Below, one piece after another: positions 1 to 64,000 of a stretch of DNA of 64,000 bases (position 1 is the stretch's first letter; every line of letters starts with the position of its first letter). The position numbers and the translations under genes are program-made. The DNA is taken from assembly GCF_007994225.1 (NCBI RefSeq), contig NZ_VLLL01000007.1:124001-188000 (forward strand). Direction: 5' to 3'. The notes below the pieces were generated by a model. It was not told the DNA's origin. It ran no database searches and was given only the letters and a program-made list of their open reading frames with translations. The DNA comes from Stackebrandtia albiflava (GTDB lineage: Bacteria > Actinomycetota > Actinomycetes > Mycobacteriales > Micromonosporaceae).

Positions 1-313
1 TGAGGGCGTCGAGCAGGACGAACGCGAGCGCCATCACGATGAGGCCGATGAGGCCGTAGACGAAGCTGTAGGCGAGGCCCTGGACGAGGTCGCCCTCCGA
101 CGCCCAGATGGCGGCGGTGACGATGACCCCGACGGCGAGCAGGTTGCTGGCCAGCAGGATCGCGGCGTTGCGGTTGCGCTCGGTCCAGATCTGCCGGCGC
201 AGGTTGCCGGGCGTGACGATGTCGACGGTGACGAAACCGAGCGCCATCAGGACGATGCCGACGCCGCAGTAGGCGAGTACGGCGAGTGATTCGGTGGCGA
301 GGTCGAGAAGCAT
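1..313 (-). CDS. DUF350 family membrane protein (3' part outside window)
   Basis: Reading from the ATG at 313 toward position 1 gives an uninterrupted frame of about 104 codons that runs off the window, so the C-terminus is missing. The visible part has three or four hydrophobic stretches and the basic loop after a VDIVTPG-type segment that is typical of DUF350 proteins. Function of the family is not established. It is the last visible gene of a minus-strand cluster (DUF4178, DUF2617, DUF4247, DUF350); in other actinomycetes these families commonly travel together, often next to a polyamine aminopropyltransferase, which would be expected just beyond position 1. That expectation is an inference. 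Confidence 0.75.
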   Translation of the reverse strand, partial: MLLDLATESLAVLAYCGVGIVLMALGFVTVDIVTPGNLRRQIWTERNRNAAILLASNLLAVGVIVTAAIWASEGDLVQGLAYSFVYGLIGLIVMALAFVLLDAL

Positions 314-342
314 TGAAGGCACTTTCCTAAGTGTGTTCGGGT

Positions 343-786
343 TTACTTGCCGCCGGATCCCCAGCCGCCGCTGCTCGACGACGGCCTGGTGGCCGTCCAT
401 CCGAACACGGAGACGTAGGTGGAGTGGCGTCGGTAGCCGGTGTCGTAGTCGTCGAGCAGGATGACGGATCCGGCGGCGGCGGCGCTGATGGCGACGATGT
501 CGTCGGAGTACTGGAGGAAGACGGTGCCGTCGTCGGCGGTCCGGCGGTCGATCGGCGAGGTGTCAGCGGCGATGCTGGACGCGACGACTCCGGGCGAGTC
601 GCCGGATTCGCAGCGGACGCTGTCGACGTCGTCGGGGTTGTAGTCGCAGTCGTACCGGTCGCCGATGAAGGCACGTGGGCTGGAGGAGGAGTTGGCGATC
701 GCGATGACGGCGATGAGAAGGCCGACGCCCGCGATCACGGCGAAGACTATCCAGCCGGTCTTCTTGTTGTCATCGGATGTCTTCAT
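343..786 (-). CDS. DUF4247 family membrane-anchored protein
   Basis: 147 residues starting at the ATG at 786 (MKTSDDNKK). A short basic N-terminus is followed by one transmembrane helix (about residues 10-32) and an extracytoplasmic domain containing a DYDTGYRRH-type segment and a Ser/Gly-rich tail (SSSSGGWGSGG). This resembles DUF4247. The start overlaps the end of the DUF2617 gene by 17 nt, so translation is probably coupled. A longer frame exists upstream to 939, but that extension is proline-rich, out of place, and overlaps the DUF2617 coding region. Role unknown; cluster association with DUF350 and DUF4178 is the only functional clue. Confidence 0.75.
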   Translation of the reverse strand: MKTSDDNKKTGWIVFAVIAGVGLLIAVIAIANSSSSPRAFIGDRYDCDYNPDDVDSVRCESGDSPGVVASSIAADTSPIDRRTADDGTVFLQYSDDIVAISAAAAGSVILLDDYDTGYRRHSTYVSVFGWTATRPSSSSGGWGSGGK

Positions 787-1348
787 GTGTGTTTCCCGTG
801 AGTTCGTGGTGGATTTCGTGGGGGAGAGTAGTGGGATCGGGCAAACCGGGGCCGGTGACGACGGTGCGGGTGTGGACCCAGTCGCCGGTCTCGGGGTAGG
901 CGTGGACGGTGGCCCAGCCGGGCCGGGCGGGGTGGGCACTCAGGCACGTCATCGCGTCGGGGTGTCCGGGGAAGCGGCCCAGCAGCGTGTGCGGCCGGCC
1001 TTCGGCGTGGCGGCGCAGGGCGGCGGCCAGGCGGTGGAACCGGGCGGGGTCGAGCTGGCGGTGGCGGTACCGGAACCGGACGTCCCAGTCGCCGAGGTCC
1101 TCGCGGTGCCGGACGGGGGGTGGATCGCCGGTGTCGGGCAGGCAGGCGAGGGTCTCGGCGTAACGGCCGCCGGGGGTGTGCAGTAGTGCCTGGTGGCTGG
1201 CGCCGAGCAGCCGCAGTGTGAGGCTGGCGCCGAGGCCGGGGTATTCGACGGTGAAGGCGTCGAGCACCGGCAGCGGCGGTGCCTCGGAGAGGAAGCGCAG
1301 GTCCGCGACGCTGGAGTCGGTGTAGGGGACGGCGAGTGGGACGATCAC
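770..1348 (-). CDS. DUF2617 family protein
   Basis: 192 residues from a GTG start at 1348 (VIVPLAVPYTD). The GTG overlaps the stop of the DUF4178 gene by 4 nt (GTGA), which decides the start over the much longer open frame. No signal peptide or membrane segment is visible; the sequence is a soluble protein rich in His/Arg in the middle (HREDLGDWDVRF). Matches the pattern of actinobacterial DUF2617, whose biochemical role is unknown. It is the second gene of the DUF4178-DUF2617-DUF4247-DUF350 operon. Confidence 0.75.
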   Translation of the reverse strand: MIVPLAVPYTDSSVADLRFLSEAPPLPVLDAFTVEYPGLGASLTLRLLGASHQALLHTPGGRYAETLACLPDTGDPPPVRHREDLGDWDVRFRYRHRQLDPARFHRLAAALRRHAEGRPHTLLGRFPGHPDAMTCLSAHPARPGWATVHAYPETGDWVHTRTVVTGPGLPDPTTLPHEIHHELTGNTHEDIR

Positions 1349-1974
1349 GGCGACTGCGGGTAGATGGTGATCTCTTCGCGGCGGATGACGAGTCCGATCG
1401 CGGCCTCGTGACGGCCGGTGCCGAAGTCCTCGTACGACAGGCGGGTGTCGTCGGAGGCGCGGTAGTCGTGGTAGCGGACGTCGCCGCGGGGTTGCAGGCC
1501 CGTGGTGGCCTCGCTGACGTAGTCGGCCCTGCCGGACTCCTCCAGGTGGAAGGTCTTGCCGTCGTACTGGAGTTCCCGGCCGCCGGGGGCGGGGGCGCCG
1601 GACACCTCGGTCCACAGGACGAGCTCCAGGTCGGGGTCCTCCTCGACGGAGAGCCAGCGTTTGACGCCGCCTCCGGTGTCGATGAGGTGTTCGCTCCAGT
1701 GGTAGCCGCCCTCCTTGAGGCGCAGGCTGCCCCGGACGGTCAGGGTCTCCCCGTGCGTGTCGAGGATGTCGCCCGCCTTCAACGCGCGGGGGTCGCCGCG
1801 CAGTACGTCGGTGTCGAAGTCGGCGAACGGGTCCTTGGGGGCGGCGGCCTGCCGGGCACGGCGGTCGGCCTCTCGCCGGTCACGGCGGATCTTGTACACC
1901 ACGAACGCCCCGACCGCCAGTGCGACGACGACGAGCGCGACGCACAGCAGACCGAGCAGGATGTCGGAGAACAT
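1345..1974 (-). CDS. DUF4178 domain membrane protein
   Basis: 209 residues from the ATG at 1974, preceded by a GAGGTG ribosome-binding site at good spacing; an earlier in-frame start at 2016 lacks one. One N-terminal transmembrane helix (about residues 4-27) is followed by a charged linker (RRDRREADRRARQ) and a beta-rich cytoplasmic domain with the KAGDILDTHGE and WSEHLIDTGGG segments characteristic of DUF4178. Probable first gene of the operon, since the region upstream is a divergent intergenic space. Function unknown. Confidence 0.75.
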   Translation of the reverse strand: MFSDILLGLLCVALVVVALAVGAFVVYKIRRDRREADRRARQAAAPKDPFADFDTDVLRGDPRALKAGDILDTHGETLTVRGSLRLKEGGYHWSEHLIDTGGGVKRWLSVEEDPDLELVLWTEVSGAPAPGGRELQYDGKTFHLEESGRADYVSEATTGLQPRGDVRYHDYRASDDTRLSYEDFGTGRHEAAIGLVIRREEITIYPQSP

Positions 1975-2419
1975 GTCGGGCGGCACCTCACAGATCAAGG
2001 GACTGCCAGCCACCATAACCGGCGGTAGCCACCCCCGTCATCGGCGGATCGGACGAGAGGGCACGTGGCGGGCGTTTTCGATCCACAATTCAGCCCATCA
2101 ATGTATTGAATCGCGACAATGCGTGTTCTTGCTAGCGTTCAATGGATCTGGCACCATGGTCTCGCCCCTTCAGGCATGTCCATATGTAGGGCGTGTCGTT
2201 TCGACGTGGACGCACCGGTCTCCGGTGGCATGCAACGGTGAGGTGAGACGAATGGCGGCGGAGCCGGCACGCGGCAGGAGGCCGTCGTGGTGCGCGGTAC
2301 GCCTCTACGCGGTCGATCGCCCGTTCCGGCGCGCGGCGACGCCCGTGCGACCTCCCCACCGGCCCCTTCACCACCGTACGTGACCCGGTGTGCGTTGTTC
2401 CTCCCCCAGGAGACTCCCC
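1975..2419. other. divergent intergenic region
   Basis: About 445 bases between the minus-strand DUF4178 gene and the plus-strand binding protein. It contains a comparatively AT-rich core near 2085-2150 with a small inverted repeat TCAAT-GT-ATTGA at 2098-2109, likely promoter or operator material. Frames in it show no convincing coding character. Nothing else is recognised. Confidence 0.4.
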
Positions 2420-3208
2420 TTGATCGCACGAGCAAGACGATTCACCCGGCCGCTGGCCGTGGCCTTGGCGGCATTGACCGTGGCCGGGGGTGCGGTCGCC
2501 TGTACGAGTCAGGACACCCTCGCCGTCTGCACCTCCATACCCTATGAACCCTTCGAGTACAAGGACTCCTGGCAGGACAACAAGGTCGTCGGCTTCGACG
2601 TCGACCTGATGAACCTCGTCGCCGACGAACTCGGCCAGGAACTCCAGATCGTCGACATGGGTTTCGGACCGATCACCTCGGGCCAGGCCCTGGACGCCGG
2701 TGAGTGCGACGTCGCGGCGGCGGCGCTGACCATCACCCAGGAACGTTCCAAGGTCATGGACTTCTCCCAGCCGTACTACAACGCCGACCAGGGCCTGGCC
2801 GCCGTGCCGGGCACCGGTGTCTCCGGACTGGGCGACATGGACGGGAAGCTGCTGGGCGTACAGACCGAGACGACGGGTGAGGCGTACGCCCTGGAGAAGC
2901 AGGGCGAGTACGGCTACGAGATCAAGCCGTACTCCGACCTCGGTGAACTGCAGGAGGCCCTGGTGTTCGGGGTCATCGACGGCGCGATCGGCGATATTCC
3001 ACTATGGAACTCTGAGGCGGCCAGGAACCCCGACCGCCTCGGCGTCGTGGACCGCTTCGACACCGGTGAGCAGTACGGGTTCGCCGTCGCCAAGGGCAAC
3101 GACGACCTGATGGGCACCATCAACGACGTGCTGACCGAGGCGAAGGAGAGCGGCGAGTTCGCCGCCATCTACGAACGATGGATCAACGAACCGTGGCCCG
3201 GGAACTGA
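2420..3208 (+). CDS. ABC transporter substrate-binding protein, polar amino acid type (orphan)
   Basis: 262 residues from a TTG start at 2420, chosen because AGGAG at 2408-2412 sits 7 nt upstream. N-terminal basic region and hydrophobic segment end in a lipobox-like VAC, so it is a probable lipoprotein. The mature part is a family 3 solute-binding fold: IPYEPFEYKD near the N-terminus, GFDVDLMNLVADELG, DVAAAALTITQERSKVMDFSQPYY, and a late QYGFAVAKGNDDL segment. These are the hallmarks of His/Arg/Gln-type binding proteins. No permease or ATPase gene is adjacent, so the partner transporter must be elsewhere, or this is a sensor-type lone binding protein. Confidence 0.85.
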   Translation: MIARARRFTRPLAVALAALTVAGGAVACTSQDTLAVCTSIPYEPFEYKDSWQDNKVVGFDVDLMNLVADELGQELQIVDMGFGPITSGQALDAGECDVAAAALTITQERSKVMDFSQPYYNADQGLAAVPGTGVSGLGDMDGKLLGVQTETTGEAYALEKQGEYGYEIKPYSDLGELQEALVFGVIDGAIGDIPLWNSEAARNPDRLGVVDRFDTGEQYGFAVAKGNDDLMGTINDVLTEAKESGEFAAIYERWINEPWPGN

Positions 3209-3223
3209 CCGGCACGACGTGAC

Positions 3224-3258
3224 GACGCGGCCTCCGTCCACCGGGCGGGGGCCGCGTC
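3224..3258. terminator. bidirectional stem-loop terminator
   Basis: Perfect 9-bp inverted repeat GACGCGGCC / GGCCGCGTC separated by 17 nt, between the stop of the plus-strand binding protein and the stop of the convergent coiled-coil gene. No strong T-run follows, as is usual in high-GC actinomycetes. Confidence 0.6.
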
Positions 3259-3517
3259 AGTGTTCCGGCGGCGACTCCCCGATCCGGGACTCCAACCGGG
3301 ACAGCTTGTCGTCGACGGCCTCCAGCGCCTCGTCCATCCGCCGGCAGAACGCCGCGTACAACTCCTTGTGCTGCAGGCGTTGCCGCTGCACCTTGCGCCG
3401 GAGCCTGCGAAGCCGTTCCAGGGACTCGGGTGTCGCGGGGAGTTCCAGCCGCTCGAATCTGTCGATGTCCGCCGCGAGGCGACGGGACAACTCGGCGAGG
3501 TCGGCCGGTGGTTCCAT
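3257..3517 (-). CDS. small coiled-coil protein, function unknown
   Basis: 86 residues. Almost entirely charged amphipathic helix with Leu/Arg heptad pattern (LERLRRLRRKVQRQRLQHK, about residues 33-51) and a second helix ending DDKLSRLESRIGE, so a coiled coil is likely. No signal peptide. Strong third-position GC supports coding. It converges on the binding-protein gene and shares its terminator. Not recognised as a named family. Confidence 0.6.
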   Translation of the reverse strand: MEPPADLAELSRRLAADIDRFERLELPATPESLERLRRLRRKVQRQRLQHKELYAAFCRRMDEALEAVDDKLSRLESRIGESPPEH

Positions 3518-3715
3518 GCCGGTCAGCGTACCGGTTCACGCCGCCCGGAGTCGGGTATCGGCCCGGAAACGCCGAGTGCGGCCGCGTGGATCGTCGCGGC
3601 CGCACCATGAACCGGATCCGGTTCCTCCTTGGCAGGATGCCTCCAGTGTGCCCGGCGGGTACGACAATCCCCGGCAGCCCGGGATCGGGGCGTGGCGTAC
3701 CCGCCGGAACCCGCC

Positions 3716-5248
3716 TCAGGCGAGCCAGACCGTGGCGGTGGCGGGCAGCATGCCGTCGACCACGGGAGCCGAGGACACCAGCACCTCACCGGACACCTCG
3801 ACCGGCGTGGCACCGAAGTTCACGACGCACCGCAACGCGCCGTTGTCGAACGCGAGGACGTCGGCGGTGGCCTCCCGCTCCGGCAGCCAGGTGAGGCCCC
3901 GGGGGGTGCGTTCCCGCCGGACCCGCAACGCGGCCCGGTACATCTCCAGGGTCGAACCCGGCACACCGTCCTGCGCCTGGACACTCAGCGTGCCCCAGTC
4001 GGCCGGCTGCGGAAGCCAACCGGGCGCGGAACCGAACCCGAACGACGGCCCGGTGGCCTCCCACGGCAGGGGGACCCGGCAGCCGTCGCGTCCACGGTCG
4101 GTGTGGCCGCTGCGGTGCCAGGTGGGGTCCTGCAGCAGCTCCTCGGGAAGGTCCAGGACCTCCGGCAGCCCCAGTTCCTCACCCTGGTAGACGTAGGCCG
4201 ATCCGGGCAGCGCCAACATCGCGAGGCTCGCGGCCCGGGCACGGGCCAGACCGGTCTCCCCGTCGCCGTACCGCGTCACGTGCCGGTGACGGTCGTGATT
4301 GGACAGTACCCAGGTGGGAGGGGACCCGACCGAGGCGGCGGTCGCGATCTCGGCGTCGATCACCTTGCGGTAGTCACCGGCGTCGAAGTCGGCCAGCAGC
4401 AGGTCGAAGTTGAACGCCTGGTGCAGCTCGTCGGGCCGCACGTACCGGACCCGGCGTTCGGGGCTCTCCACCCACGCCTCGGCGACCGCCATCCGGTCAC
4501 CCGGGTAGGAGTCCAGGATCCGGCGCCACTCCCGGTACACGTCGTGGACCTGGTCGACGTCGAAGTACGGCGAGCGGGTGGTGCCCAGCATCTCGATGTC
4601 CAGGCTCTCCCCGACACTGGGCAGGCCGGGTTCCTTGATGAGTCCGTGGGCGACGTCGACCCGGAAGCCGTCGACTCCCCGGTCGAGCCAGAACGTGAGG
4701 ACGTCGTGGAACTCCGACCGCACCTCGGGGTGGTCCCAGTTGAAGTCCGGTTGACTGGAGTCGAACAGGTGCAGGTACCACTGGCCGTCCTCGGTGCGGG
4801 TCCACGCGGGACCGCCGAACACCGACCGCCAGTCGTTAGGCGGGTTGCCGTCCACGTCGTCCCGGAAGTGGTAGCGCTCGCGCTCGGGCGAGCCCGGTCC
4901 GGCGGCCAGGGCGGCGCGGAACCAGGCGTGCTCGCTGGAGGAGTGGTTCGGGACGATGTCCACGATCACCTTGATGCCCGCCTCGTGGGCGGCGGCGACC
5001 ACCGCGTCGAAGCTCGCCAGGTCGCCGAACAGCGGATCGACGTCGCGGAAGTCGGCGACGTCGTAACCGCCGTCGCGCTGCGGCGAGGTGTAGAACGGCG
5101 ACATCCAGATCGCGTCCACGCCCAGCGCCGCCAGGTAGGGGATGCGACTCCGGATGCCGGCCATGTCCCCCATCCCGTCGCCGTCGCCGTCGGCGAAGCT
5201 GCGCGGATAGACCTGGTAGATGACGGCGTCCTGCCACCATTTCGGCAT
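3716..5248 (-). CDS. GH13 alpha-glucosidase / oligo-1,6-glucosidase
   Basis: 510 residues from the ATG at 5248, preceded by AAAGGAAA; the longer open frame upstream lacks family similarity. Cytoplasmic GH13 enzyme hydrolysing alpha-glucosidic bonds of maltose or isomaltose-type oligosaccharides. Visible signatures: WWQDAVIYQVYPRSF at the N-terminus, conserved region DIVPNHSS (about 97-104), nucleophile Asp198 in GFRVDVAHG, general acid Glu257 in VAEAW, transition-state Asp319 in LSNHDR. Length is normal for the family. It lies behind the LacI-type regulator and opposite malEFG, so it most likely processes the imported sugar. Exact linkage specificity cannot be read with certainty. Confidence 0.9.
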   Translation of the reverse strand: MPKWWQDAVIYQVYPRSFADGDGDGMGDMAGIRSRIPYLAALGVDAIWMSPFYTSPQRDGGYDVADFRDVDPLFGDLASFDAVVAAAHEAGIKVIVDIVPNHSSSEHAWFRAALAAGPGSPERERYHFRDDVDGNPPNDWRSVFGGPAWTRTEDGQWYLHLFDSSQPDFNWDHPEVRSEFHDVLTFWLDRGVDGFRVDVAHGLIKEPGLPSVGESLDIEMLGTTRSPYFDVDQVHDVYREWRRILDSYPGDRMAVAEAWVESPERRVRYVRPDELHQAFNFDLLLADFDAGDYRKVIDAEIATAASVGSPPTWVLSNHDRHRHVTRYGDGETGLARARAASLAMLALPGSAYVYQGEELGLPEVLDLPEELLQDPTWHRSGHTDRGRDGCRVPLPWEATGPSFGFGSAPGWLPQPADWGTLSVQAQDGVPGSTLEMYRAALRVRRERTPRGLTWLPEREATADVLAFDNGALRCVVNFGATPVEVSGEVLVSSAPVVDGMLPATATVWLA

Positions 5249-5455
5249 GTCGTTTCCTTTCGGGTCGGGGGTGCGGGACGCCTGGTCACCCAGCGCGTCC
5301 CGGACACTTCGGTGCTCGCCGCGCAGCCCGGGCTCCGCGGCGTGTTCGGGTGGACGCGTCACCGGGCGGCGCCGGTCCTCCGGGGCTCGGCGCAGGGACG
5401 CGGACCGCCCGCCGGCTCCGCCGTCCACCCGGTCGCATACCCGCGTCCCCGCCGG

Positions 5456-6451
5456 TCAACCGGCGCAGGGCGCGGTGGAACCGCGCACCACCAGTTCCGG
5501 CCGGAACAGGTACTCGGAGGTCGGCGCCGGCTGGCCGCCGATCTCGTCGAGCAGCGCCCGGACCGCCGCCGTGGCCATCGCCCGGACCGGTTGCCGCAGC
5601 GTCGTCAACGGCGGGTCGGTGTAGGCGATCAGCGGCGAGTCGTCGTAGCCGACGACCGAGACGTCCTTGGGGACCGACAGCCCACGGGAACGGGCCGCCT
5701 GCACGGCGCCCAGCGCCATCAGGTCGGAGCCGCACAGCACCGCCGTCGCCCCGGCGTCGAACAGCCGCCCGGCCGCGGCGGCACCGCCCTCCACACCGAA
5801 CAGCGTCAGCTCCACCATGGGATCGCCGACGTCGGCCATGGCCGCGGTGTACCCGGCGAGCTTGCGGCGCACCGGGATGAAGCGTTCCGGGCCGGATATC
5901 AGGCCGATGCGCCGGTGTCCGAGTGCGGCGAGGTGTTCGACGGCGAGGGTCGCGGCGGTGGTGTCGTCGCAGGAGAAGCAGGGCGCGGGGAGCCCGTCGA
6001 CGTAGCCGGTGACGAAGACCAGGGGCAGACCCGAGTCGACGAGGTCGTGGTAGCGCTTGGGGTCGGCGGCGGTGTCGGCGTGGAGGCCGGAGACGAACAC
6101 GATCCCCGACACGTGGCGTTCCCGCAGCATGTCGACGTACTCGTCCTCGGTGACGCCACCGGGGTTCTGGGTGCACAGCACGGGGGTGTATCCCGCCGCG
6201 GCGAGCTCGGTGCTGATCACCTGCGCGAACAACGGGAAGATCGGGTTCTCCAGTTCGGGTACGACCAGGCCGACGAGTCCGGCGCTGTGCTGGCGCAGCA
6301 GTGCGGGCCGTTCGTATCCCAGCACGTCCAACGCCGTCAGCACCGCCTGCTTCGTGGCGGCACCGACACCGGGCTTGTCGTTGAGCACCCGGGAGACGGT
6401 CGCCTCGCTGACACCGGCCTGCCTGGCGATGTCGGATAGTCGTGGACGCAT
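5456..6451 (-). CDS. LacI-family transcriptional regulator of the maltodextrin locus
   Basis: 331 residues from the ATG at 6451 (MRPRLSDIARQAGVSEATVSRVLN); an alternative ATG at 6469 would add six residues. N-terminal helix-turn-helix and hinge are typical of LacI/GalR proteins, with DIARQAGVSEATVSRVLN as recognition region, followed by a periplasmic-binding-protein-like effector domain (GLVVPELENPIFPLFAQ; VVGYDDSPLIAYTDPPLTTLRQP). Divergently oriented from malE and upstream of the alpha-glucosidase, so it probably represses both units and is relieved by a maltose-type ligand. An operator candidate lies at 6492-6507. Confidence 0.9.
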   Translation of the reverse strand: MRPRLSDIARQAGVSEATVSRVLNDKPGVGAATKQAVLTALDVLGYERPALLRQHSAGLVGLVVPELENPIFPLFAQVISTELAAAGYTPVLCTQNPGGVTEDEYVDMLRERHVSGIVFVSGLHADTAADPKRYHDLVDSGLPLVFVTGYVDGLPAPCFSCDDTTAATLAVEHLAALGHRRIGLISGPERFIPVRRKLAGYTAAMADVGDPMVELTLFGVEGGAAAAGRLFDAGATAVLCGSDLMALGAVQAARSRGLSVPKDVSVVGYDDSPLIAYTDPPLTTLRQPVRAMATAAVRALLDEIGGQPAPTSEYLFRPELVVRGSTAPCAG

Positions 6452-6491
6452 GGGGTGACTGTAACCCATGCGAAAAGAGGACACAATATCG

Positions 6492-6507
6492 TTGCAAGGA
6501 CTTCCAA
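6492..6507. promoter_or_regulatory. candidate LacI-family operator
   Basis: TTGCAAGGACTTCCAA is an imperfect 16-bp inverted repeat (12 of 16 positions symmetric) in the intergenic space between the LacI gene and malE. Its form resembles the TTGCAAGCGCTTGCAA type bound by LacI-family proteins. The TTGCAA half may also act as a -35 element for malE. Binding is inferred. Confidence 0.5.
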
Positions 6508-6646
6508 TCCCTGAAATCTCTTGCTAATCTGCGGCCCATGGAACCCGACACGTGGTTTCGCTCACCCCGGCCCGCCCCCGGTTCCCCCGGCCGGCACCCC
6601 CACCGGGCCAGGCCGGCCGGCCGGCACCACCCCTAGGAGAAGACCC

Positions 6647-7891
6647 ATGCGTACCAAGACCGCGACCCTCGCGGTTGGCGCCGCCCTCACCATGGCGCTG
6701 GCCGCCTGCGGTGGCGACGCGGAACCGCAGACCACCGACGAGTCCGGCATCGACTTCCAAGGAACCCTGGTCATCTGGACCGACGAGGAACGGGCCGAGT
6801 CCCTCAAGCCCGTCGTCCAGGAGTTCGCCGACGCCAACGGCATCGAGATCGAGGTCCAGGGAATCGCCGAGAACCTCCAGGACCAGTTCGTCACCGCGTC
6901 CGAACAGGGCGAGGGCCCCGACATCCTGGTGCAGGCACACGACTGGATCGGCAACCTGGTGCAGAACGGCGCCATCGAACCGATCCCGTTGACCGAGGAA
7001 CAACAGGCCGCGATGAACCCCGACGCCCTGCGCGCGGTCACCTACGACGGCCAGATCTACGGCACCCCCTACGCCATGGAGAACCTGGCGCTGATCCGCA
7101 ACACCGACCTCGCCCCCGAGGCACCCGCCACCATCGAGGAGATGGTCGCCACCGGCAACGAACTCAAGGACGCCGGTGACGTCGAGGACGTGCTGTCCAT
7201 CGAGGTCGGCAAGGACGGCAACCCGTACAACGCCTACCCCTTCTACGCCTCCGCCGGCGGATACCTGTTCGGGCAGGACGCCGAGGGCAACTACGACCCG
7301 GCCGACCTCGGCCTGGCCAAGCCCGAGGCCGTCGACGCCTTCGAGAAACTCGCCTGGCTCGGCGAGGAGGGCGCCATGAAGACCACCATGGGGCCCGAGC
7401 ACGCCATCCCGATGTTCGCCGAGGGCAAGACCGCCTTCCTGGTCACCGGACCGTGGGCGATGAACCAGATCCGCGAAGCCGGGATCTCCTACGACATCAC
7501 CCCCATCCCCTCCTTCGAGGGCGGCGACCCCGCCACGCCGTTCATCGGCACCCAGACCTTCTTCGTCGCCAGCAAGGGCGAGAACAAGGCGTTCGCCCAG
7601 GAGTTCGTCGCCGACTTCATCACCGGCGCCGACCTGGCCACCAAGCTCTACGAGTCCGACCCCCGTCCCCCGGTGAACATCGAGGCGGCCAGCGCCGCCG
7701 CCGAGAGCGACCCCGACATGGCGAAGTTCCTCGCCGCCGGTGAGGGCGGCTACATCCTGCCCGCCATCCCCGAGATGCAGGCGGTGTGGGAGCCGTTCGG
7801 TCGTGCGCACGCGGCCGTGATCTCCGGCGACGACGTCGAGGCCGCGGTCAAGGGCGCCGCCGACGCCATCCAGGAAGCCATCGGCGCGTGA
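6647..7891 (+). CDS. malE: maltose/maltodextrin ABC transporter binding protein
   Basis: 414 residues from the ATG at 6647, with CTAGGAGA as ribosome-binding site. Lipoprotein signal ending in LAAC-GG near residue 20. Family 1 solute-binding protein: GTLVIWTDEERAESLKPVV, GPDILVQAHDWIGNLVQNG, GTPYAMENLALIRNT and TGPWAMNQIREAG are all MalE-type segments. Captures maltose or longer malto-oligosaccharides outside the membrane and hands them to MalFG. First gene of malEFG; a very stable stem-loop follows it. The ATPase (MsiK-type) is not encoded here, as is usual in actinomycetes that share one ATPase among sugar importers. Confidence 0.9.
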   Translation: MRTKTATLAVGAALTMALAACGGDAEPQTTDESGIDFQGTLVIWTDEERAESLKPVVQEFADANGIEIEVQGIAENLQDQFVTASEQGEGPDILVQAHDWIGNLVQNGAIEPIPLTEEQQAAMNPDALRAVTYDGQIYGTPYAMENLALIRNTDLAPEAPATIEEMVATGNELKDAGDVEDVLSIEVGKDGNPYNAYPFYASAGGYLFGQDAEGNYDPADLGLAKPEAVDAFEKLAWLGEEGAMKTTMGPEHAIPMFAEGKTAFLVTGPWAMNQIREAGISYDITPIPSFEGGDPATPFIGTQTFFVASKGENKAFAQEFVADFITGADLATKLYESDPRPPVNIEAASAAAESDPDMAKFLAAGEGGYILPAIPEMQAVWEPFGRAHAAVISGDDVEAAVKGAADAIQEAIGA

Positions 7892-7897
7892 ACCGTG

Positions 7898-7937
7898 CCG
7901 GGGCGCCGCACCGGTCTCATCCGGTGCGGCGCCCCGG
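7898..7937 (+). terminator. strong malE-malF intercistronic stem-loop
   Basis: Perfect 17-bp inverted repeat with a 6-nt loop (TCTCAT) starting 6 nt after the malE stop. Position inside an otherwise continuous operon suggests partial termination or 3' end protection of malE mRNA, so that binding protein exceeds permease. Confidence 0.75.
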
Positions 7938-7982
7938 CGCCGGTTCCGGCCCGTGCCCGATGCCGCGACCGTGAGGAGCCCC

Positions 7983-9536
7983 ATGTCCACCCGGCCACCG
8001 CTGTCCGGCGTATCCGGTCAGCTCGTCAAGATCCTCGTGCTGAGCGTGGTCGCCGCCCTGGCGATCTGGGCGGCCACACCACTCGTCCACGCCGGGGCGT
8101 GGGTGGGCCTCGGGGTGGTCGTCGCCGTCACCGCGCTCGTCTTCTACGTCTACCTGAGCCCCCGGCGGCTACCCGCCAAGTACCTGCTGCCCGGCACCCT
8201 GCTGCTGATCACGTTCCAGATCCTGCCGGTCCTGCTGACCATCACCACCTCCGTCACCAACTACGGCGACGGGCACCGCGGCGACAAGGCCGACGCCATC
8301 GCCGCCATCCAGGCCGCCGCCGTGAAGGAGGTGCCCGGGTCACCCCGGTACCTGCTGTCGGCGGCGTGGCGGGGCGAGAACGCCACCGACGGGGAACTGG
8401 TGTTCCTGCTGACCGAACCCGGCTCCGGCGAGTACCTCGTCGGCGACGCCGAAGGTCTCGAACCGCTCGACCCCGGCGGCCTCACCGTCGACCCGGAGGG
8501 CCGGATCGTCGCGGCCGAGGGCTACACGGTGATGACCCCCGCCGAGTTCAACGCCCACAGTGAACGGATCACCGGGTTCGCCGTACCCACCGAGGACGGC
8601 GGCATCCGTTCCACCGGCTTCGACGCCTACGAGGGCGTCTCCACCCGCACCTACGACGAGTCCTGCGACTGCATCACCGACAGCGAGACCGGCGACGTCT
8701 TCGTCGCCGACAACGAGAACGGCTACTTCGTCACCGAGACCGGAGACCGCATCCGGCAGGGCTGGCAGGTCAACGTCGGGCTCGACAACTTCACCCGGTT
8801 CTTCACCGACCCCGACGTGCGCGGCCCGTTCACGTCGATCTTCCTGTGGAACATGATGTTCGCGGTCTGCTCGGTGCTGTTCACGTTCGTACTGGGCCTG
8901 TTGTGCGCCATGGCGATGAACCACGACCGCATCCGAGGCAAGACCCTGTACCGGGTCCTGATGGTGCTGCCCTACGCGATGCCGTCGTTCGCGATGCTGC
9001 TGGTCTGGCGGGACATGTTCAACGCCGACTACGGCCTGCTGAACCAACTCCTCGGACTCGAACTCGACTGGTTCGGCGAGACCTGGACCTCCCGGGCCGC
9101 CGTGCTGCTGGTCAACACCTGGCTGGGCTACCCGTACATGTTCCTCATCTGCACCGGCGCTCTCCAGGCACTACCGCGCGACACCCTGGAGGCGGCCCGC
9201 ATCGACGGCGCCACCGGCTTCCAGGCGTTCCGGAAGATCACGCTGCCGTTGCTGCTGGTGGCGCTGACACCGCTGTTGATCTCGTCGTTCGCGTTCAACT
9301 TCAACAACTTCAACGCGATCCAACTGACCTCCGGAGGGCATCCCTTCCCCGACGCCAGCCCGCAGACCGGTGACACCGACCTGCTGATCACGTACACCTT
9401 CCGGCTGGCGTTCAACGGTTCCGGCGTCGACTACGGCTACGCGGCGGCGGTCAGTATGTTCATCTTCACCATCGTCGCGGTCATCTCCGGCATCAGCTTC
9501 GCCCGGACCCGCAAGCAGGAGGAGGTCTACCGATGA
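7983..9536 (+). CDS. malF: maltose ABC transporter permease MalF
   Basis: 517 residues from the ATG at 7983 with GAGGAG 5-9 nt upstream. Begins with two N-terminal membrane helices and a helix at about residues 70-85, then a large extracytoplasmic insert (about residues 90-270) of the MalF P2-loop type, then the six-helix transporter core. The ATPase-coupling EAA motif is visible as EAARIDGATGFQAFRKITLPLL. Forms the heterodimeric channel with MalG. Overlaps malG by 4 nt. The P2 loop includes an unusual Asp-Cys-Cys cluster (CDC) near residue 230. Confidence 0.9.
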   Translation: MSTRPPLSGVSGQLVKILVLSVVAALAIWAATPLVHAGAWVGLGVVVAVTALVFYVYLSPRRLPAKYLLPGTLLLITFQILPVLLTITTSVTNYGDGHRGDKADAIAAIQAAAVKEVPGSPRYLLSAAWRGENATDGELVFLLTEPGSGEYLVGDAEGLEPLDPGGLTVDPEGRIVAAEGYTVMTPAEFNAHSERITGFAVPTEDGGIRSTGFDAYEGVSTRTYDESCDCITDSETGDVFVADNENGYFVTETGDRIRQGWQVNVGLDNFTRFFTDPDVRGPFTSIFLWNMMFAVCSVLFTFVLGLLCAMAMNHDRIRGKTLYRVLMVLPYAMPSFAMLLVWRDMFNADYGLLNQLLGLELDWFGETWTSRAAVLLVNTWLGYPYMFLICTGALQALPRDTLEAARIDGATGFQAFRKITLPLLLVALTPLLISSFAFNFNNFNAIQLTSGGHPFPDASPQTGDTDLLITYTFRLAFNGSGVDYGYAAAVSMFIFTIVAVISGISFARTRKQEEVYR

Positions 9537-10387
9537 GAGGCAACTGGTTGACCACCATGGGATGGCGGCACGCCGTGGGCCTGCTCGCGGTCGCGTTCTC
9601 GCTCATCCCGATCGTCTTCGTCGTGTCGAGCGCCCTCAACCCGCTGGGCACGCTGTCGTCGACGTCGCTGCTCCCGGTCCACGGGTTCACACTGGACAAC
9701 GTCACCGAACTGTTCGGCGGCACCGACTTCGGCCAGTGGTACCTCAACACGCTCGTCATCGCGGGGACGGCCTCCGTGGCGTCCATCTTCATCTCGGCGT
9801 TGGCGGCGTACGCGTTCAGCCGGTTCCGGTTCAGGGGGCGGCGGATCTCACTGCTGTCGCTGCTGCTGATCCAGATGTTCCCGCAGTTCCTCGCGATCGT
9901 GGCGATCTTCCTGATCTTCACACAGGTCGGCGAATACTGGCCGGCACTGGGTTTCAACACCTGGACCGGCCTGATCCTGGTGTACCTGGGCGGCGCGATG
10001 GGCGTCAACACCTGGCTCATGAAGGGCTTCTTCGACACCCTGCCCAAGGAACTCGACGAATCCGCCACCATGGACGGTGCCAGTCACGGCCAGATCTTCT
10101 TCCGGATCATCCTGCCGCTGGTCACTCCGATCATCGCGATCACCGGGCTGCTGGCCTTCATCGGGATGATGAACGAGTTCATCATGGCGTCGGTGTTCCT
10201 GACCAGCTCCTCCGACAAGACCCTGGCGGTCGGGCTGACCGGGATGGTCGCCGCCAACAACCGCGACGCCCAGTTCGGCATGTTCTGCGTGGGGACCCTG
10301 CTGACCGCGATCCCCACCGTCGGCGTCTTCATGTTCCTGCAGCGTTACATCGTTCACGGCCTCACCGGTGGCGCCGTGAAGGGCTGA
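9533..10387 (+). CDS. malG: maltose ABC transporter permease MalG
   Basis: 284 residues; ATG at 9533 overlaps the malF stop (ATGA). Six predicted membrane helices and the EAA-type coupling loop ELDESATMDGASHGQIFFRIILPLV. Ends with the short cytoplasmic GLTGGAVKG tail typical of MalG, which is known to contact the ATPase in the family. Last gene of malEFG, followed by a hairpin terminator. Confidence 0.9.
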   Translation: MRGNWLTTMGWRHAVGLLAVAFSLIPIVFVVSSALNPLGTLSSTSLLPVHGFTLDNVTELFGGTDFGQWYLNTLVIAGTASVASIFISALAAYAFSRFRFRGRRISLLSLLLIQMFPQFLAIVAIFLIFTQVGEYWPALGFNTWTGLILVYLGGAMGVNTWLMKGFFDTLPKELDESATMDGASHGQIFFRIILPLVTPIIAITGLLAFIGMMNEFIMASVFLTSSSDKTLAVGLTGMVAANNRDAQFGMFCVGTLLTAIPTVGVFMFLQRYIVHGLTGGAVKG

Positions 10388-10390
10388 CCC

Positions 10391-10414
10391 CCGTGTCGGC
10401 GTCCTCCGACACGG
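10391..10414 (+). terminator. terminator after malG
   Basis: Perfect 9-bp stem CCGTGTCGG / CCGACACGG with a 6-nt loop, 4 nt after the malG stop codon. Confidence 0.6.
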
Positions 10415-10540
10415 CACGACCTGCCGAAGGACGCCAAACCGGCCGGATCGGACGGTCCGCTGGTTATGGTCGGTGCATCCGGCGGCGGACGGCGCGTGCC
10501 GTCCGCCGCCGATTCGTCACCACGTACGGGGGGAACACCC

Positions 10541-11170
10541 ATGACCATCACACGGGCACACCGCACCCGGCCGCCGCTGCTGGCCAGCGCCGTGGCCACC
10601 GCCGCCCTGGCCGCCGCCGCGCTGTCGGCGGCCGGTACCGGGCACGCGCTGGAGACACCCGCCACCGGCGTGAAGCTGCCGTTGACCGCGACGGTGCAGG
10701 ACGCCACCGTCACCGTCGACGGGGAACGGCTGCGTTCCGGGAAACTGACCGGCGGCATGCGGATGGAGGTCCTGCCCGACCCGGCCGGCCGCGACGCCAC
10801 GGGCATACCCGTGGCCACCACCGGATTCCGTCTCGACCCGAAGTACCCACACGCCCCCGGGCCGCGCCTGACGGTGGAACAGGCCGACGCCGACGTGGAC
10901 TCCCACAGCCGGATCGTCCGTATCGACCAACGGCCACCGCTGTTCGAGCACACCTGGCGGGTGACGCTGCGCGTGACACTCACCAGGACGGGGATGGAAC
11001 CGGTCACGCTGATCAGCCGGTCCCCCGCCGAGCTCGTGGGCCGACTGGGACAGTTCCCGCCGCAGGGTGAGGTGTACCGGTTGACGCAGCTGGTCGAACT
11101 CGCCGACCCCGACCGGCCCGACGAGACCGTCGCGACCCTCGACCGGCTTCCGGTACGGTTGCGCGGTTGA
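10541..11170 (+). CDS. secreted protein of unknown function
   Basis: 209 residues from the ATG at 10541, preceded by GGGGGGAAC. Clear Sec-type signal: basic TRAHRTRP, hydrophobic alanine-rich core, and a likely cleavage site after AGTGHA (about residue 36). The mature part is beta-rich and polar with no cysteines, no recognised catalytic motif and no lipobox. Stands alone between malG and the ABC operon. Not recognised as a family. Confidence 0.6.
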   Translation: MTITRAHRTRPPLLASAVATAALAAAALSAAGTGHALETPATGVKLPLTATVQDATVTVDGERLRSGKLTGGMRMEVLPDPAGRDATGIPVATTGFRLDPKYPHAPGPRLTVEQADADVDSHSRIVRIDQRPPLFEHTWRVTLRVTLTRTGMEPVTLISRSPAELVGRLGQFPPQGEVYRLTQLVELADPDRPDETVATLDRLPVRLRG

Positions 11171-11293
11171 CCGGGTGGCCGACGGGCCGGGACCGTCCCG
11201 GGGGTGTCCCTGACCACCGCATGGGGGCGCCCCTGACGAAGGTACCGGGGGTCGCTCACCCGCGTGAATGACGCGGCGGTGTGACACTGCCCG

Positions 11294-11299
11294 TACCGT
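11294..11299 (+). promoter_or_regulatory. -10 element of leaderless ABC operon
   Basis: TACCGT fits the actinobacterial TAnnnT -10 consensus and stands 6 nt before the GTG at 11306; no ribosome-binding sequence precedes that GTG. Together these suggest a leaderless mRNA. Confidence 0.5.
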
Positions 11300-11305
11300 C
11301 GACAC

Positions 11306-12259
11306 GTGTCCACGATATCCATTCAAGGCCTCACCAAACGCTACCCGCGGGTGACGGCGCTGGAAGGGCTCAGCGTCGAGGTTCCTGAGGGGGTGTGCGG
11401 CCTCGTCGGGGCGAACGGCGCCGGCAAGTCCACCCTCATAAAGATCCTGCTGGGACTGACCCCGGCGACGTCGGGAACCGCCACCGTGCTCGGTGACGAC
11501 ATCCACACCGCCGCGACCGCCATCCGCCGCAACATCGGCTACATGCCCGAACACGACTGCCTGCCGCCGGACGCGTCCGCGGCGGAGTTCGTCATGCACC
11601 TCGCCCGCATGTCCGGCCTGCCGGTCGACGCGGCGCGGCAACGCACCGCCGACACGCTGCGGCACGTCGGAATGTACGAGGAGCGGTACCGCCCCATGGG
11701 CGGCTACTCCACCGGCATGAAGCAGCGCGTCAAACTCGCGCAGGCCCTGGTCCACGACCCGAGGATGGTGTTCCTCGACGAACCCACCAACGGCCTCGAC
11801 CCCACCGGTCGCGACGAGATGCTCGACCTGATCCGGAAGGTCCACACCCGGTTCGGCATCTCCGTCCTGGTCACCTCCCACCTGCTCGGTGAGCTCGAAC
11901 GCACCAGCGACCACGTCGTCGTCATCGACGGCGGCCGCCTGCTGCGCTCGGAGTCCACCGGCAACCTCACCTCGCAGACCCACACGCTCGTCCTGGAGGT
12001 GCTGGACCCCGCCGGGGGCACCGACGCCACCGAGACCGCCCGCAAGGCCCTCGCCGAACGCGACCTGTCGCCGCGGGCCTCCGGTGACCTGCTGTACGTG
12101 CCGGTGACCGGCCCCGACACCTTCGACCTGATCCGTGACACCGTCAGCGCCCAAGGGCTCGGACTGGTGCGACTGCAACGCGACCGGCACCGGATCGCCG
12201 AGATCTTCGGCGAACCGGCCGCGCGAGAGGGGAGCGCCGGCGATGGCGACGACCACTGA
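11306..12259 (+). CDS. ABC transporter ATP-binding protein (first of two)
   Basis: 317 residues from a GTG at 11306. ABC domain with Walker A GANGAGKST (about residues 38-46), Q-loop, signature YSTGMKQRVKLAQAL and Walker B MVFLDEPTNGLDP. The C-terminal hundred residues form the extra domain seen in ABC-2-type exporters of the CcmA/NatA class. Works with the permease encoded by the next gene, whose start overlaps by 17 nt. Substrate unknown; no antibiotic cluster is adjacent. Confidence 0.85.
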   Translation: MSTISIQGLTKRYPRVTALEGLSVEVPEGVCGLVGANGAGKSTLIKILLGLTPATSGTATVLGDDIHTAATAIRRNIGYMPEHDCLPPDASAAEFVMHLARMSGLPVDAARQRTADTLRHVGMYEERYRPMGGYSTGMKQRVKLAQALVHDPRMVFLDEPTNGLDPTGRDEMLDLIRKVHTRFGISVLVTSHLLGELERTSDHVVVIDGGRLLRSESTGNLTSQTHTLVLEVLDPAGGTDATETARKALAERDLSPRASGDLLYVPVTGPDTFDLIRDTVSAQGLGLVRLQRDRHRIAEIFGEPAAREGSAGDGDDH

Positions 12260-13166
12260 ACCCGGCAAGACCGGCGCGATCCACAACATCGGATACCGCC
12301 GGTACGACGGCCCCCGCCTGGGCCGCCGCGACATCTTCCTGGCCCTGTACGGGCAGACCCTCAAGGGCACGTTCGGGATCGGGCGCGGACTCGGCGCCAA
12401 GATCTTCCCGTGGCTGCTGTTCGGGTCCACCGTGCTGCCCGCGTTCATCCTGGTGGCCGTGCAGACCCAGATCCCGCCGGGACCCGAAGGGCCGCAACTA
12501 CTCGTCGAGTTCGGCGCGTACACGGTGATGGTGCAGGCCGTGCCGTCACTGTTCCTGGCGTCGCAGGCACCACAGGCGGTGTCCCGGGACCTACGGTTCC
12601 ACACCCTCCCGCTGTACTTCTCACGACCGCTGAGCTACGTCGACTACGTGCGCGCCCGGGTCGCCGGAATCGCCACCGGCCTCGGCATCCTGGTCGCCGC
12701 ACCGCTGCTGGTCATGTACATCGGCGCCCTCCTGCTGGAGTTCCCGATCGGGGACATGACGTTGAAACTGCTGGCGGCCCTGGTGTCCCTGGTGTTCCTC
12801 GTCGCCATGTTCACCATGATCGGCACACTCATCGCGTCGGTGACACCGCGCCGCGGCCTCGGTGTCGCCGCGATCATCGCGGTCCTGAGCGGCAGCTACA
12901 TGGCGGCGACGTTCCTGCAGGCGCTGCTGGGGTCGTTCGTGAGCGAGCCGGCCTCCGCGTGGGGCGGGCTGCTGTCGCCCATCACGATCTACGACGGCAT
13001 CCAGGCGTTCCTGTTCGGCTGGTCACCCGTCGACGCGGCGCCCAGCACCCCCGCCGTCGCCCCCGGCGCCGCCGCGGGCCTCACCCTGCTGGCGGCCGCC
13101 GTGGCGATCACCGCCCTGTGCTACCGGCTCCTGCTGCTGCGTTACCGAAAGGTTTCCCGGTCATGA
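12243..13166 (+). CDS. ABC-2-type transporter permease
   Basis: 307 residues from the ATG at 12243. A conserved N-terminal soluble segment (IHNIGYRRYDGPRLGR) precedes six membrane helices, with a LPLYFSRPLSYVDYVRAR cytoplasmic loop that is characteristic of permeases in these actinobacterial four-gene ABC operons. Start overlaps the upstream ATPase by 17 nt and end overlaps the next ATPase (ATGA), so the proteins are probably made in equal amounts. Substrate unknown. Confidence 0.8.
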   Translation: MATTTEPGKTGAIHNIGYRRYDGPRLGRRDIFLALYGQTLKGTFGIGRGLGAKIFPWLLFGSTVLPAFILVAVQTQIPPGPEGPQLLVEFGAYTVMVQAVPSLFLASQAPQAVSRDLRFHTLPLYFSRPLSYVDYVRARVAGIATGLGILVAAPLLVMYIGALLLEFPIGDMTLKLLAALVSLVFLVAMFTMIGTLIASVTPRRGLGVAAIIAVLSGSYMAATFLQALLGSFVSEPASAWGGLLSPITIYDGIQAFLFGWSPVDAAPSTPAVAPGAAAGLTLLAAAVAITALCYRLLLLRYRKVSRS

Positions 13167-14080
13167 CCTCCATCCACATCGACCGTGTGTCCAAATGGTT
13201 CGGTCACGTCGTGGCCGTCAACGACGTCAGCATGACGATCGGGCCCGGCATCACCGGCCTGCTCGGCCCCAACGGCGCCGGGAAGACCACGCTGCTGTCC
13301 ATGATGGCCGGATTCGCGGCGCCGTCCGCGGGCACCGTCACCCTCGACGGCGACCCCACCTGGCGCAACGAGCAGATCTACCGCCACATCGGCATGGTGC
13401 CCGAACGCGAGGCGATGTACGACTTCCTCACCGGCGCCAAGTTCGTACTCGCCAACGCCGAACTCCACGGACTGTCCGACCCCGGGGCCGCCGCCAAGGC
13501 CGCCATCGACACCGTCGACATGCAGGCCGCCGCCGACCGGCCCATCGCCACCTACTCCAAGGGCATGCGGCAGCGCATGAAGATGGCCGCCGCCCTCGTG
13601 CACCGGCCCTCGGTACTGCTGCTGGACGAACCGTTCAACGGCATGGATCCGCGGCAGCGGATGCACCTGATGGAACTGTTGCGCCAGATGGGATCGGACG
13701 GACGCACCGTCCTGTTCAGCTCCCACATCCTCGAAGAGGTCGAACAACTGGCCAGCCACATCGAGGTCATGGTCGCCGGACGGCACGCCGCGTCCGGTGA
13801 CTTCCGGGCGATCCGGCGGCTCATGACCGACCGGCCGCACCGCTACCTGTTGCGCAGCGACGACGACCGCCGCCTCGCCGCCGCACTCGTCTCCGACGAC
13901 TCCGTGGTGTCGGTCGAGGTGGACTCCGAGGAGGAGGCGCTGCACGTACAGACCAGCGACTTCGGCCGGTTCACCGTGCGGCTGCCCCGGCTCGCCGCCG
14001 ACCACGGCATCCGGCTGTACGACGTCACGCCCGCCGACGAGTCGCTGGAAAGCGTCTTCGGTTACCTGGTGCAAAGCTGA
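13163..14080 (+). CDS. ABC transporter ATP-binding protein (second of two)
   Basis: 305 residues; ATG at 13163 overlaps the preceding stop. Walker A GPNGAGKTT, signature YSKGMRQRMKMAAAL, Walker B VLLLDEPFNGMDP, and the H-loop SSHILEEVEQL are all present. The C-terminal domain differs from the first ATPase. The paired arrangement ATPase-permease-ATPase-permease suggests a heteromeric exporter built from two half-sets or two related exporters expressed together. Confidence 0.85.
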   Translation: MTSIHIDRVSKWFGHVVAVNDVSMTIGPGITGLLGPNGAGKTTLLSMMAGFAAPSAGTVTLDGDPTWRNEQIYRHIGMVPEREAMYDFLTGAKFVLANAELHGLSDPGAAAKAAIDTVDMQAAADRPIATYSKGMRQRMKMAAALVHRPSVLLLDEPFNGMDPRQRMHLMELLRQMGSDGRTVLFSSHILEEVEQLASHIEVMVAGRHAASGDFRAIRRLMTDRPHRYLLRSDDDRRLAAALVSDDSVVSVEVDSEEEALHVQTSDFGRFTVRLPRLAADHGIRLYDVTPADESLESVFGYLVQS

Positions 14081-14091
14081 GGAATGAGACC

Positions 14092-14805
14092 ATGAACTCG
14101 ACAATCGCCCGGTTGACCGCGACCGGTCTACTGCGCGGCTGGCGCGGCCTGCTACTCGCGCTGCTGCCCTTCGTGATGTTGGCGTTGGCGCTGCTGGTGC
14201 GCATGGCGTTCGGCATCGACCCGGAGATCACCTCGGGGCTGCTCGACACGTTCAACCTCGACACCGTCGTGCCGTTGATCGCGCTCATCGTCGGCACCGG
14301 GGCCATCGCCACCGAGATCGACGACGGCGCCATCGTGTACCTGCTGACCAAGCCGGTGGCGCGGGGCCGGATCATCGTGACCAAGCTGCTGGTGGCGATC
14401 ACGGTGACCCTGCTGTTCGCCGCCGTCCCGACCCTGATCGCCGCCATCGTCGTCACCGGCGCCGCCGGTACGGTGACCTGGGCGTACACCGTGGCGGCGA
14501 CCGTCAGCGGCATCGTCTACTGTGCCGTGTTTCTGCTGCTGGGAGTGCTGTCCCGCCGCGCCGTCATCATCGGCCTGATGTACGTGATGCTTTGGGAGAT
14601 GCTGGTGACGGGCCTCGTCGACGGCGCGCGTGCGCTCAGCATCCAGCACTGGGGACAGTCGATCGCGGCGGAGCTCGCGCCCGACGCGATCACCGCGTCC
14701 CTGTCGCTTCCGGTGGCCACGACACTGGCGGTCCTGGTGACCGGCATGGCGGCGTGGTTCGCCACGCAACGCCTGCGGTCGCTGACCCTCGCCGGCGACT
14801 CCTGA
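14092..14805 (+). CDS. ABC-2-type transporter permease (second)
   Basis: 237 residues; ATG at 14092 with GAGGAATGAG upstream, 11 nt after the second ATPase. Six hydrophobic helices; the loop IDDGAIVYLLTKPVARGRIIVTK after helix 2 is the typical ABC-2 permease coupling region (compare the LPLYFSRPLSY loop of the partner). Last gene of the four-gene operon; an exceptionally strong terminator follows. Confidence 0.8.
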   Translation: MNSTIARLTATGLLRGWRGLLLALLPFVMLALALLVRMAFGIDPEITSGLLDTFNLDTVVPLIALIVGTGAIATEIDDGAIVYLLTKPVARGRIIVTKLLVAITVTLLFAAVPTLIAAIVVTGAAGTVTWAYTVAATVSGIVYCAVFLLLGVLSRRAVIIGLMYVMLWEMLVTGLVDGARALSIQHWGQSIAAELAPDAITASLSLPVATTLAVLVTGMAAWFATQRLRSLTLAGDS

Positions 14806-14817
14806 GGGCCACCGCCA

Positions 14818-14859
14818 CACCGCCCGGGACGTCCGGTTCGCCGGAGGTCCCGGGCGGTG
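14818..14859 (+). terminator. strong nested terminator with UUCG tetraloop
   Basis: Perfect 13-bp outer stem CACCGCCCGGGAC / GTCCCGGGCGGTG closing an inner TCCGG-TTCG-CCGGA stem, 12 nt after the permease stop. One of the most stable structures in the window. Confidence 0.8.
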
Positions 14860-14884
14860 TCGTCGTCCCGGTAACCGTTATGGA

Positions 14885-15010
14885 CCGCTTGGTCCCCGCC
14901 GTTGCGCTCTTGGTCCCCGCCATATGCGACACATGGGCATGAATCGGGCGGAATGTCGTCGTTTCTTTAACCGGCCGGGGACCAAGCGCAACACGGCGAG
15001 GACCAAGCGG
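14885..15010. repeat. long palindromic repeat, copy A
   Basis: A 126-bp element with near-perfect inverted arms of about 35 bp. Outer arms are CCGCTTGGTCC (14885-14895) and GGACCAAGCGG (15000-15010); each arm contains a second GGTCCCCG / CGGGGACC pair. Copy B at 16017-16142 shares arms and also the central loop (CATAT, GGGCATGAATCGGGCGGAA). The two copies are in the same orientation and flank a DUF559 gene. A shorter relative is copy C at 62543-62637. Confidence 0.85.
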
Positions 15011-15024
15011 TGGACAGGGGAGGA

Positions 15025-15056
15025 ACGGGGAGCCCGGCGGCGATCGGGCTCCCCGT
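15025..15056 (-). terminator. terminator of the DUF559 gene
   Basis: Perfect 12-bp stem ACGGGGAGCCCG / CGGGCTCCCCGT with 8-nt loop, ending 2 nt from the minus-strand stop at 15058. Confidence 0.75.
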
Positions 15057-15057
15057 G

Positions 15058-15972
15058 TCACCACACCGGGGACATGCGAGCCGTCGAGTACCGGGTACGT
15101 GCGGTGATCGCCTCGTTCACCCGCTTCGCCAGAGCCGCCGGCGTGCGGAAGCACTCGTCCCAGCCCCATCGGACCACGCTGAAGCCACTCGCGACCAACC
15201 GCTGTTCGCGCTGCTTCTCACGGACGAACTCCGACGGATCCCGAAGGTACTTCTCCTCGCCGTCCGCCTCCCCCACGACACCGGCCGCCTCCCAGAAGAA
15301 GTCCACTCGGACTCCGCTCACCAGATCGTCCACCTGAATTCGCGGCCGTGGCACTCCGAATCGGAGGAAGCACAGGCGCGACAGGCTCTCCAGCGGGGAT
15401 TCGCTCCGGCCGTCGGATATCCCGGCCACGTATCGCGCCCGCCGCACGAAGGGCCAGCCCGCCATGTGTTCGACCGTCCGAGCGATATCGCGCGGAGTGC
15501 AGAGCCCGTGCTGCAGCGCGGAATCCATCGCCACGACCCCGGCACGCACCCCGCGCAACCGCGCGATGTCGAGGACGGTCCTGGCGACCGTCGTCAGCGG
15601 TAGACCGTGCACGGACGAACGATGTTCCGGCCACATCGCCGCCTGGCGGATGATGGCGTCGGCCGGATCCCGCCGGCCTTGACCGCGTCTGCTCCGCACC
15701 AACTGGATGTGATCGGTCGGGGCACGAAGATGCGCGACACCCCAAAGCCTGGCAGCGGTCTCGTGACTCAGAACGGGATCCCCGATCAACTGGGGCAGGA
15801 CCGCCCCGGCGCGGATCAGCAGCGGATGCCCGTCCTGCACCGCTTCGGCGGGAAGGTAGGCGTTCCGGCGCAGGCGGCGCCAAGTACCGGATCGGCAGAG
15901 CCCTCGAATCCGGTCCGGCGCGAATCCGGCCCGGCGGGCCTGAGCGAAGGTGAACGGCAGTAGCTGTTTCAT
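15058..15972 (-). CDS. DUF559 / Vsr-fold endonuclease-domain protein with AbiEi-like N-terminus
   Basis: 304 residues from the ATG at 15972. N-terminal 50 residues resemble the winged-helix AbiEi-type antitoxin domain (QARRAGFAPDRIRGLCRSG, then WRRLRRNAYLP). The C-terminal 110 residues carry the PD-(D/E)xK/Vsr-like pattern of DUF559: Glu191 and Glu195 in ESPLESL, Asp224 in VDFFW, Glu235-x-Asp237 and Glu240-Lys241 in GEADGEEK. Such proteins are common, variable accessory genes of actinobacteria, suspected of DNA cleavage or defence; activity is not proven. It lies alone between two direct copies of a palindromic repeat, which suggests it is carried as a unit. Confidence 0.8.
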   Translation of the reverse strand: MKQLLPFTFAQARRAGFAPDRIRGLCRSGTWRRLRRNAYLPAEAVQDGHPLLIRAGAVLPQLIGDPVLSHETAARLWGVAHLRAPTDHIQLVRSRRGQGRRDPADAIIRQAAMWPEHRSSVHGLPLTTVARTVLDIARLRGVRAGVVAMDSALQHGLCTPRDIARTVEHMAGWPFVRRARYVAGISDGRSESPLESLSRLCFLRFGVPRPRIQVDDLVSGVRVDFFWEAAGVVGEADGEEKYLRDPSEFVREKQREQRLVASGFSVVRWGWDECFRTPAALAKRVNEAITARTRYSTARMSPVW

Positions 15973-16016
15973 ACCCGAAGCGTGACAAACCCGGGCAAAC
16001 TCCGCACCCCGGATTT

Positions 16017-16142
16017 CGGCTTGGTCCCCGCCGTTGCGCGCTCGGTCCTCGCCATATCAGACATACGGGCATGAATCGGGCGGAACCTCGCCATTTCGTC
16101 AACCGGACGGGGACCAAGCGCAACACGGCGAGGACCAAGCGG
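16017..16142. repeat. long palindromic repeat, copy B
   Basis: Second copy of the 126-bp element, same orientation as copy A, between the 5' end of the DUF559 gene and the 3' end of nuoH. Outer arms CGGCTTGGTCC / GGACCAAGCGG; central loop shares the CATAT and GGGCATGAATCGGGCGGAA segments with copy A. Differences from copy A are scattered, so the copies are not a very recent duplication. Confidence 0.85.
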
Positions 16143-16168
16143 TTCGGGGAGGGAAGGATCGGATGGGG

Positions 16169-17131
16169 TCAGGTCAGCAGGGTGACCGTCGCCGTCAGGA
16201 CGAGCTGTCCCAGCGCGACCGGCACCAGCACCTTCCAGCACAACCGCTGCAGCTGGTCGACCCGCAACCTCGGATAGGACACCCGCAGCCAGATGACCAC
16301 GAACGACACCGCGCCCACCTTCAGCAGCGTCCACAGCCAGCCCAGCTCCTCCGAGGCGAACGGCCCACGCCACCCACCCAGGAACAGCACGGTGGTCAGT
16401 GCCGCGATCACCACGATCCCCGCGTACTCGGCGAGCAGGAACAACGCGAAGCGCAGCCCCGAGTACTCCGTCATGTAGCCGAACACCAGTTCCGAGTCCG
16501 CTATCGGCGCGTCGAACGGCGGCCGCCGGATCTCGGCCAGACCGGCGATGAAGAACACGCACAGCGCCGGCAACTGCCACAGCAGCCACCACGGGCTCCA
16601 CGCCTCCACGATGCCCGACAGCGACAGGGTGCCCGCCGCCATCGCGACACTCGCCGCCGCCAGCACGAACGGCAGCTCGTAGCCCAACAGCTGCGCGGCG
16701 GCCCGCATGGCACCCAGCAGGGTGTACTTGTTGGCGCTGGCCCACCCGGCCATCAGTACGGCCAGGATCCCGATGCCCACCACGGCGAGCACCATGAACA
16801 GTCCGATGTCGAGCGGCTGCGCGACCAGGTCGTTCGGACCGAGCGGAATCACCAGCAGCGCCAACAGGTACGGCAGCAGCGCGATCATGGGCGCGAGCTG
16901 GAACACCGGCCGGTCGGCGCGCGCCGGTGTGATGTCCTCCTTCTGCACGAACTTGACGCCGTCGGCGAGCAACTGCGCCCAGCCGCGGTAGGCGCCCGCG
17001 TACATCGGACCGAGCCGGCCCTGCATGTGCGCCATGACCTTGTGCTCGGTCTGTCCGACCACCAGCGGTAGCACCATGAAGGCGGCCAGTACCGCCACGA
17101 GACGGATGACGAGCTCAAGCCAGAAGGGCAT
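16169..17131 (-). CDS. nuoH: NADH-quinone oxidoreductase subunit H
   Basis: 320 residues from the ATG at 17131. Eight or so membrane helices with the conserved quinone-site loops of NuoH: QGRLGPMYAGAYRGWAQLLADGVKF (about residues 36-60), AEIRRPPFDAPIADSELV and the R-x-SYPRLRVDQLQ C-terminal loop. It couples quinone reduction by the peripheral arm to proton pumping. It ends the partial cluster nuoA-nuoB-DUF2252-nuoC-nuoH; nuoD is not in the window, nuoI and nuoJ are 15 kb away. Confidence 0.92.
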   Translation of the reverse strand: MPFWLELVIRLVAVLAAFMVLPLVVGQTEHKVMAHMQGRLGPMYAGAYRGWAQLLADGVKFVQKEDITPARADRPVFQLAPMIALLPYLLALLVIPLGPNDLVAQPLDIGLFMVLAVVGIGILAVLMAGWASANKYTLLGAMRAAAQLLGYELPFVLAAASVAMAAGTLSLSGIVEAWSPWWLLWQLPALCVFFIAGLAEIRRPPFDAPIADSELVFGYMTEYSGLRFALFLLAEYAGIVVIAALTTVLFLGGWRGPFASEELGWLWTLLKVGAVSFVVIWLRVSYPRLRVDQLQRLCWKVLVPVALGQLVLTATVTLLT

Positions 17132-17223
17132 GCGGTAACGCTATTACGTCACACCGCTCCCGTTCAACTCCCACACTGCGCGGTGGGCTCGGCCCGGTCA
17201 CCCCACTGGCACGACCGGCGGGC

Positions 17224-17754
17224 TCACGCACCGGCGGGCCGCCATTCGCCGTCGGCGGGCACCCCCGGTGGTCGCATCGGCTGCCGTTTGCGGCCGTGCT
17301 CGCCGCCGGGCTCCTTCGCGCCCGGCCACGGCTTCGCGACCCGCGACGCCAGCACGAAGTCCTTCCGCAGTGGATGCCCCTCGAACTCGGGCGCCAGCAG
17401 CAACGGGGACAGGTCCGGGTTGCCGGTGAAGCCGACGCCGAACATCTCGTGCGTCTCCCGTTCGTGCCAGGCCGCCCCCGGGTACACCGGCACGATCGAT
17501 TCCACCACCGGGTCACCGGGCAGGGTGCGCAATAGCAGGCCGCGCCGGTCCGCCAGCGACCACAGGTGCGCCACGATCCGGATGCCGTCCTCCGCCTCGT
17601 CGACGGCCGACAGCCAGTCGAAGAAGTCGCAACCGGCGTCCCTGGCCGCCTCGGCCGCCTCCCGCCACCGCTGCGGTGGCACGTCGACGACCGGGCGGGT
17701 GTCGCCAGGCGTCACCTGTCCCTCCACGGCCGCGGCGATGCCCTCAGCCCACAC
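17224..17754 (-). CDS. nuoC: NADH-quinone oxidoreductase subunit C
   Basis: 176 residues from a GTG at 17754, one base after the DUF2252 stop (TGA-C-GTG), so translation is coupled. Contains the 30-kDa-subunit signature: FFDWLSAVDE, PVYPGAAWHERETHEMFGVGFTGNPDLSPLLLAPEFEGHPLRKDF. The motif HERE-x-x-EMFG is diagnostic. Peripheral arm subunit next to the quinone site. It is a little short at the N-terminus compared with full-length NuoC and has a basic C-terminal tail. Confidence 0.88.
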   Translation of the reverse strand: MWAEGIAAAVEGQVTPGDTRPVVDVPPQRWREAAEAARDAGCDFFDWLSAVDEAEDGIRIVAHLWSLADRRGLLLRTLPGDPVVESIVPVYPGAAWHERETHEMFGVGFTGNPDLSPLLLAPEFEGHPLRKDFVLASRVAKPWPGAKEPGGEHGRKRQPMRPPGVPADGEWRPAGA

Positions 17755-17755
17755 G

Positions 17756-19060
17756 TCACACTCCGATCGGAAGCCGGTCGTTGCGGAACAGGTCCACGAA
17801 CAGTTGGTGGTCGGCGCGCGCCCGGCTGCCGTACCGGTGCGCGAAGTCGACCAGGAGCTCGGTGAACCCGGTGTCATCATCCCCGACGGCGGCGACGATC
17901 GCCTCCTCGGTGGAGTAATCCACCAGTCCGTGGTCCGACTCGTCGTCGGCGACCGAGTGCATCCGGGCGACGGCGCGTCCCAGGTAGCCGAGGACGGGAC
18001 GGATCTCCGCCGGTTCGTCCAGGTCGGACCAGTCGAGGTCGGCCGCGTACGGTGAGACCTCGGCGACGAGCTGACCGATCCCGCCGAGCTCGGTGTAGCC
18101 GCACCACGGGTCGGCGTAGGACTGCAACGCGCGTTGCGACTCGACGGTCCGGTGTCCCTGGTGCGCGAAGTAGCCGCGGATCTGCGGGTCGTCGATGACG
18201 CGGCTGACGGCGGGCACCTGGGCCTGTTTCATGTAGAGCAGGACGTCGTTCTCCAACGCCTGGCTGTTGCCCTCCAGCAGCAGGTTGTACGACGGCAGCC
18301 CGGCCGATCCGATGCCGACGCCCTTGCGCAACACGATGTCCTTGATGTGCAGCGCGGTGGGGCGGGTGATCCGGCCCGGCGGCAGTGTCGTCAGGTATCG
18401 CTCGAAGGCGGCGTGGACGCGGTCGCGTTGTTCGGCGGAGACCTCGTAGACACCCTCGCCCATGGTGAAGCGGCGGTCGTAGTCGACGACGTGGGTCTGC
18501 GAGTCCAGCAGGTGGAGTCGGGACCCGAGCCGGGCCTTCTGCAGCACCGCGTGGAGCGCGCCGTCGGTGGTGTCGAGGGTGAGTTCCCCGATCGCGTCGT
18601 CCCCGGCGGCGGCCAGCAGCCGCAGCTCCGCCAGGTACGCCGAGGCGAAACCGTTGACCAGGTCGGTGATGTCGTCGTCGGAGAGCGCCTTGGCGTATCC
18701 GATGAGCGCGACCGAGGCCACGAACCGCTTCAGGTCCCAGATGAACGGTCCCACGTACGCCTCGTCGAAGTCGTTGACGTTGAAGACCAGCAGGCCGTTG
18801 GCGTTCATGTAGGTGCCGAAGTTCTCGGCGTGCAGGTCGCCGTGTATCCAGACCCGGGACGTGCGTTCGTCGCAGTAGTCCGGCTTGTCGGACTGGACGT
18901 CGGAGTAGAACAGGCACGCGCTGCCCCGGTAGAACGCGAACGGCGACGCGGCCATCTTCCGGAACTTCCGGTGGAACGCGTGGGGGTCGGCGGCCATGCC
19001 GTCACCGAACTCGGTGGTCAGCACCTCGATGATGTGTGCGGTGCGTGCGGAGGAGGTCAA
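17756..19060 (-). CDS. DUF2252 protein (kinase-like fold) inserted in the nuo cluster
   Basis: 434 residues from a TTG at 19060, chosen because AAAGGA lies 9 nt upstream; a GTG at 19078 has no such site. DUF2252 markers: HRKFRKMAASPFAFYRGSA, WIHGDLHAENFG (catalytic-loop-like HGDxHxxNFG) and NVNDFDEA (DFD metal-loop-like). These resemble aminoglycoside phosphotransferase/kinase-fold enzymes, but no substrate is known. It lies between nuoB and nuoC with a 1-nt gap to nuoC and 30 nt to nuoB, so it is co-transcribed with complex I genes. Metabolic link is not obvious. Confidence 0.85.
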   Translation of the reverse strand: MTSSARTAHIIEVLTTEFGDGMAADPHAFHRKFRKMAASPFAFYRGSACLFYSDVQSDKPDYCDERTSRVWIHGDLHAENFGTYMNANGLLVFNVNDFDEAYVGPFIWDLKRFVASVALIGYAKALSDDDITDLVNGFASAYLAELRLLAAAGDDAIGELTLDTTDGALHAVLQKARLGSRLHLLDSQTHVVDYDRRFTMGEGVYEVSAEQRDRVHAAFERYLTTLPPGRITRPTALHIKDIVLRKGVGIGSAGLPSYNLLLEGNSQALENDVLLYMKQAQVPAVSRVIDDPQIRGYFAHQGHRTVESQRALQSYADPWCGYTELGGIGQLVAEVSPYAADLDWSDLDEPAEIRPVLGYLGRAVARMHSVADDESDHGLVDYSTEEAIVAAVGDDDTGFTELLVDFAHRYGSRARADHQLFVDLFRNDRLPIGV

Positions 19061-19090
19061 GGGGTGTGGTCCTTTCACGGTGCGGGGTGG

Positions 19091-19633
19091 TTACCGGTCC
19101 GGGGGGCGCACCATCCCGGCGGTCAGCGACGCGGCGTCGCGGGGCAGGCCGCCGATACCGGCCGGTTCCGCGGCGATCTTCTCCTGAAGCCGCATGATGC
19201 CGTGCAACAGCGCCTCGGGACGGGGTGGGCAGCCGGGCACGTACACGTCCACGGGGATGATCTGGTCGACGCCCTTGGTGACGCTGTACGAGTCCCAGTA
19301 GGGACCACCGGTGTTGCTGCAGGCCCCGAAGGAGATGACGTACTTCGGTTCGGGCATCTGGTCGTAGAGGCGTTTGATCGCGGGGGCCATCTTGTCGGTG
19401 ACGGTGCCGGAGACGACCATGAGGTCGGCCTGCCGGGGGCCGTGCGCGAACGGGATGACGCCCAGTCGCATGAAGTCGTGCCTGCCCATGGAGGTGGCGA
19501 TGAACTCGATCGCGCAGCAGGCCAGCCCGAAGTTGAACACCCAGAGGGAGTAGCGGCGGCCCCAGTTCAGCAGGAACCGGATCGGTTCGCCGAGGACTCC
19601 GCCGACTCCGCGACCGGGCATGCCGAGGTTCAC
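19091..19633 (-). CDS. nuoB: NADH-quinone oxidoreductase subunit B
   Basis: 180 residues from a GTG at 19633 overlapping the nuoA stop by 4 nt (GTGA). Iron-sulfur cluster N2 ligands are all visible: the tandem Cys pair in GLACCAIEF, Cys in [10 protein letters not shown] and Cys in [13 protein letters not shown]. NuoB passes electrons to quinone. Longer in-frame extension upstream overlaps nuoA and is not used. Followed by the DUF2252 gene instead of nuoC. Confidence 0.92.
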
Positions 19634-20004
19634 AGCCACCGCAACACTCCTTTGCGCCACGCGTATGCCAGGCCGAGCGCCAGCACCGCCACGAACACTC
19701 CCATCTCGGCCGCCGCGGTCACCCCGAAGCCGGGCCGGTCGTACACGACCGCCCAGGGGAACAGGAAGACGCTCTCGACCGCGAACAGCGCGTAGAGGAA
19801 AGCGTAGACGTAGTACCTGATCTGCATCTGTGCCCAGCCGTCGCCGACCGGGTCGAGCCCGCATTCGTAGGTGGTCTGTTTGGCCGGTGAGGGGGCCTGG
19901 GTGCGCAGCAGCCGGTTCGCCGCGAACGCGGCGATCGACACCAGCACTCCGAGCACCAGGAGGAATCCCAGGGTGGAGTACGAGGCCAGGTAAGTGGTGC
20001 CCAT
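19630..20004 (-). CDS. nuoA: NADH-quinone oxidoreductase subunit A
   Basis: 124 residues from the ATG at 20004. Three membrane helices and the conserved loop [11 protein letters not shown] with Cys between helices 1 and 2, followed by [24 protein letters not shown]. All are NuoA hallmarks. First gene of the partial nuo cluster; the preceding 114 bp separate it from the divergent toxin-antitoxin pair. Confidence 0.92.
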
Positions 20005-20106
20005 GGTTTCACAGACTAGTCCTGTGCCACCATCGCCGCATGTGCCTGCGAAGAGGCGCCGCGACCGGTCAGCGGGAACCACGGAGCACGTGTTTAACGA
20101 CTGTTG

Positions 20107-20112
20107 TACACT
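20107..20112 (+). promoter_or_regulatory. -10 element of toxin-antitoxin operon
   Basis: TACACT, 6 nt before the ATG at 20119, inside a TGTACA-containing stretch. Fits the leaderless pattern seen across the window. Confidence 0.5.
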
Positions 20113-20118
20113 GGTCGG

Positions 20119-20358
20119 ATGACTGTGGGATTCCGGGCCACCGAAGAAGACGTGAGAATCATCGAGGAGCAGCGCCGCGAGGGCGAAAGCACCACCGAAG
20201 TGCTTCGTCGTGGGCTTCGACTCCTCGACCGTGCCGCGTGGGAGGACCGCGCCCGCGAAGACATGTACCGGCTGCGAGATGAAGATCTTTCGCAGGAGCC
20301 CGATGAATGGGAGTACACCGAGACCGGTGAGGTGCGCATCGTCGGAGGCGGAGGTTGA
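20119..20358 (+). CDS. RHH-type antitoxin
   Basis: 79 residues from the ATG at 20119. Starts with a beta strand and two helices of ribbon-helix-helix type (TVGFRATEEDVRIIEEQRREGESTTEVLRRGLRLLDR) and ends with an acidic, unstructured tail (EDLSQEPDEWEYTETGEVR) of the sort that wraps a toxin. Overlaps the PemK-like toxin gene by 4 nt (TTGA). It should bind its own promoter and neutralise the toxin. Confidence 0.8.
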   Translation: MTVGFRATEEDVRIIEEQRREGESTTEVLRRGLRLLDRAAWEDRAREDMYRLRDEDLSQEPDEWEYTETGEVRIVGGGG

Positions 20359-20687
20359 TCAGGGGTGCCGTGTATCCCATCGACCTCGGGGATCACAAAC
20401 GCGGCCACGAACAACGTGGAAGGCGTTTCGGCGTCATGGTCAGCGTGACCCAGGACACGTGGAGCACCGTGACCGTGGTGCCCACCTCGACCAGTGCTCA
20501 GCCGTCGTCGTTCCGGCCTGAACTCGTCTTGCTGGGACGGGAGACCCGACTGCTCGTCGATCAGATCCGCAGTATCGACATCAGGTACGTCCTCGGCGAT
20601 CCGATGGACTACCTCGATCGCACCGAGATGGCGCAACTGGACTACACCCTCCACCGGTATCTCGGGCTCACCATGGGGTGGAACTGA
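20355..20687 (+). CDS. MazF/PemK-family toxin
   Basis: 110 residues from a TTG at 20355 overlapping the antitoxin stop. PemK/MazF fold is indicated by RGAVYPIDLGDHKRGHEQRGRRFGVMVS, the long conserved VVPTSTSAQPSSFRPEL strand-loop and TRLLVDQIRSID. Family members are mRNA-cleaving endoribonucleases. The core PTSTS-x-FRPE and DQIRSID motifs look intact, so it is probably active. A strong bidirectional terminator follows. Confidence 0.85.
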   Translation: MIRGAVYPIDLGDHKRGHEQRGRRFGVMVSVTQDTWSTVTVVPTSTSAQPSSFRPELVLLGRETRLLVDQIRSIDIRYVLGDPMDYLDRTEMAQLDYTLHRYLGLTMGWN

Positions 20688-20718
20688 CCGCGGCCCGGCG
20701 GGTCGGGCCGGGCCGCGG
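20688..20718. terminator. bidirectional terminator
   Basis: Perfect 12-bp stem CCGCGGCCCGGC / GCCGGGCCGCGG, 7-nt loop, beginning at the base after the toxin stop and lying 15 nt from the stop of the convergent hydrolase gene. Confidence 0.8.
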
Positions 20719-20732
20719 GTGGTGTGTCGTGG

Positions 20733-21539
20733 CTACAGGTGCGCGTTCAGCGCCTCCATGTACCCGATGCCGTGACCGTTCCGGTTCGGGTGGTACGACT
20801 CGGGGATGTTGAACCTGAGACCGTTGACGTAGGCGCCGGAGGTGCACACGCCGTGTCCCTCGAATGCCGGGATCGGGTCCACATAGGTGAATCCGGCGTT
20901 CTGCGCCGCGGTACTGATGACACCGTTGAGCACGTAGTTGGCCTCGTTGATGCGGGCCTGCTCGTCCAGGTTGATGCCGGTGTTGCCGAAGCAGCTCCGG
21001 CCGCTGAACAGCTTCGGATATCCGAGGATCAGCACCTGCGCGTTGGGCGCGCGGCTGCCGATCTCGGCGTACAGGTCGCTCAGCAGGCCGGGGAGCCGCT
21101 GCTGCGCGTCGGCCTCGGCGGCCTCGACCTTGTCGGTGCAGCCGGCCGTGCTGCTGGTGGTGCAGGTGATGATGACGCTGGAGAAGCCGACGTCGTTGCC
21201 ACCGACCGACAGGGTCACCAGGTCGGTGCCGGCCGACAGGGCGGGCAGTTGGTCGGAGTGGATGTCGGCGACCTTGGCGCCGCTGCAGGACTGGAAGTCG
21301 AGGGTGGCGCCGAGTTGGTCCGCCAACAGCGGGCTGTAGGCGTTCTGGGACTGGAGGCAGTCGCCGCCCTTCCAGCTGTCGGTGGAGATTTCGGCGTAGT
21401 TTCCGGCACCGCTGCCGGAGGCGAAGGAGTCGCCCATGGCGACGTACTCGATCGATTCGTTGGCGGAGGCGACGGACGGGAACACGAACGTCACCGCGAG
21501 CGCGGCGACGAGGGTGAGGGAGAGTCGGGCGGTTCGCAT
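20733..21539 (-). CDS. secreted SGNH/GDSL hydrolase (esterase/lipase)
   Basis: 268 residues from the ATG at 21539. Sec signal peptide (hydrophobic core to about residue 22, cleavage likely after VASA). Block I YVAMGDSFASGSGAG with nucleophile Ser38, block III TLSVGGNDVGFS with oxyanion Asn, block V SYHPNRNGH with catalytic His. Six or so cysteines suggest disulfides like those of Streptomyces-type secreted SGNH lipases. Acts outside the cell on ester substrates. A candidate promoter lies about 220-250 bp upstream. Confidence 0.88.
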   Translation of the reverse strand: MRTARLSLTLVAALAVTFVFPSVASANESIEYVAMGDSFASGSGAGNYAEISTDSWKGGDCLQSQNAYSPLLADQLGATLDFQSCSGAKVADIHSDQLPALSAGTDLVTLSVGGNDVGFSSVIITCTTSSTAGCTDKVEAAEADAQQRLPGLLSDLYAEIGSRAPNAQVLILGYPKLFSGRSCFGNTGINLDEQARINEANYVLNGVISTAAQNAGFTYVDPIPAFEGHGVCTSGAYVNGLRFNIPESYHPNRNGHGIGYMEALNAHL

Positions 21540-21994
21540 GTGGTCGTCTTTCGCGACAGGCCCTGCCGGGGCGGGCTCGCCGCCGGTGCGGTCCGCCTCG
21601 GGGAAGTGGGCATCACCGGGACGCGAGCGGGGCAGGGGATACGGGGTGGGGGCTTTCCTGTGGTCGGGGTGGGCATGGGACGGGTCGACGTGGGCACGGT
21701 CGATCCCTCCTGGATGGAGGATGTCGGGGCCGTGCCGGTCGGCCTCTCGAAACTTCGTCCGGCGTCATTTTCACACGTGGTGACGGAAAGTCAAGCCCCA
21801 CAGACGGTCCCGGCGGCCCGGATCCGGACGGTCATCGCCTCCCGACCTGCGACTACACGTCCCGGCGGGTGGTACGAATCGATTCACACGGCGGTGCCGC
21901 GACGCGCCGCCCCGCCACACGTCTCGCCATAGTGGATGATCGCACCACGCCCGTACGACACCCCGCGAGCACCCGAGCCGCCCCGGGCACGACA
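21540..21994. other. long 5' region of the hydrolase gene
   Basis: About 455 bases without a gene. On the minus strand a TTGACT (21789-21794) is followed after 17 nt by AAAATG (21766-21771), a possible promoter that would give a 5' leader of roughly 220 nt. The remainder is GC-rich and no convincing ORF, RNA or repeat was recognised. Confidence 0.3.
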
Positions 21995-22026
21995 ACGGCG
22001 GCCCGGTAAGGGAACCGGGCCGCCGT
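21995..22026. terminator. terminator downstream of korAB
   Basis: Perfect 13-bp stem ACGGCGGCCCGGT / ACCGGGCCGCCGT with 6-nt loop AAGGGA, 12 nt past the minus-strand korB stop. Confidence 0.8.
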
Positions 22027-22038
22027 GTGTCTCCGTCG

Positions 22039-23070
22039 TTACAGGATGGTCCAGGTGTCGGAACCCGTCAGGAGCCCCGCCAGCTCCGCCTCTGCCGCAC
22101 CGTCCGACTGCGCGTCGCTGACCTGCTGCCGCACGATCGAGTCGTAGGTGTCGCGCCGCACCGAACGGAACACGCCGATCGGCGTGTGGTCGAGCGAGTC
22201 ACCGGACAACCGGCTCAACGCGAACGCGTAGGAGGGATCGGCGGCCGTGGAGTCGTGGACGACGATGTCGGACTCGGCCACGTCGGCGGTCTCGGCCACC
22301 GCCAGACCCCAGCCGTTCCGGACGACACAGTGCCGCCCCTCCGGTCCGAACACGATCGGTTCGCCGTGGACGAGCCGGATCAGCGCCTCGTCACGCGACT
22401 CCGGCGACTTCAACACCTCGAAGGCGTCGTCGTTGAAGATCGGGCAGTTCTGGTAGATCTCCACGAACGCGCTGCCCTGGTGGACCGCCGCCGCCCGCAG
22501 CACCTCCTGGAGGTGCTTGCGGTCGGAGTCGAGGGTGCGTGCCACGAAGGACGCCTCGGCTCCCAGCACCAGCGACAACGGGTTGAACGGCGCGTCGGCC
22601 GAACCGTACGGCGTCGACTTGGTGATCTTGCCGGTCTCCGACGTCGGCGAGTACTGGCCCTTGGTCAGGCCGTAGATCCGGTTGTTGAACAACAGGATCT
22701 TCAGGTTGACGTTGCGCCGCAACGCGTGGATCAGGTGGTTGCCGCCGATCGAGAGGGCGTCGCCGTCACCGGTGACCACCCACACCGACAGGTCGGGGCG
22801 GCTGGTCGCCAACCCGGTCGCGATGGCGGGCGCCCGGCCGTGGATCGAGTGCATCCCGTAGGTGTTGAGGTAGTACGGGAACCGGGACGAGCAGCCGATT
22901 CCGGAGACGAAGCAGATCCGTTCCCGCTCCATGCCCAGTTCCGGAAGGAACGACTGCACGGCCGCCAGGATCGCGTAGTCACCGCAACCCGGGCACCACC
23001 GGACCTCCTGGTCGCTCTTGAAGTCCTTGGCCTTCAACGGCTGTATCGGAAGGCTCAGCTTGTCAGACAT
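22039..23070 (-). CDS. korB: 2-oxoacid:ferredoxin oxidoreductase subunit beta
   Basis: 343 residues from the ATG at 23070, overlapping korA by 8 nt. Thiamine diphosphate-binding half of a 2-oxoglutarate-type ferredoxin oxidoreductase: WCPGCGDYAIL (Cys26, Cys29 cluster ligands), GIGCSSRFPYYL, TGDGDALSIGGNH (Mg/ThDP site) and NNRIYGLTKGQYSPTS. In mycobacteria KorAB supplies an alternative to 2-oxoglutarate dehydrogenase. Sits near complex I and polyprenyl synthase genes, a respiratory context shared with other actinomycetes. Confidence 0.92.
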   Translation of the reverse strand: MSDKLSLPIQPLKAKDFKSDQEVRWCPGCGDYAILAAVQSFLPELGMERERICFVSGIGCSSRFPYYLNTYGMHSIHGRAPAIATGLATSRPDLSVWVVTGDGDALSIGGNHLIHALRRNVNLKILLFNNRIYGLTKGQYSPTSETGKITKSTPYGSADAPFNPLSLVLGAEASFVARTLDSDRKHLQEVLRAAAVHQGSAFVEIYQNCPIFNDDAFEVLKSPESRDEALIRLVHGEPIVFGPEGRHCVVRNGWGLAVAETADVAESDIVVHDSTAADPSYAFALSRLSGDSLDHTPIGVFRSVRRDTYDSIVRQQVSDAQSDGAAEAELAGLLTGSDTWTIL

Positions 23071-24916
23071 TCTTGACGACCTCTTCCAGCACGGTCTCCA
23101 ACTCCTGGGAGGTGAACGGCAGGCCGCGCACCTGGTTGTACGCGACCACGTCGACGCCGAAGCGGGCACGCAACACGGCGGACAACTGGCCGAGGTTCAT
23201 CTCGGGCACGACGACCCGCTTGTACCCGGCGAGCACCTCGGCGAGGTTGGCCGGCATCGGGTTGAGGTGACGCAGGTGCGCCTGCGCGATGTGCAAGCCG
23301 CGTTGCCGCAGCGCCCGGCAGGCCGCACCGATCGGCCCGTACGTGGAACCCCAACCGAGCACGAGGACGTCGGCCTCGCCTTCGGGATCCTCCACCACGA
23401 CGTCCGGGACCTCGATGCGGTCGATCCGGGCGGCACGGGTGCGGACCATGAAGTCGTGGTTGGCCGGGTCGTAGGAGATGTCACCGGTGCCGTCGCGTTT
23501 CTCCAGTCCACCGATGCGGTGTTGGAGCCCGGGCGTGCCGGGGACCGCCCACGGCCGGGCGAGGGTCTCCGGGTCCCGCTTGTACGGCCAGAACACCTCC
23601 GTGCCGTCGTCGAGGATGTGGTTGGGTCCGGACGCGAACTCCACGGTCAGGTCCGGCAACGCGGACACGTCCGGCAGCCGCCACGGTTCGGAACCGTTGG
23701 CCAGGTAGCCGTCCGACAGCAGCATGACCGGCGTCCGGTACGTCACCGCGATACGGCACGCCTCGATCGCCGCGTCGAAGCAGTCGGCGGGCGTGCAGGG
23801 CGCGACGACGGCTATCGGCGCCTCACCGTGCCTGCCGTACAGGGCCATCATCAGGTCGGCCTGTTCGGTCTTGGTGGGCAGGCCCGTCGAAGGCCCGGCG
23901 CGCTGCACGTCGACGATGACCAGCGGAAGCTCCAACGACACGGCGAGGCTGATCGTCTCCGACTTCAGGGCGATACCGGGGCCGGAACTGGTCGTGACGC
24001 CGAGGGCGCCGCCGTAGGAGGCGCCGAGCGCCGCGCCGACCGCCGCGATCTCGTCCTCCGCCTGGAACGTGGTGACGCCGAACCGCTTGTGCCGGCTGAG
24101 TTCGTGCAGGATGTCCGACGCCGGCGTGATCGGGTAGGCGCCGAGGAACACCGGCAGCTTCGCCCGCACACCGGCGGCGACGATCCCGTACGCGAGCGCC
24201 AGGTTCCCGGTGATGTTGCGGTAGGTACCCGGCTGGAGGGACGCGGGCGGCACCTCGTACCGAACCGCGAAGCTCTCGGTGGTCTCACCGTAGGCGTGAC
24301 CGGCGCGAAGCGCCGCGATGTTCGCCTGCGCCAGTTCGGGGCGGGCGGCGAACTTCTTGGAGATGAACGCCTCGGTCGTGTCGGTGGGACGCGAGTAGAG
24401 CCAGGAGATCAGGCCGAGGGCGAACATGTTCTTGGCGCGGGCGGCCTCGTTCTTGCCGATGTCGAAGTTCGACAGCGCCTCGATCGTCAACGACGTCAAC
24501 GGCACCGCGTGAACCTGGTAGGGCTCCAGGCTGTCGTCTTCGAGCGGGTTGGCCTGGTAGCCGACCTTCTTCAGGTTGCGGGCGGTGAACTCGTCGGAGT
24601 TGACGACGATGGTCGCGCCGCCGGGCAGGTCGGGCAGGTTCGCCTTCAGCGCCGCCGGGTTCATCGCCACCAGGACCCCCGGCGCGTCGCCGGGTGTGAG
24701 GATGTCGGTGTCGGCGAAGTGGATCTGGAAGCTCGACACGCCGGGCAGGGTACCGGCGGGGGCTCGGATCTCGGCCGGGAAGTTCGGCAGGGTGGACAAG
24801 TCGTTGCCGAGTTTGGCGGTCTCGGCGGTAAACCGATCACCGGTGAGCTGCATTCCGTCGCCGGAGTCTCCCGCGAAACGAATGACAACCCGGTCCAGTT
24901 GTCGGACGGTATTCAC
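23063..24916 (-). CDS. korA: 2-oxoacid:acceptor oxidoreductase subunit alpha (gamma-alpha fusion)
   Basis: 617 residues from a GTG at 24916 (VNTVRQLDRVVIRFAGDSGDG). The long open frame upstream is not similar to the family. N-terminal gamma domain (to about residue 190, with FAGDSGDGMQLTGDRF) fused to the alpha domain (GAYPITPASDILHELSRH, FQAEDEIAAVGAALGASYGG). This is the mycobacterial KorA layout. First gene of korAB; ribosome-binding sequence AGGAG lies 11 nt upstream. Confidence 0.92.
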   Translation of the reverse strand: MNTVRQLDRVVIRFAGDSGDGMQLTGDRFTAETAKLGNDLSTLPNFPAEIRAPAGTLPGVSSFQIHFADTDILTPGDAPGVLVAMNPAALKANLPDLPGGATIVVNSDEFTARNLKKVGYQANPLEDDSLEPYQVHAVPLTSLTIEALSNFDIGKNEAARAKNMFALGLISWLYSRPTDTTEAFISKKFAARPELAQANIAALRAGHAYGETTESFAVRYEVPPASLQPGTYRNITGNLALAYGIVAAGVRAKLPVFLGAYPITPASDILHELSRHKRFGVTTFQAEDEIAAVGAALGASYGGALGVTTSSGPGIALKSETISLAVSLELPLVIVDVQRAGPSTGLPTKTEQADLMMALYGRHGEAPIAVVAPCTPADCFDAAIEACRIAVTYRTPVMLLSDGYLANGSEPWRLPDVSALPDLTVEFASGPNHILDDGTEVFWPYKRDPETLARPWAVPGTPGLQHRIGGLEKRDGTGDISYDPANHDFMVRTRAARIDRIEVPDVVVEDPEGEADVLVLGWGSTYGPIGAACRALRQRGLHIAQAHLRHLNPMPANLAEVLAGYKRVVVPEMNLGQLSAVLRARFGVDVVAYNQVRGLPFTSQELETVLEEVVKNV

Positions 24917-25213
24917 CTTTAAGCACTCTCCTTGGCGGGCTGACCGAAGCCAGGTGGCGATCGGGATCCCGTCCCGGTTGCAGGCTCCCGGGGTCGGATG
25001 GCGGCCCTCCACGAGCGGGTGTGGTCCCGGCGTGGCGACACCCGGTTCCGGCCGCCGCCGGGACCCGTACGTCACCATGCCCGTTGCCACACTCTCTCGC
25101 CATGGACCATCCACCACCGCAAAACTCTTACACTCGCGATCGTACGTCGCGGGTTCGGGGATATCGCGGTGTGCGACGGACGACACCGATGTCGCCGTAG
25201 CCTCACTCGCCGG
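24917..25213. other. intergenic region korA / sigma-factor partner
   Basis: About 300 bases carrying the korA promoter on the minus strand and the 3' side of the downstream sigma operon. No ORF, hairpin or repeat stands out. Confidence 0.3.
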
Positions 25214-26257
25214 TCAGCCGGGCGATTGTGAGCTTTCAAGGCTACGGGAGGAGTCCCCGGTGCCGTCGGGTTTGGCGGTGCCGGATCCTCCCGTGTCGCC
25301 GGTGCCGTTGTTGCCGGGGTCCTCACCACCGGGCGGGTCCTGCGACCCGCTGGGAGTGGGGGACGGTTCGCCGCTGGGTCCCGGTGAACCGGACGGTCCC
25401 GTCGACGGCTCGTCCGCGGGCGGCGTCCCGGTCGTTTCAGTGAATTGTTCACCGTCGAAGGTGAACTGCCGCAACGTCGTGGAGTCCTTCGACGGGATGC
25501 TGAGCGTGACCGTGGAGCTGTCGACGGCGGCCACCGCGATCGGCTCCTCCTCCTTCGGGGAGGTGTAGACGAACTCGACCGCGTCGAAGGAGTCCGGTTG
25601 GTGGTACAGCGCGATCACGCCGGGGACGTCGCCGCAGGCGACGGGCACGATGACCTCCTCGGCGGCCTTGCCGTCGAGGTCGGTGCGCATCGCGTGCGTG
25701 TCACCGGGCAGCAGGACCCACGAGTCGGAGTCCTCCTCGGGGCTGGGAGACCCCTTCGGCTTGTTGGAGGTCGTGCCGTCCGGGCCGTCGTGCGGCGCGA
25801 AGGCGTACTCACCGGCCGGACAGCGTTCACCGAGTTCGCCGGGCCACGCCGGCAGGGTGATCGACAGCGCCAACAACTGCGCCTCGACCGGGTCGGGACT
25901 GCTCGGCGGAAGACTGGGACTGGCTCCCGGGATGGACGAGTCGACCGAGACGTCCGCGTCACCGTCGGCCGTCTCGGAACCCGCGCCGAGCACGGAGGGC
26001 TCCTCCACGTCCGGGGAGGCGACGTTCTGCGCCACCGACACGCCGGCCACCATCAGGCCCGTGAACGCCAGGCCCGCCATCGACAGGCTCAACGCCCTGC
26101 GGCGCGGCTGCCGGGAACGGGCGGACCGGCTCATCAGGGCGCCGGCGGGTGCGGGCGAGAAGTGCTCGGGAGCGGCGGACCGGTACGACGCGAACGCGGC
26201 CGCGACGATGTCCTCGCCGTCATCGGTCACCACCTCGGGGCCACGGGGTTCAGCCAC
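25214..26257 (-). CDS. membrane-anchored partner of the ECF sigma factor (putative anti-sigma)
   Basis: 347 residues from a GTG at 26257, with GAGGTGAG just upstream and an 8-nt overlap with the sigma factor. Short cytoplasmic N-terminus (about 1-58), one membrane helix (about 59-80), then a large extracytoplasmic part that begins Pro/Ser/Asp-rich, contains two cysteines (GERCPAGEY; VACGDVPG) and ends in a Gly/Pro/Ser-rich tail. No classical zinc anti-sigma HxxxCxxC motif is visible, so anti-sigma action is inferred only from the coupling and topology. Confidence 0.65.
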   Translation of the reverse strand: MAEPRGPEVVTDDGEDIVAAAFASYRSAAPEHFSPAPAGALMSRSARSRQPRRRALSLSMAGLAFTGLMVAGVSVAQNVASPDVEEPSVLGAGSETADGDADVSVDSSIPGASPSLPPSSPDPVEAQLLALSITLPAWPGELGERCPAGEYAFAPHDGPDGTTSNKPKGSPSPEEDSDSWVLLPGDTHAMRTDLDGKAAEEVIVPVACGDVPGVIALYHQPDSFDAVEFVYTSPKEEEPIAVAAVDSSTVTLSIPSKDSTTLRQFTFDGEQFTETTGTPPADEPSTGPSGSPGPSGEPSPTPSGSQDPPGGEDPGNNGTGDTGGSGTAKPDGTGDSSRSLESSQSPG

Positions 26258-26843
26258 GTCTGCTCACCTCACCGGGTCGGCGGAGCTCGCCGGTGGCCTC
26301 GAACTCGTTGAGGTAGCGGGCGAGTTCACTACGGCCGCGATGAAGCCACGACTTCACCGTGCCCTCCTTGGCGCCGGTCTGGGCGGCGATCTCGGCCACC
26401 GACAGGTCACCGAGGTAGTGCAGCACGACGGCGCGCCGCTGCTTCTCGGGGAGCTTCCGCAGCGCCGCCACCAGGGCGACGTGGTCGGGGCTCATACCGG
26501 GGTGGGGTTCGGGTGGGGACGACCGCTGCAGGAAGCGGCGGGCGACCGCGACGCGGCGATGCCGTGAGGTGGCCAGGTTCCAGGCGACGCGCCGGATCCA
26601 CGCCAACGGCTCGTCGTAGCCGCCGACGGTGTCCCACCGCTGCCAGGCCCGCAGGAACGCCTCCTGGACGAGGTCCTGGGCCTCACTCGCGTCGGAGGTG
26701 TACGCGTACACCTGGGCAGCGAGTTCTCCGAATCGCGTCTCGTAGAGCGCGATGAACTCGCTTTCCGACCGCACGCGCACTCCGTCAAGTTCCGACGCCT
26801 GGACGCCGTCGGAGATGATCGTCACTCCGACGGTAGAGGCCAT
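26250..26843 (-). CDS. SigE-type ECF RNA polymerase sigma factor
   Basis: 197 residues if started at the ATG at 26843 (AGGAAAA upstream); start is uncertain because spacing is short. Region 2: FIALYETRFGELAAQVYAYTSDASEAQDLVQEAFLRAWQRW; region 4 helix-turn-helix: RRAVVLHYLGDLSVAEIAAQTGAKEGTVKSWLHRGRSEL. This is the SigE/SigM-like group of actinobacterial ECF sigmas. It likely responds to a signal at the envelope through the membrane protein encoded by the coupled downstream gene. Confidence 0.88.
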   Translation of the reverse strand: MASTVGVTIISDGVQASELDGVRVRSESEFIALYETRFGELAAQVYAYTSDASEAQDLVQEAFLRAWQRWDTVGGYDEPLAWIRRVAWNLATSRHRRVAVARRFLQRSSPPEPHPGMSPDHVALVAALRKLPEKQRRAVVLHYLGDLSVAEIAAQTGAKEGTVKSWLHRGRSELARYLNEFEATGELRRPGEVSRRG

Positions 26844-27285
26844 TTTTCCTGGCGGCCGGTTCACCACACACCCCGGGGGGTGACCGATGTCAAGAGGCAC
26901 GGCGCCGCCCAGCGCCAGTGTGCTTGCCATCGACGTCTCCTCACGGTCTTCTCAACGCGGCTGATCTGTCTAGGGACACGCCCCAACGCATGATCCGGTT
27001 GCGTGCGGAACGCCGCGCCGGACCCACCCCCCGGGCCGCGGGCCGGGGGTGAGATGCGTCTCTTCACGGTCGGGGCGTCACCGCGTTCCTCCAGGGGGTG
27101 CGCGGTCACGGTACGCTCCCGCAGGAGACGACCCCCGCGCCACGGCGCGGCCCCACCCCATCGACCACACACGTGTCGCCGCATCGTGAGGTACCGGTTC
27201 CCGGTCCTCGCCGCACGCGTTCACGGGTCGAAGGGCCGGGGCGTCACCTCACTTATACATCCGACGCGCTACGAGCTGGAATCAC
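26844..27285. other. divergent intergenic region sigma factor / PGYGQQ gene
   Basis: About 440 bases. A CACCCC-GG-GGGGTG type inverted repeat lies near 26868-26882 just upstream of the sigma gene. On the plus strand TATACA at 27254-27259 is a plausible -10 for the repeat-protein gene. No convincing ORF was found. Confidence 0.35.
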
Positions 27286-27861
27286 ATGACATACCCACAG
27301 CAACCCGGCTACGGACAACAGCCGGGCTACGGCCAGCAGCCCGGTTACGGGCAGCAGCCGGGTTACGGGCAGCAGCAGCCGGGCTACGGTCAGCAGCCCG
27401 GATACGGGCAGCAGCAGCCGGGCTACGGTCAACAACCCGGATACGGCCCGCCCGCCGGGGGCGGCGGCCAGGGCTGGATCACCGTCGACGCGAAGTTCTT
27501 CGTCCTCAACTGGATCCTCTTCCTGTTGAAGCCGAAGATCTTCATCGACGGGCAGCAGATGCCCAACGCCCAGTGGAACCAGAACACCTTCCCCGTCACC
27601 GCCGGCTACCACACCGTGAAGGTCGTCAGCCCCTGGCTGTGGGACTTCGGTGCGGCAGAGACCCAGATCAACGTCCCCGCGGGCCAGAACGTCCCCATCG
27701 AGTACCGCAGTCCCCTCGTCAACCTGTTCGTGCCGGGTTCGATCGGCCCGCCGCCGCAGAAGTTCAACGGCGTCGGAGTCCTCATCGGACTCATGGTGGT
27801 CCCGTTCGTGCTGGTGGTCATCCTCTGCTGCATCAGCATGCTCGGCGCCGGCCTCCTGTAA
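27286..27861 (+). CDS. PGYGQQ-repeat membrane protein
   Basis: 191 residues from the ATG at 27286. The N-terminal 55 residues are eight tandem [13 protein letters not shown] repeats, a low-complexity Tyr/Gln-rich tail. A folded middle domain ([29 protein letters not shown], then a PEGA-like beta segment [14 protein letters not shown]) precedes a single C-terminal membrane helix (about 163-186, [17 protein letters not shown]). Tail-anchored topology with a repetitive cytoplasmic end. Similar short repeat proteins are frequent in actinomycetes; function unknown. Confidence 0.75.
27298..27450 (+). repeat. in-frame tandem repeats encoding PGYGQQ
   Basis: Eight 18-21-bp units of consensus CCGGGTTACGGGCAGCAG, alternating 18 and 21 bp because every second or third unit has an extra CAG. 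It is a coding repeat likely to expand and contract. Confidence 0.85.
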
Positions 27862-27942
27862 GAGCTCGGCCGGCCCGGCGGACGCGCCGGGTCGTGCCCG
27901 GACGGCGTCGCGCGCCGATCCGGCACACCGTGCGGTTTTGTA

Positions 27943-27969
27943 CTCATCTGGCACCATGTGCCAGATGAG
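27943..27969. promoter_or_regulatory. inverted repeat across a start codon
   Basis: Perfect 11-bp arms CTCATCTGGCA / TGCCAGATGAG with a 5-nt loop CCATG. The loop and right arm contain both candidate ATG codons (27956 and 27965) of the small membrane protein. Could be an operator or an mRNA hairpin that hides the start. Confidence 0.65.
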
Positions 27970-28366
27970 ATACCTCCTCAATCTCGTCGTGACCGCGTTC
28001 GCGCTGTGGATCACGACTCTCATCTTCGCCCCCCACATCGAGTCCACCGCCGACACCACCCTGGGCCACATCGGAACGCTCCTGGCGGTGGCGTTGATCT
28101 TCGGACTCGTCAACGGGATCGTCAAACCGGTGGTCAAGGTGCTCGGTTGCGCGCTCTATGCGGCCAGCCTGGGACTGTTCGCACTCGTGGTCAACGCCGC
28201 GTTGTTCCTACTCGTCGACCTGATCGCGGGCTGGTTCGATCTTCCGTTCAATGTGGAGAACTTCTGGTGGGCGATGCTGGGCGCGCTGGTGGTCGCCGTC
28301 GTGAGTTGGATCGTGAACCTGGTGATTCCGGACAAGAAGGAGTCCAAGAAGCGCAAGCGCCGCTGA
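27956..28366 (+). CDS. phage-holin-like (YvlD/DUF360-type) small membrane protein
   Basis: 136 residues from the ATG at 27956 (133 if the ATG at 27965 is used). Four hydrophobic helices with a highly conserved NGIVKPVVKVLGC segment between helices 2 and 3 and a basic C-terminal tail (DKKESKKRKRR). This is the mycobacterial phage-holin-family / YvlD pattern, whose role is unclear. No ribosome-binding site precedes either ATG, and both lie inside an inverted repeat. Confidence 0.75.
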   Translation: MCQMRYLLNLVVTAFALWITTLIFAPHIESTADTTLGHIGTLLAVALIFGLVNGIVKPVVKVLGCALYAASLGLFALVVNAALFLLVDLIAGWFDLPFNVENFWWAMLGALVVAVVSWIVNLVIPDKKESKKRKRR

Positions 28367-28446
28367 CTCGAGAGCGACGGGCCGGGCGAAGGGTCACTCG
28401 ACGGGCGACGTCGGTGGCCGGGCGCCCGGCCCTCGTCGTGAGCGGC

Positions 28447-29259
28447 CTACAGCAGCGGCTCCAGTTCGTCGGCGGCCCGTCGCAACCGGTTCTTCACCCT
28501 GGTGCCGTAGAGACGCAGCTCCGTCAACGGCATCGTGCAGGCGATCACGGTGCGGCACCGGGGGTCGGGATCGTCCCGCACCACCGAGGCCACACAGCCC
28601 ACGCCGTCCCGGAACTGGTTGATCTCGGTGTAGACGCCCTCGGCCGCGAGCTTCGCCAGGTCGTATTCGAGTTCCCGGGGTTCGGTGACGGTGTACTCGG
28701 TGTACCTGCGCATCCCCGCCTCGCTGAGGTAGTAGCGCCGTTCCTGGGTGGACATGGTCGACAACAGCGCCTTGCCCAGGGCGGTGGCGTGGGCACCCTC
28801 GTCGAAACCGAGTATCAGGTCCTCCAGGTGCGGCGATCTCGCGCCCTCGTTGACCGCGGTGATGGCGACCCGGCCGTCGACCATGCGGCCCAGGTAGTGG
28901 CTGTAACCGGTGTCGCCGACCGTGCGGCGCAACACCTCCGCGACCGTCGACGGGCCGCGCATCGTGGCGGCCAGGTCGGCGAACCGGTCGGACACGGCCA
29001 GCCCCACCTGGAACCGGCCGCCCTCGACACGGATCAGATACTCCTCATAGGTCAGTGTGCGCACCAGGTGGTACGCCGTCGGCAGTGTCAGGCCGCACCT
29101 TCGCGCGATCTGTTTCGCGGTCAGACCGTCGGGCGAGGCACCGATCGCCTCCATGACCCGCAACGCGCGCTGGACACTACGGATCAGATCAGTAGGTTCA
29201 GGTTTCCGGTTCGGTCGTGGATTCGGTGCCGCCGCGCCGGGTCTCTGGCCCCCAGCCAT
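28447..29259 (-). CDS. IclR-family transcriptional regulator
   Basis: 270 residues from the ATG at 29259 with AAGGTGGGA upstream. N-terminal winged helix (SVQRALRVMEAIGASPDGLTAKQIARRCGLTLPTAYHLVRTL) after a Pro-rich leader, then the IclR effector domain (GRMVDGRVAITAVNEG, GAHATALGKALLSTM). Divergent from an MFS transporter, so it probably controls that gene and itself. An operator candidate lies at 29360-29374. Ligand unknown, typically a small organic acid. Confidence 0.88.
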   Translation of the reverse strand: MAGGQRPGAAAPNPRPNRKPEPTDLIRSVQRALRVMEAIGASPDGLTAKQIARRCGLTLPTAYHLVRTLTYEEYLIRVEGGRFQVGLAVSDRFADLAATMRGPSTVAEVLRRTVGDTGYSHYLGRMVDGRVAITAVNEGARSPHLEDLILGFDEGAHATALGKALLSTMSTQERRYYLSEAGMRRYTEYTVTEPRELEYDLAKLAAEGVYTEINQFRDGVGCVASVVRDDPDPRCRTVIACTMPLTELRLYGTRVKNRLRRAADELEPLL

Positions 29260-29359
29260 TCGTCATTCCCACCTTCGTCGTCACAATCCCCGTCGCCTGC
29301 ATCGGATCGGGCGCTTCTGTCATACCTTATTGGTGACAACTGTGTCTACGGCGTCACGG

Positions 29360-29374
29360 TTTCACAATATGAAA
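29360..29374. promoter_or_regulatory. candidate IclR-family operator
   Basis: TTTCA-CAATA-TGAAA is a palindrome with 5-bp arms about 100 bp upstream of the IclR gene in the divergent region; TTTCA-N5-TGAAA fits the general IclR-family operator form. Confidence 0.45.
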
Positions 29375-29483
29375 AACGTCGAGTGGCGACGGTGCCCGAC
29401 ACGGGGGATAGTTGACGAGTCCATGTGATGCGGACTCAAAGTACGGCTCGTGTTCCACCCCCACCTGTGTGGACGCGGGCCTC

Positions 29484-29514
29484 CGGCGGACCGTTCCCCA
29501 CCAACGGTCCGCCG
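29484..29514 (+). terminator. hairpin between IclR operator and MFS gene
   Basis: Perfect 12-bp stem CGGCGGACCGTT / AACGGTCCGCCG with 7-nt loop, in the middle of a 400-bp divergent region. It would block read-through into the transporter from any transcript that starts near the operator, and the MFS gene appears to have its own leaderless start downstream. No ORF in this region is convincing. Confidence 0.5.
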
Positions 29515-29660
29515 TATCCGCGGCGACGGGGGGACAACGACCCCACCACCGTCTCCCCGTCGTCCCGGGTTCCGCGCGGACCCGCGCCACGCGCCGACTG
29601 TGGCGACAACCGCTTGCCGATCCGGTGACTTCTCCGCCGCGCACCGGTACCGTGTCGGCG

Positions 29661-30797
29661 GTGACCTCTCCACAACGTGCCGCCGCGGCGGCGGTGAGCA
29701 CCACCGTCGCCACCGTCTGCCCCGTCTTCCTGGTAGGCGGACTCAGCGTGCAGATGGCGGACGAACTGGGGTTCTCCGCGGCCGGCCTCGGCCTCGCCGT
29801 CGCCCTGTACTTCTCCTCCAGCGCCCTCGTGAGCGTCTGGACGGGTCGGCTCGTCGAACGGGTGGGCGTGCGCGGCACGGCGGTGGCCGCGATCCTGCTG
29901 TCGGCGGTGTCCCTCGCCGGAATCGCCGCGTCGGTCCACTACCTGATGCTGGTGGCGGTCCTGGTGCTGGCCGGCCCCGCCAACAGCCTCGGCCAACTGT
30001 CGTCGAACGCCCTGCTCGCCAAACGGGTCCCGGCTCACCGACAGGGACTCCTGTTCGGGGTGAAACAGGCCGCCGTCCCCGCCTCGACCACCCTCGCCGG
30101 GATCTCGGTACCGGTCGTCGCGTTGACCGTCGGCTGGCGGTGGGCGTTCGTACTGGCGGCGTTGCTGGCGGCGGCGGCGCTGACCGTGCTGCCGAAGCGG
30201 GTCGCCGCACCGGCGACCCGGCCGCCCGTCCGGCGCAGACCGAGCCGGGCACTCGTCGTCATCACCGTCGCCGGGGCGTTCGGCGCCACCGCCGCCAACC
30301 CGCTCGGGTCGTTCATCGCCGACTACGCGGTGTTCCGCGGCGTGTCCGAGGCCGCGGCGGGCCTGACCGTCACGCTCGGCGGGCTCGCGGGCGTGTCCGC
30401 CCGCATCGGTGTCGGGTGGCTCGCCGACCGCCGCGACGGCGGCCGGTTGACCATGATCGCGGTCATGCTCGCCACCGGCGCGGCCGGGCTCGCGATGCTG
30501 GCGACCCCGGTGGCGTGGATCATCCCGGTCGGTACCGCCGTCGGGTTCGCGCTCGGCTGGGCGTGGCCGGGACTGCTCAACTTCGCCGTCACCCGCACCC
30601 ACCCCGACGCGCCCGCCGCCGCGACCGGTGTCACCCAGACCGGCGTGTACCTCGGCGGGGCGATCGGCCCGCTCGGCTTCGGTGCCCTGGTGGACCTGTC
30701 GGGCTACCCGGTCGCCTGGTCCGCGATGGCGGTACTCATGGTCGTCGGTGCGGTGCTCATGGTGATCGGCCGCCGCATGCTGTTGGCCCTCCGGTGA
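29661..30797 (+). CDS. MFS transporter
   Basis: 378 residues from a GTG at 29661; TACCGT at 29648-29653 lies 7 nt upstream with no ribosome-binding site, so it is probably leaderless. Twelve hydrophobic segments, including the MFS loop GRLVERVGVRGTAVAAI after helix 2 and the pseudo-repeat GWLADRRDGGRLTM in the second half. A cyanate/MFS-type transporter of unknown substrate. Regulation by the divergent IclR protein is likely. Confidence 0.85.
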   Translation: MTSPQRAAAAAVSTTVATVCPVFLVGGLSVQMADELGFSAAGLGLAVALYFSSSALVSVWTGRLVERVGVRGTAVAAILLSAVSLAGIAASVHYLMLVAVLVLAGPANSLGQLSSNALLAKRVPAHRQGLLFGVKQAAVPASTTLAGISVPVVALTVGWRWAFVLAALLAAAALTVLPKRVAAPATRPPVRRRPSRALVVITVAGAFGATAANPLGSFIADYAVFRGVSEAAAGLTVTLGGLAGVSARIGVGWLADRRDGGRLTMIAVMLATGAAGLAMLATPVAWIIPVGTAVGFALGWAWPGLLNFAVTRTHPDAPAAATGVTQTGVYLGGAIGPLGFGALVDLSGYPVAWSAMAVLMVVGAVLMVIGRRMLLALR

Positions 30798-30882
30798 GCG
30801 CGACCAGCGTCGCCGCCTAATTGTCGACTGGGCCACAGGGCGGGACGGCGCCCATCGATGACGGGGAAAGTATCGTGGTGGC

Positions 30883-31881
30883 GTGGTGAGTTTGGCGCAA
30901 CGAGCGACGCCGTTGGAGTTCGTGGACCCGCGGCTGGAAGCCTCGGTCTCCTCGGGACTGGAGGTCGTGGAGCGGCGGCTGCACGAGGTGGTGGAATCCG
31001 GCGACCCGTTCCTGACGGAGGCCGCCTCGCACCTGTTCAAGGCGGGCGGTAAACGGTTCCGTCCGATGCTCGCGATCACCGCCGCGCACTTCGGTGACCC
31101 GACGGCCCGGGGTGTGATCGAGTCGGCCCTGGTCATGGAGCTGACCCACCTGGCGACGCTGTACCACGACGACGTCATGGACGAGGCGTCCAAGCGCCGG
31201 GGCGCGCCCAGCGCCAACTCGCGCTGGTCGAACTCGATCGCCATCCTCACCGGCGACTACCTGTTCGCGGTGGCGTCGGAACTGGTCGCCGAACTCGGTT
31301 CCGAGACCGTGTCGACGCAGGCGCGGACGTTCTCGCGGCTGGTCCACGGCCAGATCGCCGAGACCGTGGGACCGCCCGACGGGGTCGACCCGGTGAAGTG
31401 GTACCTGCACGTGCTGGCGGAGAAGACCGGTTCGCTCATCGCCACCGCGGCCCGGCTCGGCGCCCAGTTCGCGGGCGCGTCGACCGACGTGGTGGACGCG
31501 GTCGCCGACTTCGGCGAGACCATCGGTGTGGCGTTCCAGCTCTCGGACGACCTGCTCGACATCGCCTCCGACGACGACACCTCCGGGAAGACGCAGGGCA
31601 CCGACCTGATGGAGGGCGTCCCGACGCTGCCCGTCCTGTACGCGAAGATCGGCGAGGACACCTCCCCCCGGCTGCGGGAACTGGTGTCGGGGCCGGTCGC
31701 GGAGGAGGACCTGCCCGAGACGCTGGAACTGCTCCGGGCGTCCCCGGCGATGGACCGGGCGCGGCAGACCCTCCACGAGTACGGCGACCGGGCCAAGGCG
31801 ATCACCGCGGAACTGCCGGCCTGTCCGGCCCGTGACGCCCTCGCGGGCATCTGCGACTACATGGTGGCGCGCAACGCGTGA
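30883..31881 (+). CDS. polyprenyl diphosphate synthase
   Basis: 332 residues from a GTG at 30883, with TATCGT 6 nt upstream (leaderless). Trans-prenyltransferase: GGKRFRP (55-61), first aspartate-rich motif DDVMD (96-100), and DDLLD as second aspartate-rich motif. Condenses isopentenyl diphosphate units into a long polyprenyl chain; the neighbourhood of complex I genes suggests the menaquinone side chain. Chain length cannot be assigned from the sequence alone. Confidence 0.88.
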   Translation: MVSLAQRATPLEFVDPRLEASVSSGLEVVERRLHEVVESGDPFLTEAASHLFKAGGKRFRPMLAITAAHFGDPTARGVIESALVMELTHLATLYHDDVMDEASKRRGAPSANSRWSNSIAILTGDYLFAVASELVAELGSETVSTQARTFSRLVHGQIAETVGPPDGVDPVKWYLHVLAEKTGSLIATAARLGAQFAGASTDVVDAVADFGETIGVAFQLSDDLLDIASDDDTSGKTQGTDLMEGVPTLPVLYAKIGEDTSPRLRELVSGPVAEEDLPETLELLRASPAMDRARQTLHEYGDRAKAITAELPACPARDALAGICDYMVARNA

Positions 31882-32038
31882 CACGGGTGACCTCTCGGGT
31901 GAAGATCACAAAACCGGCGGCGGCGGTCGTCGCGTCCCCTTGAGCCGCCTAGGGTCCCGAACGGAACCGGCGGACATCCGATGAGGACCTGGACGTCCCC
32001 GGTTCCGGTCTTGTACCTCAAGGGAAGGGATCGTCAAC

Positions 32039-32227
32039 ATGTCCTTTGTGAACTCCATCGCCGACCGCGTGCTCGGCCGACTGGTCGGCGGCACCACCGC
32101 CGGCGCCGGCTGCGCCGAGGAGACCTTCATCCGTTGGGAGTCGCACGCCGGCATGCGCTGCTGGCGTCGTTGCCGCATCCTGCCGAACTGCTCGACGAGC
32201 TGCGGCAGCCTCAACTGCCAGGTCTAG
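32039..32227 (+). CDS. Cys-rich small peptide, function unknown
   Basis: 62 residues from the ATG at 32039, with AAGGGA 8 nt upstream. Composed of an amphipathic N-terminal half (MSFVNSIADRVLGRLVGG), a GTTAGAG linker and a C-terminal half containing six cysteines (residues 25, 41, 45, 51, 55, 60) with Ser/Thr between them (CSTSCGSLNCQ). The layout looks like a leader plus a compact Cys/Ser/Thr-rich core. No maturation enzyme is adjacent. It could be a modified peptide precursor, a metal-binding or a disulfide-rich protein. Confidence 0.6.
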   Translation: MSFVNSIADRVLGRLVGGTTAGAGCAEETFIRWESHAGMRCWRRCRILPNCSTSCGSLNCQV

Positions 32228-32297
32228 TCGGACACCACCGCGCCGGGACCGATGTGGACGATCCACGTCCGTCCCGGTGCGCGTGACCGGGCGGGAC

Positions 32298-32816
32298 TCA
32301 CCCGTCCGGTTCCGCCTCGGCCCGGCGGCGCACCGAGATCACGATCGCACCGATCAGCGCCGACAGCAACAGCACCGACAGCAGCTCGAACGGCAGGACC
32401 CACGAGCCGAACACCTCCGCGCCCATCCGTTCGGCGCCACCGGGTTCCACCTCCGCCATGTCCACCCACCGCCACCGGAACGCCTCGATCAGGACGGCCG
32501 CCAGGCCCGCGCCCGCGGCGGCGCCCACCAGCGCGGCGGGCCAGCGGCGCCGGTCCATCCGGTCGTGCGCGCCGATGGGCGCGCGGGTCAGCATCACCGC
32601 GAACAGCAGCAGCACTACGACCGCGCCGACGTAGATCAGCACCTGGACCCAGGCGACCAGCTCGGCGGTCAGCACCAGGAAGCACGCGGCGAGTCCACCG
32701 AGCGCCACCACGAGCCACAATCCGGCGCGCACCAGATGGGCGGTGGTGACGACCCGGACGGCGGCGGCGAGGGTCACCGCGCCGAACACGCACAACAGGA
32801 CGTCGGTGACGGTCAT
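32298..32816 (-). CDS. nuoJ: NADH-quinone oxidoreductase subunit J
   Basis: 172 residues from the ATG at 32816, one nucleotide after the nuoI stop. Five membrane helices with the NuoJ sequence FLVLTAELVAWVQVLIYVGAVVVLLLFAVML in helices 2-3, which contains the conserved pi-bulge Tyr-Val-Gly-Ala. Membrane arm subunit of complex I. It follows nuoI on the minus strand but no nuoK, L, M or N follows in this window; the Cys-rich peptide is next. Confidence 0.9.
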   Translation of the reverse strand: MTVTDVLLCVFGAVTLAAAVRVVTTAHLVRAGLWLVVALGGLAACFLVLTAELVAWVQVLIYVGAVVVLLLFAVMLTRAPIGAHDRMDRRRWPAALVGAAAGAGLAAVLIEAFRWRWVDMAEVEPGGAERMGAEVFGSWVLPFELLSVLLLSALIGAIVISVRRRAEAEPDG

Positions 32817-32817
32817 G

Positions 32818-33318
32818 TCAGCCCTTCTTCTCCGCCGTCGTCTCCTCTTTGGACAGCTCACCGCGCGGGTCGTGCGCGGGCGGGGCGGGGACGGTGGGCA
32901 TCCACTCGCCGAGCCTGTCCTTCTCGTGCAGGAGGTCGCGGATGTCGGTCTCGGCGTACTCGAACTCCGGCGACCAGTACAGCGCGTCGAAGGGGCACAC
33001 CTCGACGCAGATACCGCAGTACATGCACAACGAGAAGTCGATGTCGAACCGGTCGAGGACGTTGCGCTGCCGGGCGCGGGCCGCTCCGGGCGTCTCCACC
33101 GTCTCCTTGTGGGAGTCGATGTAGATGCACCAGTCCGGGCACTCCCTGGCGCACAGCATGCACACCGTGCAGTTGGCCTCCAGCAACGCGATGACGCCGC
33201 GCGACCGGGGCGGCAACGCCGGGGCCTCGTCGGGGTACTGCCGCGTGGTGACGGGTCTGGTCATGGTCTTGAGGGTGACCGCGAGCCCCTTGGCCAGTCC
33301 GCTGCCCGGAATGTTCAT
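32818..33318 (-). CDS. nuoI: NADH-quinone oxidoreductase subunit I
   Basis: 166 residues from the ATG at 33318. Two 4Fe-4S ferredoxin motifs: [12 protein letters not shown] (about 50-61) and [12 protein letters not shown] (about 97-108), both complete CxxCxxCxxxCP. Carries electrons toward NuoB. Pairs with nuoJ, and both are separated from nuoA-B-C-H by about 13 kb. Confidence 0.92.
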
Positions 33319-33370
33319 GTCATCATCCTGGCATGAACCGGGCCCGGGGGCGACCGCTCCACCGTGCCGT

Positions 33371-33406
33371 GCGGCCGGTCGCGTCGGCGGGGACGCGACC
33401 GGCCGC
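33371..33406. terminator. terminator downstream of ABC-F gene
   Basis: Perfect 15-bp stem GCGGCCGGTCGCGTC / GACGCGACCGGCCGC with 6-nt loop, 8 nt from the ABC-F stop on the minus strand. Confidence 0.8.
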
Positions 33407-33414
33407 GGCCTCGT

Positions 33415-35079
33415 TCAGGCGGTCGTCTCGGCGGGGAACGGGTCGGCCGGGTCGGTGACCTCGGCCGGCGCCTCACCGCGCGAGAGCCGGTACCACCGGT
33501 TGACGCCGACCGCCCGCAGGAAGTCCACGTCGTGGCTGACCAGTATCAGCGCACCCCGGTAGGCGTTCAACGCCTGCTGGAGCTGCCGGACACTCGACAT
33601 GTCGAGGTTGTTGGTCGGTTCGTCGAGCATCAGCAGTCCCGGGGCCGGCTCGGCCGACAGCACGCACGCGAGTGCCGCCCGGAGCCGTTCGCCGCCCGAC
33701 AGGGTGGCGACCCGCTGGTCGGCGCGCGAGGTCCGGAACAGGAACCTCGCCAGCCTGGTACGGAGCAGCGTGTTCGACGCCGAGGGCGCGAACCGGCGCA
33801 TGTTGTCGATGACGCTCAGGTCGTCGTCGAGCAGTTCCAGCCGTTGCGGCAGGTAGTGCGCCGCGACCGAGACCTTCACGGTGCCGGAGCGGGGACCGAG
33901 GTCCCCGGCCAGCAGCCGCAGCAGTGTCGTCTTGCCGGACCCGTTGGCGCCCAACAATCCGATCCGTTCGGGGCCGCGCAGGTGCAGATCGACACCCGCC
34001 GGCCCGAACAGGTCGGGACCGTCACCGCCGCCGGGCGCCAGGTTCGCGCCCCGTACGACGCACACGTCACGGCCAGCCGGTACCTCCGTCTCGGGCAAGT
34101 CGACGCGGATCGCCGCGTCGTCCCTGACCGCCTCCTCGGCCTCGTCCAGCCGCTGCCTGGCGTCGGACAGGTCGGTCTGCTTGTCGCCCTTGAGCTTGGC
34201 GGCACTGACCTGCGCCTGGCGCTTACGCGCGTTCATGACGATCTTCGGCTCGCGGGTGTTCTCGAACATCTTGCGGCCGTAGCGTTCCCGGCGGGCCAAT
34301 TTGACCTGCGTGTCGATGAGCTCCTGTTTCTGCCGTTTCATGTCGGCCTTGGCGACCCGCACCATCCGGCGAGCCGCCTCCTGCTCGATCTCCACGGCGG
34401 CCTCGTAGGCGGAGTACGGCCCCTCGAAGGTCCGGATGTCCCCGTCGCGCAGTTCGGCGATGGCGTCCATCCTCTCCAGCAGGGCGCGATCGTGGCTGAC
34501 CACCAGCAGCGTCCCTCCGAACGCCTCCACCGCCTGGTAGAGCCGTTCCCGGGCGACGATGTCCAGGTTGTTGGTGGGCTCGTCCAGCACGAGGATGTCG
34601 GGTTTGCGCAACAGCTTCCCCGCCAGTCCGACCAGCATGGACTCCCCACCGGACAGTCCCGCCACCGGACGGTCGAGGTCCACGTGGTCCAGGCCGAGCC
34701 GGTCGAGTTCGGCGCGGGCGATCTCCTCGACGTCCCAGGCGTCCCCGACGACCGTGAAGTGGCGTTCGTCGGCGTCACCGGCCTCGATGGCCCGCAACGC
34801 CCGGCGGACGTCCGCGATGCCGAGCAGTTCGTCCACGGTGGTGTGCAGCGTCAACGGCAGCTCCTGCGGCAGCCATTCGAGTTCGCCCACCACGTCGACG
34901 GTGCCACCGGACGGCCGCAGGACACCGGCGACCAGACGCAGCAGCGTCGACTTGCCGGTGCCGTTGTCGCCGATGAAACCGGTCCGGCCGTCGCTGGCGA
35001 CGAACTCCAGTCCGTCGAACACCTCGGCGCCGTCGGGCCAGCGGAAGCTCAGATTGTTGACGACGATGGAAGTAGACAT
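33415..35079 (-). CDS. ABC-F family ribosome-associated ATPase (ribosome-protection type)
   Basis: 554 residues from the ATG at 35079, with GAGGAGG 8 nt upstream. Two ABC domains without membrane segments: Walker A GDNGTGKST and GANGSGKTT, signatures LSGGESMLVGLAG and LSGGERLRAALAC, Walker B LVLDEPTNNLD and LMLDEPTNNLD, and a charged inter-domain linker (RRMVRVAKADMKRQKQELI and later). ABC-F proteins enter the ribosomal E site; antibiotic-protection members displace drugs. The long leader with a three-codon ORF fits that class. Substrate drug not predictable. Confidence 0.85.
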   Translation of the reverse strand: MSTSIVVNNLSFRWPDGAEVFDGLEFVASDGRTGFIGDNGTGKSTLLRLVAGVLRPSGGTVDVVGELEWLPQELPLTLHTTVDELLGIADVRRALRAIEAGDADERHFTVVGDAWDVEEIARAELDRLGLDHVDLDRPVAGLSGGESMLVGLAGKLLRKPDILVLDEPTNNLDIVARERLYQAVEAFGGTLLVVSHDRALLERMDAIAELRDGDIRTFEGPYSAYEAAVEIEQEAARRMVRVAKADMKRQKQELIDTQVKLARRERYGRKMFENTREPKIVMNARKRQAQVSAAKLKGDKQTDLSDARQRLDEAEEAVRDDAAIRVDLPETEVPAGRDVCVVRGANLAPGGGDGPDLFGPAGVDLHLRGPERIGLLGANGSGKTTLLRLLAGDLGPRSGTVKVSVAAHYLPQRLELLDDDLSVIDNMRRFAPSASNTLLRTRLARFLFRTSRADQRVATLSGGERLRAALACVLSAEPAPGLLMLDEPTNNLDMSSVRQLQQALNAYRGALILVSHDVDFLRAVGVNRWYRLSRGEAPAEVTDPADPFPAETTA

Positions 35080-35326
35080 ACGGGTGTCCTCCTCAATACT
35101 CGCGATCGCGGATGTCGGCATGAGAGAAGCGACACCGCGTCACGCGGTATGCGAAGGAGGCGGGGATACCCGGGGCATGAGAAAACCCGACGAGGTCCGG
35201 TAAGCCAGATCGCGTGCGCCGGACACGGTACGACGGTCTGCCGTCGTGGCGTGCCCTGAGGCGGTGTCGGCGATCTAGCGCTCCATCGGAATCCTGACGT
35301 CGGGGACAAGGACGTCGACCATTATA
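35080..35326 (-). promoter_or_regulatory. ABC-F leader: promoter, upstream ORF and hairpins
   Basis: On the minus strand a perfect TATAAT lies at 35321-35326 with TTCGAC 18 nt upstream. The resulting leader of about 235 nt contains the ORF at 35275-35286 and several inverted repeats, including ACCGCGT-G-ACGCGGT near 35135-35150 and GTCCGG / CCGGAC near 35190-35225 followed by GGGTTTTC. The layout is that of ribosome-mediated attenuation. Confidence 0.55.
35275..35286 (-). CDS. three-codon upstream ORF (Met-Glu-Arg)
   Basis: ATG GAG CGC TAG, preceded by AGGA 5 nt upstream and starting roughly 28 nt after the predicted transcription start. Very short ORFs ahead of ABC-F and other ribosome-targeted resistance genes act as drug-sensing stalling sites in known systems. 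Here this is an inference from position and Shine-Dalgarno sequence; a second 12-codon ORF may exist further along the leader. Confidence 0.45.
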   Translation of the reverse strand: MER

Positions 35327-35370
35327 GCCGCGCGCCGGGTGCGCGTCGAATGTCAGTGACGCGACTCACC

Positions 35371-35400
35371 TCCCGTCCGGCCGCACGGGGCCGGACGGGA
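35371..35400. terminator. original terminator of the GNAT gene
   Basis: Perfect 12-bp stem TCCCGTCCGGCC / GGCCGGACGGGA with 6-nt loop, immediately beyond copy 1 of the 75-bp GNAT 3'-end repeat. Its place next to an orphan GNAT 3' end suggests it once terminated the GNAT gene, now 1.6 kb away. Confidence 0.6.
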
Positions 35401-35412
35401 GGGCGCGGATCA

Positions 35413-35487
35413 GGCCAGTTCGCGGACCAGGATCTGGCCGGGCCAGTCGTCGGCCTCCGGCCGCGGCACCGTGAACGTCTCCGTCGG
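35413..35487 (-). repeat. 75-bp direct repeat, copy 1 (orphan GNAT 3' end)
   Basis: Identical in every base to 37000-37074, which is the coding 3' end of the GNAT gene. In copy 1 it reads to the original ending (…ELA then TGA) and into the terminator at 35371-35400, but has no gene body upstream. Confidence 0.95.
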
Positions 35488-35546
35488 ATGTCGAATCACC
35501 GACTCACGTCTTGTGATCAAGGCGCTACCTTCTCCATAGTGGGCTT

Positions 35547-36998
35547 ATGACCTCTCCCAACGACCTCGGCATCTATACCGCCGTACTGGATTTCCCACGG
35601 TCCCGACGGCCGGTCATCGCACCAGCGGAACGCCACCACGCGCTGCGACTACGGAGGGAACACGCCGGTCAGTTCTACTGTGGCCTGCTCCTGGGCGGCT
35701 GCGGAGAACGGCTCCTGCTGAAAGCAGGCGAGATCCGGGCACCGCACTTCTCGCACCGGCCGCATGACGCCACCGCGCCACTCGCCTGCCGGCGGATGTC
35801 GTCCTCGCGGCATCGGGGCCGACAGAGCGCGAACCATCTGCACATCGCCACCGCGCTCGACACCTGGCTGCAGAAGCTCGGGCACTCCGTGGCAGCGGTG
35901 GATTTCGGAATGAGGGAGAAGGACGGCCACTGTACGGATATGCGCATCCGTGTCGGTGACCATGGCGTCATCGAGGTGATCCTGTCGGGGACCGATGTGA
36001 ACAACTGGCTCAACCGCGTGCAGCAGCGGTGGAGTGACAAAACGACCCTCATATCGATCGGCGGAGTACGGTTGCCTCCGAACATCGCCCGGTACCGGCG
36101 TGATCAGATTCTTCAACTGAGATTCGACGAGGTCGACGACTACGACAGCTACACGATCGGAATGGAACGGCCCGGTCTACCCACCAGGCGTTTCGGGCTC
36201 GGGGAGTGTCAGTACCGGAATGAGGGAGTCCGCACCCCGCTCGGTTCCATTCCAGAACCCGCCGGAACACACATCACCACGTCCGCTACGGACAGCCGAC
36301 CGCATGGTGAAGCCAAGACGGCACCACCGGACACGGACAAGGTCGGTTCGGAACGCTCATCCATACCAAGCGTTCCCAGGCAGCGCCAGATGGGTCCGTA
36401 TGTACACGTGGTGGGTTTCGGACGGTTTCCCACCAAGCGCTTCGCAAGTGAACTGGTTGCCATCGCAACATACCTTCAAAGCGGTGGTAAGTCGGCGACG
36501 CGCGACCGGGCTCGGAAGTACCGTCATATGGCCGCGAGCCTGCTTGAGGCCCGAAACGACGTATGGATCACCGACACCGTTCAACTAGGCCAGGACATCC
36601 GGGCATATCGAACACCGACGGATCGACGTCGAATCCCACCGCAGAAGCCCGCCCGCACCACCAAGCCACGACCACTGGAACCTAAGAGTGCCCGCCGGAA
36701 GGCGACTCGGACGAGAGACGCCGCTTCGCCTCCTGCGACCCACGCGCAGAAGACGCAGCTCCCCCAGTCGGCCGACAGGCAACCGCCTCGTCGAGGAACC
36801 AACGGCCGGCGTACCGAGCAACACCGCCCCTCGGAGATCGTCACGCCACCAAGGATCACTCTCCGGAGGCCCCGAGACTTCTATGAACGCAACATAATCA
36901 GCCGCATACCCGGAGCCATGTACAACAAGAGCAACCGGGAGTGGAGCGTGCCGGGCAACACTTCGGCGGCACTCATTCAGCCGTGGATCAAACGGTAG
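35547..36998 (+). CDS. CoiA-like PD-(D/E)xK nuclease protein
   Basis: 483 residues from the ATG at 35547; CATAGT at 35535-35540, 6 nt upstream, may be a leaderless -10. N-terminus has a CoiA-type zinc/cysteine region (GQFYCGLLLGGCGERL with Cys45, Cys52; HFSHRP 67-72; Cys81) and a nuclease domain with Asp131 in CTDMRI, Glu143-Ser147 in VIEVILS, then NNWLNRVQQRWSD. A long basic, Pro-rich, disordered stretch follows, ending in a short PGAMYNKSNREWSVPG segment reminiscent of annealing-helicase HARP-type ssDNA contacts. Lower GC and rarer codons than neighbours; sits between 75-bp direct repeats. Likely acquired cargo. Confidence 0.75.
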   Translation: MTSPNDLGIYTAVLDFPRSRRPVIAPAERHHALRLRREHAGQFYCGLLLGGCGERLLLKAGEIRAPHFSHRPHDATAPLACRRMSSSRHRGRQSANHLHIATALDTWLQKLGHSVAAVDFGMREKDGHCTDMRIRVGDHGVIEVILSGTDVNNWLNRVQQRWSDKTTLISIGGVRLPPNIARYRRDQILQLRFDEVDDYDSYTIGMERPGLPTRRFGLGECQYRNEGVRTPLGSIPEPAGTHITTSATDSRPHGEAKTAPPDTDKVGSERSSIPSVPRQRQMGPYVHVVGFGRFPTKRFASELVAIATYLQSGGKSATRDRARKYRHMAASLLEARNDVWITDTVQLGQDIRAYRTPTDRRRIPPQKPARTTKPRPLEPKSARRKATRTRDAASPPATHAQKTQLPQSADRQPPRRGTNGRRTEQHRPSEIVTPPRITLRRPRDFYERNIISRIPGAMYNKSNREWSVPGNTSAALIQPWIKR

Positions 36999-37527
36999 GG
37001 GCCAGTTCGCGGACCAGGATCTGGCCGGGCCAGTCGTCGGCCTCCGGCCGCGGCACCGTGAACGTCTCCGTCGGCGTGAACCCCTGCGCCCGGTAGTAGT
37101 TCACCAGTGCCAGGTCCGGTCCCCGGAAACAGTCGACGCGCAGCCGCTCCACCCCCGCGCGCCTCGCCAGCGTCTCGGCGTGTTCCAGCAGGCGCGCGCC
37201 GATCCGGGATCCCTTCCGGGTGCGGTCGCTGGCGAGGAAACGCACGTACAGTTCCGGCACGGTCGCCGGTGGCACGTAGGGCATCGCCTCGCCGACCACC
37301 AGCGCACCGACCGGTTCACCGTCGAGGGTGGCGATGTACAGGCCCTCGTCCCGTTCCCACTCCTGCGCCCTCGCCACCCTCGCGGGTTCGGCGGACGCGG
37401 GGTTGCTACCCCACTGGTCGGTGCGTCCCAGCGACACCAGCCATTCCATCGCACCGTCGAGGAGCGCGAGGATCACCCGGGCGTCACCGGTACGGCCACG
37501 GCGGATCGCGAACCGGTCGTCAGTCAT
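36988..37527 (-). CDS. GNAT-family N-acetyltransferase
   Basis: 179 residues from the ATG at 37527 (MTDDRFAIRRG). GNAT fold: FAIRRGRTGDARVILALLDGAMEWL, GLYIATLDGEPVGALVVGEAMP, LYVRFLASDRTRKGSRIGARLLEHAETLARR (acetyl-CoA loop RKGSRIGARLL) and VNYYRAQGFTPTETF near the end. Its last 75 bp are also present as an orphan copy at 35413-35487; compared with that ancestral end (…RELA-stop), the current protein ends …RELAPTV, three residues longer, and its stop overlaps the CoiA-like gene by 11 bp. Substrate unknown. Confidence 0.85.
   Translation of the reverse strand: MTDDRFAIRRGRTGDARVILALLDGAMEWLVSLGRTDQWGSNPASAEPARVARAQEWERDEGLYIATLDGEPVGALVVGEAMPYVPPATVPELYVRFLASDRTRKGSRIGARLLEHAETLARRAGVERLRVDCFRGPDLALVNYYRAQGFTPTETFTVPRPEADDWPGQILVRELAPTV
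37000..37074 (-). repeat. 75-bp direct repeat, copy 2 (functional GNAT 3' end)
   Basis: Coding end of the GNAT gene, identical to copy 1 at 35413-35487. The two copies bracket the CoiA-like gene; period 1587 bp. Confidence 0.95.
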
Positions 37528-37645
37528 CGCCCCATGATGCCCAGCCGCAGGGGCCGTCGTCCTGTGATCTTCCGCGCTCCGGAGGCGATCCGCGTGGACG
37601 CGGCGAGGCGACACCGGGCCGTCGCGCTCCGGCAGCGCCCCCGGG

Positions 37646-37676
37646 TCAGGCGACGTGCCGGGCGAAGCGTTCCACG
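37646..37676 (-). repeat. 31-bp direct repeat, copy 1 (orphan isomerase 3' end)
   Basis: Identical to 38319-38349, the last ten codons (…VERFARHVA-stop) of the sugar isomerase gene. Copy 1 has no gene body attached and lies 50 bp upstream of the mazE-like gene. Four extra matching bases (CCGG) occur one base outside both copies. Confidence 0.95.
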
Positions 37677-37701
37677 TTTCCACCGGTACTCGGCGGCGTC
37701 G

Positions 37702-37718
37702 GTATAACCGGGTTATAC
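37702..37718. promoter_or_regulatory. operator/promoter of the mazEF-type pair
   Basis: Perfect inverted repeat GTATAAC-CGG-GTTATAC. The -10 TATACT (37714-37719) overlaps its right arm and lies 6 nt before the ATG. RHH antitoxins usually repress through such a palindrome. Confidence 0.7.
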
Positions 37719-37725
37719 TTGCCGC

Positions 37726-37971
37726 ATGAAAACCGCCATCTCGATGCCCGACGAGGTATTCCGAAAGGTGCAGGAATGCGCCGACGAGCTGGGAGTCAGC
37801 CGCTCCGAGTTCATCACGTCCGCAGCCGAGAGGTATGTCGCGTACGTGCGAAACCATACGCTGACCCACCGGTTGAATGCGGCACTGGCATTCAGCGTCC
37901 CCGATGAGATCACCGAGGAAGTCGTCTCGGCCGGCAAACGCCGGTTGGCGGACGAGGACGAAGACTGGTGA
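37726..37971 (+). CDS. RHH antitoxin (MazE-like)
   Basis: 81 residues. Begins MKTAISMPDEVFRKVQECADELGVSRSEFITSAAERYVAYV, a textbook ribbon-helix-helix. C-terminal acidic tail DEDEDW is the likely toxin-binding region. Overlaps the toxin gene by 4 nt (GTGA). Sits directly downstream of a palindromic operator and between 31-bp direct repeats that copy the end of the neighbouring isomerase gene. Confidence 0.88.
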   Translation: MKTAISMPDEVFRKVQECADELGVSRSEFITSAAERYVAYVRNHTLTHRLNAALAFSVPDEITEEVVSAGKRRLADEDEDW

Positions 37972-38312
37972 TCCACCGCGGATCCGTCTACTGGGCCGAC
38001 CTCGGGCCCACCACCGGCAGCCGACCCGCCAAACACCGGCCGGTCGTGGTGATACAGGCCGCTCCCTTCAACAACAGTCGCATCGCGACCGTCATCGTCG
38101 CCGCGATAACGTCGAACACCGCTTTGTCGTCCGCGCCCGGCAATGTGTTCCTACCCGCCGCCGTGAGCGGACTGTCACGGGACTCCACGATCAACGTCAG
38201 CCAACTGGTCACGTTGAACAAGACCGATCTGGACGGACCGATCGGTGCCGTACCGGAATACCTCCTGCCTCAACTCGATGACGGACTCCGCCTCGTCCTG
38301 GGTCTGACGTGA
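37968..38312 (+). CDS. MazF/PemK-type mRNA endoribonuclease toxin
   Basis: 114 residues from a GTG at 37968. PemK/MazF signatures: HRGSVYWADLGPTTGSRPAKHRPVVVIQA, then AITSNTALSSAPGNVFLP and GLSRDSTINVSQLVTLNK. The conserved Arg in GSRPAKHRP and Thr/Ser in the second block look intact. Toxic when antitoxin is lost; its stop codon is 6 bp short of copy 2 of the 31-bp repeat. Confidence 0.88.
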   Translation: MIHRGSVYWADLGPTTGSRPAKHRPVVVIQAAPFNNSRIATVIVAAITSNTALSSAPGNVFLPAAVSGLSRDSTINVSQLVTLNKTDLDGPIGAVPEYLLPQLDDGLRLVLGLT

Positions 38313-38318
38313 TCCGGA

Positions 38319-38349
38319 TCAGGCGACGTGCCGGGCGAAGCGTTCCACG
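38319..38349 (-). repeat. 31-bp direct repeat, copy 2 (functional isomerase 3' end)
   Basis: Coding 3' end of the sugar isomerase gene, identical to 37646-37676. The mazEF-type pair occupies the 642 bp between the copies; the period is 673 bp. Confidence 0.95.
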
Positions 38350-39119
38350 GTCTCGGCGAAGACCTCCGGTCCCGGCCGGCTCCACAGGACGTCGTTGAAG
38401 AGTTCCACCTCGATGGGGCCGGTGTAGCCCGCCGCGTCCACGGCCGTCTTGAAGCGGCGGAAGTCGACACAGCCGTCACCCAACTGGCCTCTGCCGGTCA
38501 AGACCCCGGCCGGCAACGGCGTCACCCAGTCGGCCACCTGGAAGCTGCTGATCCTGCCGGCGGCGGAGGCTATCGCGTCGAAGACGCGGGGATCCCACCA
38601 CACGTGATAGGTGTCGACGACCACGCCCACCGTCTCGGCCGGGAACGGCGCCGCCAACTCCACCGCCTGCTCCAGAGTGGACACCACGCAGCGGTCCGAG
38701 GCGAACATCGGGTGCAGCGGTTCGATCGCGAGCCGCACACCGGCCTCACCGGCGTACGGCGCCAGTTCCGCCAACGCCTCGGCGACCCTGGCACGCGCGG
38801 TGTCGATCCCGGTGTCGCGGTCGGGAAGGCCACCGCACACCAGGACCAGTTCCGGTGCGCCGAGCACCGCCGCCTCCTCGATCGCCCGGCGGTTGTCCTC
38901 GATGGCCGCCCGGTCACCACCGGTGAAGAACCCTCCCCGGCACAGCGAGGTGACCGCGACCCCGGCGTCCCGCACCAGCGCGGCGGTCGCCGCCAGGCCG
39001 GCCGCCGCCACCGGTTCCCGCCACAGGCCGATTCCGGCGCCGATCCGGGCGCACGCCTCCACGGCCTCACGCTGGTCCCAGAACTTCGTCGTCGCGTGGT
39101 TGAGCGCGAACCGGTTCAC
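38319..39119 (-). CDS. sugar phosphate isomerase/epimerase (AP endonuclease family 2 fold)
   Basis: 266 residues from a GTG at 39119 overlapping the DUF993 stop (GTGA). TIM barrel of the IolE/hydroxypyruvate isomerase type: NHATTKFWDQREAVEACARIG, GVRLAIEPLHPMF (metal-binding Glu and His), VVVDTYHVWWDP (Asp, His), VELFNDVLWSR at the C-terminus (Glu). Last gene of a three-gene sugar operon. Its end is duplicated upstream of the toxin-antitoxin pair. Substrate unknown. Confidence 0.85.
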   Translation of the reverse strand: MNRFALNHATTKFWDQREAVEACARIGAGIGLWREPVAAAGLAATAALVRDAGVAVTSLCRGGFFTGGDRAAIEDNRRAIEEAAVLGAPELVLVCGGLPDRDTGIDTARARVAEALAELAPYAGEAGVRLAIEPLHPMFASDRCVVSTLEQAVELAAPFPAETVGVVVDTYHVWWDPRVFDAIASAAGRISSFQVADWVTPLPAGVLTGRGQLGDGCVDFRRFKTAVDAAGYTGPIEVELFNDVLWSRPGPEVFAETVERFARHVA

Positions 39120-40255
39120 TGGTCCACCCCCATCACGGTCAGCCACGCGCGCATCCTGGCCGCCGCCGACTCCGGATCCGGGAACAGGCCCACCCGGTCG
39201 GCGAGGGTGAACACCGACACCAGGTGCGGCACCGACCGCGCCGACTCGCTGCCACCGACCATCCTGAAGTGCCGTTGCCGCCCCGACAGCCACGCCAGGA
39301 ACACCACACCGGTCTTGTAGTGGAAGGTCGGCGCCTCGAACAACCGCCGCGCCAGCGGCACCGTCGGGTCCAGGACGTCGTGGAATCCGGCGACGTCTCC
39401 GGCGTCGAGCCGGTGCACCGCCTGAGACGCCTTGGCCGCCAACGGATCGAACACGCCCAGCAGTGCGTGGCTGTAACCCCGGTCGTCTCCGGCGATCAAC
39501 TCCGGATAGTGGAAGTCGTCGCCGGTGTAGCACTTGACGCCGTCGGGCAGTCGCCGCCGGAATGCCACCTCGGCGGCGGCGTCCAACAGGGAGATCTTGA
39601 CGCCGTCCACCGCGTCGGGGTGTGCCGCGATGAGGTCCAGCAGCACGTCCGCGGCCGCACGCAGGTCGGTGGATCCCCAGTAGCCGGTCAACGCCGGGTC
39701 GAACATCGGTCCCAGCCAGTGCAGGATGACCGGGGTCCTCACCTGCGTCAGCAGTCGCCCGTAGACGTCGCGGTAGTCCTGTGGCCCCGAGGCGGTGGCG
39801 GCCAACGCCCGTGAGCACATCAGGATCGGTACCGCGCCGACGTCCTCGACGTGCGCCAACTGCTCCTCGTAGGCGCCGGTGATCTCGGCGAGGGACGCCG
39901 GGGTGGTGAGCTGGTCGGTGCCCGCGCCGCAGGCGAGCAGTCCCCTGCCGGCCTCGGACGCCGACCGGCGGATGAGTTCCCGGGCCGTGGGCCAGTCGAG
40001 CCCCATGCCGCGCTGGGCGGTGTCCATGGCCTCGGCGACACCGAGTCCGTGTGACCACAGGTGTCTCCGGAACTCCATCGTGGCGTCCCAGTCCAGGGCC
40101 GCGGGTCGGCCCGGGCCGGTGTCTGCCGAGGGGTCGGCCACCACGTGGGCGGCCGCGTAGACGACCCGTGACCCGGCGGGACCCTGCGGAGAGGCGGGCG
40201 CGGGCTCACCCATCGTGTGTCGGGTGCCGTCGGGCAGCCGTACCGTGGCGGTCAC
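39116..40255 (-). CDS. DUF993 / dihydrodipicolinate synthase-like protein
   Basis: 379 residues from a GTG at 40255, overlapping the Gfo/Idh stop by 4 nt. TIM-barrel aldolase-like: YRDVYGRLLTQVRTPVILHWLGPMFDPALTGYWG, VDGVKISLLDAAAEVAFR with the Lys in the position of a DapA-type Schiff-base lysine, and YSHALLGVFDPLA. DUF993 genes regularly accompany Gfo/Idh/MocA and isomerase genes in inositol- or sugar-type catabolic operons. Reaction not established. Confidence 0.8.
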   Translation of the reverse strand: MTATVRLPDGTRHTMGEPAPASPQGPAGSRVVYAAAHVVADPSADTGPGRPAALDWDATMEFRRHLWSHGLGVAEAMDTAQRGMGLDWPTARELIRRSASEAGRGLLACGAGTDQLTTPASLAEITGAYEEQLAHVEDVGAVPILMCSRALAATASGPQDYRDVYGRLLTQVRTPVILHWLGPMFDPALTGYWGSTDLRAAADVLLDLIAAHPDAVDGVKISLLDAAAEVAFRRRLPDGVKCYTGDDFHYPELIAGDDRGYSHALLGVFDPLAAKASQAVHRLDAGDVAGFHDVLDPTVPLARRLFEAPTFHYKTGVVFLAWLSGRQRHFRMVGGSESARSVPHLVSVFTLADRVGLFPDPESAAARMRAWLTVMGVDQ

Positions 40256-41406
40256 AGCGCCAGCTCCGTCAGCGCGACTCGCCGACCGGTACGGGCCGAC
40301 TCGTAGCCGGCCTCGGCGAGTTGCACTCCCCTCGCGGCGGCGAGGAAGTCGTGGTGCCAGGGGGCGTCGTCAACCACGTGGCGCAGGAAGTCGGCCCACT
40401 GCGCCATGAACCCGTTGTCGAACTCGGCGTTGTCCGGCACTTCGGTCCACTGTGAGCGGAAGTCGATGGGTTGCGGGATGTCGGGGTTCCACACCGGCTT
40501 CGGTGTGACGCTCCGGTGCTGGGCACGGCAACGGCGCAGTCCGGCGACCGCGCTGCCCTCGGTGCCGTCGACGTGGAACTCGACGAGTTCGTCGCGGAAG
40601 ACCCGGGTCACCCACGACGAGTTCATGGTGGCCACGATCCCGCCGGCGAGTTCGAAGATCGCGTAGGCGGCGTCGTCGGCGGTGGCGCGATAGGGTTCGC
40701 CCGCCTCGTCGTACCGCTGCGGGACGTGGGTGCGCACCTGCGCGACGACCGATTCGACGGGTGCGACGACGCCTTCGAGCAGGTAACTCCAGTGCGGGAA
40801 CATGTCGAGGACCATGCCGCCGCCGTCCTCGGCGCGGTAGTTCCAGGAGGGACGCTGCGCGGGCTGCCAGTCTCCTTCGAAGACCCAGTAACCGAAGTCG
40901 CCGCGTACCGACAGGATGCGGCCGAAGAATCCACTGTCGACGAGCCGTTTGAGTTTGATGAGGCCCGGCAGGTAGAGCTTGTCGGCGACCGCACCGTTCT
41001 TGACTCCCGCGTCGCGGGCGAGTCGGGCGAGGTCGAGTGCCTCGGAGACCGAGGTGGCGATGGGTTTCTCGCAGTACACGTGCTTGCCGGCCTTGATCGC
41101 CTGCGTGACGGCGGGAACCCGCTGCCGGGTGGTGAGTGCGTCGAAGTAGATCTGGACGGTGTCGTCGGACAGCACCTCGGCCAGGTCGGTGGTGTACCGG
41201 TCGATGCCGTGGCGGGCCGCGATGTCGGCGAGTTTGGCGGCGTTGCGGCCCACCAGGACGGGTTCCGGCCAGATGACCGTCCCGTCCGGCCTCGGCAGGC
41301 CGCCCTGGTCACGGATCGCGAGCAGGGAACGCACCAGGTGCTGGCGGTAGCCCATGCGGCCGGTCACGCCGTTGACGGCGATGCCGACGGGGATTCGGGT
41401 GGTCAT
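40252..41406 (-). CDS. Gfo/Idh/MocA-family oxidoreductase
   Basis: 384 residues from the ATG at 41406. NAD(P)-binding N-terminus (PVGIAVNGVTGRMGYRQHLV), ALTTRQRVPAVTQAIKAGKHVYCEKPIATSVSEA with the catalytic Lys of EKP, then a beta-sheet substrate domain. Oxidises or reduces a sugar or cyclitol hydroxyl. First gene of the operon with DUF993 and isomerase; a perfect LacI-type operator lies 26 bp upstream of the start. Confidence 0.88.
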   Translation of the reverse strand: MTTRIPVGIAVNGVTGRMGYRQHLVRSLLAIRDQGGLPRPDGTVIWPEPVLVGRNAAKLADIAARHGIDRYTTDLAEVLSDDTVQIYFDALTTRQRVPAVTQAIKAGKHVYCEKPIATSVSEALDLARLARDAGVKNGAVADKLYLPGLIKLKRLVDSGFFGRILSVRGDFGYWVFEGDWQPAQRPSWNYRAEDGGGMVLDMFPHWSYLLEGVVAPVESVVAQVRTHVPQRYDEAGEPYRATADDAAYAIFELAGGIVATMNSSWVTRVFRDELVEFHVDGTEGSAVAGLRRCRAQHRSVTPKPVWNPDIPQPIDFRSQWTEVPDNAEFDNGFMAQWADFLRHVVDDAPWHHDFLAAARGVQLAEAGYESARTGRRVALTELAL

Positions 41407-41431
41407 ATCGGTCTCTTTCGGGGAACGGATA

Positions 41432-41447
41432 TGGCAAGCGCTTGCCA
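41432..41447. promoter_or_regulatory. LacI-family operator upstream of sugar operon
   Basis: TGGCAAGCGCTTGCCA, a perfect 16-bp palindrome with the central CG typical of LacI/GalR operators. No LacI gene lies beside this operon, so the regulator acts in trans. Confidence 0.75.
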
Positions 41448-41642
41448 AACGAGCTCCCATGTTACCGCATCCACTCGCCTCATGGGGAACCCGCGACCAC
41501 CCGGTCACCCGACGACAGAAGGCGGCACGCGAGGGATCGCGTGCCGCCCGAACGATTCGGATACCGCTCTACGGCGAGTAGTGGTAGAGACAGGCGGCGA
41601 TGCGCACCTCTTCCTCCGCGCAACCGGAGGCGTCGCGCCGGG

Positions 41643-42005
41643 TCAGACCCGGATCTCCCTGACCGCCTCGGCCTCACCGCGCGGAACCCAGATCTGGTAG
41701 ACGCCGATGTCGTACGGCTCCAGGCCGAGACGGTGCGCGGTGTGCGAATCCCCACCGACGTACTCCAGGCGCAGCCAACTCCCGAACTCGCCCAACACCA
41801 TGAACTGCTCGCCCCGCCACTCGCACACGGTGCGCACGTAGTGGAAGTCCTCCAGCTCACCGAACAGCACGCCGCGCCGGTACCGGCCGTCGGCGACCTC
41901 CACGAACCCCTCCCCGGGTTCGGGCGAATAGAGCCGGACGTGCCCGCCGTCGGGACTGGCGTCGTACTCGACGCCCCGCCACCGCGCCACATAACCGTCA
42001 CGCAT
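41643..42005 (-). CDS. hypothetical protein coupled to the SseB-repeat protein
   Basis: 120 residues from the ATG at 42005, overlapping the upstream SseB-repeat gene by 8 nt. Soluble, beta-rich, aromatic (YVARWRGVEYDASPDGGHVRLY; GEFGSWLRLEYVGG). No recognised domain. Tight coupling to the larger protein suggests a direct partner, possibly a neutralising one, but nothing in the sequence proves it. Confidence 0.65.
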   Translation of the reverse strand: MRDGYVARWRGVEYDASPDGGHVRLYSPEPGEGFVEVADGRYRRGVLFGELEDFHYVRTVCEWRGEQFMVLGEFGSWLRLEYVGGDSHTAHRLGLEPYDIGVYQIWVPRGEAEAVREIRV

Positions 42006-43761
42006 GCTGCTGCTCCTGTCGGTACGCGTGAGCGGTCGACTCACCACGGCCCACCTGCACCCATTCCCGCCGGTCGGCGTCGAAGTACGCCACCTCGTCA
42101 CTGGAACCGTCGGCGTGGATCCGGGTCATCGTCGCACCGTGCGGAAGCCGCACACTGTCCACCTTGTACTCCGGAATGCGCCGGCCGTCGGGATCGGGCG
42201 CGAACCCGTCCCCCCGGAACGGCTCCGGCTCGACGACCCAACCACCCGGACGCGACGCGGCGGCCTCCGGGTCGTTGCCGCCGACCGCCTGCCGGTACAG
42301 GTCACCGCGATGCCCGACCCAGCGCAACACGTGCACCGACTCGTCCGCCGAGGAGAAACCGCCGCCCTCCCGCAGCAACCCCAGCGCCCAGTACAACTGG
42401 TGCGGCGTGATCAGGTTCTCGACGTCCTCGTGGTGGTGCACGAACCCCGCCACCCGGTCGTAGCCGCGTTCCAGGATCAACGGCACCTGGTGGTGCGGCA
42501 CCACCTTCTGCATCATCTTCGGCACCACGGCGCGCTCCGGAGCCCGCTCGGCACCGGCCGCGCGTTCCTCCATCTCGTACGCCGCCTCGATGAGGCCCTT
42601 ACTGCGCGCCCAGGTGACGAGGGTCGCCACCTGCGGGCCGGGCATGTTCGCGCCCACCTCTGTGCCCGGGTTGACGTACAGCGAATACTCCAGGCCGGGC
42701 CAGTGCTCGGCCACCCGCGCGAAGGTCGTCCGCACGTACGGGCGGTCGCCGTAACGCGCGGCCAGCCGCACCTGCGTCGTGAACGCCGTCGCGCTGTACG
42801 CGCCGTCGATGAGATCGGTGTACCAGTGGAAACCCGGATCGCCCGGCCGGGCGCTCTCGGGAACCCCCTCCGGGACCGGCAGGTACGCCCAGCCCTGCAT
42901 GAGCACACCGAGGAAGGTCTCGGTGTCACCGGAACTGGCGGCCTGCGCCAACCGGTCCTCCACCTCGGTCTCGCTCAACGCGACCACGGTCGTCAACGGC
43001 GGCGGCTCGGCGGGCGCGCGCGGCGGCTCCGGCCATCCCTGCGGCGCGGCGGCCGGGGGCGGCGGCTCCGGCGCGTAGCCCGGCGGCTCGGCGGAGAACC
43101 CAGAGGGACCCGCCGGGTAGGCGGGCGGCTCGGCCGGGAACGCGGACGGCTCGGGCGGATAGACCGTCTCCCGTTCGCCGTAACGCGGCGGCTCCGCGGG
43201 CGGATCGAAACGGGCGAACCCATCCGACGCCGGACGGTCCTCCGGCGGGTACGACGGCCATCCCGACTCGGCGGATTCCCGGCGGGCGGGTTCCGGCGCG
43301 GCCTGCGGCCACGACGGGCTGTCCATGGGTACGGCGGCGGCCGGGTCGGTCTCGGCCGGAGGCATGTCCTGCTCCGGCAGGGTCGTGTCACCCGTGGCGA
43401 CCTGGGCGACGAACCACGACGGCAGGTAACCCTCGATCGGCAGCCCCGGGTTCACCGCGAGCCACCAGTCCTCGTCAGGCCAGCTGTCGGCCAACGCGGT
43501 GAACCGCACCGTACGGAACGGTCCGGCGTGGATGCGCAGGCAGGCGCGCAACGCCGCCTCCGATGTGAACGCGAGCACGTGGGTGCGGTCCTGGGTGGAC
43601 CACGTGGCCCAACTCCCGGGACCTCCCGGGGCGTTGACGCCATCACCGGAAACGGGCAGCAGCAGTTCGAGCCGGGCCAGCAGTCGGAAGTAGTCCTCCC
43701 TGCGTCCGGCGCGCAACGCTTCGCGCATTCGCTGCTCGATGTCGGTGGCGGGCTCCCACAT
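41998..43761 (-). CDS. protein with two SseB-like domains and unknown C-terminal domain
   Basis: 587 residues from the ATG at 43761. Two SseB-type domains are visible: residues about 20-130 (FTSEAALRACLRIHAGPFRTVRFTALADSWP, then WWLAVNPGLPIEGYLPSW) and about 260-370 (FTTQVRLAARYGDRPYVRTTF, YSLYVNPGTEVGANMPG). They are joined by a Pro/Glu-rich linker of roughly 120 residues. The C-terminal 200 residues (HHEDVENLITPHQLYWALGLL; VHVLRWVGHRGDLYRQ; EVAYFDADRREWVQV) form a distinct domain of unknown function. No signal peptide. May be a secretion-linked or polymorphic effector-like protein; this is speculative. Confidence 0.65.
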   Translation of the reverse strand: MWEPATDIEQRMREALRAGRREDYFRLLARLELLLPVSGDGVNAPGGPGSWATWSTQDRTHVLAFTSEAALRACLRIHAGPFRTVRFTALADSWPDEDWWLAVNPGLPIEGYLPSWFVAQVATGDTTLPEQDMPPAETDPAAAVPMDSPSWPQAAPEPARRESAESGWPSYPPEDRPASDGFARFDPPAEPPRYGERETVYPPEPSAFPAEPPAYPAGPSGFSAEPPGYAPEPPPPAAAPQGWPEPPRAPAEPPPLTTVVALSETEVEDRLAQAASSGDTETFLGVLMQGWAYLPVPEGVPESARPGDPGFHWYTDLIDGAYSATAFTTQVRLAARYGDRPYVRTTFARVAEHWPGLEYSLYVNPGTEVGANMPGPQVATLVTWARSKGLIEAAYEMEERAAGAERAPERAVVPKMMQKVVPHHQVPLILERGYDRVAGFVHHHEDVENLITPHQLYWALGLLREGGGFSSADESVHVLRWVGHRGDLYRQAVGGNDPEAAASRPGGWVVEPEPFRGDGFAPDPDGRRIPEYKVDSVRLPHGATMTRIHADGSSDEVAYFDADRREWVQVGRGESTAHAYRQEQQHA

Positions 43762-43930
43762 CGGCGTACACGACCTTTCTCAAGGACCCCATGACGAATT
43801 CGTAGACCGAACCGTAACCCGAACGGTGCGTCACCGCATCGGCGGATCGGGTTGGATAACAGCTTGGAAACGGCGACGGGGGTCGGCGAACCTGGTGATC
43901 CACCAGCGGACATCACGGTGAGGAAGCGCA

Positions 43931-44158
43931 GTGCCTCTCTCACTCGACGGACAAACGGCACGGTCCGCCTACGGTATCCACCCGGCCGTCGGCTCGCAAG
44001 ACTGGCACCCGGCTTCGCACCGGCCGGGGCGGTCGCCCCCGGCGGAACGGTATCCACAACCGGCGGGTTATCCACAGGCCACCCGTTTCACGCTGGACCC
44101 GTCACGCGTGGCGTCCGATAGGCTCCAAGCCAAGTGGGGCGGAGGCCGGTGGCCCTGA
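43931..44158 (+). CDS. doubtful small ORF
   Basis: 75 residues from a GTG at 43931 preceded by GAGGAAG. Pro/Tyr/Gln-rich (ERYPQPAGYPQATRF) with no recognised domain, in the otherwise empty region ahead of nth. Could be a short expressed protein or chance. Listed only for completeness. Confidence 0.25.
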   Translation: MPLSLDGQTARSAYGIHPAVGSQDWHPASHRPGRSPPAERYPQPAGYPQATRFTLDPSRVASDRLQAKWGGGRWP

Positions 44159-44313
44159 AGACATGGGGCAGGGCGTGGGGCGGCGCAGGCACCCGGCTGC
44201 GGGAAGTAGGCGCGCGCCCACCCGGCGGCGAACCGACACCGCCGACCCGGTCGTCACCGCGAGCGACCGCGACGCTGCCCGGAGTGGTGTTGAGCCGGGA
44301 TGCGACCCCGACG

Positions 44314-44319
44314 TAACCT
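44314..44319 (+). promoter_or_regulatory. -10 element of leaderless nth operon
   Basis: TAACCT, 6 nt before the nth GTG, no ribosome-binding site. Confidence 0.5.
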
Positions 44320-44325
44320 AGGCCC

Positions 44326-45090
44326 GTGACAACCGAGGCGACCAGACCGGGCCGGCGGTCGGGCGAGACTCCGCTGGCGTTGACCAGGCGGGCACGCAAG
44401 ATGGCACGGATCCTCGCCGAGACCCACCCCGACGCGCACTGCGAACTGGACTTCCGGAACCCATTCGAGTTGGCCGTCGCCACGATCCTGTCGGCGCAGT
44501 CGACCGATGTCCGCGTCAACCTGACGACACCCGCCTTGTTCGACCGCTACCCCGACGCCCGGGCCATGGCCGGGGCGGAGATCGCGGACCTGGAGGAGAT
44601 GATCCGCTCCACCGGTTTCTTCCGCAACAAGGCGAAATCCCTGCTCGGCCTCGCGACCGCCGTCGTCACCCGGTACGACGGTGAACTGCCCCGCACCATG
44701 GCCGAGCTCGTGGAGTTGCCGGGAATCGGCCGCAAGACGGCCAACGTGATCCTCGGCAACGCGTTCGGCGTCCCGGGCGTCACCGTCGACACCCACCTGG
44801 CCCGGCTGGTCGGGCGGTTCGGCTGGACCACCCATACCGATCCCGTGAAGATCGAACGGGTCGTCGACGACCTCATACCGCGCAAGGACTGGACGATGTT
44901 CTCCCACCGGGTCATCTTCCACGGCCGACGGGTCTGCCACGCGCGAAAACCGGCCTGCGGTGCCTGCACCCTGGCCCGGCTATGTCCCTCTTTCGGCACC
45001 GGTCCCGCCGACCCGGTACAGGCGGCCCGACTGCTGAAAGGTCCCCGAGTCGCCGAACTGGCGGCAGCCGCAGGAGTCCCCGCACCATGA
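44326..45090 (+). CDS. nth: endonuclease III
   Basis: 254 residues from a GTG at 44326. DNA glycosylase/AP lyase for oxidised pyrimidines. Helix-hairpin-helix [14 protein letters not shown] with catalytic Lys, catalytic Asp in VDTHLARL, and a complete 4Fe-4S cluster motif [17 protein letters not shown] (Cys-x6-Cys-x2-Cys-x5-Cys). Start of the nth-TlpA-NUDIX-MarP run; next gene overlaps by ATGA. The same order exists in M. tuberculosis (Rv3674c-Rv3671c). Confidence 0.95.
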
Positions 45091-45650
45091 GATTCAAGTT
45101 CCTGGTCACCGCGATGGTGGCCGCCCTCACCCTGACCGCCTGCGGTGGCGACGCCGACGCCGCCACCCAGACCGATCCCGTACCGGAATGGGCGGTCCCC
45201 TGCCCGGTCAACTCCGAGTCGGTGGAGGCGGAGGACTTCACCGACATCAACCTGCCCTGCCTGGGCACCGGCAACGACTACACCGTGGGCCTGACCGGCG
45301 GCAAACCGCTGGTGTTGACCCTGTGGGCGTCGTGGTGCGCACCGTGTGCCGCCGAGGCGCCCGCCGTGCAGGAGTTCCACGAACTGCTCGGTGACCGGGT
45401 GTCGGTGGTGGGCGTCAACAACCAGGACGACCACGACAAGGCGCTGTACTTCGCGGAGGAGTTCGGTTGGACGTTCCCGTCGGTGTACGACGAACGCGGT
45501 GAGGTGTTGCGCAGCCAGGGGCTGGTGACCCTCCCGGTGATCTTCTTCATCGACGCCGAGGGCGCCACCCAGGGCACCCTGATGGACTCCGACCTGACCA
45601 CCGACGACCTGTTGGCCGCCGCGGACGAACACTTCGGTATCACTCCATGA
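45087..45650 (+). CDS. TlpA-family thioredoxin-like lipoprotein
   Basis: 187 residues from the ATG at 45087. Signal peptide with lipobox LTAC (Cys19), then a thioredoxin fold with active site WASWCAPC (Cys84, Cys87), and cis-Pro in [11 protein letters not shown]. Membrane-anchored thiol-disulfide oxidoreductase outside the cell. Translationally coupled to nth and to the NUDIX gene. Confidence 0.92.
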
Positions 45651-46291
45651 CGCGACCGGTCACCGACGTCGTGCTTCCCGCGTGGTGGCACCCGCTCGCG
45701 CAGCGGGCGGCGGCCGTGGAGGGACGCGAGATCACCCGGTTCCTGCCGCCCCCGGGGTCGCGGGCGAGGGCTTCGGCGGTGTTGATCCTGTTGGGCGAAG
45801 GCGGTGAGGGCCCGGACGTGCTGCTGATGCAGCGGGCCGCGACGCTGCGGCACCACGCGGGCCAGCCGAGTTTCCCCGGTGGTGTCACGGAACCGGAGGA
45901 CGCCGACGCGGTGGCGACGGCGCTGCGGGAGGCCAATGAGGAGGTCGGCCTGGACCCGGCGAGTGTCACGGTGGTGACGACGTTGCCGGAGTTGTGGATC
46001 AACGTGACGAACTACCGGGTGACGCCGGTGTTGGCGTGGTGGCACACCGCCCATCCGATCCTGGCCATCGACCCGGCGGAGGTCGCGATGGCGGTCCGGG
46101 TCCCGTTGCGGGATCTCGCCGACCCCGCCAACCGGGTCCGGGCACGGCATCCCACCGGATACATCGGACCGGCCTTCGACATGGACGGCCTGTTGGTGTG
46201 GGGTTTCACCGCCGGGGTCCTCGCGACGGTGTTGCGGCTGGGCGGTTGGGAACGGCCGTGGGAACCGGGCCGGATCGTGGAACTCGAATGA
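45647..46291 (+). CDS. NUDIX hydrolase (CoA pyrophosphatase-like)
   Basis: 214 residues; ATG at 45647 overlaps the TlpA stop. Nudix box GGVTEPEDADAVATALREANEEVG matches GX5EX7REUXEEXGU. An upstream LLMQRAATLRHHAGQPSFPGG segment fits the CoA-pyrophosphatase subgroup (UPF0035-like LRxHxGQxSFPGG). Conserved with MarP in mycobacteria. Confidence 0.9.
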   Translation: MTRPVTDVVLPAWWHPLAQRAAAVEGREITRFLPPPGSRARASAVLILLGEGGEGPDVLLMQRAATLRHHAGQPSFPGGVTEPEDADAVATALREANEEVGLDPASVTVVTTLPELWINVTNYRVTPVLAWWHTAHPILAIDPAEVAMAVRVPLRDLADPANRVRARHPTGYIGPAFDMDGLLVWGFTAGVLATVLRLGGWERPWEPGRIVELE

Positions 46292-46429
46292 CGGCCGCGT
46301 GACCGGGCGGCGGCGGCCCCGTAGGCTTCGAGGAGGGCGGTCCGTTCGTTCCGGTTCGCGCGTTTACCCCTCGCGGCGCGCCGGGTAATCGGCTCCGGTC
46401 GGACGGCGCGCGGTGGCAGCTTGGGAGGC

Positions 46430-47620
46430 ATGGTGAACGGTGGCATCGTCGTCGACGTCCTGATCGTCCTGCTGGCGTTGCTGTTCGCGATCAACGGCCA
46501 CCGGCAGGGGTTCATCGTGGGCGCGTTGTCGTTCGCGGGTTTCTTCGGCGCGGCGTTGATCGGGGTGCGGCTGGCACCGGTCATCGTGGAGCTGTCCCGG
46601 GAACCGCTCGCCCGGGTGATCCTCGCGCTGGCGACGGTGTTCGGGCTGGCGCTGTTCGGTCAGTGGCTGGCGTCGTTGATCGGGGTGCGACTGCGGCGCG
46701 GCATCACGGGCAAGGTGGCGCGGCGGCTCGACGAGGCGGGCGGCACGCTGGTGTCGATCCTGGCGGTGCTGCTGGTGGCGTGGATGGTGGCGGCCCCGTT
46801 GGCGTCGTCGGGTATCCCGGGTGTCGCGGCGGCGGTGCGCAACAGCGCGATCGTGGTGGCGGTGGACGAGAACATGCCCGCGCCGGTGCGGGGCGTGTAC
46901 GAGGCGTTGCGCGATTCGGTGGACACCAACGGCTTCCCCGACGTGTTCGCGGGCCTGGATCCGACGGAGGTACAGCCGGTCGATCCCCCGGACCCGGAAC
47001 TGGCGGCGTCGCCGGTGGTGCGGGAGGCGCAGGTCTCGGTGTTGAAGGTGATGGGCGAGGCCCCGCAGTGCGACCGTCACATCGAGGGATCCAGTTTCGT
47101 CTACGACGACGAGCTGGTCATGACCAACGCGCACGTGGTGGCGGGCACCGACTCGGTGGCGGTCGCGACGGCGCAGGGGGCGATGGCCGCCGAGGTCGTC
47201 GTCTACGACCCACAGCGTGACCTGGCGGTGCTGCGGGTCCCGGGTCTGGAGGCGCCGCCGATGCCGTTGTTGGAGACGGCCGCCGAGCCGGGCGAGGACA
47301 CCATCGTGCTCGGGTACCCGCAGGGCGGCCCGTACACGGCGACACCGTCGCGGATCCGGGAGATGCGGGACGTCACCGGTCCCAACATCTACGGCACCGC
47401 GGACGTGACCCGCGAGGTGTACTCGCTGCGCGCCACGGTCGTCAGCGGCAACTCGGGCGGACCGTTGTTGTCCGCCGCCGGTGAGGTGTACGGGGTGATC
47501 TTCGCCGCGGCCATCGACGACGACGAGACCGGTTACGCGTTGACGATGTCGGAGGCGGCACCGGTCATGGAGTTGGGGCGGTCGGCGACCGTGTCGGTGG
47601 ACACGCAGGACTGCAGCTGA
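46430..47620 (+). CDS. marP: membrane-anchored periplasmic serine protease MarP
   Basis: 396 residues from the ATG at 46430. Four N-terminal membrane helices (about 8-25, 28-47, 62-85, 105-125) and an extracytoplasmic trypsin-like domain. Catalytic triad His235 (NAHVVAG), Asp264 (RDLAVL), Ser342 (SGNSGGP). Two cysteines at 214 and 395 are placed as the regulatory disulfide described for M. tuberculosis MarP. Needed for acid resistance in that species. Same neighbourhood as in M. tuberculosis; a GTG three bases later could also be the start. Confidence 0.92.
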   Translation: MVNGGIVVDVLIVLLALLFAINGHRQGFIVGALSFAGFFGAALIGVRLAPVIVELSREPLARVILALATVFGLALFGQWLASLIGVRLRRGITGKVARRLDEAGGTLVSILAVLLVAWMVAAPLASSGIPGVAAAVRNSAIVVAVDENMPAPVRGVYEALRDSVDTNGFPDVFAGLDPTEVQPVDPPDPELAASPVVREAQVSVLKVMGEAPQCDRHIEGSSFVYDDELVMTNAHVVAGTDSVAVATAQGAMAAEVVVYDPQRDLAVLRVPGLEAPPMPLLETAAEPGEDTIVLGYPQGGPYTATPSRIREMRDVTGPNIYGTADVTREVYSLRATVVSGNSGGPLLSAAGEVYGVIFAAAIDDDETGYALTMSEAAPVMELGRSATVSVDTQDCS

Positions 47621-47624
47621 CGTC

Positions 47625-47978
47625 TCAGCCGGTGTGGTGGTCGCGCAGTTCCCGCAGGTCGGCGCGGATGTCGAACCTGGCGACGGCGAGTTCGGCGGCG
47701 AGGCGCACCCGCAGCAACCACGCCAGGCACACGGCGGGGCCGAGGACGACGGCGAGCCAGCCCACCGCGTCGCCGCCGACGACCCACAGCACGCCGGTGA
47801 GGACGAGCGCGAGGGCGACGAGGCAGGTCACGACCAGGTTCACGGTGTAGTAGACGGCGACGAGCCGGCGACCGGCCCCGCCGGTGACACCGGCGTCGAA
47901 GATCGCCGGCATCACGCCGGTCTCCGAGGGACTTCCGGTTCGGGGGGTGCCGCCGGGGGCGGGCGGACGAGCACTCAT
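47625..47978 (-). CDS. DUF4282 family membrane protein
   Basis: 117 residues from the ATG at 47978, preceded by GAAAGGA. After a 25-residue Pro/Ser-rich head there are two membrane helices, then the conserved cytoplasmic end LRVRLAAELAVARFDIRADLRELRDH. This matches DUF4282. Converges on marP, 4 bp between stop codons. Role unknown. Confidence 0.75.
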   Translation of the reverse strand: MSARPPAPGGTPRTGSPSETGVMPAIFDAGVTGGAGRRLVAVYYTVNLVVTCLVALALVLTGVLWVVGGDAVGWLAVVLGPAVCLAWLLRVRLAAELAVARFDIRADLRELRDHHTG

Positions 47979-48271
47979 CGCGGTCCTTTCGGCACATCGA
48001 GCGGTGTGGCGGCTGAGTCTGGCGGGTGTGCTGTGAAGATTACGCTCCACGTCACGTACCGAGGTTCTTGTGGCGGACATTAAATCAGCAGAGATAAGGT
48101 CGTAACCGAATCCGGTCGGCACGGGTCGCAGCGACCCGGACACGGACGAAAAGCCAGGTGGGAGCGTCCACACCTGACAGGACAAATCTTCCGGGCCTCG
48201 GCCCTAAAGATCGCTGGATGGGCATACACTCGGGGCTGCGCGGTGTGTGCGCTAGTAGGAGGTGTGCAGGG
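47979..48271. other. intergenic region DUF4282 / crp
   Basis: About 290 bases carrying divergent promoters. It includes an AT-rich patch near 48075-48110. No exact TGTGA-N6-TCACA Crp site was found. No ORF is convincing. Confidence 0.3.
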
Positions 48272-48949
48272 ATGGACGAGATATTGACCCGGGCCGGACT
48301 GTTTCAGGGTGTGAACCCCGAGGCGGTCGAGGCGCTTTCCAAGGAACTCGAACACGTCGAGGTGAAGAAGGGGCAGACCGTCTTCACCGAGAGTGAACCG
48401 GGCGACAGTCTCTACATCGTGCTGTCCGGCAAGGTGAAGCTGGGACGCCGTTCGGCGGACGGCCGGCAGAACCTGCTGGCCGTGATGGGTCCGTCCGACA
48501 TGTTCGGTGAACTGTCCCTGTTCGACCCGGGACCGCGCACCGCCACGGCGACCGCGCTCACCGACCTGCGGTTGGCGAAGCTGAGCAAGTCCTCGTTGCG
48601 GCCCTGGCTGACCGATCGGCCGGAGATCGCCGAGCAGTTGCTTCGGGTGATCGCGCGGCGGCTGCGTCGCACCAACGACCTGATGGCCGACCTGATCTTC
48701 ACGGACGTGCCCGGCCGGGTCGCGAAGTCGCTGCTGCAGATGGCCAGCCGGTTCGGCACCCGTGACGGCGGCGTGCTGCGCGTCACCCACGACCTGACCC
48801 AGGAGGAGCTGGCCCAGCTGGTCGGCGCCTCCCGCGAGACCGTGAACAAGGCGCTCGCCGACTTCGCCGGCCGAGGTTGGCTGCGGTTGGACGGCAAGAG
48901 CGTCATCATCCTCGACCCCGAACGTCTCGCCCGCCGCGCCCGGGTCTGA
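48272..48949 (+). CDS. crp: cAMP receptor protein family regulator
   Basis: 225 residues from the ATG at 48272, with AGGAGGT 10 nt upstream. Cyclic-nucleotide-binding domain ([44 protein letters not shown] with GELSL...R-T-A phosphate-binding cassette) and C-terminal winged helix ([33 protein letters not shown]). Closely fits actinobacterial Crp (Rv3676). An adenylate cyclase-like protein is encoded 2 kb away. Confidence 0.93.
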
Positions 48950-48975
48950 CCCGGCGGCTCCGCACACGACGCGTC

Positions 48976-49009
48976 ACGCGCGCCTCGCCGACTCCGGCGG
49001 GGCGCGCGT
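48976..49009. terminator. terminator between crp and kinase gene
   Basis: 14-bp stem ACGCGCGCCTCGCC / GGCGGGGCGCGCGT with one G-U pair and a 6-nt loop, shared by convergent crp and the kinase gene. Confidence 0.7.
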
Positions 49010-49063
49010 CGCCGTTCCGCCCTCTCGGGGCGTGAACCGGGCCGGAAGACCCGGCCGTGCCGG

Positions 49064-50836
49064 TCAGCCGGTGGCGAACAGGCTCCCGGAGGTCGGTTCG
49101 CCGTTGCGGGGACCCGCGACGCACAGGAACTCCCGGTTGCCCTCCTCGAACTGCGCGGCGGTGGGCGGTAGGACGTCCGACTGCCAGTCGGCCGCGGAGT
49201 TGCCCAGCAACGCCATGAGCGGGCTCTCGCTCACCGGTGCCAGGCACGACTGTTTGACCGCGTCGACGCGGATGACGTCGCCGTAGGTGGCGCCCGAGAT
49301 GTCCTCCGGCAGCTCCCCCTTGGCGTACGCCTCCCAGTCGTGGGCCTCCTCGCAGGACACCGCCTCGGCGGCGGCCATGTCGTCGCCGTCGACGAGCACG
49401 CCGGTGAAGCACAGCGGTTCGCTCAGGCACGCGACGCCGAACTCCTCGACGACGCAACCCGTCTCGGTGTCGGCCCGGGTCTCCTCCGGCAGTGTCGGGT
49501 CGTCGTCGCTGTTTATGAGCCACAGCCCTCCGGCGAGCGCCGCCACGATGATCGCGATGGCGATGCCTCCGACCAGGAGGAGTTGGCCCAGCCCACCCGA
49601 CTCCTTGCCGCCGCGTTCGGCGATGCGGCGTTCCCGCCTGGTGAGCAGTTCCCGGGACGGCATGGGGACGGGCAGTCGGGCGTCGTCGGCGGGGTCCCGC
49701 CAGGGCGCCTCGCCGGAGGCGGGTTCGTCGTGCGGGGTCCGGGGCGCCGGTGGCATGGGTGCGGTGGCGGGGCGGCCCCATGCCTGGTGGGGGGTCGGTT
49801 GAGGTCGGCGCGGTGACGGTGAGGGGGGCTTGACCTCCTGCGCCCATTCGGTCTGGGCGGGGGCCGAGGCCGTCACGGCGGCCGGTTCCCGCTCGGCGGG
49901 CGGCCGGACCGGGGGGGCCGCCTCGGCGGGCGGCCGTGCCACGGGTTCCAGGTCGGCGGGTGGCCGTACCGCCGGGATGGTCGTGGTGGCGGCCGCCATC
50001 GGCACGCTGTCGAGCATGTCGCGGAACTGCATCGCGGAGGGCCGCCCGGCCGGATTGTTCGTCATGGCCGCCCGCAGCATTCCCAGCATCACCTGGGAGA
50101 CGCCCGGGATGTCGGCGATGGGCTCGCCGAACAGTGCCATGACGTCGTCGAGGCCGAACTCCCGGTCGTCCGCGGGGAACCGGGGCGGGTGTCCGCTGAG
50201 CAGGGCGTAGAGGGTCGCGGCGAGGGAGTACACGTCACCGGCCTCGCCGGAGGGCCGCAGGTGGAACGTCTCCAGTGGAGCGTAGGCGGGAGTCATGGCG
50301 GCGCGTGACACCTGTTCGCCGGGGCGGGGTTCCATCAGGGTGGCGACCCCGAAGTCGGCGAGCACGGGTTCGCCGTCCTGGTCGATGAGCAGGTTGGCGG
50401 GTTTGATGTCGCGGTGCAGGACGCGGTGTTCGTGGGCCAGGGCGAGCGCGTCGGCGATCCGGATCCCGATGCGCTGCACGTCGTCGGGCGGCAACGCGCC
50501 GTGACGGGCCAGGTGGTCGGCGTAGGAGCCGCGGCACAACTGGGTGACGGTGTACGGCAGGCCCGCGGGTGTCACATCGGCGTCGTAGACGTCGATGATG
50601 CCGGGGTGTTCACCCAGCCGCCTGACCGCCTCGGTCTCCTGCGCGAACCTGTCCCGCTCGGCGGGACTGGACACCGCACGATTGTCCACTTTGAGCGCCA
50701 CATCCCGGCGGGCGGACACCTGGTGGGCGCGGTAGACCGTCGCGTGAGCCCCTCTGGCGATGACCGTGACGTCCGTCAGGTCCGGGAAGTCGGCATTGGT
50801 GGGCCATGTGTGGTCGTGTGGTGCCATCATGCTCAC
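49064..50836 (-). CDS. Ser/Thr protein kinase with extracytoplasmic domain
   Basis: 590 residues from a GTG at 50836; TAACTT (50844-50849) lies 7 nt upstream, suggesting a leaderless start. Kinase domain with HRDIKPANLL (catalytic loop), ADFGVAT (DFG) and APLETF (APE equivalent), then a long Pro/Ala linker, a membrane helix (LLLVGGIAIAIIVAALAGGLWLI) and a Cys-containing extracytoplasmic domain. Typical actinobacterial PknB-like topology without PASTA repeats. Sits between crp and the MBL gene, where mycobacteria have no kinase. Confidence 0.9.
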   Translation of the reverse strand: MSMMAPHDHTWPTNADFPDLTDVTVIARGAHATVYRAHQVSARRDVALKVDNRAVSSPAERDRFAQETEAVRRLGEHPGIIDVYDADVTPAGLPYTVTQLCRGSYADHLARHGALPPDDVQRIGIRIADALALAHEHRVLHRDIKPANLLIDQDGEPVLADFGVATLMEPRPGEQVSRAAMTPAYAPLETFHLRPSGEAGDVYSLAATLYALLSGHPPRFPADDREFGLDDVMALFGEPIADIPGVSQVMLGMLRAAMTNNPAGRPSAMQFRDMLDSVPMAAATTTIPAVRPPADLEPVARPPAEAAPPVRPPAEREPAAVTASAPAQTEWAQEVKPPSPSPRRPQPTPHQAWGRPATAPMPPAPRTPHDEPASGEAPWRDPADDARLPVPMPSRELLTRRERRIAERGGKESGGLGQLLLVGGIAIAIIVAALAGGLWLINSDDDPTLPEETRADTETGCVVEEFGVACLSEPLCFTGVLVDGDDMAAAEAVSCEEAHDWEAYAKGELPEDISGATYGDVIRVDAVKQSCLAPVSESPLMALLGNSAADWQSDVLPPTAAQFEEGNREFLCVAGPRNGEPTSGSLFATG

Positions 50837-51058
50837 GTTCGCTAAGTTAGAGCACCGGCGCGCACGTGGTGTATGCCGTTCGGCCATAAGCGCGTGACCT
50901 TCTGGTTGAAATTCACGTCGTCAGAGCGCATGTCGCGCCGCGCGTACAGGCGCCTGGCCGGACCGGCCGCACACCGGGCGGCACCGGAAACCGGGTCGCC
51001 ACTGCACACTACACATCTCCGCACCCGATCGTGTGGCTCACCCGCGCCGCGACACCGG

Positions 51059-54000
51059 TCAGGACGCCGGCACCATCGACCCGGCGGCCCGTGCGGTGTC
51101 CACACCGGAATCGATCGCTACCCGGGTCGCGAACTCCTCCGAGGCCGCGTCCTCGCCGGGAGCCCGCAGCGCCCGCAACGCCCACCGCCGGGCGGCGTCA
51201 TGCTGCCCGTCTTCGAGCAGCAACTGCGCGTACCTGGCGACCACCCGCCGCCGCGAGTACAGCAACGCCGGAGACGTGTACGCCTTGGAGACGTCCGCGA
51301 GCCACCGAAGCGCCGCCGTCCGGTCTCCCTGGGCGAGTCTCGCCTCGGCCAGCAACGACATCGGCCCCACCTTGACCGGCTCCAGCACCTCGTGCGGCAC
51401 GGCCAGCGACAGGGTGCGGCGCGCGGCGGCCTCGGCACCGGCGGCGTCGCCCATGCCGAGCAGGCAGTGGCCCCGCAACGTCAAGGCCATGCCGTTGAGC
51501 AGCGGATGCCCGGCCTCCTCCGCGAACGCCTGCGCCTCGTCCAGCAGCTCCAGCGCGTGCTCCGGTTCGCCGAGTTCACGGGCTATGGTCGCCCGGACCA
51601 CCAGCGTGAAACCGCGGCCCCACACGTCGCCGATCCGGTCGAAGGCGGCGAAGGCGCGCCTGGCCATCGCGTCGGCCTGCGCGATCTCGCCGAGCTCGAC
51701 CGCGCTGTACGCGTTGACGGCCCGCAGCATGCCCACCGCCCAGGCGTCACCGACCTGCTCACCGAACGGCCGGAACGCCTCCGCGAGCCGCGCGGCCTCC
51801 CGCAACCGTCCCGCGAGCAACCGCGTGAACGCCGCCGAACTGCGCACCCACGCGCGGCCGATCCGGTCCCGTTGCGCCGCGAACAGCCTGGCCGCCCGCC
51901 CCAGTGAGGCGTCGGCGGCGGCGAAGTCGCCCCGGCTGGTCTGGACCCACGCCAGGTGCTGCAAGGCCCACGCCTGCGCCCTGCCGTCCTCGGCTCCGGT
52001 GGCCACCTCCAATGCCGTGGTGAAACGCTCCTCGGCGCGGCGAAGCCGCCCGCCCAGGTAGTCCAGCATTCCGAGCCGGCACAGGGCGTCGGTCTGTTCG
52101 TTGGCCAGGCCGGCGCGGTCGGCCAGTTCCCAGGCGTGCCGCCACGAGACGGCCGCGCGGTCCTGTTCACCGTCGGCCCGGTACGCGCGCCCCGCCAGCA
52201 GCAGCGTCCGCGCCACCGCGGTCGCGTCGTCGGGGCCGATGTCGGCGACACCGTCCCCGGACAGGGTGACGCCCAGCCGGGACGCCAGGGCCTCCAGACC
52301 GGCGAGCGCCTCACCGGTGCGGCCCAGCCGCAACCGGGCGCGCACCCGGACCAGTTGATCCGGGACCGCCAGCGGCGCGATCCGCTCCGACTCGGTCAGC
52401 AGCCGCAACGCGTCGTCCGGTTCGGCCGCGTCCATCGCCCGCGACGCCGCCCGCCCGTACGCGGCGACGCACTCGTCGGAGATCCGGTAGGCGGCGGCGG
52501 TGGGCCGCAGCCGCATCGTGTCGGCCAGGTCGATCGCCTTCGTGCCGTGACTGATGACGAACTCGTCGGCCTGCTGCGGCGCCAGCCGGTCGGTGTCGAC
52601 CGCCCACCGCGCCAGGCGGGCGTGCCGGTCGGCCAGGTCGGCGCGTCCCAGGCCGGCGTACGCGGCCTCCCGCATCAACGGGGTGACGAACCGGTATCCG
52701 CCGTGGGTGCGGCGGCGCAACATCCTGCGGGAGAGCAGTTCCTCCATCGCCGCGTCGAAGTCGCCGTTGAGGGTGCCCGCGAACACCTCCAGTGCCGCCT
52801 CCGGGATGGTGTCGCCGACGACGGCGACCTCCCGCAACAACTGCCGGGCGGTCGGAGGAAGACTGTCGATACGGGCGGTGAGGACCTTCGCCAGGTCGGC
52901 CGACAGCAGCCTGCCGGTCAGGGAACCCGGCGCGAGGTGCCACACCCCGTCGGACTCGGTCAGCATGCCGCGCTCGGTCAGCAACGTGACCAGTTCGGCC
53001 AGGTAGTAGGGGTTGCCCTGGGCGGTCGCCAGCAGCAGCGACTCGTCCTCCGGATCGACCTGGCCGTTGTCGCAGAACGCCGACAACAACCTCGCGGCGT
53101 CCGCGCCCCGCAACGGGGTGAGCGTGTACGCCTCGGCCTCGGATATCCGGGTCAACACACCGGCGGTACGCACCAGGTCCGGGCGGCCCAGGATCAACAC
53201 CAGGATCGGGCCCGACAACCGCGCCACGGCGGCACTGAGCAGGTTCAACGCCTGCGGCGTGGCCGCGTGCAGATCGTCGACGATCAACATGAGGGGCGTC
53301 TCACGCGCCATGAGGTTGAACAGGTCCGCCACCACCGCCGGGACCGCCTCGGCGTCAACGTCGGCGTGGGCGCTGTCGGACGGCCGGTTCGCCGGCTGCG
53401 GTGCCGGACCGAACCCCAGGACCGACAGCAGCAACTCCACGTTGAGGGCGCTGGTGTCGTATCCGGCGGCGGCGTGCCGCTCGACGATGCGGCGCAACTG
53501 CCGCTCCGCGGCCTCCCGGTCCTCGCTGATCGACAGACCGATGGCCTTGCGGACCAGGTCCGCCAGCGGGCCGAGCCGGTAACCCTGGCCGTAGGCGGCG
53601 GCCCGGACCGACAGGACCCGCGCGCCGCGACTGGTGGCCAGCCGCGCCGACTCCAACGCGAACCTGGTCTTGCCGAGCCCGGCGTCACCGGTCATCACGA
53701 CCGAGATGGGCTCGTTGCGGTCGATGACGGCCTCCAGGCGGCCGGAGATGCGGCCCATCTCGGGGCCACGGCCCACGAACGGGGCCTGGTCTCCGAGGCC
53801 GGCGCGGATGCCGGGCTCGTCGTGCAGGCCCAGCAGCTCGTAGACCTCGACCGGCTTGCGCTTGCCCTTCAACCGCAGCGGCGTCAACCGCCGCCAGGCG
53901 GCGACGTGCCGGGTCGCGGTGACGGTCTCGGCGCTGGCGTAGACGGTGCCGACGGCCGCGGCGTCCGCGAGCCGCGCGGCGGTGTTGACGGTGTCGCCGA

Positions 54001-54469
54001 TGACGGTGTACTCGACCGACGCCTGCATACCGGCCACGACGAGACCCGACCGCAGGCCGACCCGCAGACCCAGCGGCACCCCGCCGCCGGACTCGGTCTT
54101 CAACAGGCTGCGCACCGCGCGCCGCATCCGCTGCGCGGCCCGGACGGCGCGTTCGGCGTCGTCGTCGTGGGCGATGGGCGCCCCGAACACCGCCATCAGG
54201 CCGTCTCCGGTGAGCTTGTCGACGTGGCCGCCGTACTCGTTGACGGCCTTGGCGCACTCGGCCAGGACCATGTCGGTGACCGCGCCGACCCGTTCCGGGT
54301 CCTGGTCCTCCGACCAGGCCGTGAAGTCTGAGAGGTCGCAGAACAGCACGGTAACGACGCGGCGTTCCGTGGCGGGCATCGAGGCGACCGGGGAGAGCGG
54401 GCCGCCGCAGTTGTGGCAGTACCGGGCTCCCGGCACGACCACGACGGTCCCGCAGAACGGGCAGGTCAT
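51059..54469 (-). CDS. adenylate cyclase-AAA ATPase-TPR protein
   Basis: 1136 residues from the ATG at 54469 with GGAGGGGG upstream. N-terminal zinc ribbon (Cys3, 6, 18, 21), class III cyclase domain with metal Asp45 and Asp89, adenine-contacting Lys85 and Asp159, and transition-state Asn162/Arg166; all look intact, so it is likely an adenylyl cyclase. Then an AAA-type ATPase (P-loop GDAGLGKT, about 261-268; VDDLHAATP) and a long helical TPR-like C-terminus. It is cytosolic and resembles the LuxR/cyclase STAND-like family of actinobacteria. Located beside crp. Confidence 0.9.
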   Translation of the reverse strand: MTCPFCGTVVVVPGARYCHNCGGPLSPVASMPATERRVVTVLFCDLSDFTAWSEDQDPERVGAVTDMVLAECAKAVNEYGGHVDKLTGDGLMAVFGAPIAHDDDAERAVRAAQRMRRAVRSLLKTESGGGVPLGLRVGLRSGLVVAGMQASVEYTVIGDTVNTAARLADAAAVGTVYASAETVTATRHVAAWRRLTPLRLKGKRKPVEVYELLGLHDEPGIRAGLGDQAPFVGRGPEMGRISGRLEAVIDRNEPISVVMTGDAGLGKTRFALESARLATSRGARVLSVRAAAYGQGYRLGPLADLVRKAIGLSISEDREAAERQLRRIVERHAAAGYDTSALNVELLLSVLGFGPAPQPANRPSDSAHADVDAEAVPAVVADLFNLMARETPLMLIVDDLHAATPQALNLLSAAVARLSGPILVLILGRPDLVRTAGVLTRISEAEAYTLTPLRGADAARLLSAFCDNGQVDPEDESLLLATAQGNPYYLAELVTLLTERGMLTESDGVWHLAPGSLTGRLLSADLAKVLTARIDSLPPTARQLLREVAVVGDTIPEAALEVFAGTLNGDFDAAMEELLSRRMLRRRTHGGYRFVTPLMREAAYAGLGRADLADRHARLARWAVDTDRLAPQQADEFVISHGTKAIDLADTMRLRPTAAAYRISDECVAAYGRAASRAMDAAEPDDALRLLTESERIAPLAVPDQLVRVRARLRLGRTGEALAGLEALASRLGVTLSGDGVADIGPDDATAVARTLLLAGRAYRADGEQDRAAVSWRHAWELADRAGLANEQTDALCRLGMLDYLGGRLRRAEERFTTALEVATGAEDGRAQAWALQHLAWVQTSRGDFAAADASLGRAARLFAAQRDRIGRAWVRSSAAFTRLLAGRLREAARLAEAFRPFGEQVGDAWAVGMLRAVNAYSAVELGEIAQADAMARRAFAAFDRIGDVWGRGFTLVVRATIARELGEPEHALELLDEAQAFAEEAGHPLLNGMALTLRGHCLLGMGDAAGAEAAARRTLSLAVPHEVLEPVKVGPMSLLAEARLAQGDRTAALRWLADVSKAYTSPALLYSRRRVVARYAQLLLEDGQHDAARRWALRALRAPGEDAASEEFATRVAIDSGVDTARAAGSMVPAS

Positions 54470-54526
54470 CGCACCCCCTCCGACCGCGACGGGATCGGCC
54501 TCCTCGACCCGGGCCGCGGTTGTCCG

Positions 54527-55309
54527 TTACTCACGCCCACCCCAACCATCGGGACCGGCGATATGTTCCCCGTCACCACGGTCCAGGTACGCCAGTTGCG
54601 CCGCGACGGTCGCCTCGGCGGCGGGCCACACGGCCCGGTCGACGTCGGCGTACACGATCTCGACGACGTCGCGGGCGGTGACGGCGCCCGCCCGCCGCGC
54701 GGCCCGGACCTGTTCCAGGCGGTCCCGCCGGTGACGCAGGTACGCGGCGGCGGCGGCCGACACGTCCGGCAGTACCGGGCCGTGACCCGGCAGCACCGGG
54801 ATCGGTCCCTGTTCCGCGAGCAGCCTGAGGCTGGACAGGTAGGCGCCGAGGTCACCGTCGGGCCACAGCACCGAGGTGGTGCCGCGTCCCAGGACGGTGT
54901 CGCCGGTGAACACGGCGTCGGCGGCGCCCGACACCCGGAACGACAGCGAGTCACGTGTGTGACCGGGGGTGGCGAGGGTGGTGACGACGAGGTCGCCGTG
55001 CCGCAGCGACTCCCCCGGTGCGGGATCGACCCGTGGGGCGCCGGTGAGCGCGGTGAAACGCGCGACACCGGCGGCGTGGTCGGGGTGGTGGTGGGTCAGC
55101 AGGAACCCGCGGATCGGTCCGTGGGCCGCCAGCGCCGACAGGTGGGTCTCGATGTCGGGTCCGGGGTCGACGACGAGCGCGGCGTCGCCGCCGCGCGGGG
55201 GTATGAGCCAGGTGTTGGTGCCGTCAAGCGTCATCGGCCCGGGGTTGGGGGCGCGGATCAGCGTGACCCAAGGTGGCGTCCCCATCACATGTTCCGTAAC
55301 GGTCGTCAC
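54527..55309 (-). CDS. MBL-fold metallo-hydrolase
   Basis: 260 residues from a GTG at 55309; TAGTCT (55317-55322) lies 7 nt upstream (leaderless). Zinc ligands: THHHPDHAAG (HxHxDH), LATPGHTRDSL, FTGDTVLG, VLPGHGPV. The C-terminal LDRGDG region follows the LACTB2-like pattern. Same position as Rv3677c in M. tuberculosis relative to crp and RidA. Probably an RNase/nucleotidase- or thioesterase-like enzyme. Confidence 0.88.
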   Translation of the reverse strand: MTTVTEHVMGTPPWVTLIRAPNPGPMTLDGTNTWLIPPRGGDAALVVDPGPDIETHLSALAAHGPIRGFLLTHHHPDHAAGVARFTALTGAPRVDPAPGESLRHGDLVVTTLATPGHTRDSLSFRVSGAADAVFTGDTVLGRGTTSVLWPDGDLGAYLSSLRLLAEQGPIPVLPGHGPVLPDVSAAAAAYLRHRRDRLEQVRAARRAGAVTARDVVEIVYADVDRAVWPAAEATVAAQLAYLDRGDGEHIAGPDGWGGRE

Positions 55310-55414
55310 GTGAGCGAGACTACGTGGCAGAGCTGACAGGTCGCTGAGATCAGGCGGTGAGACCGGCCGAAACGGCAGGTGATTCCGGACCGACGACCGA
55401 GGCGGGGTTCCGGT

Positions 55415-55437
55415 GCGGCGCCCCGGGAAGGCGCCGC
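55415..55437 (-). terminator. terminator downstream of RidA gene
   Basis: 8-bp stem GCGGCGCC / GGCGCCGC with 7-nt loop, about 80 bp beyond the minus-strand RidA stop. Confidence 0.5.
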
Positions 55438-55514
55438 GGCGGCGGGGTCGCGGCCGTGGCCGCGGCTCCCACCGCCGTGAACAAGGTCTCAGACGGTCTC
55501 CGGGCGTGACGCCG

Positions 55515-55979
55515 TCACGCCACCTCCACGACCAGGTCGACCTCCACGGGGGCGCCGAGCGGCAGCGCCGCAACCCCGACCGCGCTGCGCGCGTGGGTGC
55601 CGGCCTCACCGAACACGTCGCCGAACAGGTTGCTGGCGCCGTTGATGACGGCGGGCTGCCCGGTGAACCCGGGAGCCGACGCCACGAACCCGTTGACCTT
55701 CACGATCCGGGTGACCGACGCCAGTCCGACCAGCGCCTCGACGGCGGCCAGGCCGTTCAGGGCGCACACCCGCGCCAGCTCCGCGGCGCGTTCCGGGGTG
55801 ACATCGTCACCGACGAGGCCGGTGGCCAGGAGTTCCCCGTCGACGATCGGCAACTGGCCGGAGACGTACACGTGGTCCCTCGACCGGACCGCGGGCTGGT
55901 ACGCCGCGATCGGCGGCACCACGGTCGGGAGGGTGATTCCGAGTTCGGTGAGCCTCGCCGTCACGTCCACGCCGGTCAC
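55515..55979 (-). CDS. RidA family protein
   Basis: 154 residues from a GTG at 55979 overlapping the DUF4177 stop (GTGA). YjgF/RidA fold with VYVSGQLPIVDG, ALNGLAAVEALVGLASVTRIVKVNGFVAS and the terminal ARSAVGVAALPLGAPVEVDLVVEV. The conserved Arg of ARSAV is present; family removes reactive enamines. Matches Rv3678c position. Confidence 0.9.
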   Translation of the reverse strand: MTGVDVTARLTELGITLPTVVPPIAAYQPAVRSRDHVYVSGQLPIVDGELLATGLVGDDVTPERAAELARVCALNGLAAVEALVGLASVTRIVKVNGFVASAPGFTGQPAVINGASNLFGDVFGEAGTHARSAVGVAALPLGAPVEVDLVVEVA

Positions 55980-56131
55980 CCCTTCGGACGCTTCAGGTAC
56001 GCGACGAGCTGTTCGGCGTTGGGACCGGGCACCACGGCCACCAGTTCCCAGCCGTCGTCGCCCCAGGTGTCCAGGATCTGCTTGGTGGCGTGTACCAGCA
56101 GCGGCACGGTCGCGTACTCCCATTTCTGCAT
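55976..56131 (-). CDS. DUF4177 family small protein
   Basis: 51 residues from the ATG at 56131. The motif MQKWEYATVPL…LDTWGDDGWELVAVVPGPN and YLKRPKG is the DUF4177 signature. Coupled to RidA by a 4-nt overlap. Function unknown. Confidence 0.85.
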   Translation of the reverse strand: MQKWEYATVPLLVHATKQILDTWGDDGWELVAVVPGPNAEQLVAYLKRPKG

Positions 56132-56417
56132 GGCCGCAGCATAACGATCCGGCACGGGCGGTACCTTCGCGGTGGCCGCAACCACGTCCCCGTTGAGGCG
56201 TTATCCATGACGAGGTGCCCCCACCGGTGACCTCACGGTGTCCGGCCTCCCGGGTCCGTACCGCCGGTGTGACGGCCACGCGACCGGGGAACCGCCGGGC
56301 GCGCGGTCGGTGGGCCGGAGCCCGCGGTGTCCGCGCCGGGAACCCCGACGCCGGCCCACGTGACGGGCCGCACCGCCCACCACGGTGTTAGTACCAAGGA
56401 CCTGCGAGGAATACCCC

Positions 56418-56927
56418 ATGCCGCTGCCGGAAGACACCACCACCGTCGAACCCGAGGAACCGTCCTCGCCTCCCAGGGGCACCCTGATCGCGGCGGCACT
56501 GCTGTCGGCCGTCGCGGTGTTCGTGGCCGCCGTGGTCCTGGGCGTGATGTGGCTGGCGGGAGCCTGGGAGGGCACCGGCCGGGAGAGCCCGGTCGAGTCG
56601 GTGGACGGCTTCCTGACCGCGCTGCTGGTCGACCGTGACCCGCAGGCGGCCGCCTCCTACACCTGTAAGTCGCTGACCGGTGACCTCACCGAGGCGCTGC
56701 GGTTGCTGGAGTCGCTGCCGGAGGCGGGCACGCCCGAGGCCGCGGCGACCGGCTTCACCTGGACGACACCCGACGAGATCAGCAACACCGACGACACCGC
56801 GATAGTCACCGCCGACGTCACCCTGGAACTCACGGGCGAGTCGGAGCGCTGGTCGTTCGCGGTCGTGACGGGCGACCCCGACCAGACGTGGCGGGTCTGC
56901 GGAGTGGTCACCGAACCGGTGGAGTGA
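56418..56927 (+). CDS. membrane-anchored protein of unknown function
   Basis: 169 residues from the ATG at 56418, with GAGGAATA upstream. Acidic, Pro-rich head of 20 residues, one membrane helix (about 22-46), and a extracytoplasmic domain of about 110 residues with two cysteines (YTCKSL; RVCGVV). The domain has the NTF2-like/lumazine-binding look of Rv0…-type membrane-anchored proteins, but this was not confirmed. Stands between divergent RidA and the ArsA pair. Confidence 0.6.
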   Translation: MPLPEDTTTVEPEEPSSPPRGTLIAAALLSAVAVFVAAVVLGVMWLAGAWEGTGRESPVESVDGFLTALLVDRDPQAAASYTCKSLTGDLTEALRLLESLPEAGTPEAAATGFTWTTPDEISNTDDTAIVTADVTLELTGESERWSFAVVTGDPDQTWRVCGVVTEPVE

Positions 56928-56997
56928 ACACCCCCGGGGCCGGGTGATCCACCCCCGTGCGCGCCTCCCTGAACGGGCACCGGTGATCCACGAGCTC

Positions 56998-57003
56998 TAA
57001 GCT
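56998..57003 (+). promoter_or_regulatory. -10 element of leaderless arsA-like operon
   Basis: TAAGCT, 6 nt before the ATG at 57010, no ribosome-binding site. Confidence 0.5.
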
Positions 57004-57009
57004 GGGCCA

Positions 57010-57984
57010 ATGCCATCGGATGCCGCGGCCGGCCCCGTGCCGCACCTTCACGTAGTCACCGGCAAGGGCGGGGTGGGAAAGACCACGGTCGCGGCCGCCC
57101 TGGCCATGGCGTTGACGCCGCCCGGTGGCCGGACGCTGCTGGTGGAGGTGGAGGGCCGGCAGGCGTTGGCGTCGCTGTTCGACACCCCGGCGCTGCCCTA
57201 CGCGGAGCGGCACGTGGCGACCGCGCCCGGCGGCGGCGAGGTGTTCGCCCTGGCGGTGGACGCGGAGGCGGCTCTGCTCGACTACCTGGCGATGTTCTAC
57301 AAGCTCGGGTCGGCGGGCAAGGCGCTGCGCAAGGTCGGCGCCATCGACTTCGCGACCACGATCGCGCCGGGGCTGCGGGACATCCTCCTCACCGGGAAGG
57401 TGAAGGAGGCGGCGACCCGCACCGACCACGGCCGGCGGGTCTACGACGCGGTCGTGTTGGACGCGCCGCCCACCGGGCGGGTGTCGCGCTTCCTGAACGT
57501 GACGGTGGAGGCGTCGAAGTTGGCGAAGGTGGGACCGATCCGGACGCACAGCGACGGCGTGGCGAAGCTGCTGCACTCCCCCGCGACGGCGGTTCACGTG
57601 GTGACCCGGCTGGAGGAGATGCCGGTGCAGGAGACCGCGGACGCGCTCGCGGAGCTGGCGGCGTTGAAACTGCCGGTGGGCGACGTGATCGTGAACTCGG
57701 TGAACCCGCCGCTGCTGGCGGGTGTGCGGGTCACCAAGGCGGGCCTGAAACGGGACCTGGCGGCCGTTGGCCTGCCCTCCGACCAGCGGACCGTGGCGGC
57801 GCTCGCCGCCGAGGCCGCCGACCACCAGCAGCGGCTCGCCGTGGAGGACAGGTTGCGCGGCGAACTGTCGGAGTTGGGCCGCCCGATGGTGGAACTGCCG
57901 TTGTTCACCGACGGCATGGATCTGTCCAATTTGTATGAGATGGCAGCGTTGCTGCGGGAACACCTCGACGGGGAGGCCCGGTGA
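57010..57984 (+). CDS. ArsA-family ATPase (first of pair)
   Basis: 324 residues from the ATG at 57010. Deviant Walker A GKGGVGKTT, DAPPTGRVSRFLNV switch region, VNSVNPPLLAG. Corresponds in position to Rv3679 of M. tuberculosis, whose pair with Rv3680 forms an Get3/ArsA-like heterodimer implicated in envelope stress. Overlaps the second gene by GTGA. Confidence 0.9.
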   Translation: MPSDAAAGPVPHLHVVTGKGGVGKTTVAAALAMALTPPGGRTLLVEVEGRQALASLFDTPALPYAERHVATAPGGGEVFALAVDAEAALLDYLAMFYKLGSAGKALRKVGAIDFATTIAPGLRDILLTGKVKEAATRTDHGRRVYDAVVLDAPPTGRVSRFLNVTVEASKLAKVGPIRTHSDGVAKLLHSPATAVHVVTRLEEMPVQETADALAELAALKLPVGDVIVNSVNPPLLAGVRVTKAGLKRDLAAVGLPSDQRTVAALAAEAADHQQRLAVEDRLRGELSELGRPMVELPLFTDGMDLSNLYEMAALLREHLDGEAR

Positions 57985-59120
57985 CACGTTCCAAGGTGCT
58001 CGACACCGACGCCCTGATCGGCGACCCGCAGACCCGGGTCGTCGTGTGCTGCGGGTCGGGCGGGGTCGGTAAGACCACGACGGCGGCGTCGCTGGCACTG
58101 CGCGCCGCTGAACGGTTCGGCCGCCGCACGGTGGTGCTGACCATCGACCCGGCGCGGCGGCTCGCCCAGTCGCTGGGCCTGGCCGAACTCGACAACGCGC
58201 CACGCCGCGTCGAGAAGGTGGTCGACGGGTCGCTCGACGCCATGATGCTCGACATGAAACGGACGTTCGACGAGGTCGTGCTCGCCCACACGACACGGGA
58301 ACAGGCCGACGAGATCTTCGCCAACCCGTTCTACCAGGCGATGAGCGGTACCTTCGCGGGTACGCAGGAGTACATGGCGATGGAGAAGCTGGCGCAGCTC
58401 CGCGCCCGCGACGAGTGGGATCTCATCGTCGTCGACACGCCGCCGTCCCGTTCGGCGCTGGACTTCCTGGACGCGCCCGCCCGGCTGGCCAGGTTCCTCG
58501 ACGGCCGGATGATGCGACTGCTGACCTCGTCGTCACGCGGCGGGCACAGCGTGTTCTCGCTGATGACGTCGTCGATGTCCTTCTTCACCCGCACCATCAA
58601 CAAGGTGATCGGCGGCCGGCTGTTGTCGGACATCGGGACCTTCGCCGCCTCGCTCGACTCCACGTTCGGCGGGTTCCGCACGCGCGCCGAGGCGACGTTC
58701 AAGGCGTTGCAGAACCCGCAGACCGCGTTCCTGGTGGTGGCCGCGCCCGAACCGGACGCGATACGCGAGGCCGTGTACTTCACGAGGCGGCTCACGGAGG
58801 AGAGGATGCCGTTGGCGGGCCTCGTGCTCAACCGGTCGCATTCGGTGGCGGCCACGGGGTTGTCGGCCGAACGCGCCATGGGGGCGGTGGAGGCGCTGGA
58901 GGACTCCGGCGACGACACCCCGACCGCCGACGTGCTCCGTGTCCATTCCCGGCTGGTGTCGCAGGTGGCGACGGAGACGCGCATCGCGGCCCGGTTCACC
59001 GCGGCGTGCCCCGACGTCCCCCAGGCACGTGTACCGGCGTTTGCCGCCGACGTACACGACCTGGAGGACCTGCGTGCCGTTGCCGAGGCCCTCGCCGGTT
59101 CCGGTTCCGCTCCGCCGTAG
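57981..59120 (+). CDS. ArsA-family ATPase (second of pair)
   Basis: 379 residues from a GTG at 57981. GSGGVGKTT Walker A, VVDTPPSRSALDFLDAP switch II region, an extra HSVFSLMTSSMSFF segment. Equivalent of Rv3680. Expected to form a heterodimer with the preceding ATPase. Convergent with whiB. Confidence 0.9.
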   Translation: MTRSKVLDTDALIGDPQTRVVVCCGSGGVGKTTTAASLALRAAERFGRRTVVLTIDPARRLAQSLGLAELDNAPRRVEKVVDGSLDAMMLDMKRTFDEVVLAHTTREQADEIFANPFYQAMSGTFAGTQEYMAMEKLAQLRARDEWDLIVVDTPPSRSALDFLDAPARLARFLDGRMMRLLTSSSRGGHSVFSLMTSSMSFFTRTINKVIGGRLLSDIGTFAASLDSTFGGFRTRAEATFKALQNPQTAFLVVAAPEPDAIREAVYFTRRLTEERMPLAGLVLNRSHSVAATGLSAERAMGAVEALEDSGDDTPTADVLRVHSRLVSQVATETRIAARFTAACPDVPQARVPAFAADVHDLEDLRAVAEALAGSGSAPP

Positions 59121-59209
59121 CGTCCGGCCGCCGAGGCCCCGTCGTCTAGTGGGAGGTGAACCGAACGGCCCGGTCGCGCCGTTCAGCCCCCCGTCGTCCG
59201 TCTGCCGTC

Positions 59210-59521
59210 CTACCCGATGGTCGTGAGTGTGCGCGACCGCCGTTGCCGCTCCTCCTCGGCGAGCGCCTTCTCGAAGATCCGCCGCCAGCTGCGCACGTCG
59301 GGGTGCTTGCGCAGCAACGCACGGCGCTCCCGTTCGGTCATTCCGCCCCAGACGCCGAACTCGACGTTGTTGTCGAGCGCGTCGGCCAGGCACTCCATCC
59401 GCACCGGGCAGCCCTTGCAGACCTTCTTGGCGACGTTCTGTTCGGCCCCCTGCACGAACAGCGCGTCAGGGTCACCTTCACGGCATGCCGCCAAGGACGA
59501 CCACTCCACCATCATCGTCAT
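59210..59521 (-). CDS. WhiB-family iron-sulfur regulator (WhiB4-like position)
   Basis: 103 residues from the ATG at 59521. Four cluster cysteines: Cys13, Cys35, Cys38, Cys44 (Cx2Cx5C pattern of WhiB), the GVWGGMTERERRALLR helix motif, and a basic C-terminal tail. Same place as WhiB4 (Rv3681c) between the ArsA pair and ponA2. Likely redox- or NO-responsive regulator or partner of sigma factor. Confidence 0.92.
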   Translation of the reverse strand: MTMMVEWSSLAACREGDPDALFVQGAEQNVAKKVCKGCPVRMECLADALDNNVEFGVWGGMTERERRALLRKHPDVRSWRRIFEKALAEEERQRRSRTLTTIG

Positions 59522-59757
59522 GTGCCAAACCCCCTGGTTCCCTCTCCTGCTGGTGAACTACGGAAGCCGACGCCGGCCTGCCTCGCGTGACGTCAACTCC
59601 GGACAGTGCACGTTTCGTAACTATATGACTACTCGCCGCACACGGCAAGTATTAGCGACTCTCAATCCACGGAAGTCGGCAACCATGTCACCGGCCTCAA
59701 ACGTCTCTTACCCAAATGCCCCGCAACCGACCATGCGGCGGCGTCACGGAGATCCCG

Positions 59758-59763
59758 TAGGGT
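59758..59763 (+). promoter_or_regulatory. -10 element of leaderless PBP gene
   Basis: TAGGGT, 6 nt before the GTG at 59770. Confidence 0.45.
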
Positions 59764-59769
59764 GAGGCG

Positions 59770-62319
59770 GTGCAGTGGATGAACCGGGACCGAAGCGTGG
59801 CATCCAACGCCTCGGCGTTGCTGATCTGCGGCCTGTTGGCCGGTCTGGTGGTGGCGGCCGCGGCCTTCCCCGCGCTGGCGGTGGCGGGATTGACCGCCAA
59901 GACCAGCGCCGACGGGTTCAAGAACCTCCCCGCGGTTCTGCAGGAACCTCCGACGCCCGAGACCTCGTGGGTGTACACCAAAGACGGCAAACTGATCACA
60001 TCTTTCTTCGATGAGAGCCGGAAGCAGATTCCGCTCGACGAGATCGCGCCGGTCATGATCGACGCCATCATCGCCGCGGAGGACAACCGCTTCTATGAAC
60101 ACAACGGGGTAGACCTCTTCGGGGTTATTCGTGCGGCGGCGGCAAATCAAAGTTCCGACGGCGTGGAACAGGGCGCCTCGACGCTGACCATGCAATACGT
60201 GCGACAGGCACTGGTGTACAACGCCAAGACGAACATCGAGGTGTTGGAGGCCACCGAGGACACCCCCGAGCGCAAGATCCGCGAGATGCGCTACGCGGTG
60301 TCGGTCGAGAAAGAACTGTCCAAAGACGAGATCCTGGAGCGGTATCTCAACCTGGTCTATCTGGGCAATCAGTCGTACGGCATCTACGCCGCGGCCAACG
60401 CGTACTTCAACACCACCCCCGACGAACTGACCCTCCCGCAGGCGGCGCTGCTGGCCGCGCTCCCCAAGGCCCCCGGCACCATCGACCCCACGCTGGAGAA
60501 CGACGAGGCGCAGACCAACGCCGTCGCGCGCCGCAACTACGTGCTCGACCAGATGGTCCGCACCGGCGCGATCACCGCCGCGGAGGCCACCGAGGCCAAG
60601 GACACCGAACTCGGACTGGACGTCCAGGCGGCCCCCAACAAGTGCGTCTCGGTTCCCGCCGACAAGCTCGACTGGGGTTTCTTCTGCGACTACTTCACCC
60701 AGTGGTGGGCCGGCAACGAGGCATTGGGCGGCACTCCGGAGGACCGGATGGCGATGCTCAACCGCGGCGGCTACACCATCGTGACCTCCCTGGAGTCGGA
60801 CCTGCAGGCCAAGGCGCAGAACCACGTCACCAGCCGCGTCGACAAGGACAGCACCTGGGCGATGGGCACCGTGACCCTCGACCCGACCACCGGGCACATC
60901 CGGGCGATGGCGCTCAACCGCGACTACAAGCTCGACCAGAAGGACAACGGCCCCAGCACCAACCCGAGATTCCGAGCGAACGACGTCAAGGGCAGCTACC
61001 CCAACACCACGCTGCCGCTGCTGTCGGGCGCGCCGCTGGGCAGTGAGGCGGGGGCCGGCTTCCAGGTCGGCTCGACCTTCAAGATGTTCACCATGGTCGC
61101 GGCCCTGGAGGAGGGCATCCCGCTCAACCTCACGCTCAGGAACAAGAGCCCGTATCCGTCCAAAGAGTATTATGCGGGCAGCACTCCCAGTCCCGCCTCC
61201 TGCGGCCGGATGAAGGACGGCCTGTACGTCTGGTGCCCCGGCAACGACAGCCCGAGTTACCAGGACGTCACCGCCAACATGTGGAACGCCTTCGGCCGGT
61301 CGATCAACACCTACTTCGTCCAGCTCATCGAGATGGTGGGCGCCGAGAAGGTCGTCGCGATGGCCGAACGGCTCGGCATCGAATGGCGCAACTACGTAGA
61401 CCGGGACTACTCGGAGCCCGGCTGCCAGGAGCACCCCGACCTTCCCGAAGACGAGTGGCCGTGCCTGGAGCCGGACCGTTGGGGGTCACTCACCCTGGGC
61501 GTCGCCGACAGCACCGCGCTCGACATGGCGGAGGCGTACGGCACCGTCGCCTCCGGCGGCATCCACTGCAACCCGCTCCCGGTGGTCAGCATCACCACCT
61601 CCACCGGAGAGGCCGTCGACGCGGCACAACCCGACTGCGAACGGGTACTCAGCAAGGCGGTCGCCGACGCCGCCGCCGACGCCATGCGCTGCCCGGTGGG
61701 TCAACAGTCCCACTACGGCAAGTGCAACACCGGCACCTTCTCGCAGGCGAACAGCATCGTGGGCCGCCCGATCGCCGGCAAGACCGGTACCACCGATCAC
61801 AGCCAGGCCTCCTGGTTCGTGGCGAGCGCCCCCAACGCCACCACCGCCGGATTCATCGGCGACCCGGACTATCGAAAATCGGAAGTCCCCGGGTACATGC
61901 ACAACCTGCCGCACGAGGCCGCCTCCTACACGCTGAGAGACGCGCTCAAGGGCATGGACACCGTCGACTTCAAGAAACCCGACGAGGCGATGGCCAACGG
62001 CAAGAACCTCGTACAGGTACCCGCGATGGACTGTGTCTCGCCCGAGGAGGCGGAATCCCGGCTCCAGAACGCCGGCCTGGTACCCAACCGGGTCGAGGGC
62101 GAACGTTCGAAGTGCGCCAAGGGCGAGGTGTACGGCACCTCACCGAGCGGTTCGCTCCCGAAGGGTTCCACGGTCGACTACCTGGTCTCCACCGGCAAGG
62201 AACGTGACGACCGGGTGCCCGCCACCGGTACCACCCCGCCGTGGGGGCCGCAGACGCCCCCGGACGGCGAGCTCCCGATCGCCGACCTGCCGCCGAACTG
62301 CCAACGCTGGATGTGCTGA
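59770..62319 (+). CDS. ponA2: bifunctional penicillin-binding protein PonA2-type
   Basis: 849 residues from a GTG at 59770. One N-terminal membrane helix, then GT51 transglycosylase (EDNRFYEHNGVD, catalytic Glu104), transpeptidase with GSTFK (Ser435, Lys438), SIN near 515, KTGTT near 675, and a C-terminal PASTA-like domain (PAMDCVSPEEAESRLQNAGLVP). Synthesises and cross-links peptidoglycan. Equivalent to PonA2 (Rv3682). A final Pro-rich stretch ends in a Cys. Confidence 0.93.
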   Translation: MQWMNRDRSVASNASALLICGLLAGLVVAAAAFPALAVAGLTAKTSADGFKNLPAVLQEPPTPETSWVYTKDGKLITSFFDESRKQIPLDEIAPVMIDAIIAAEDNRFYEHNGVDLFGVIRAAAANQSSDGVEQGASTLTMQYVRQALVYNAKTNIEVLEATEDTPERKIREMRYAVSVEKELSKDEILERYLNLVYLGNQSYGIYAAANAYFNTTPDELTLPQAALLAALPKAPGTIDPTLENDEAQTNAVARRNYVLDQMVRTGAITAAEATEAKDTELGLDVQAAPNKCVSVPADKLDWGFFCDYFTQWWAGNEALGGTPEDRMAMLNRGGYTIVTSLESDLQAKAQNHVTSRVDKDSTWAMGTVTLDPTTGHIRAMALNRDYKLDQKDNGPSTNPRFRANDVKGSYPNTTLPLLSGAPLGSEAGAGFQVGSTFKMFTMVAALEEGIPLNLTLRNKSPYPSKEYYAGSTPSPASCGRMKDGLYVWCPGNDSPSYQDVTANMWNAFGRSINTYFVQLIEMVGAEKVVAMAERLGIEWRNYVDRDYSEPGCQEHPDLPEDEWPCLEPDRWGSLTLGVADSTALDMAEAYGTVASGGIHCNPLPVVSITTSTGEAVDAAQPDCERVLSKAVADAAADAMRCPVGQQSHYGKCNTGTFSQANSIVGRPIAGKTGTTDHSQASWFVASAPNATTAGFIGDPDYRKSEVPGYMHNLPHEAASYTLRDALKGMDTVDFKKPDEAMANGKNLVQVPAMDCVSPEEAESRLQNAGLVPNRVEGERSKCAKGEVYGTSPSGSLPKGSTVDYLVSTGKERDDRVPATGTTPPWGPQTPPDGELPIADLPPNCQRWMC

Positions 62320-62365
62320 GCTCCGCCACGAACGTGCTGAGCTGAGCCACATCACCGGCCGACGA

Positions 62366-62395
62366 CGGGCCGCCCACCGACCGGTGGGCGGCCCG
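62366..62395. terminator. terminator after ponA2
   Basis: Perfect 13-bp stem CGGGCCGCCCACC / GGTGGGCGGCCCG with 4-nt loop GACC, followed by TTCCG. Confidence 0.75.
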
Positions 62396-62453
62396 TTCCG
62401 CGTTCCCACCCCGCAATGCCCGTGTACCCATTCCCGCCCGGCCCGCGCACCGG

Positions 62454-62535
62454 GCTCGGTGGCCCGTTCCGGGCGCTCGGTGCCCGTTCCCGGCGCTCAG
62501 TGGCTCCATTCCGTGCTCGGTGGCCCGCCCCACCT
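62454..62535. repeat. degenerate tandem repeat, 20-21-bp unit
   Basis: Four consecutive units beginning GCTCGGTGGCCCGTTCC, GCTCGGTGCCCGTTCC, GCTCAGTGGCTCCATTCC and GCTCGGTGGCCCGCC, at spacings of 21, 20 and 20 bp. They share GCTCGGT with the palindromic repeats and run directly into copy C. Confidence 0.7.
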
Positions 62536-62542
62536 CCCCCTT

Positions 62543-62637
62543 CCGCTTGGTCCCCGCCAAGCCGTGCTCGGTCCCTTCAGCAGGCGTGATCCCCGCACGC
62601 GGCGGGGACCAAGCGCCACCGGAAGGGGACCAAGCGG
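62543..62637. repeat. palindromic repeat, copy C (short form)
   Basis: Inverted arms CCGCTTGGTCCCC (62543-62555) and GGGGACCAAGCGG (62625-62637) with an inner CTTGGTCCCCGCC / GGCGGGGACCAAG pairing. Same arm sequence as copies A and B but a different, shorter centre. Lies downstream of ponA2. Confidence 0.8.
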
Positions 62638-62752
62638 GTCAGAGGGTGCGGGGAGACACGAGGGCACGCGGCAAGGGTCCGCGGCCGGGCATGCGAAAGG
62701 CCCCGCCCGGTCGCCGTGTCGGCGGAACGGGGCGGGGCCCCAAGTACGTGAA

Positions 62753-63721
62753 TCAGATCACGGCGGCGCGGCGGCGGTGCACCGCCCACAACAGCGGGCC
62801 GCTCACCAGATAGGCCGCCACCAGCACCAGGAACGTCACCTGGATGTCGATGAGGAGGCCCACCACCGGCAACGGCCACAACCACGCCGGAACCTTCCGG
62901 AGCTGGCTCAGCTTGGCGTACGGGAAGCCCGACACCATCATCAGGGCCAGCATCGCCACACCCGCGGCGAAGACGACGTTGACGTCCGCGAGCACCAGCG
63001 TGCTGATGGCCAGCACCGTCGCCGCGAGCGTCGTCGGGACGCCGGAGAAGAACCGGCCGTCCTTCGGGGAGACGTTGAACCGCGCCAACCGGATCGCCGC
63101 GCACACCGCCATCAACGCGCACGCGCCGCCGATCGCCCAGTTCGGGAGCTCACCGCTCATCGCCTGGAACACCACCAGCGGCGTGGCGATGCCGAACGAG
63201 CACATGTCGGCCAGCGAATCCATCTGCGCGCCGAACGGGCTCGCGACACCGAACTTGCGCGCGAGCGGCCCGTCCACGGCGTCCATGATGATGCAGCCCA
63301 GCAGCAGCGCCGCCGCCACCTGGACCTCACCGGCGAGCGACAGCATCACCGCGGCCATGCCGAGCAGGATGCTGACGAGGGTGCACGCGTTGGCCAACGC
63401 GAAGTACATGCGCCGCCGCAGGGTCGGTTCACCCGGCAGCAACGGGATCGGGGTGGGGGGCGCGTCCGGGTCGTCGACCGTGGGGACGGCACCGACCAGA
63501 CCCGCCGGGGCGGGACTCACCGGCACCACCGCGGGGTCGAAGGGCTCCAACAACCGCACGCCGTCGGGGCGGCGGCGACGGAGAGTGCGAATCGGGTGTA
63601 TCGGCCGAATGGTGACCAATCGGCGCGCGAGCGAACCGCTGCGACGCAATCGGGACAGGCCACGCCCGGCGGGCCGGGGGCTGTCACTTACACGCCGACG
63701 CCGCCAAGGGGTCGTGCGCAC
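62753..63721 (-). CDS. pssA: CDP-diacylglycerol-serine O-phosphatidyltransferase
   Basis: 322 residues from a GTG at 63721 with GAGGAGG 7 nt upstream. Arg/Pro-rich N-terminal 100 residues, then eight membrane helices. CDP-alcohol phosphotransferase signature D-x2-DG-x2-AR-x8-G-x3-D-x3-D is intact in MDAVDGPLARKFGVASPFGAQMDSLAD. Makes phosphatidylserine, the precursor of phosphatidylethanolamine. psd, often its neighbour, is not in the window. Confidence 0.88.
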   Translation of the reverse strand: MRTTPWRRRRVSDSPRPAGRGLSRLRRSGSLARRLVTIRPIHPIRTLRRRRPDGVRLLEPFDPAVVPVSPAPAGLVGAVPTVDDPDAPPTPIPLLPGEPTLRRRMYFALANACTLVSILLGMAAVMLSLAGEVQVAAALLLGCIIMDAVDGPLARKFGVASPFGAQMDSLADMCSFGIATPLVVFQAMSGELPNWAIGGACALMAVCAAIRLARFNVSPKDGRFFSGVPTTLAATVLAISTLVLADVNVVFAAGVAMLALMMVSGFPYAKLSQLRKVPAWLWPLPVVGLLIDIQVTFLVLVAAYLVSGPLLWAVHRRRAAVI

Positions 63722-64000
63722 GATCGTTCCTCCTCATACGGCGAAGGCCGAACCGGAGTCCGTACCGACCCGGGCCGACCCGCCGTCATCGCGTTGCCTG
63801 CGGCACATGTGAAGCCGCAGACCCGCGCCGGACTTCTCCGGCGCGACTTACACCATGGCACATCGACACAAGCTTTCGCTAGCCCTCCCTGGTGGATGAT
63901 CCGGTCACCGGGGTGTGATAGGTGACAGACCGGCATGAAACCGGCGACACGGTACGTATCATTTCGATCTCACTCCGGGGCCGTCAGGTGGTGATGTCAC
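63722..64000. other. upstream region of pssA
   Basis: About 280 bases to the end of the window. No gene, hairpin or repeat is convincing; small frames such as the one beginning near 63936 are too short and lack a ribosome-binding site. Confidence 0.3.

Follow-up and report, generated by a model that had tools for sequence, protein, structure and literature searches.

In the 64-kb stretch of Stackebrandtia albiflava DNA analysed here (the window), the last 75 bp of a gene for a GNAT acetyltransferase are present twice, and a single gene coding for a CoiA-like protein lies between the two copies (Table 1). The copies agree at 75 of 75 positions, as a first-pass annotation of this DNA had claimed, and its description of one plus-strand gene between them, convergent with the GNAT gene, also holds, as do all the coordinates that it gave. 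One copy forms the end of the GNAT gene; the other is an orphan, which leads into the ancestral stop codon (35410-35412) and then to the side of the ABC-F gene. Reading the sequence likewise reproduced the replacement of the stop: the orphan copy ends in RELA-stop and the gene copy in RELAPTV-stop, the GNAT frame extending 12 bp beyond the repeat and ending inside the CoiA-like gene, with three residues added. The left joint of the insert is at 35487/35488, and at the other side a single base separates the stop codon of the CoiA-like gene from the gene copy of the repeat. The hairpin that had been called terminator-like does follow the orphan stop with a perfect stem, although a terminator scan gives no call there. 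The lower GC content reported for the inserted gene was also reproduced (GC3 0.717, against 68-72% GC and GC3 0.86-0.93 in five neighbouring genes), and the adjacent RHH and MazF genes are also low in GC (61% and 64%). A search of positions 34500-38200 found no pair of inverted repeats at both insert ends, and the sole long ORF of the insert is the CoiA-like gene; insertion sequences and transposons, in contrast, have terminal inverted repeats and a transposase. No known RNA was found at the locus at the gathering threshold.

The adjacent gene bears the same scar, which was absent from the first-pass annotation. An exact-repeat scan gave 31 bp at 37646 and 38319, the latter being the stop end of a minus-strand isomerase-like gene, which we take to code for a TIM barrel; when extended, the repeat pairs 37641-37676 with 38314-38349 at 35 of 36 positions. 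It surrounds a gene pair for a ribbon-helix-helix (RHH) antitoxin-like protein and a PemK/MazF-like toxin, which is convergent with the isomerase gene, again with one base between the toxin stop codon and the repeat. Two successive genes therefore each carry a duplicated 3' end and a compact cargo.

Table 1. Features of the two duplicated gene ends (positions in the window)
Feature	Position	Strand	Evidence or remark
ABC-F ATPase gene, native-side neighbour of the GNAT end	33415..35121	-	
Hairpin past the orphan GNAT stop	35369..35402		perfect 14-bp inverted repeat, 6-nt loop
Orphan copy of the GNAT end (displaced, native context)	35413..35487	-	75/75 against 37000-37074
Upstream region of the cargo gene, 59 bp	35488..35546	+	read from the sequence
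Cargo gene, CoiA_N zinc-domain protein, 483 aa, GC 63.1%	35547..36998	+	PF25164
GNAT acetyltransferase gene (start taken at 37527)	36988..37527	-	PF00583, E 1.1e-11
Gene copy of the 75-bp GNAT end	37000..37074	-	identical to 35413-35487
Orphan copy of the isomerase-like gene 3' end, 36 bp	37641..37676	-	35/36
RHH antitoxin-like gene, second cargo part 1	37726..37971	+	PF01402, E 2.2e-5
PemK/MazF-like toxin gene, second cargo part 2	37968..38312	+	PF02452, E 5e-24
Gene copy of the isomerase-like gene 3' end	38314..38349	-	
Isomerase-like gene, duplicated 3' end (start chosen within a longer ORF)	38319..39140	-	

We checked whether the 75-bp repeat could have a trivial origin. The 75-mer occurs in only two places of the searched 5.55-Mb genome and the next longest exact direct repeat in the window is 36 bp, so that chance can be rejected; the same two-place distribution disposes of a widespread conserved sequence, which the first-pass annotation had named as the reading opposed to an insertion. 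An assembly artefact is unlikely, because both scars are far from the ends of a 466-kb contig and involve different repeats. The scar is real and probably recent, and we read it as left by the acquisition of one gene at the 3' end of another.

The cargo protein was examined for the activity proposed for it. Its CoiA-type Zn/Cys domain was confirmed by a match to PF25164 (CoiA_N; E 3.8e-8, 33.1 bits against a cut-off of 26.3), and Cys45, Cys52, His70 and Cys81, which we take to be zinc ligands, are kept in 32, 32, 32 and 33 of 33 aligned rows, respectively. The residues proposed for a PD-(D/E)xK active site (Asp131, Glu143 and Ser147) are, on the other hand, not conserved in this alignment of 33: the Glu143 column is Arg in 31 rows and the Ser147 column is Asp in 27, and Asp131 may be equivalent to a conserved Asp two columns further on. 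Structure models are modest (mean pLDDT 55.5 and 66.9); they give the order helix, three strands, helix, strand, presumably the order of a PD-(D/E)xK core. Two fold searches with Foldseek gave no PDB match at E <= 0.001 and no nuclease among the 50 matches listed for each, and none of the PADLOC and NCBIfam models matched the protein. As to a solved relative, the one match obtained (E 0.29) was a trypsin inhibitor and was taken as chance. The name "stand-alone nuclease" should accordingly give way to CoiA_N zinc-domain protein, an active PD-(D/E)xK nuclease being not supported as a prediction from the sequence. A predicted function in defence or DNA handling, taken broadly, is likely, and a putative role in defence or DNA uptake specifically is possible. 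A CoiA domain is found, in passages of PMC9519451, among the systems obtained in a phage-defence selection in E. coli; in both cases a gene taken up on variable DNA codes for such a domain, a likeness of domain and context rather than of sequence comparison.

Relatives were searched for a site lacking the insert and for a possible donor. In the congener G002, the ABC-F and GNAT genes are adjacent (about 0.5 kb apart) and no CoiA-like match occurs genome-wide; this may correspond to the empty site that had been anticipated, although the GNAT gene there is about 64% identical and the exact target cannot be read. On its other side, the G002 GNAT gene is flanked by RloB-like and AAA genes matching the AbiLii and AbiLi models, so that the GNAT flank holds a defence-like pair elsewhere too. 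The congener G003 has a FAD monooxygenase gene and a TetR gene between ABC-F and GNAT, and its isomerase gene has a scar of its own, in which 191 bp of the 3' end are repeated at 90% identity and the roughly 0.4 kb between the copies holds a 100-aa ORF that gave no match in a Pfam search. CoiA-like matches were found in two of five genomes of the genus, and the same two are the only ones among 81 genomes of a family sample; the second copy of the genus is 31% identical and lies in a different place. A scan of genome contigs with the single CoiA-like protein, in a collection that may leave out this genome, gave no relative, and a search with a four-row alignment gave 45 distant CoiA loci in Streptomyces and Kitasatospora. 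A GNAT relative was present in the available flanking DNA at none of these 45 loci (tblastn, E <= 1e-3), and a donor having a CoiA-like cargo beside the same gene end was not found by the protein scan or among the 45 loci. We also considered that the CoiA gene might carry its own repeats everywhere, and this was not supported: a direct repeat spans the gene in only 4 of the 45 distant relatives (L087, L106, L107 and L109). In L087 the repeats form a CRISPR-like array, L107 is below the thresholds of our repeat scan, and L109 has copies inside a gene and in an intergenic region; in L106 alone among the four does a copy sit on a gene 3' end (31 bp, 90%). An origin from a plasmid or phage is not supported either, since the DNA of 35400-37600 gave no match in a plasmid search and the protein gave two distant plasmid matches and no phage match.

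To see how common such scars are, we scanned six stretches of this genome and two congeners for direct repeats with a length of 28-400 bp, an identity of 85% or more and a spacing of 250-6000 bp. The stretches were contig C3 (440 kb, of which 72 kb masked), a pair from contig C1 (400 kb each), a pair from G003 and a single one from G004, making 2,367,431 unmasked bases with genes predicted by an ad hoc script. The counts exclude the L087 and L120 arrays and any pair whose copies are both genic (paralogues, tandem genes) or both intergenic. Eleven pairs combine a genic with an intergenic copy; eight of them lie on a gene 3' end, one on a 5' end and two inside genes, and this 3'-end share of 8/11 compares with 8.4% expected if copies were placed at random (p 3e-7). 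The control with inverted repeats did give hits, three rows at two places, one an overlap of 4-5 bp and the other inside a repeat that also pairs directly. The eight 3'-end scars comprise the GNAT and isomerase genes of the window; a 164-aa gene and an Excalibur gene on C3, nested, with an Excalibur paralogue as cargo; a hemerythrin gene on C1 (L189; 80/82 bp) around a Phd/YefM antitoxin and the remnant of a PIN toxin; and, in G003, the isomerase gene, a permease gene and a small doubtful ORF. The L189 toxin is broken over several frames, one piece of it matching PF01850 below the cut-off. Two of the eight are weak, namely the G003 permease case at 113902, which is a tandem array of stem-loop units of about 127 bp, and g3b 113030, where the gene call is doubtful. 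No 3'-end scar came from G004 or from one of the C1 pair. At least four further cases are present in Streptomyces (L093, L095, L106 and L110). A literature search gave, among the papers listed, no description of this pattern of 3'-end duplication in actinomycetes.

Replacement of a gene 3' end is typical of integrative elements, and the insert had been likened to them for arriving with its own replacement 3' end; an insertion at the end of the GNAT gene, with that end doubled, is supported, while the integrative element itself remains an analogy. A non-autonomous element (presumably CIME-like) with attL and attR at the GNAT end, mobilised in trans by a tyrosine recombinase of the genome, is very unlikely in our estimation. 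There are five PF00589 places in the genome that could be called upon, none of them on contig C3 (about 72 kb masked). The earlier statement that no integrase is present is therefore valid for C3 as searched, although for tyrosine integrases only. Different genes with unrelated ends are duplicated alike, with repeats of 36 to 191 bp, and this argues against a site-specific pair of att and integrase, because one att specificity cannot serve them all.

We favour, with a probability of roughly one half, one-sided homologous acquisition displacing the native gene end. The incoming fragment would carry the CoiA-like gene tail to tail with the end of an identical or nearly identical GNAT gene from another strain. 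Either its ends would be joined into a small circle, for which the genome has a Ku gene, and one RecA-type crossover within the short stretch of GNAT homology would integrate it, or homology would serve at one end and illegitimate recombination at the other. The last part of the chromosomal GNAT gene would then be of donor origin and lead into the cargo, and the native end of the recipient would be left displaced as the 75-bp orphan beside the original hairpin and the ABC-F gene. Homology of 31-75 bp is short for crossovers of the RecA type, and this counts against the reading, as does the failure of the protein scan and the 45 distant loci to yield a donor. The locus has one joint in homology, the other without it, and a duplicated target end; this is an agreement in form, and the same form fits a target duplication. 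A laboratory precedent, in which linear DNA with one-sided homology to lacZ integrated, is given in passages of PMC3240628. The homology-facilitated illegitimate recombination and trimmed-circle crossover treated there are alike to our case in having a homologous anchor and a non-homologous joint, and in a product with part of the target gene end doubled around the new DNA; those passages concern plasmid integration in the laboratory with about 1 kb of homology, whereas the scars here are natural and of 31-209 bp. Passages of PMC5361080 propose homology-facilitated illegitimate recombination also for Rhs loci and for type VI effector clusters with their orphan genes, where old gene parts are similarly orphaned behind a new module; the new end there differs and changes the protein, whereas at the GNAT gene the incoming end equals the old one and the enzyme survives with three residues added.

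The main rival, and the closest known kind of event, is insertion with a long target duplication, in which insertions doubling an entire gene end persist because they leave the gene unbroken; we consider it a tentative possibility. Nobusato et al. 2000 and Furuta et al. 2010 reportedly described long target duplication for restriction-modification genes in Helicobacter pylori and others. The high identity of the repeats in this genome (75/75, 35/36 and 80/82) speaks for it, as does a Ku gene, which was present in all four genomes searched (this genome and three congeners). The inserts, moreover, are nearly exact gene units: in the five cases measured, the distance from the cargo stop to the repeat edge is 1, 1, 5, 14 and 9 bp. 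Such units are suspiciously neat for one-sided homologous acquisition, because they would not be expected from random fragment ends. Target duplications of the order of 100 bp are published for restriction-modification genes (in passages of PMC3874152, PMC3031569 and PMC1643837), and the likeness extends to a gene unit without mobile-element genes between direct repeats of this order and to a cargo of a selfish or defence sort. In a target duplication both repeat copies would derive from the target; the GNAT copies are identical, and the diverged pairs described below point the other way. The cargo there is restriction-modification genes and here a CoiA-like gene and toxin-antitoxin pairs, and the repeats here, unlike those of long target duplications, keep to the 3' ends of genes and break off close to the stop codon.

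This last property was measured as the distance of the outer repeat edge from the outer base of the stop codon, which is -3, +5, +6, +15, +38, -2, +4 and +6 bp in the eight scars and +1, +2, +9 and +1 in the four Streptomyces cases listed. The edge is thus within -3 to +15 in 7/8 and 4/4, or 11 of 12 cases, compared with 21% by chance, where the null is random placements touching a 3' end; both the edge window and the tests were settled on once the first cases had been seen. The exception is L189, whose repeat continues through a hairpin to 38 bp beyond the stop. On the inner side the repeats reach 22-208 bp into the genes. Random staggered nicks, as in a target duplication, should not put the edge at the stop so often, and selection alone requires a whole gene, not a repeat edge at the stop. 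Under one-sided homologous acquisition, edges at the stop codon would be explained because homology between genomes that share the gene, and not the downstream DNA, ends there.

A second line of evidence is the divergence between copies. Synonymous changes make up 37 of 73 changed codons in seven diverged pairs, namely six scars and an rfbB-like remnant in G047 (L176); the comparison left out the GNAT, window isomerase, L189, L106, G003 permease and g3b pairs, and kept in some poorly aligned edge codons of the G003 isomerase pair. If one copy decayed neutrally from identity, about 27% synonymous changes would be expected (p 1.5e-5), and with the gene copy also under constraint, about 40% by a rough estimate (p 0.04). 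This excess moderately favours two gene lineages meeting, as would be predicted by one-sided homologous acquisition; against a target duplication it counts weakly, in that the more diverged pairs resemble two coding lineages rather than one decaying copy at p 0.04 under the stricter null. For the GNAT pair, which has zero differences, the test is silent. The G047 remnant sits among other gene fragments, and this is in line with a former tandem duplication, by which the GNAT gene and neighbouring DNA would have been doubled, one copy deleted down to its last 75 bp and the gap filled by the CoiA-like gene; the nested case L044 8573-9915, with exactly the spacing of a tandem unit (581 bp), points in the same direction. 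We regard this history as improbable, since a duplication, a deletion and a separate gene gain would be needed at several genes, and yet the identity here is 100%.

As for persistence, inserts flanked by repeats could loop out, and because recombination between the repeats would remove the insert, a cargo that persists should confer an advantage or addiction, such as a toxin-antitoxin or defence system would give. The four cargoes in the scanned part of this genome are two toxin-antitoxin pairs (one broken), the CoiA-like gene and the Excalibur gene, and it is tempting to suppose that addiction or defence holds the inserts in place; enrichment of toxin-antitoxin genes among the cargoes is only suggestive. 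Flanking repeats were found at 0 of 30 PemK loci of relatives and at 0 of 47 control loci, at least three of the 30 being cut by a contig end with short flanks. The 30 loci exclude the pair of the window and the pair of G047 (L176), the latter being a selected example from 12 MazF loci. Toxin-antitoxin modules as a habitual cargo are therefore not supported in general. It is a speculative and rather unlikely extension that the genus has an active route which inserts units from promoter to stop, preferentially of addiction or defence type, next to ordinary genes at their 3' ends, the end copy being regenerated and the target unbroken; these would be recombinase-free cassettes, any gene end could serve as a site, and addiction would guard against repeat-mediated loss.

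The scar at the GNAT gene is one of several in the genus, and its mechanism is near to known processes; what is new is the bond to gene ends and the cargo. The spread of single defence or toxin-antitoxin genes is usually accounted for by phages, transposons and integrases. Here two adjacent inserts lie without signs of any of these, and each keeps its target gene whole by means of a doubled end. If the reading of homology with a donor is true, gene 3' ends would be a general entry point that needs no recombinase and can be detected by a simple repeat scan, and the lasting of an unstable repeat-cargo-repeat structure would serve as a natural assay for genes that resist loss. These scars hint at how single genes enter genomes without known mobile-element machinery.

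In the window, the isomerase gene next to an RHH-MazF toxin-antitoxin pair has its end duplicated, and the two copies enclose that pair; this locus has the same architecture as the CoiA-like gene lying between the duplicated GNAT gene ends. Elsewhere in this genome, a hemerythrin gene end with its hairpin is present twice, and the copies enclose a Phd/YefM antitoxin together with a PIN toxin that is split across several frames. In the relative G047, a MazF-RHH pair is flanked by a gene end, which we take to be that of an rfbB-like gene, and by its remnant; the same locus also holds a fragment presumably resembling prolyl-tRNA synthetase. The second PemK-like gene of the window is without flanking repeats. 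Two nested scars, i.e., duplicated gene ends flanking an inserted unit, were found at L044, where the cargo is an Excalibur paralogue.

Feature coordinates (G000, genome of the window; G002 and G003, congeners; L, individual loci; C, contigs)
Feature	Location	Detail
RHH-MazF pair	window 37641-38349	copies 35/36 identical
Second PemK-like gene	window 20361-20660	
Phd/YefM-PIN pair	L189 18583-19469 (G000 C1:538583-539469)	82-bp copies
MazF-RHH pair	L176 613-2579 (G047)	remnant 204 bp, 93%
Nested scars	L044 8573-9915 (G000)	
Scar 1	L044	Excalibur gene end, 41 bp
Scar 2	L044	end of adjoining gene, 64 bp; tandem spacing exactly 581 bp
AbiLi/AbiLii-like genes beside GNAT	L003 2200-3303 (G002)	RloB + AAA
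Tandem permease units	G003 C1:2113902-2114208	two units, ~127 bp
tRNA 5' halves	L039 442-730 (G000 C3:120442-120730)	three copies, units ~125 bp
Intergenic sequence	G000 C3:289444, 291877, 297732	38-45 bp, spanning 8.3 kb
AbiEi/DUF559-like gene	window 15058-15972	
Palindromic element	window 14887-15011, 16019-16143	125 bp, 88.8% identical

Defence-like genes directly adjoin the GNAT gene in the congener G002, and arrays with a period of ~61 bp, presumably CRISPR-like, adjoin CoiA-like genes of Kitasatospora aureofaciens and Streptomyces bikiniensis (L087, L120).

Downstream of a permease gene in the congener G003, each tandem unit consists of 50 bp of the permease gene end and GC-rich stem-loops. 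In the genome of the window, the 5' half of a tRNA, which we assume to be proline-like, is repeated together with stem-loop DNA, the first half being part of an intact tRNA gene, and a near-identical intergenic sequence occurs at three places. Two copies of a palindromic element bracket the AbiEi/DUF559-like gene; this element, having 82 match rows across the genome, many partial and full, is MITE-like.
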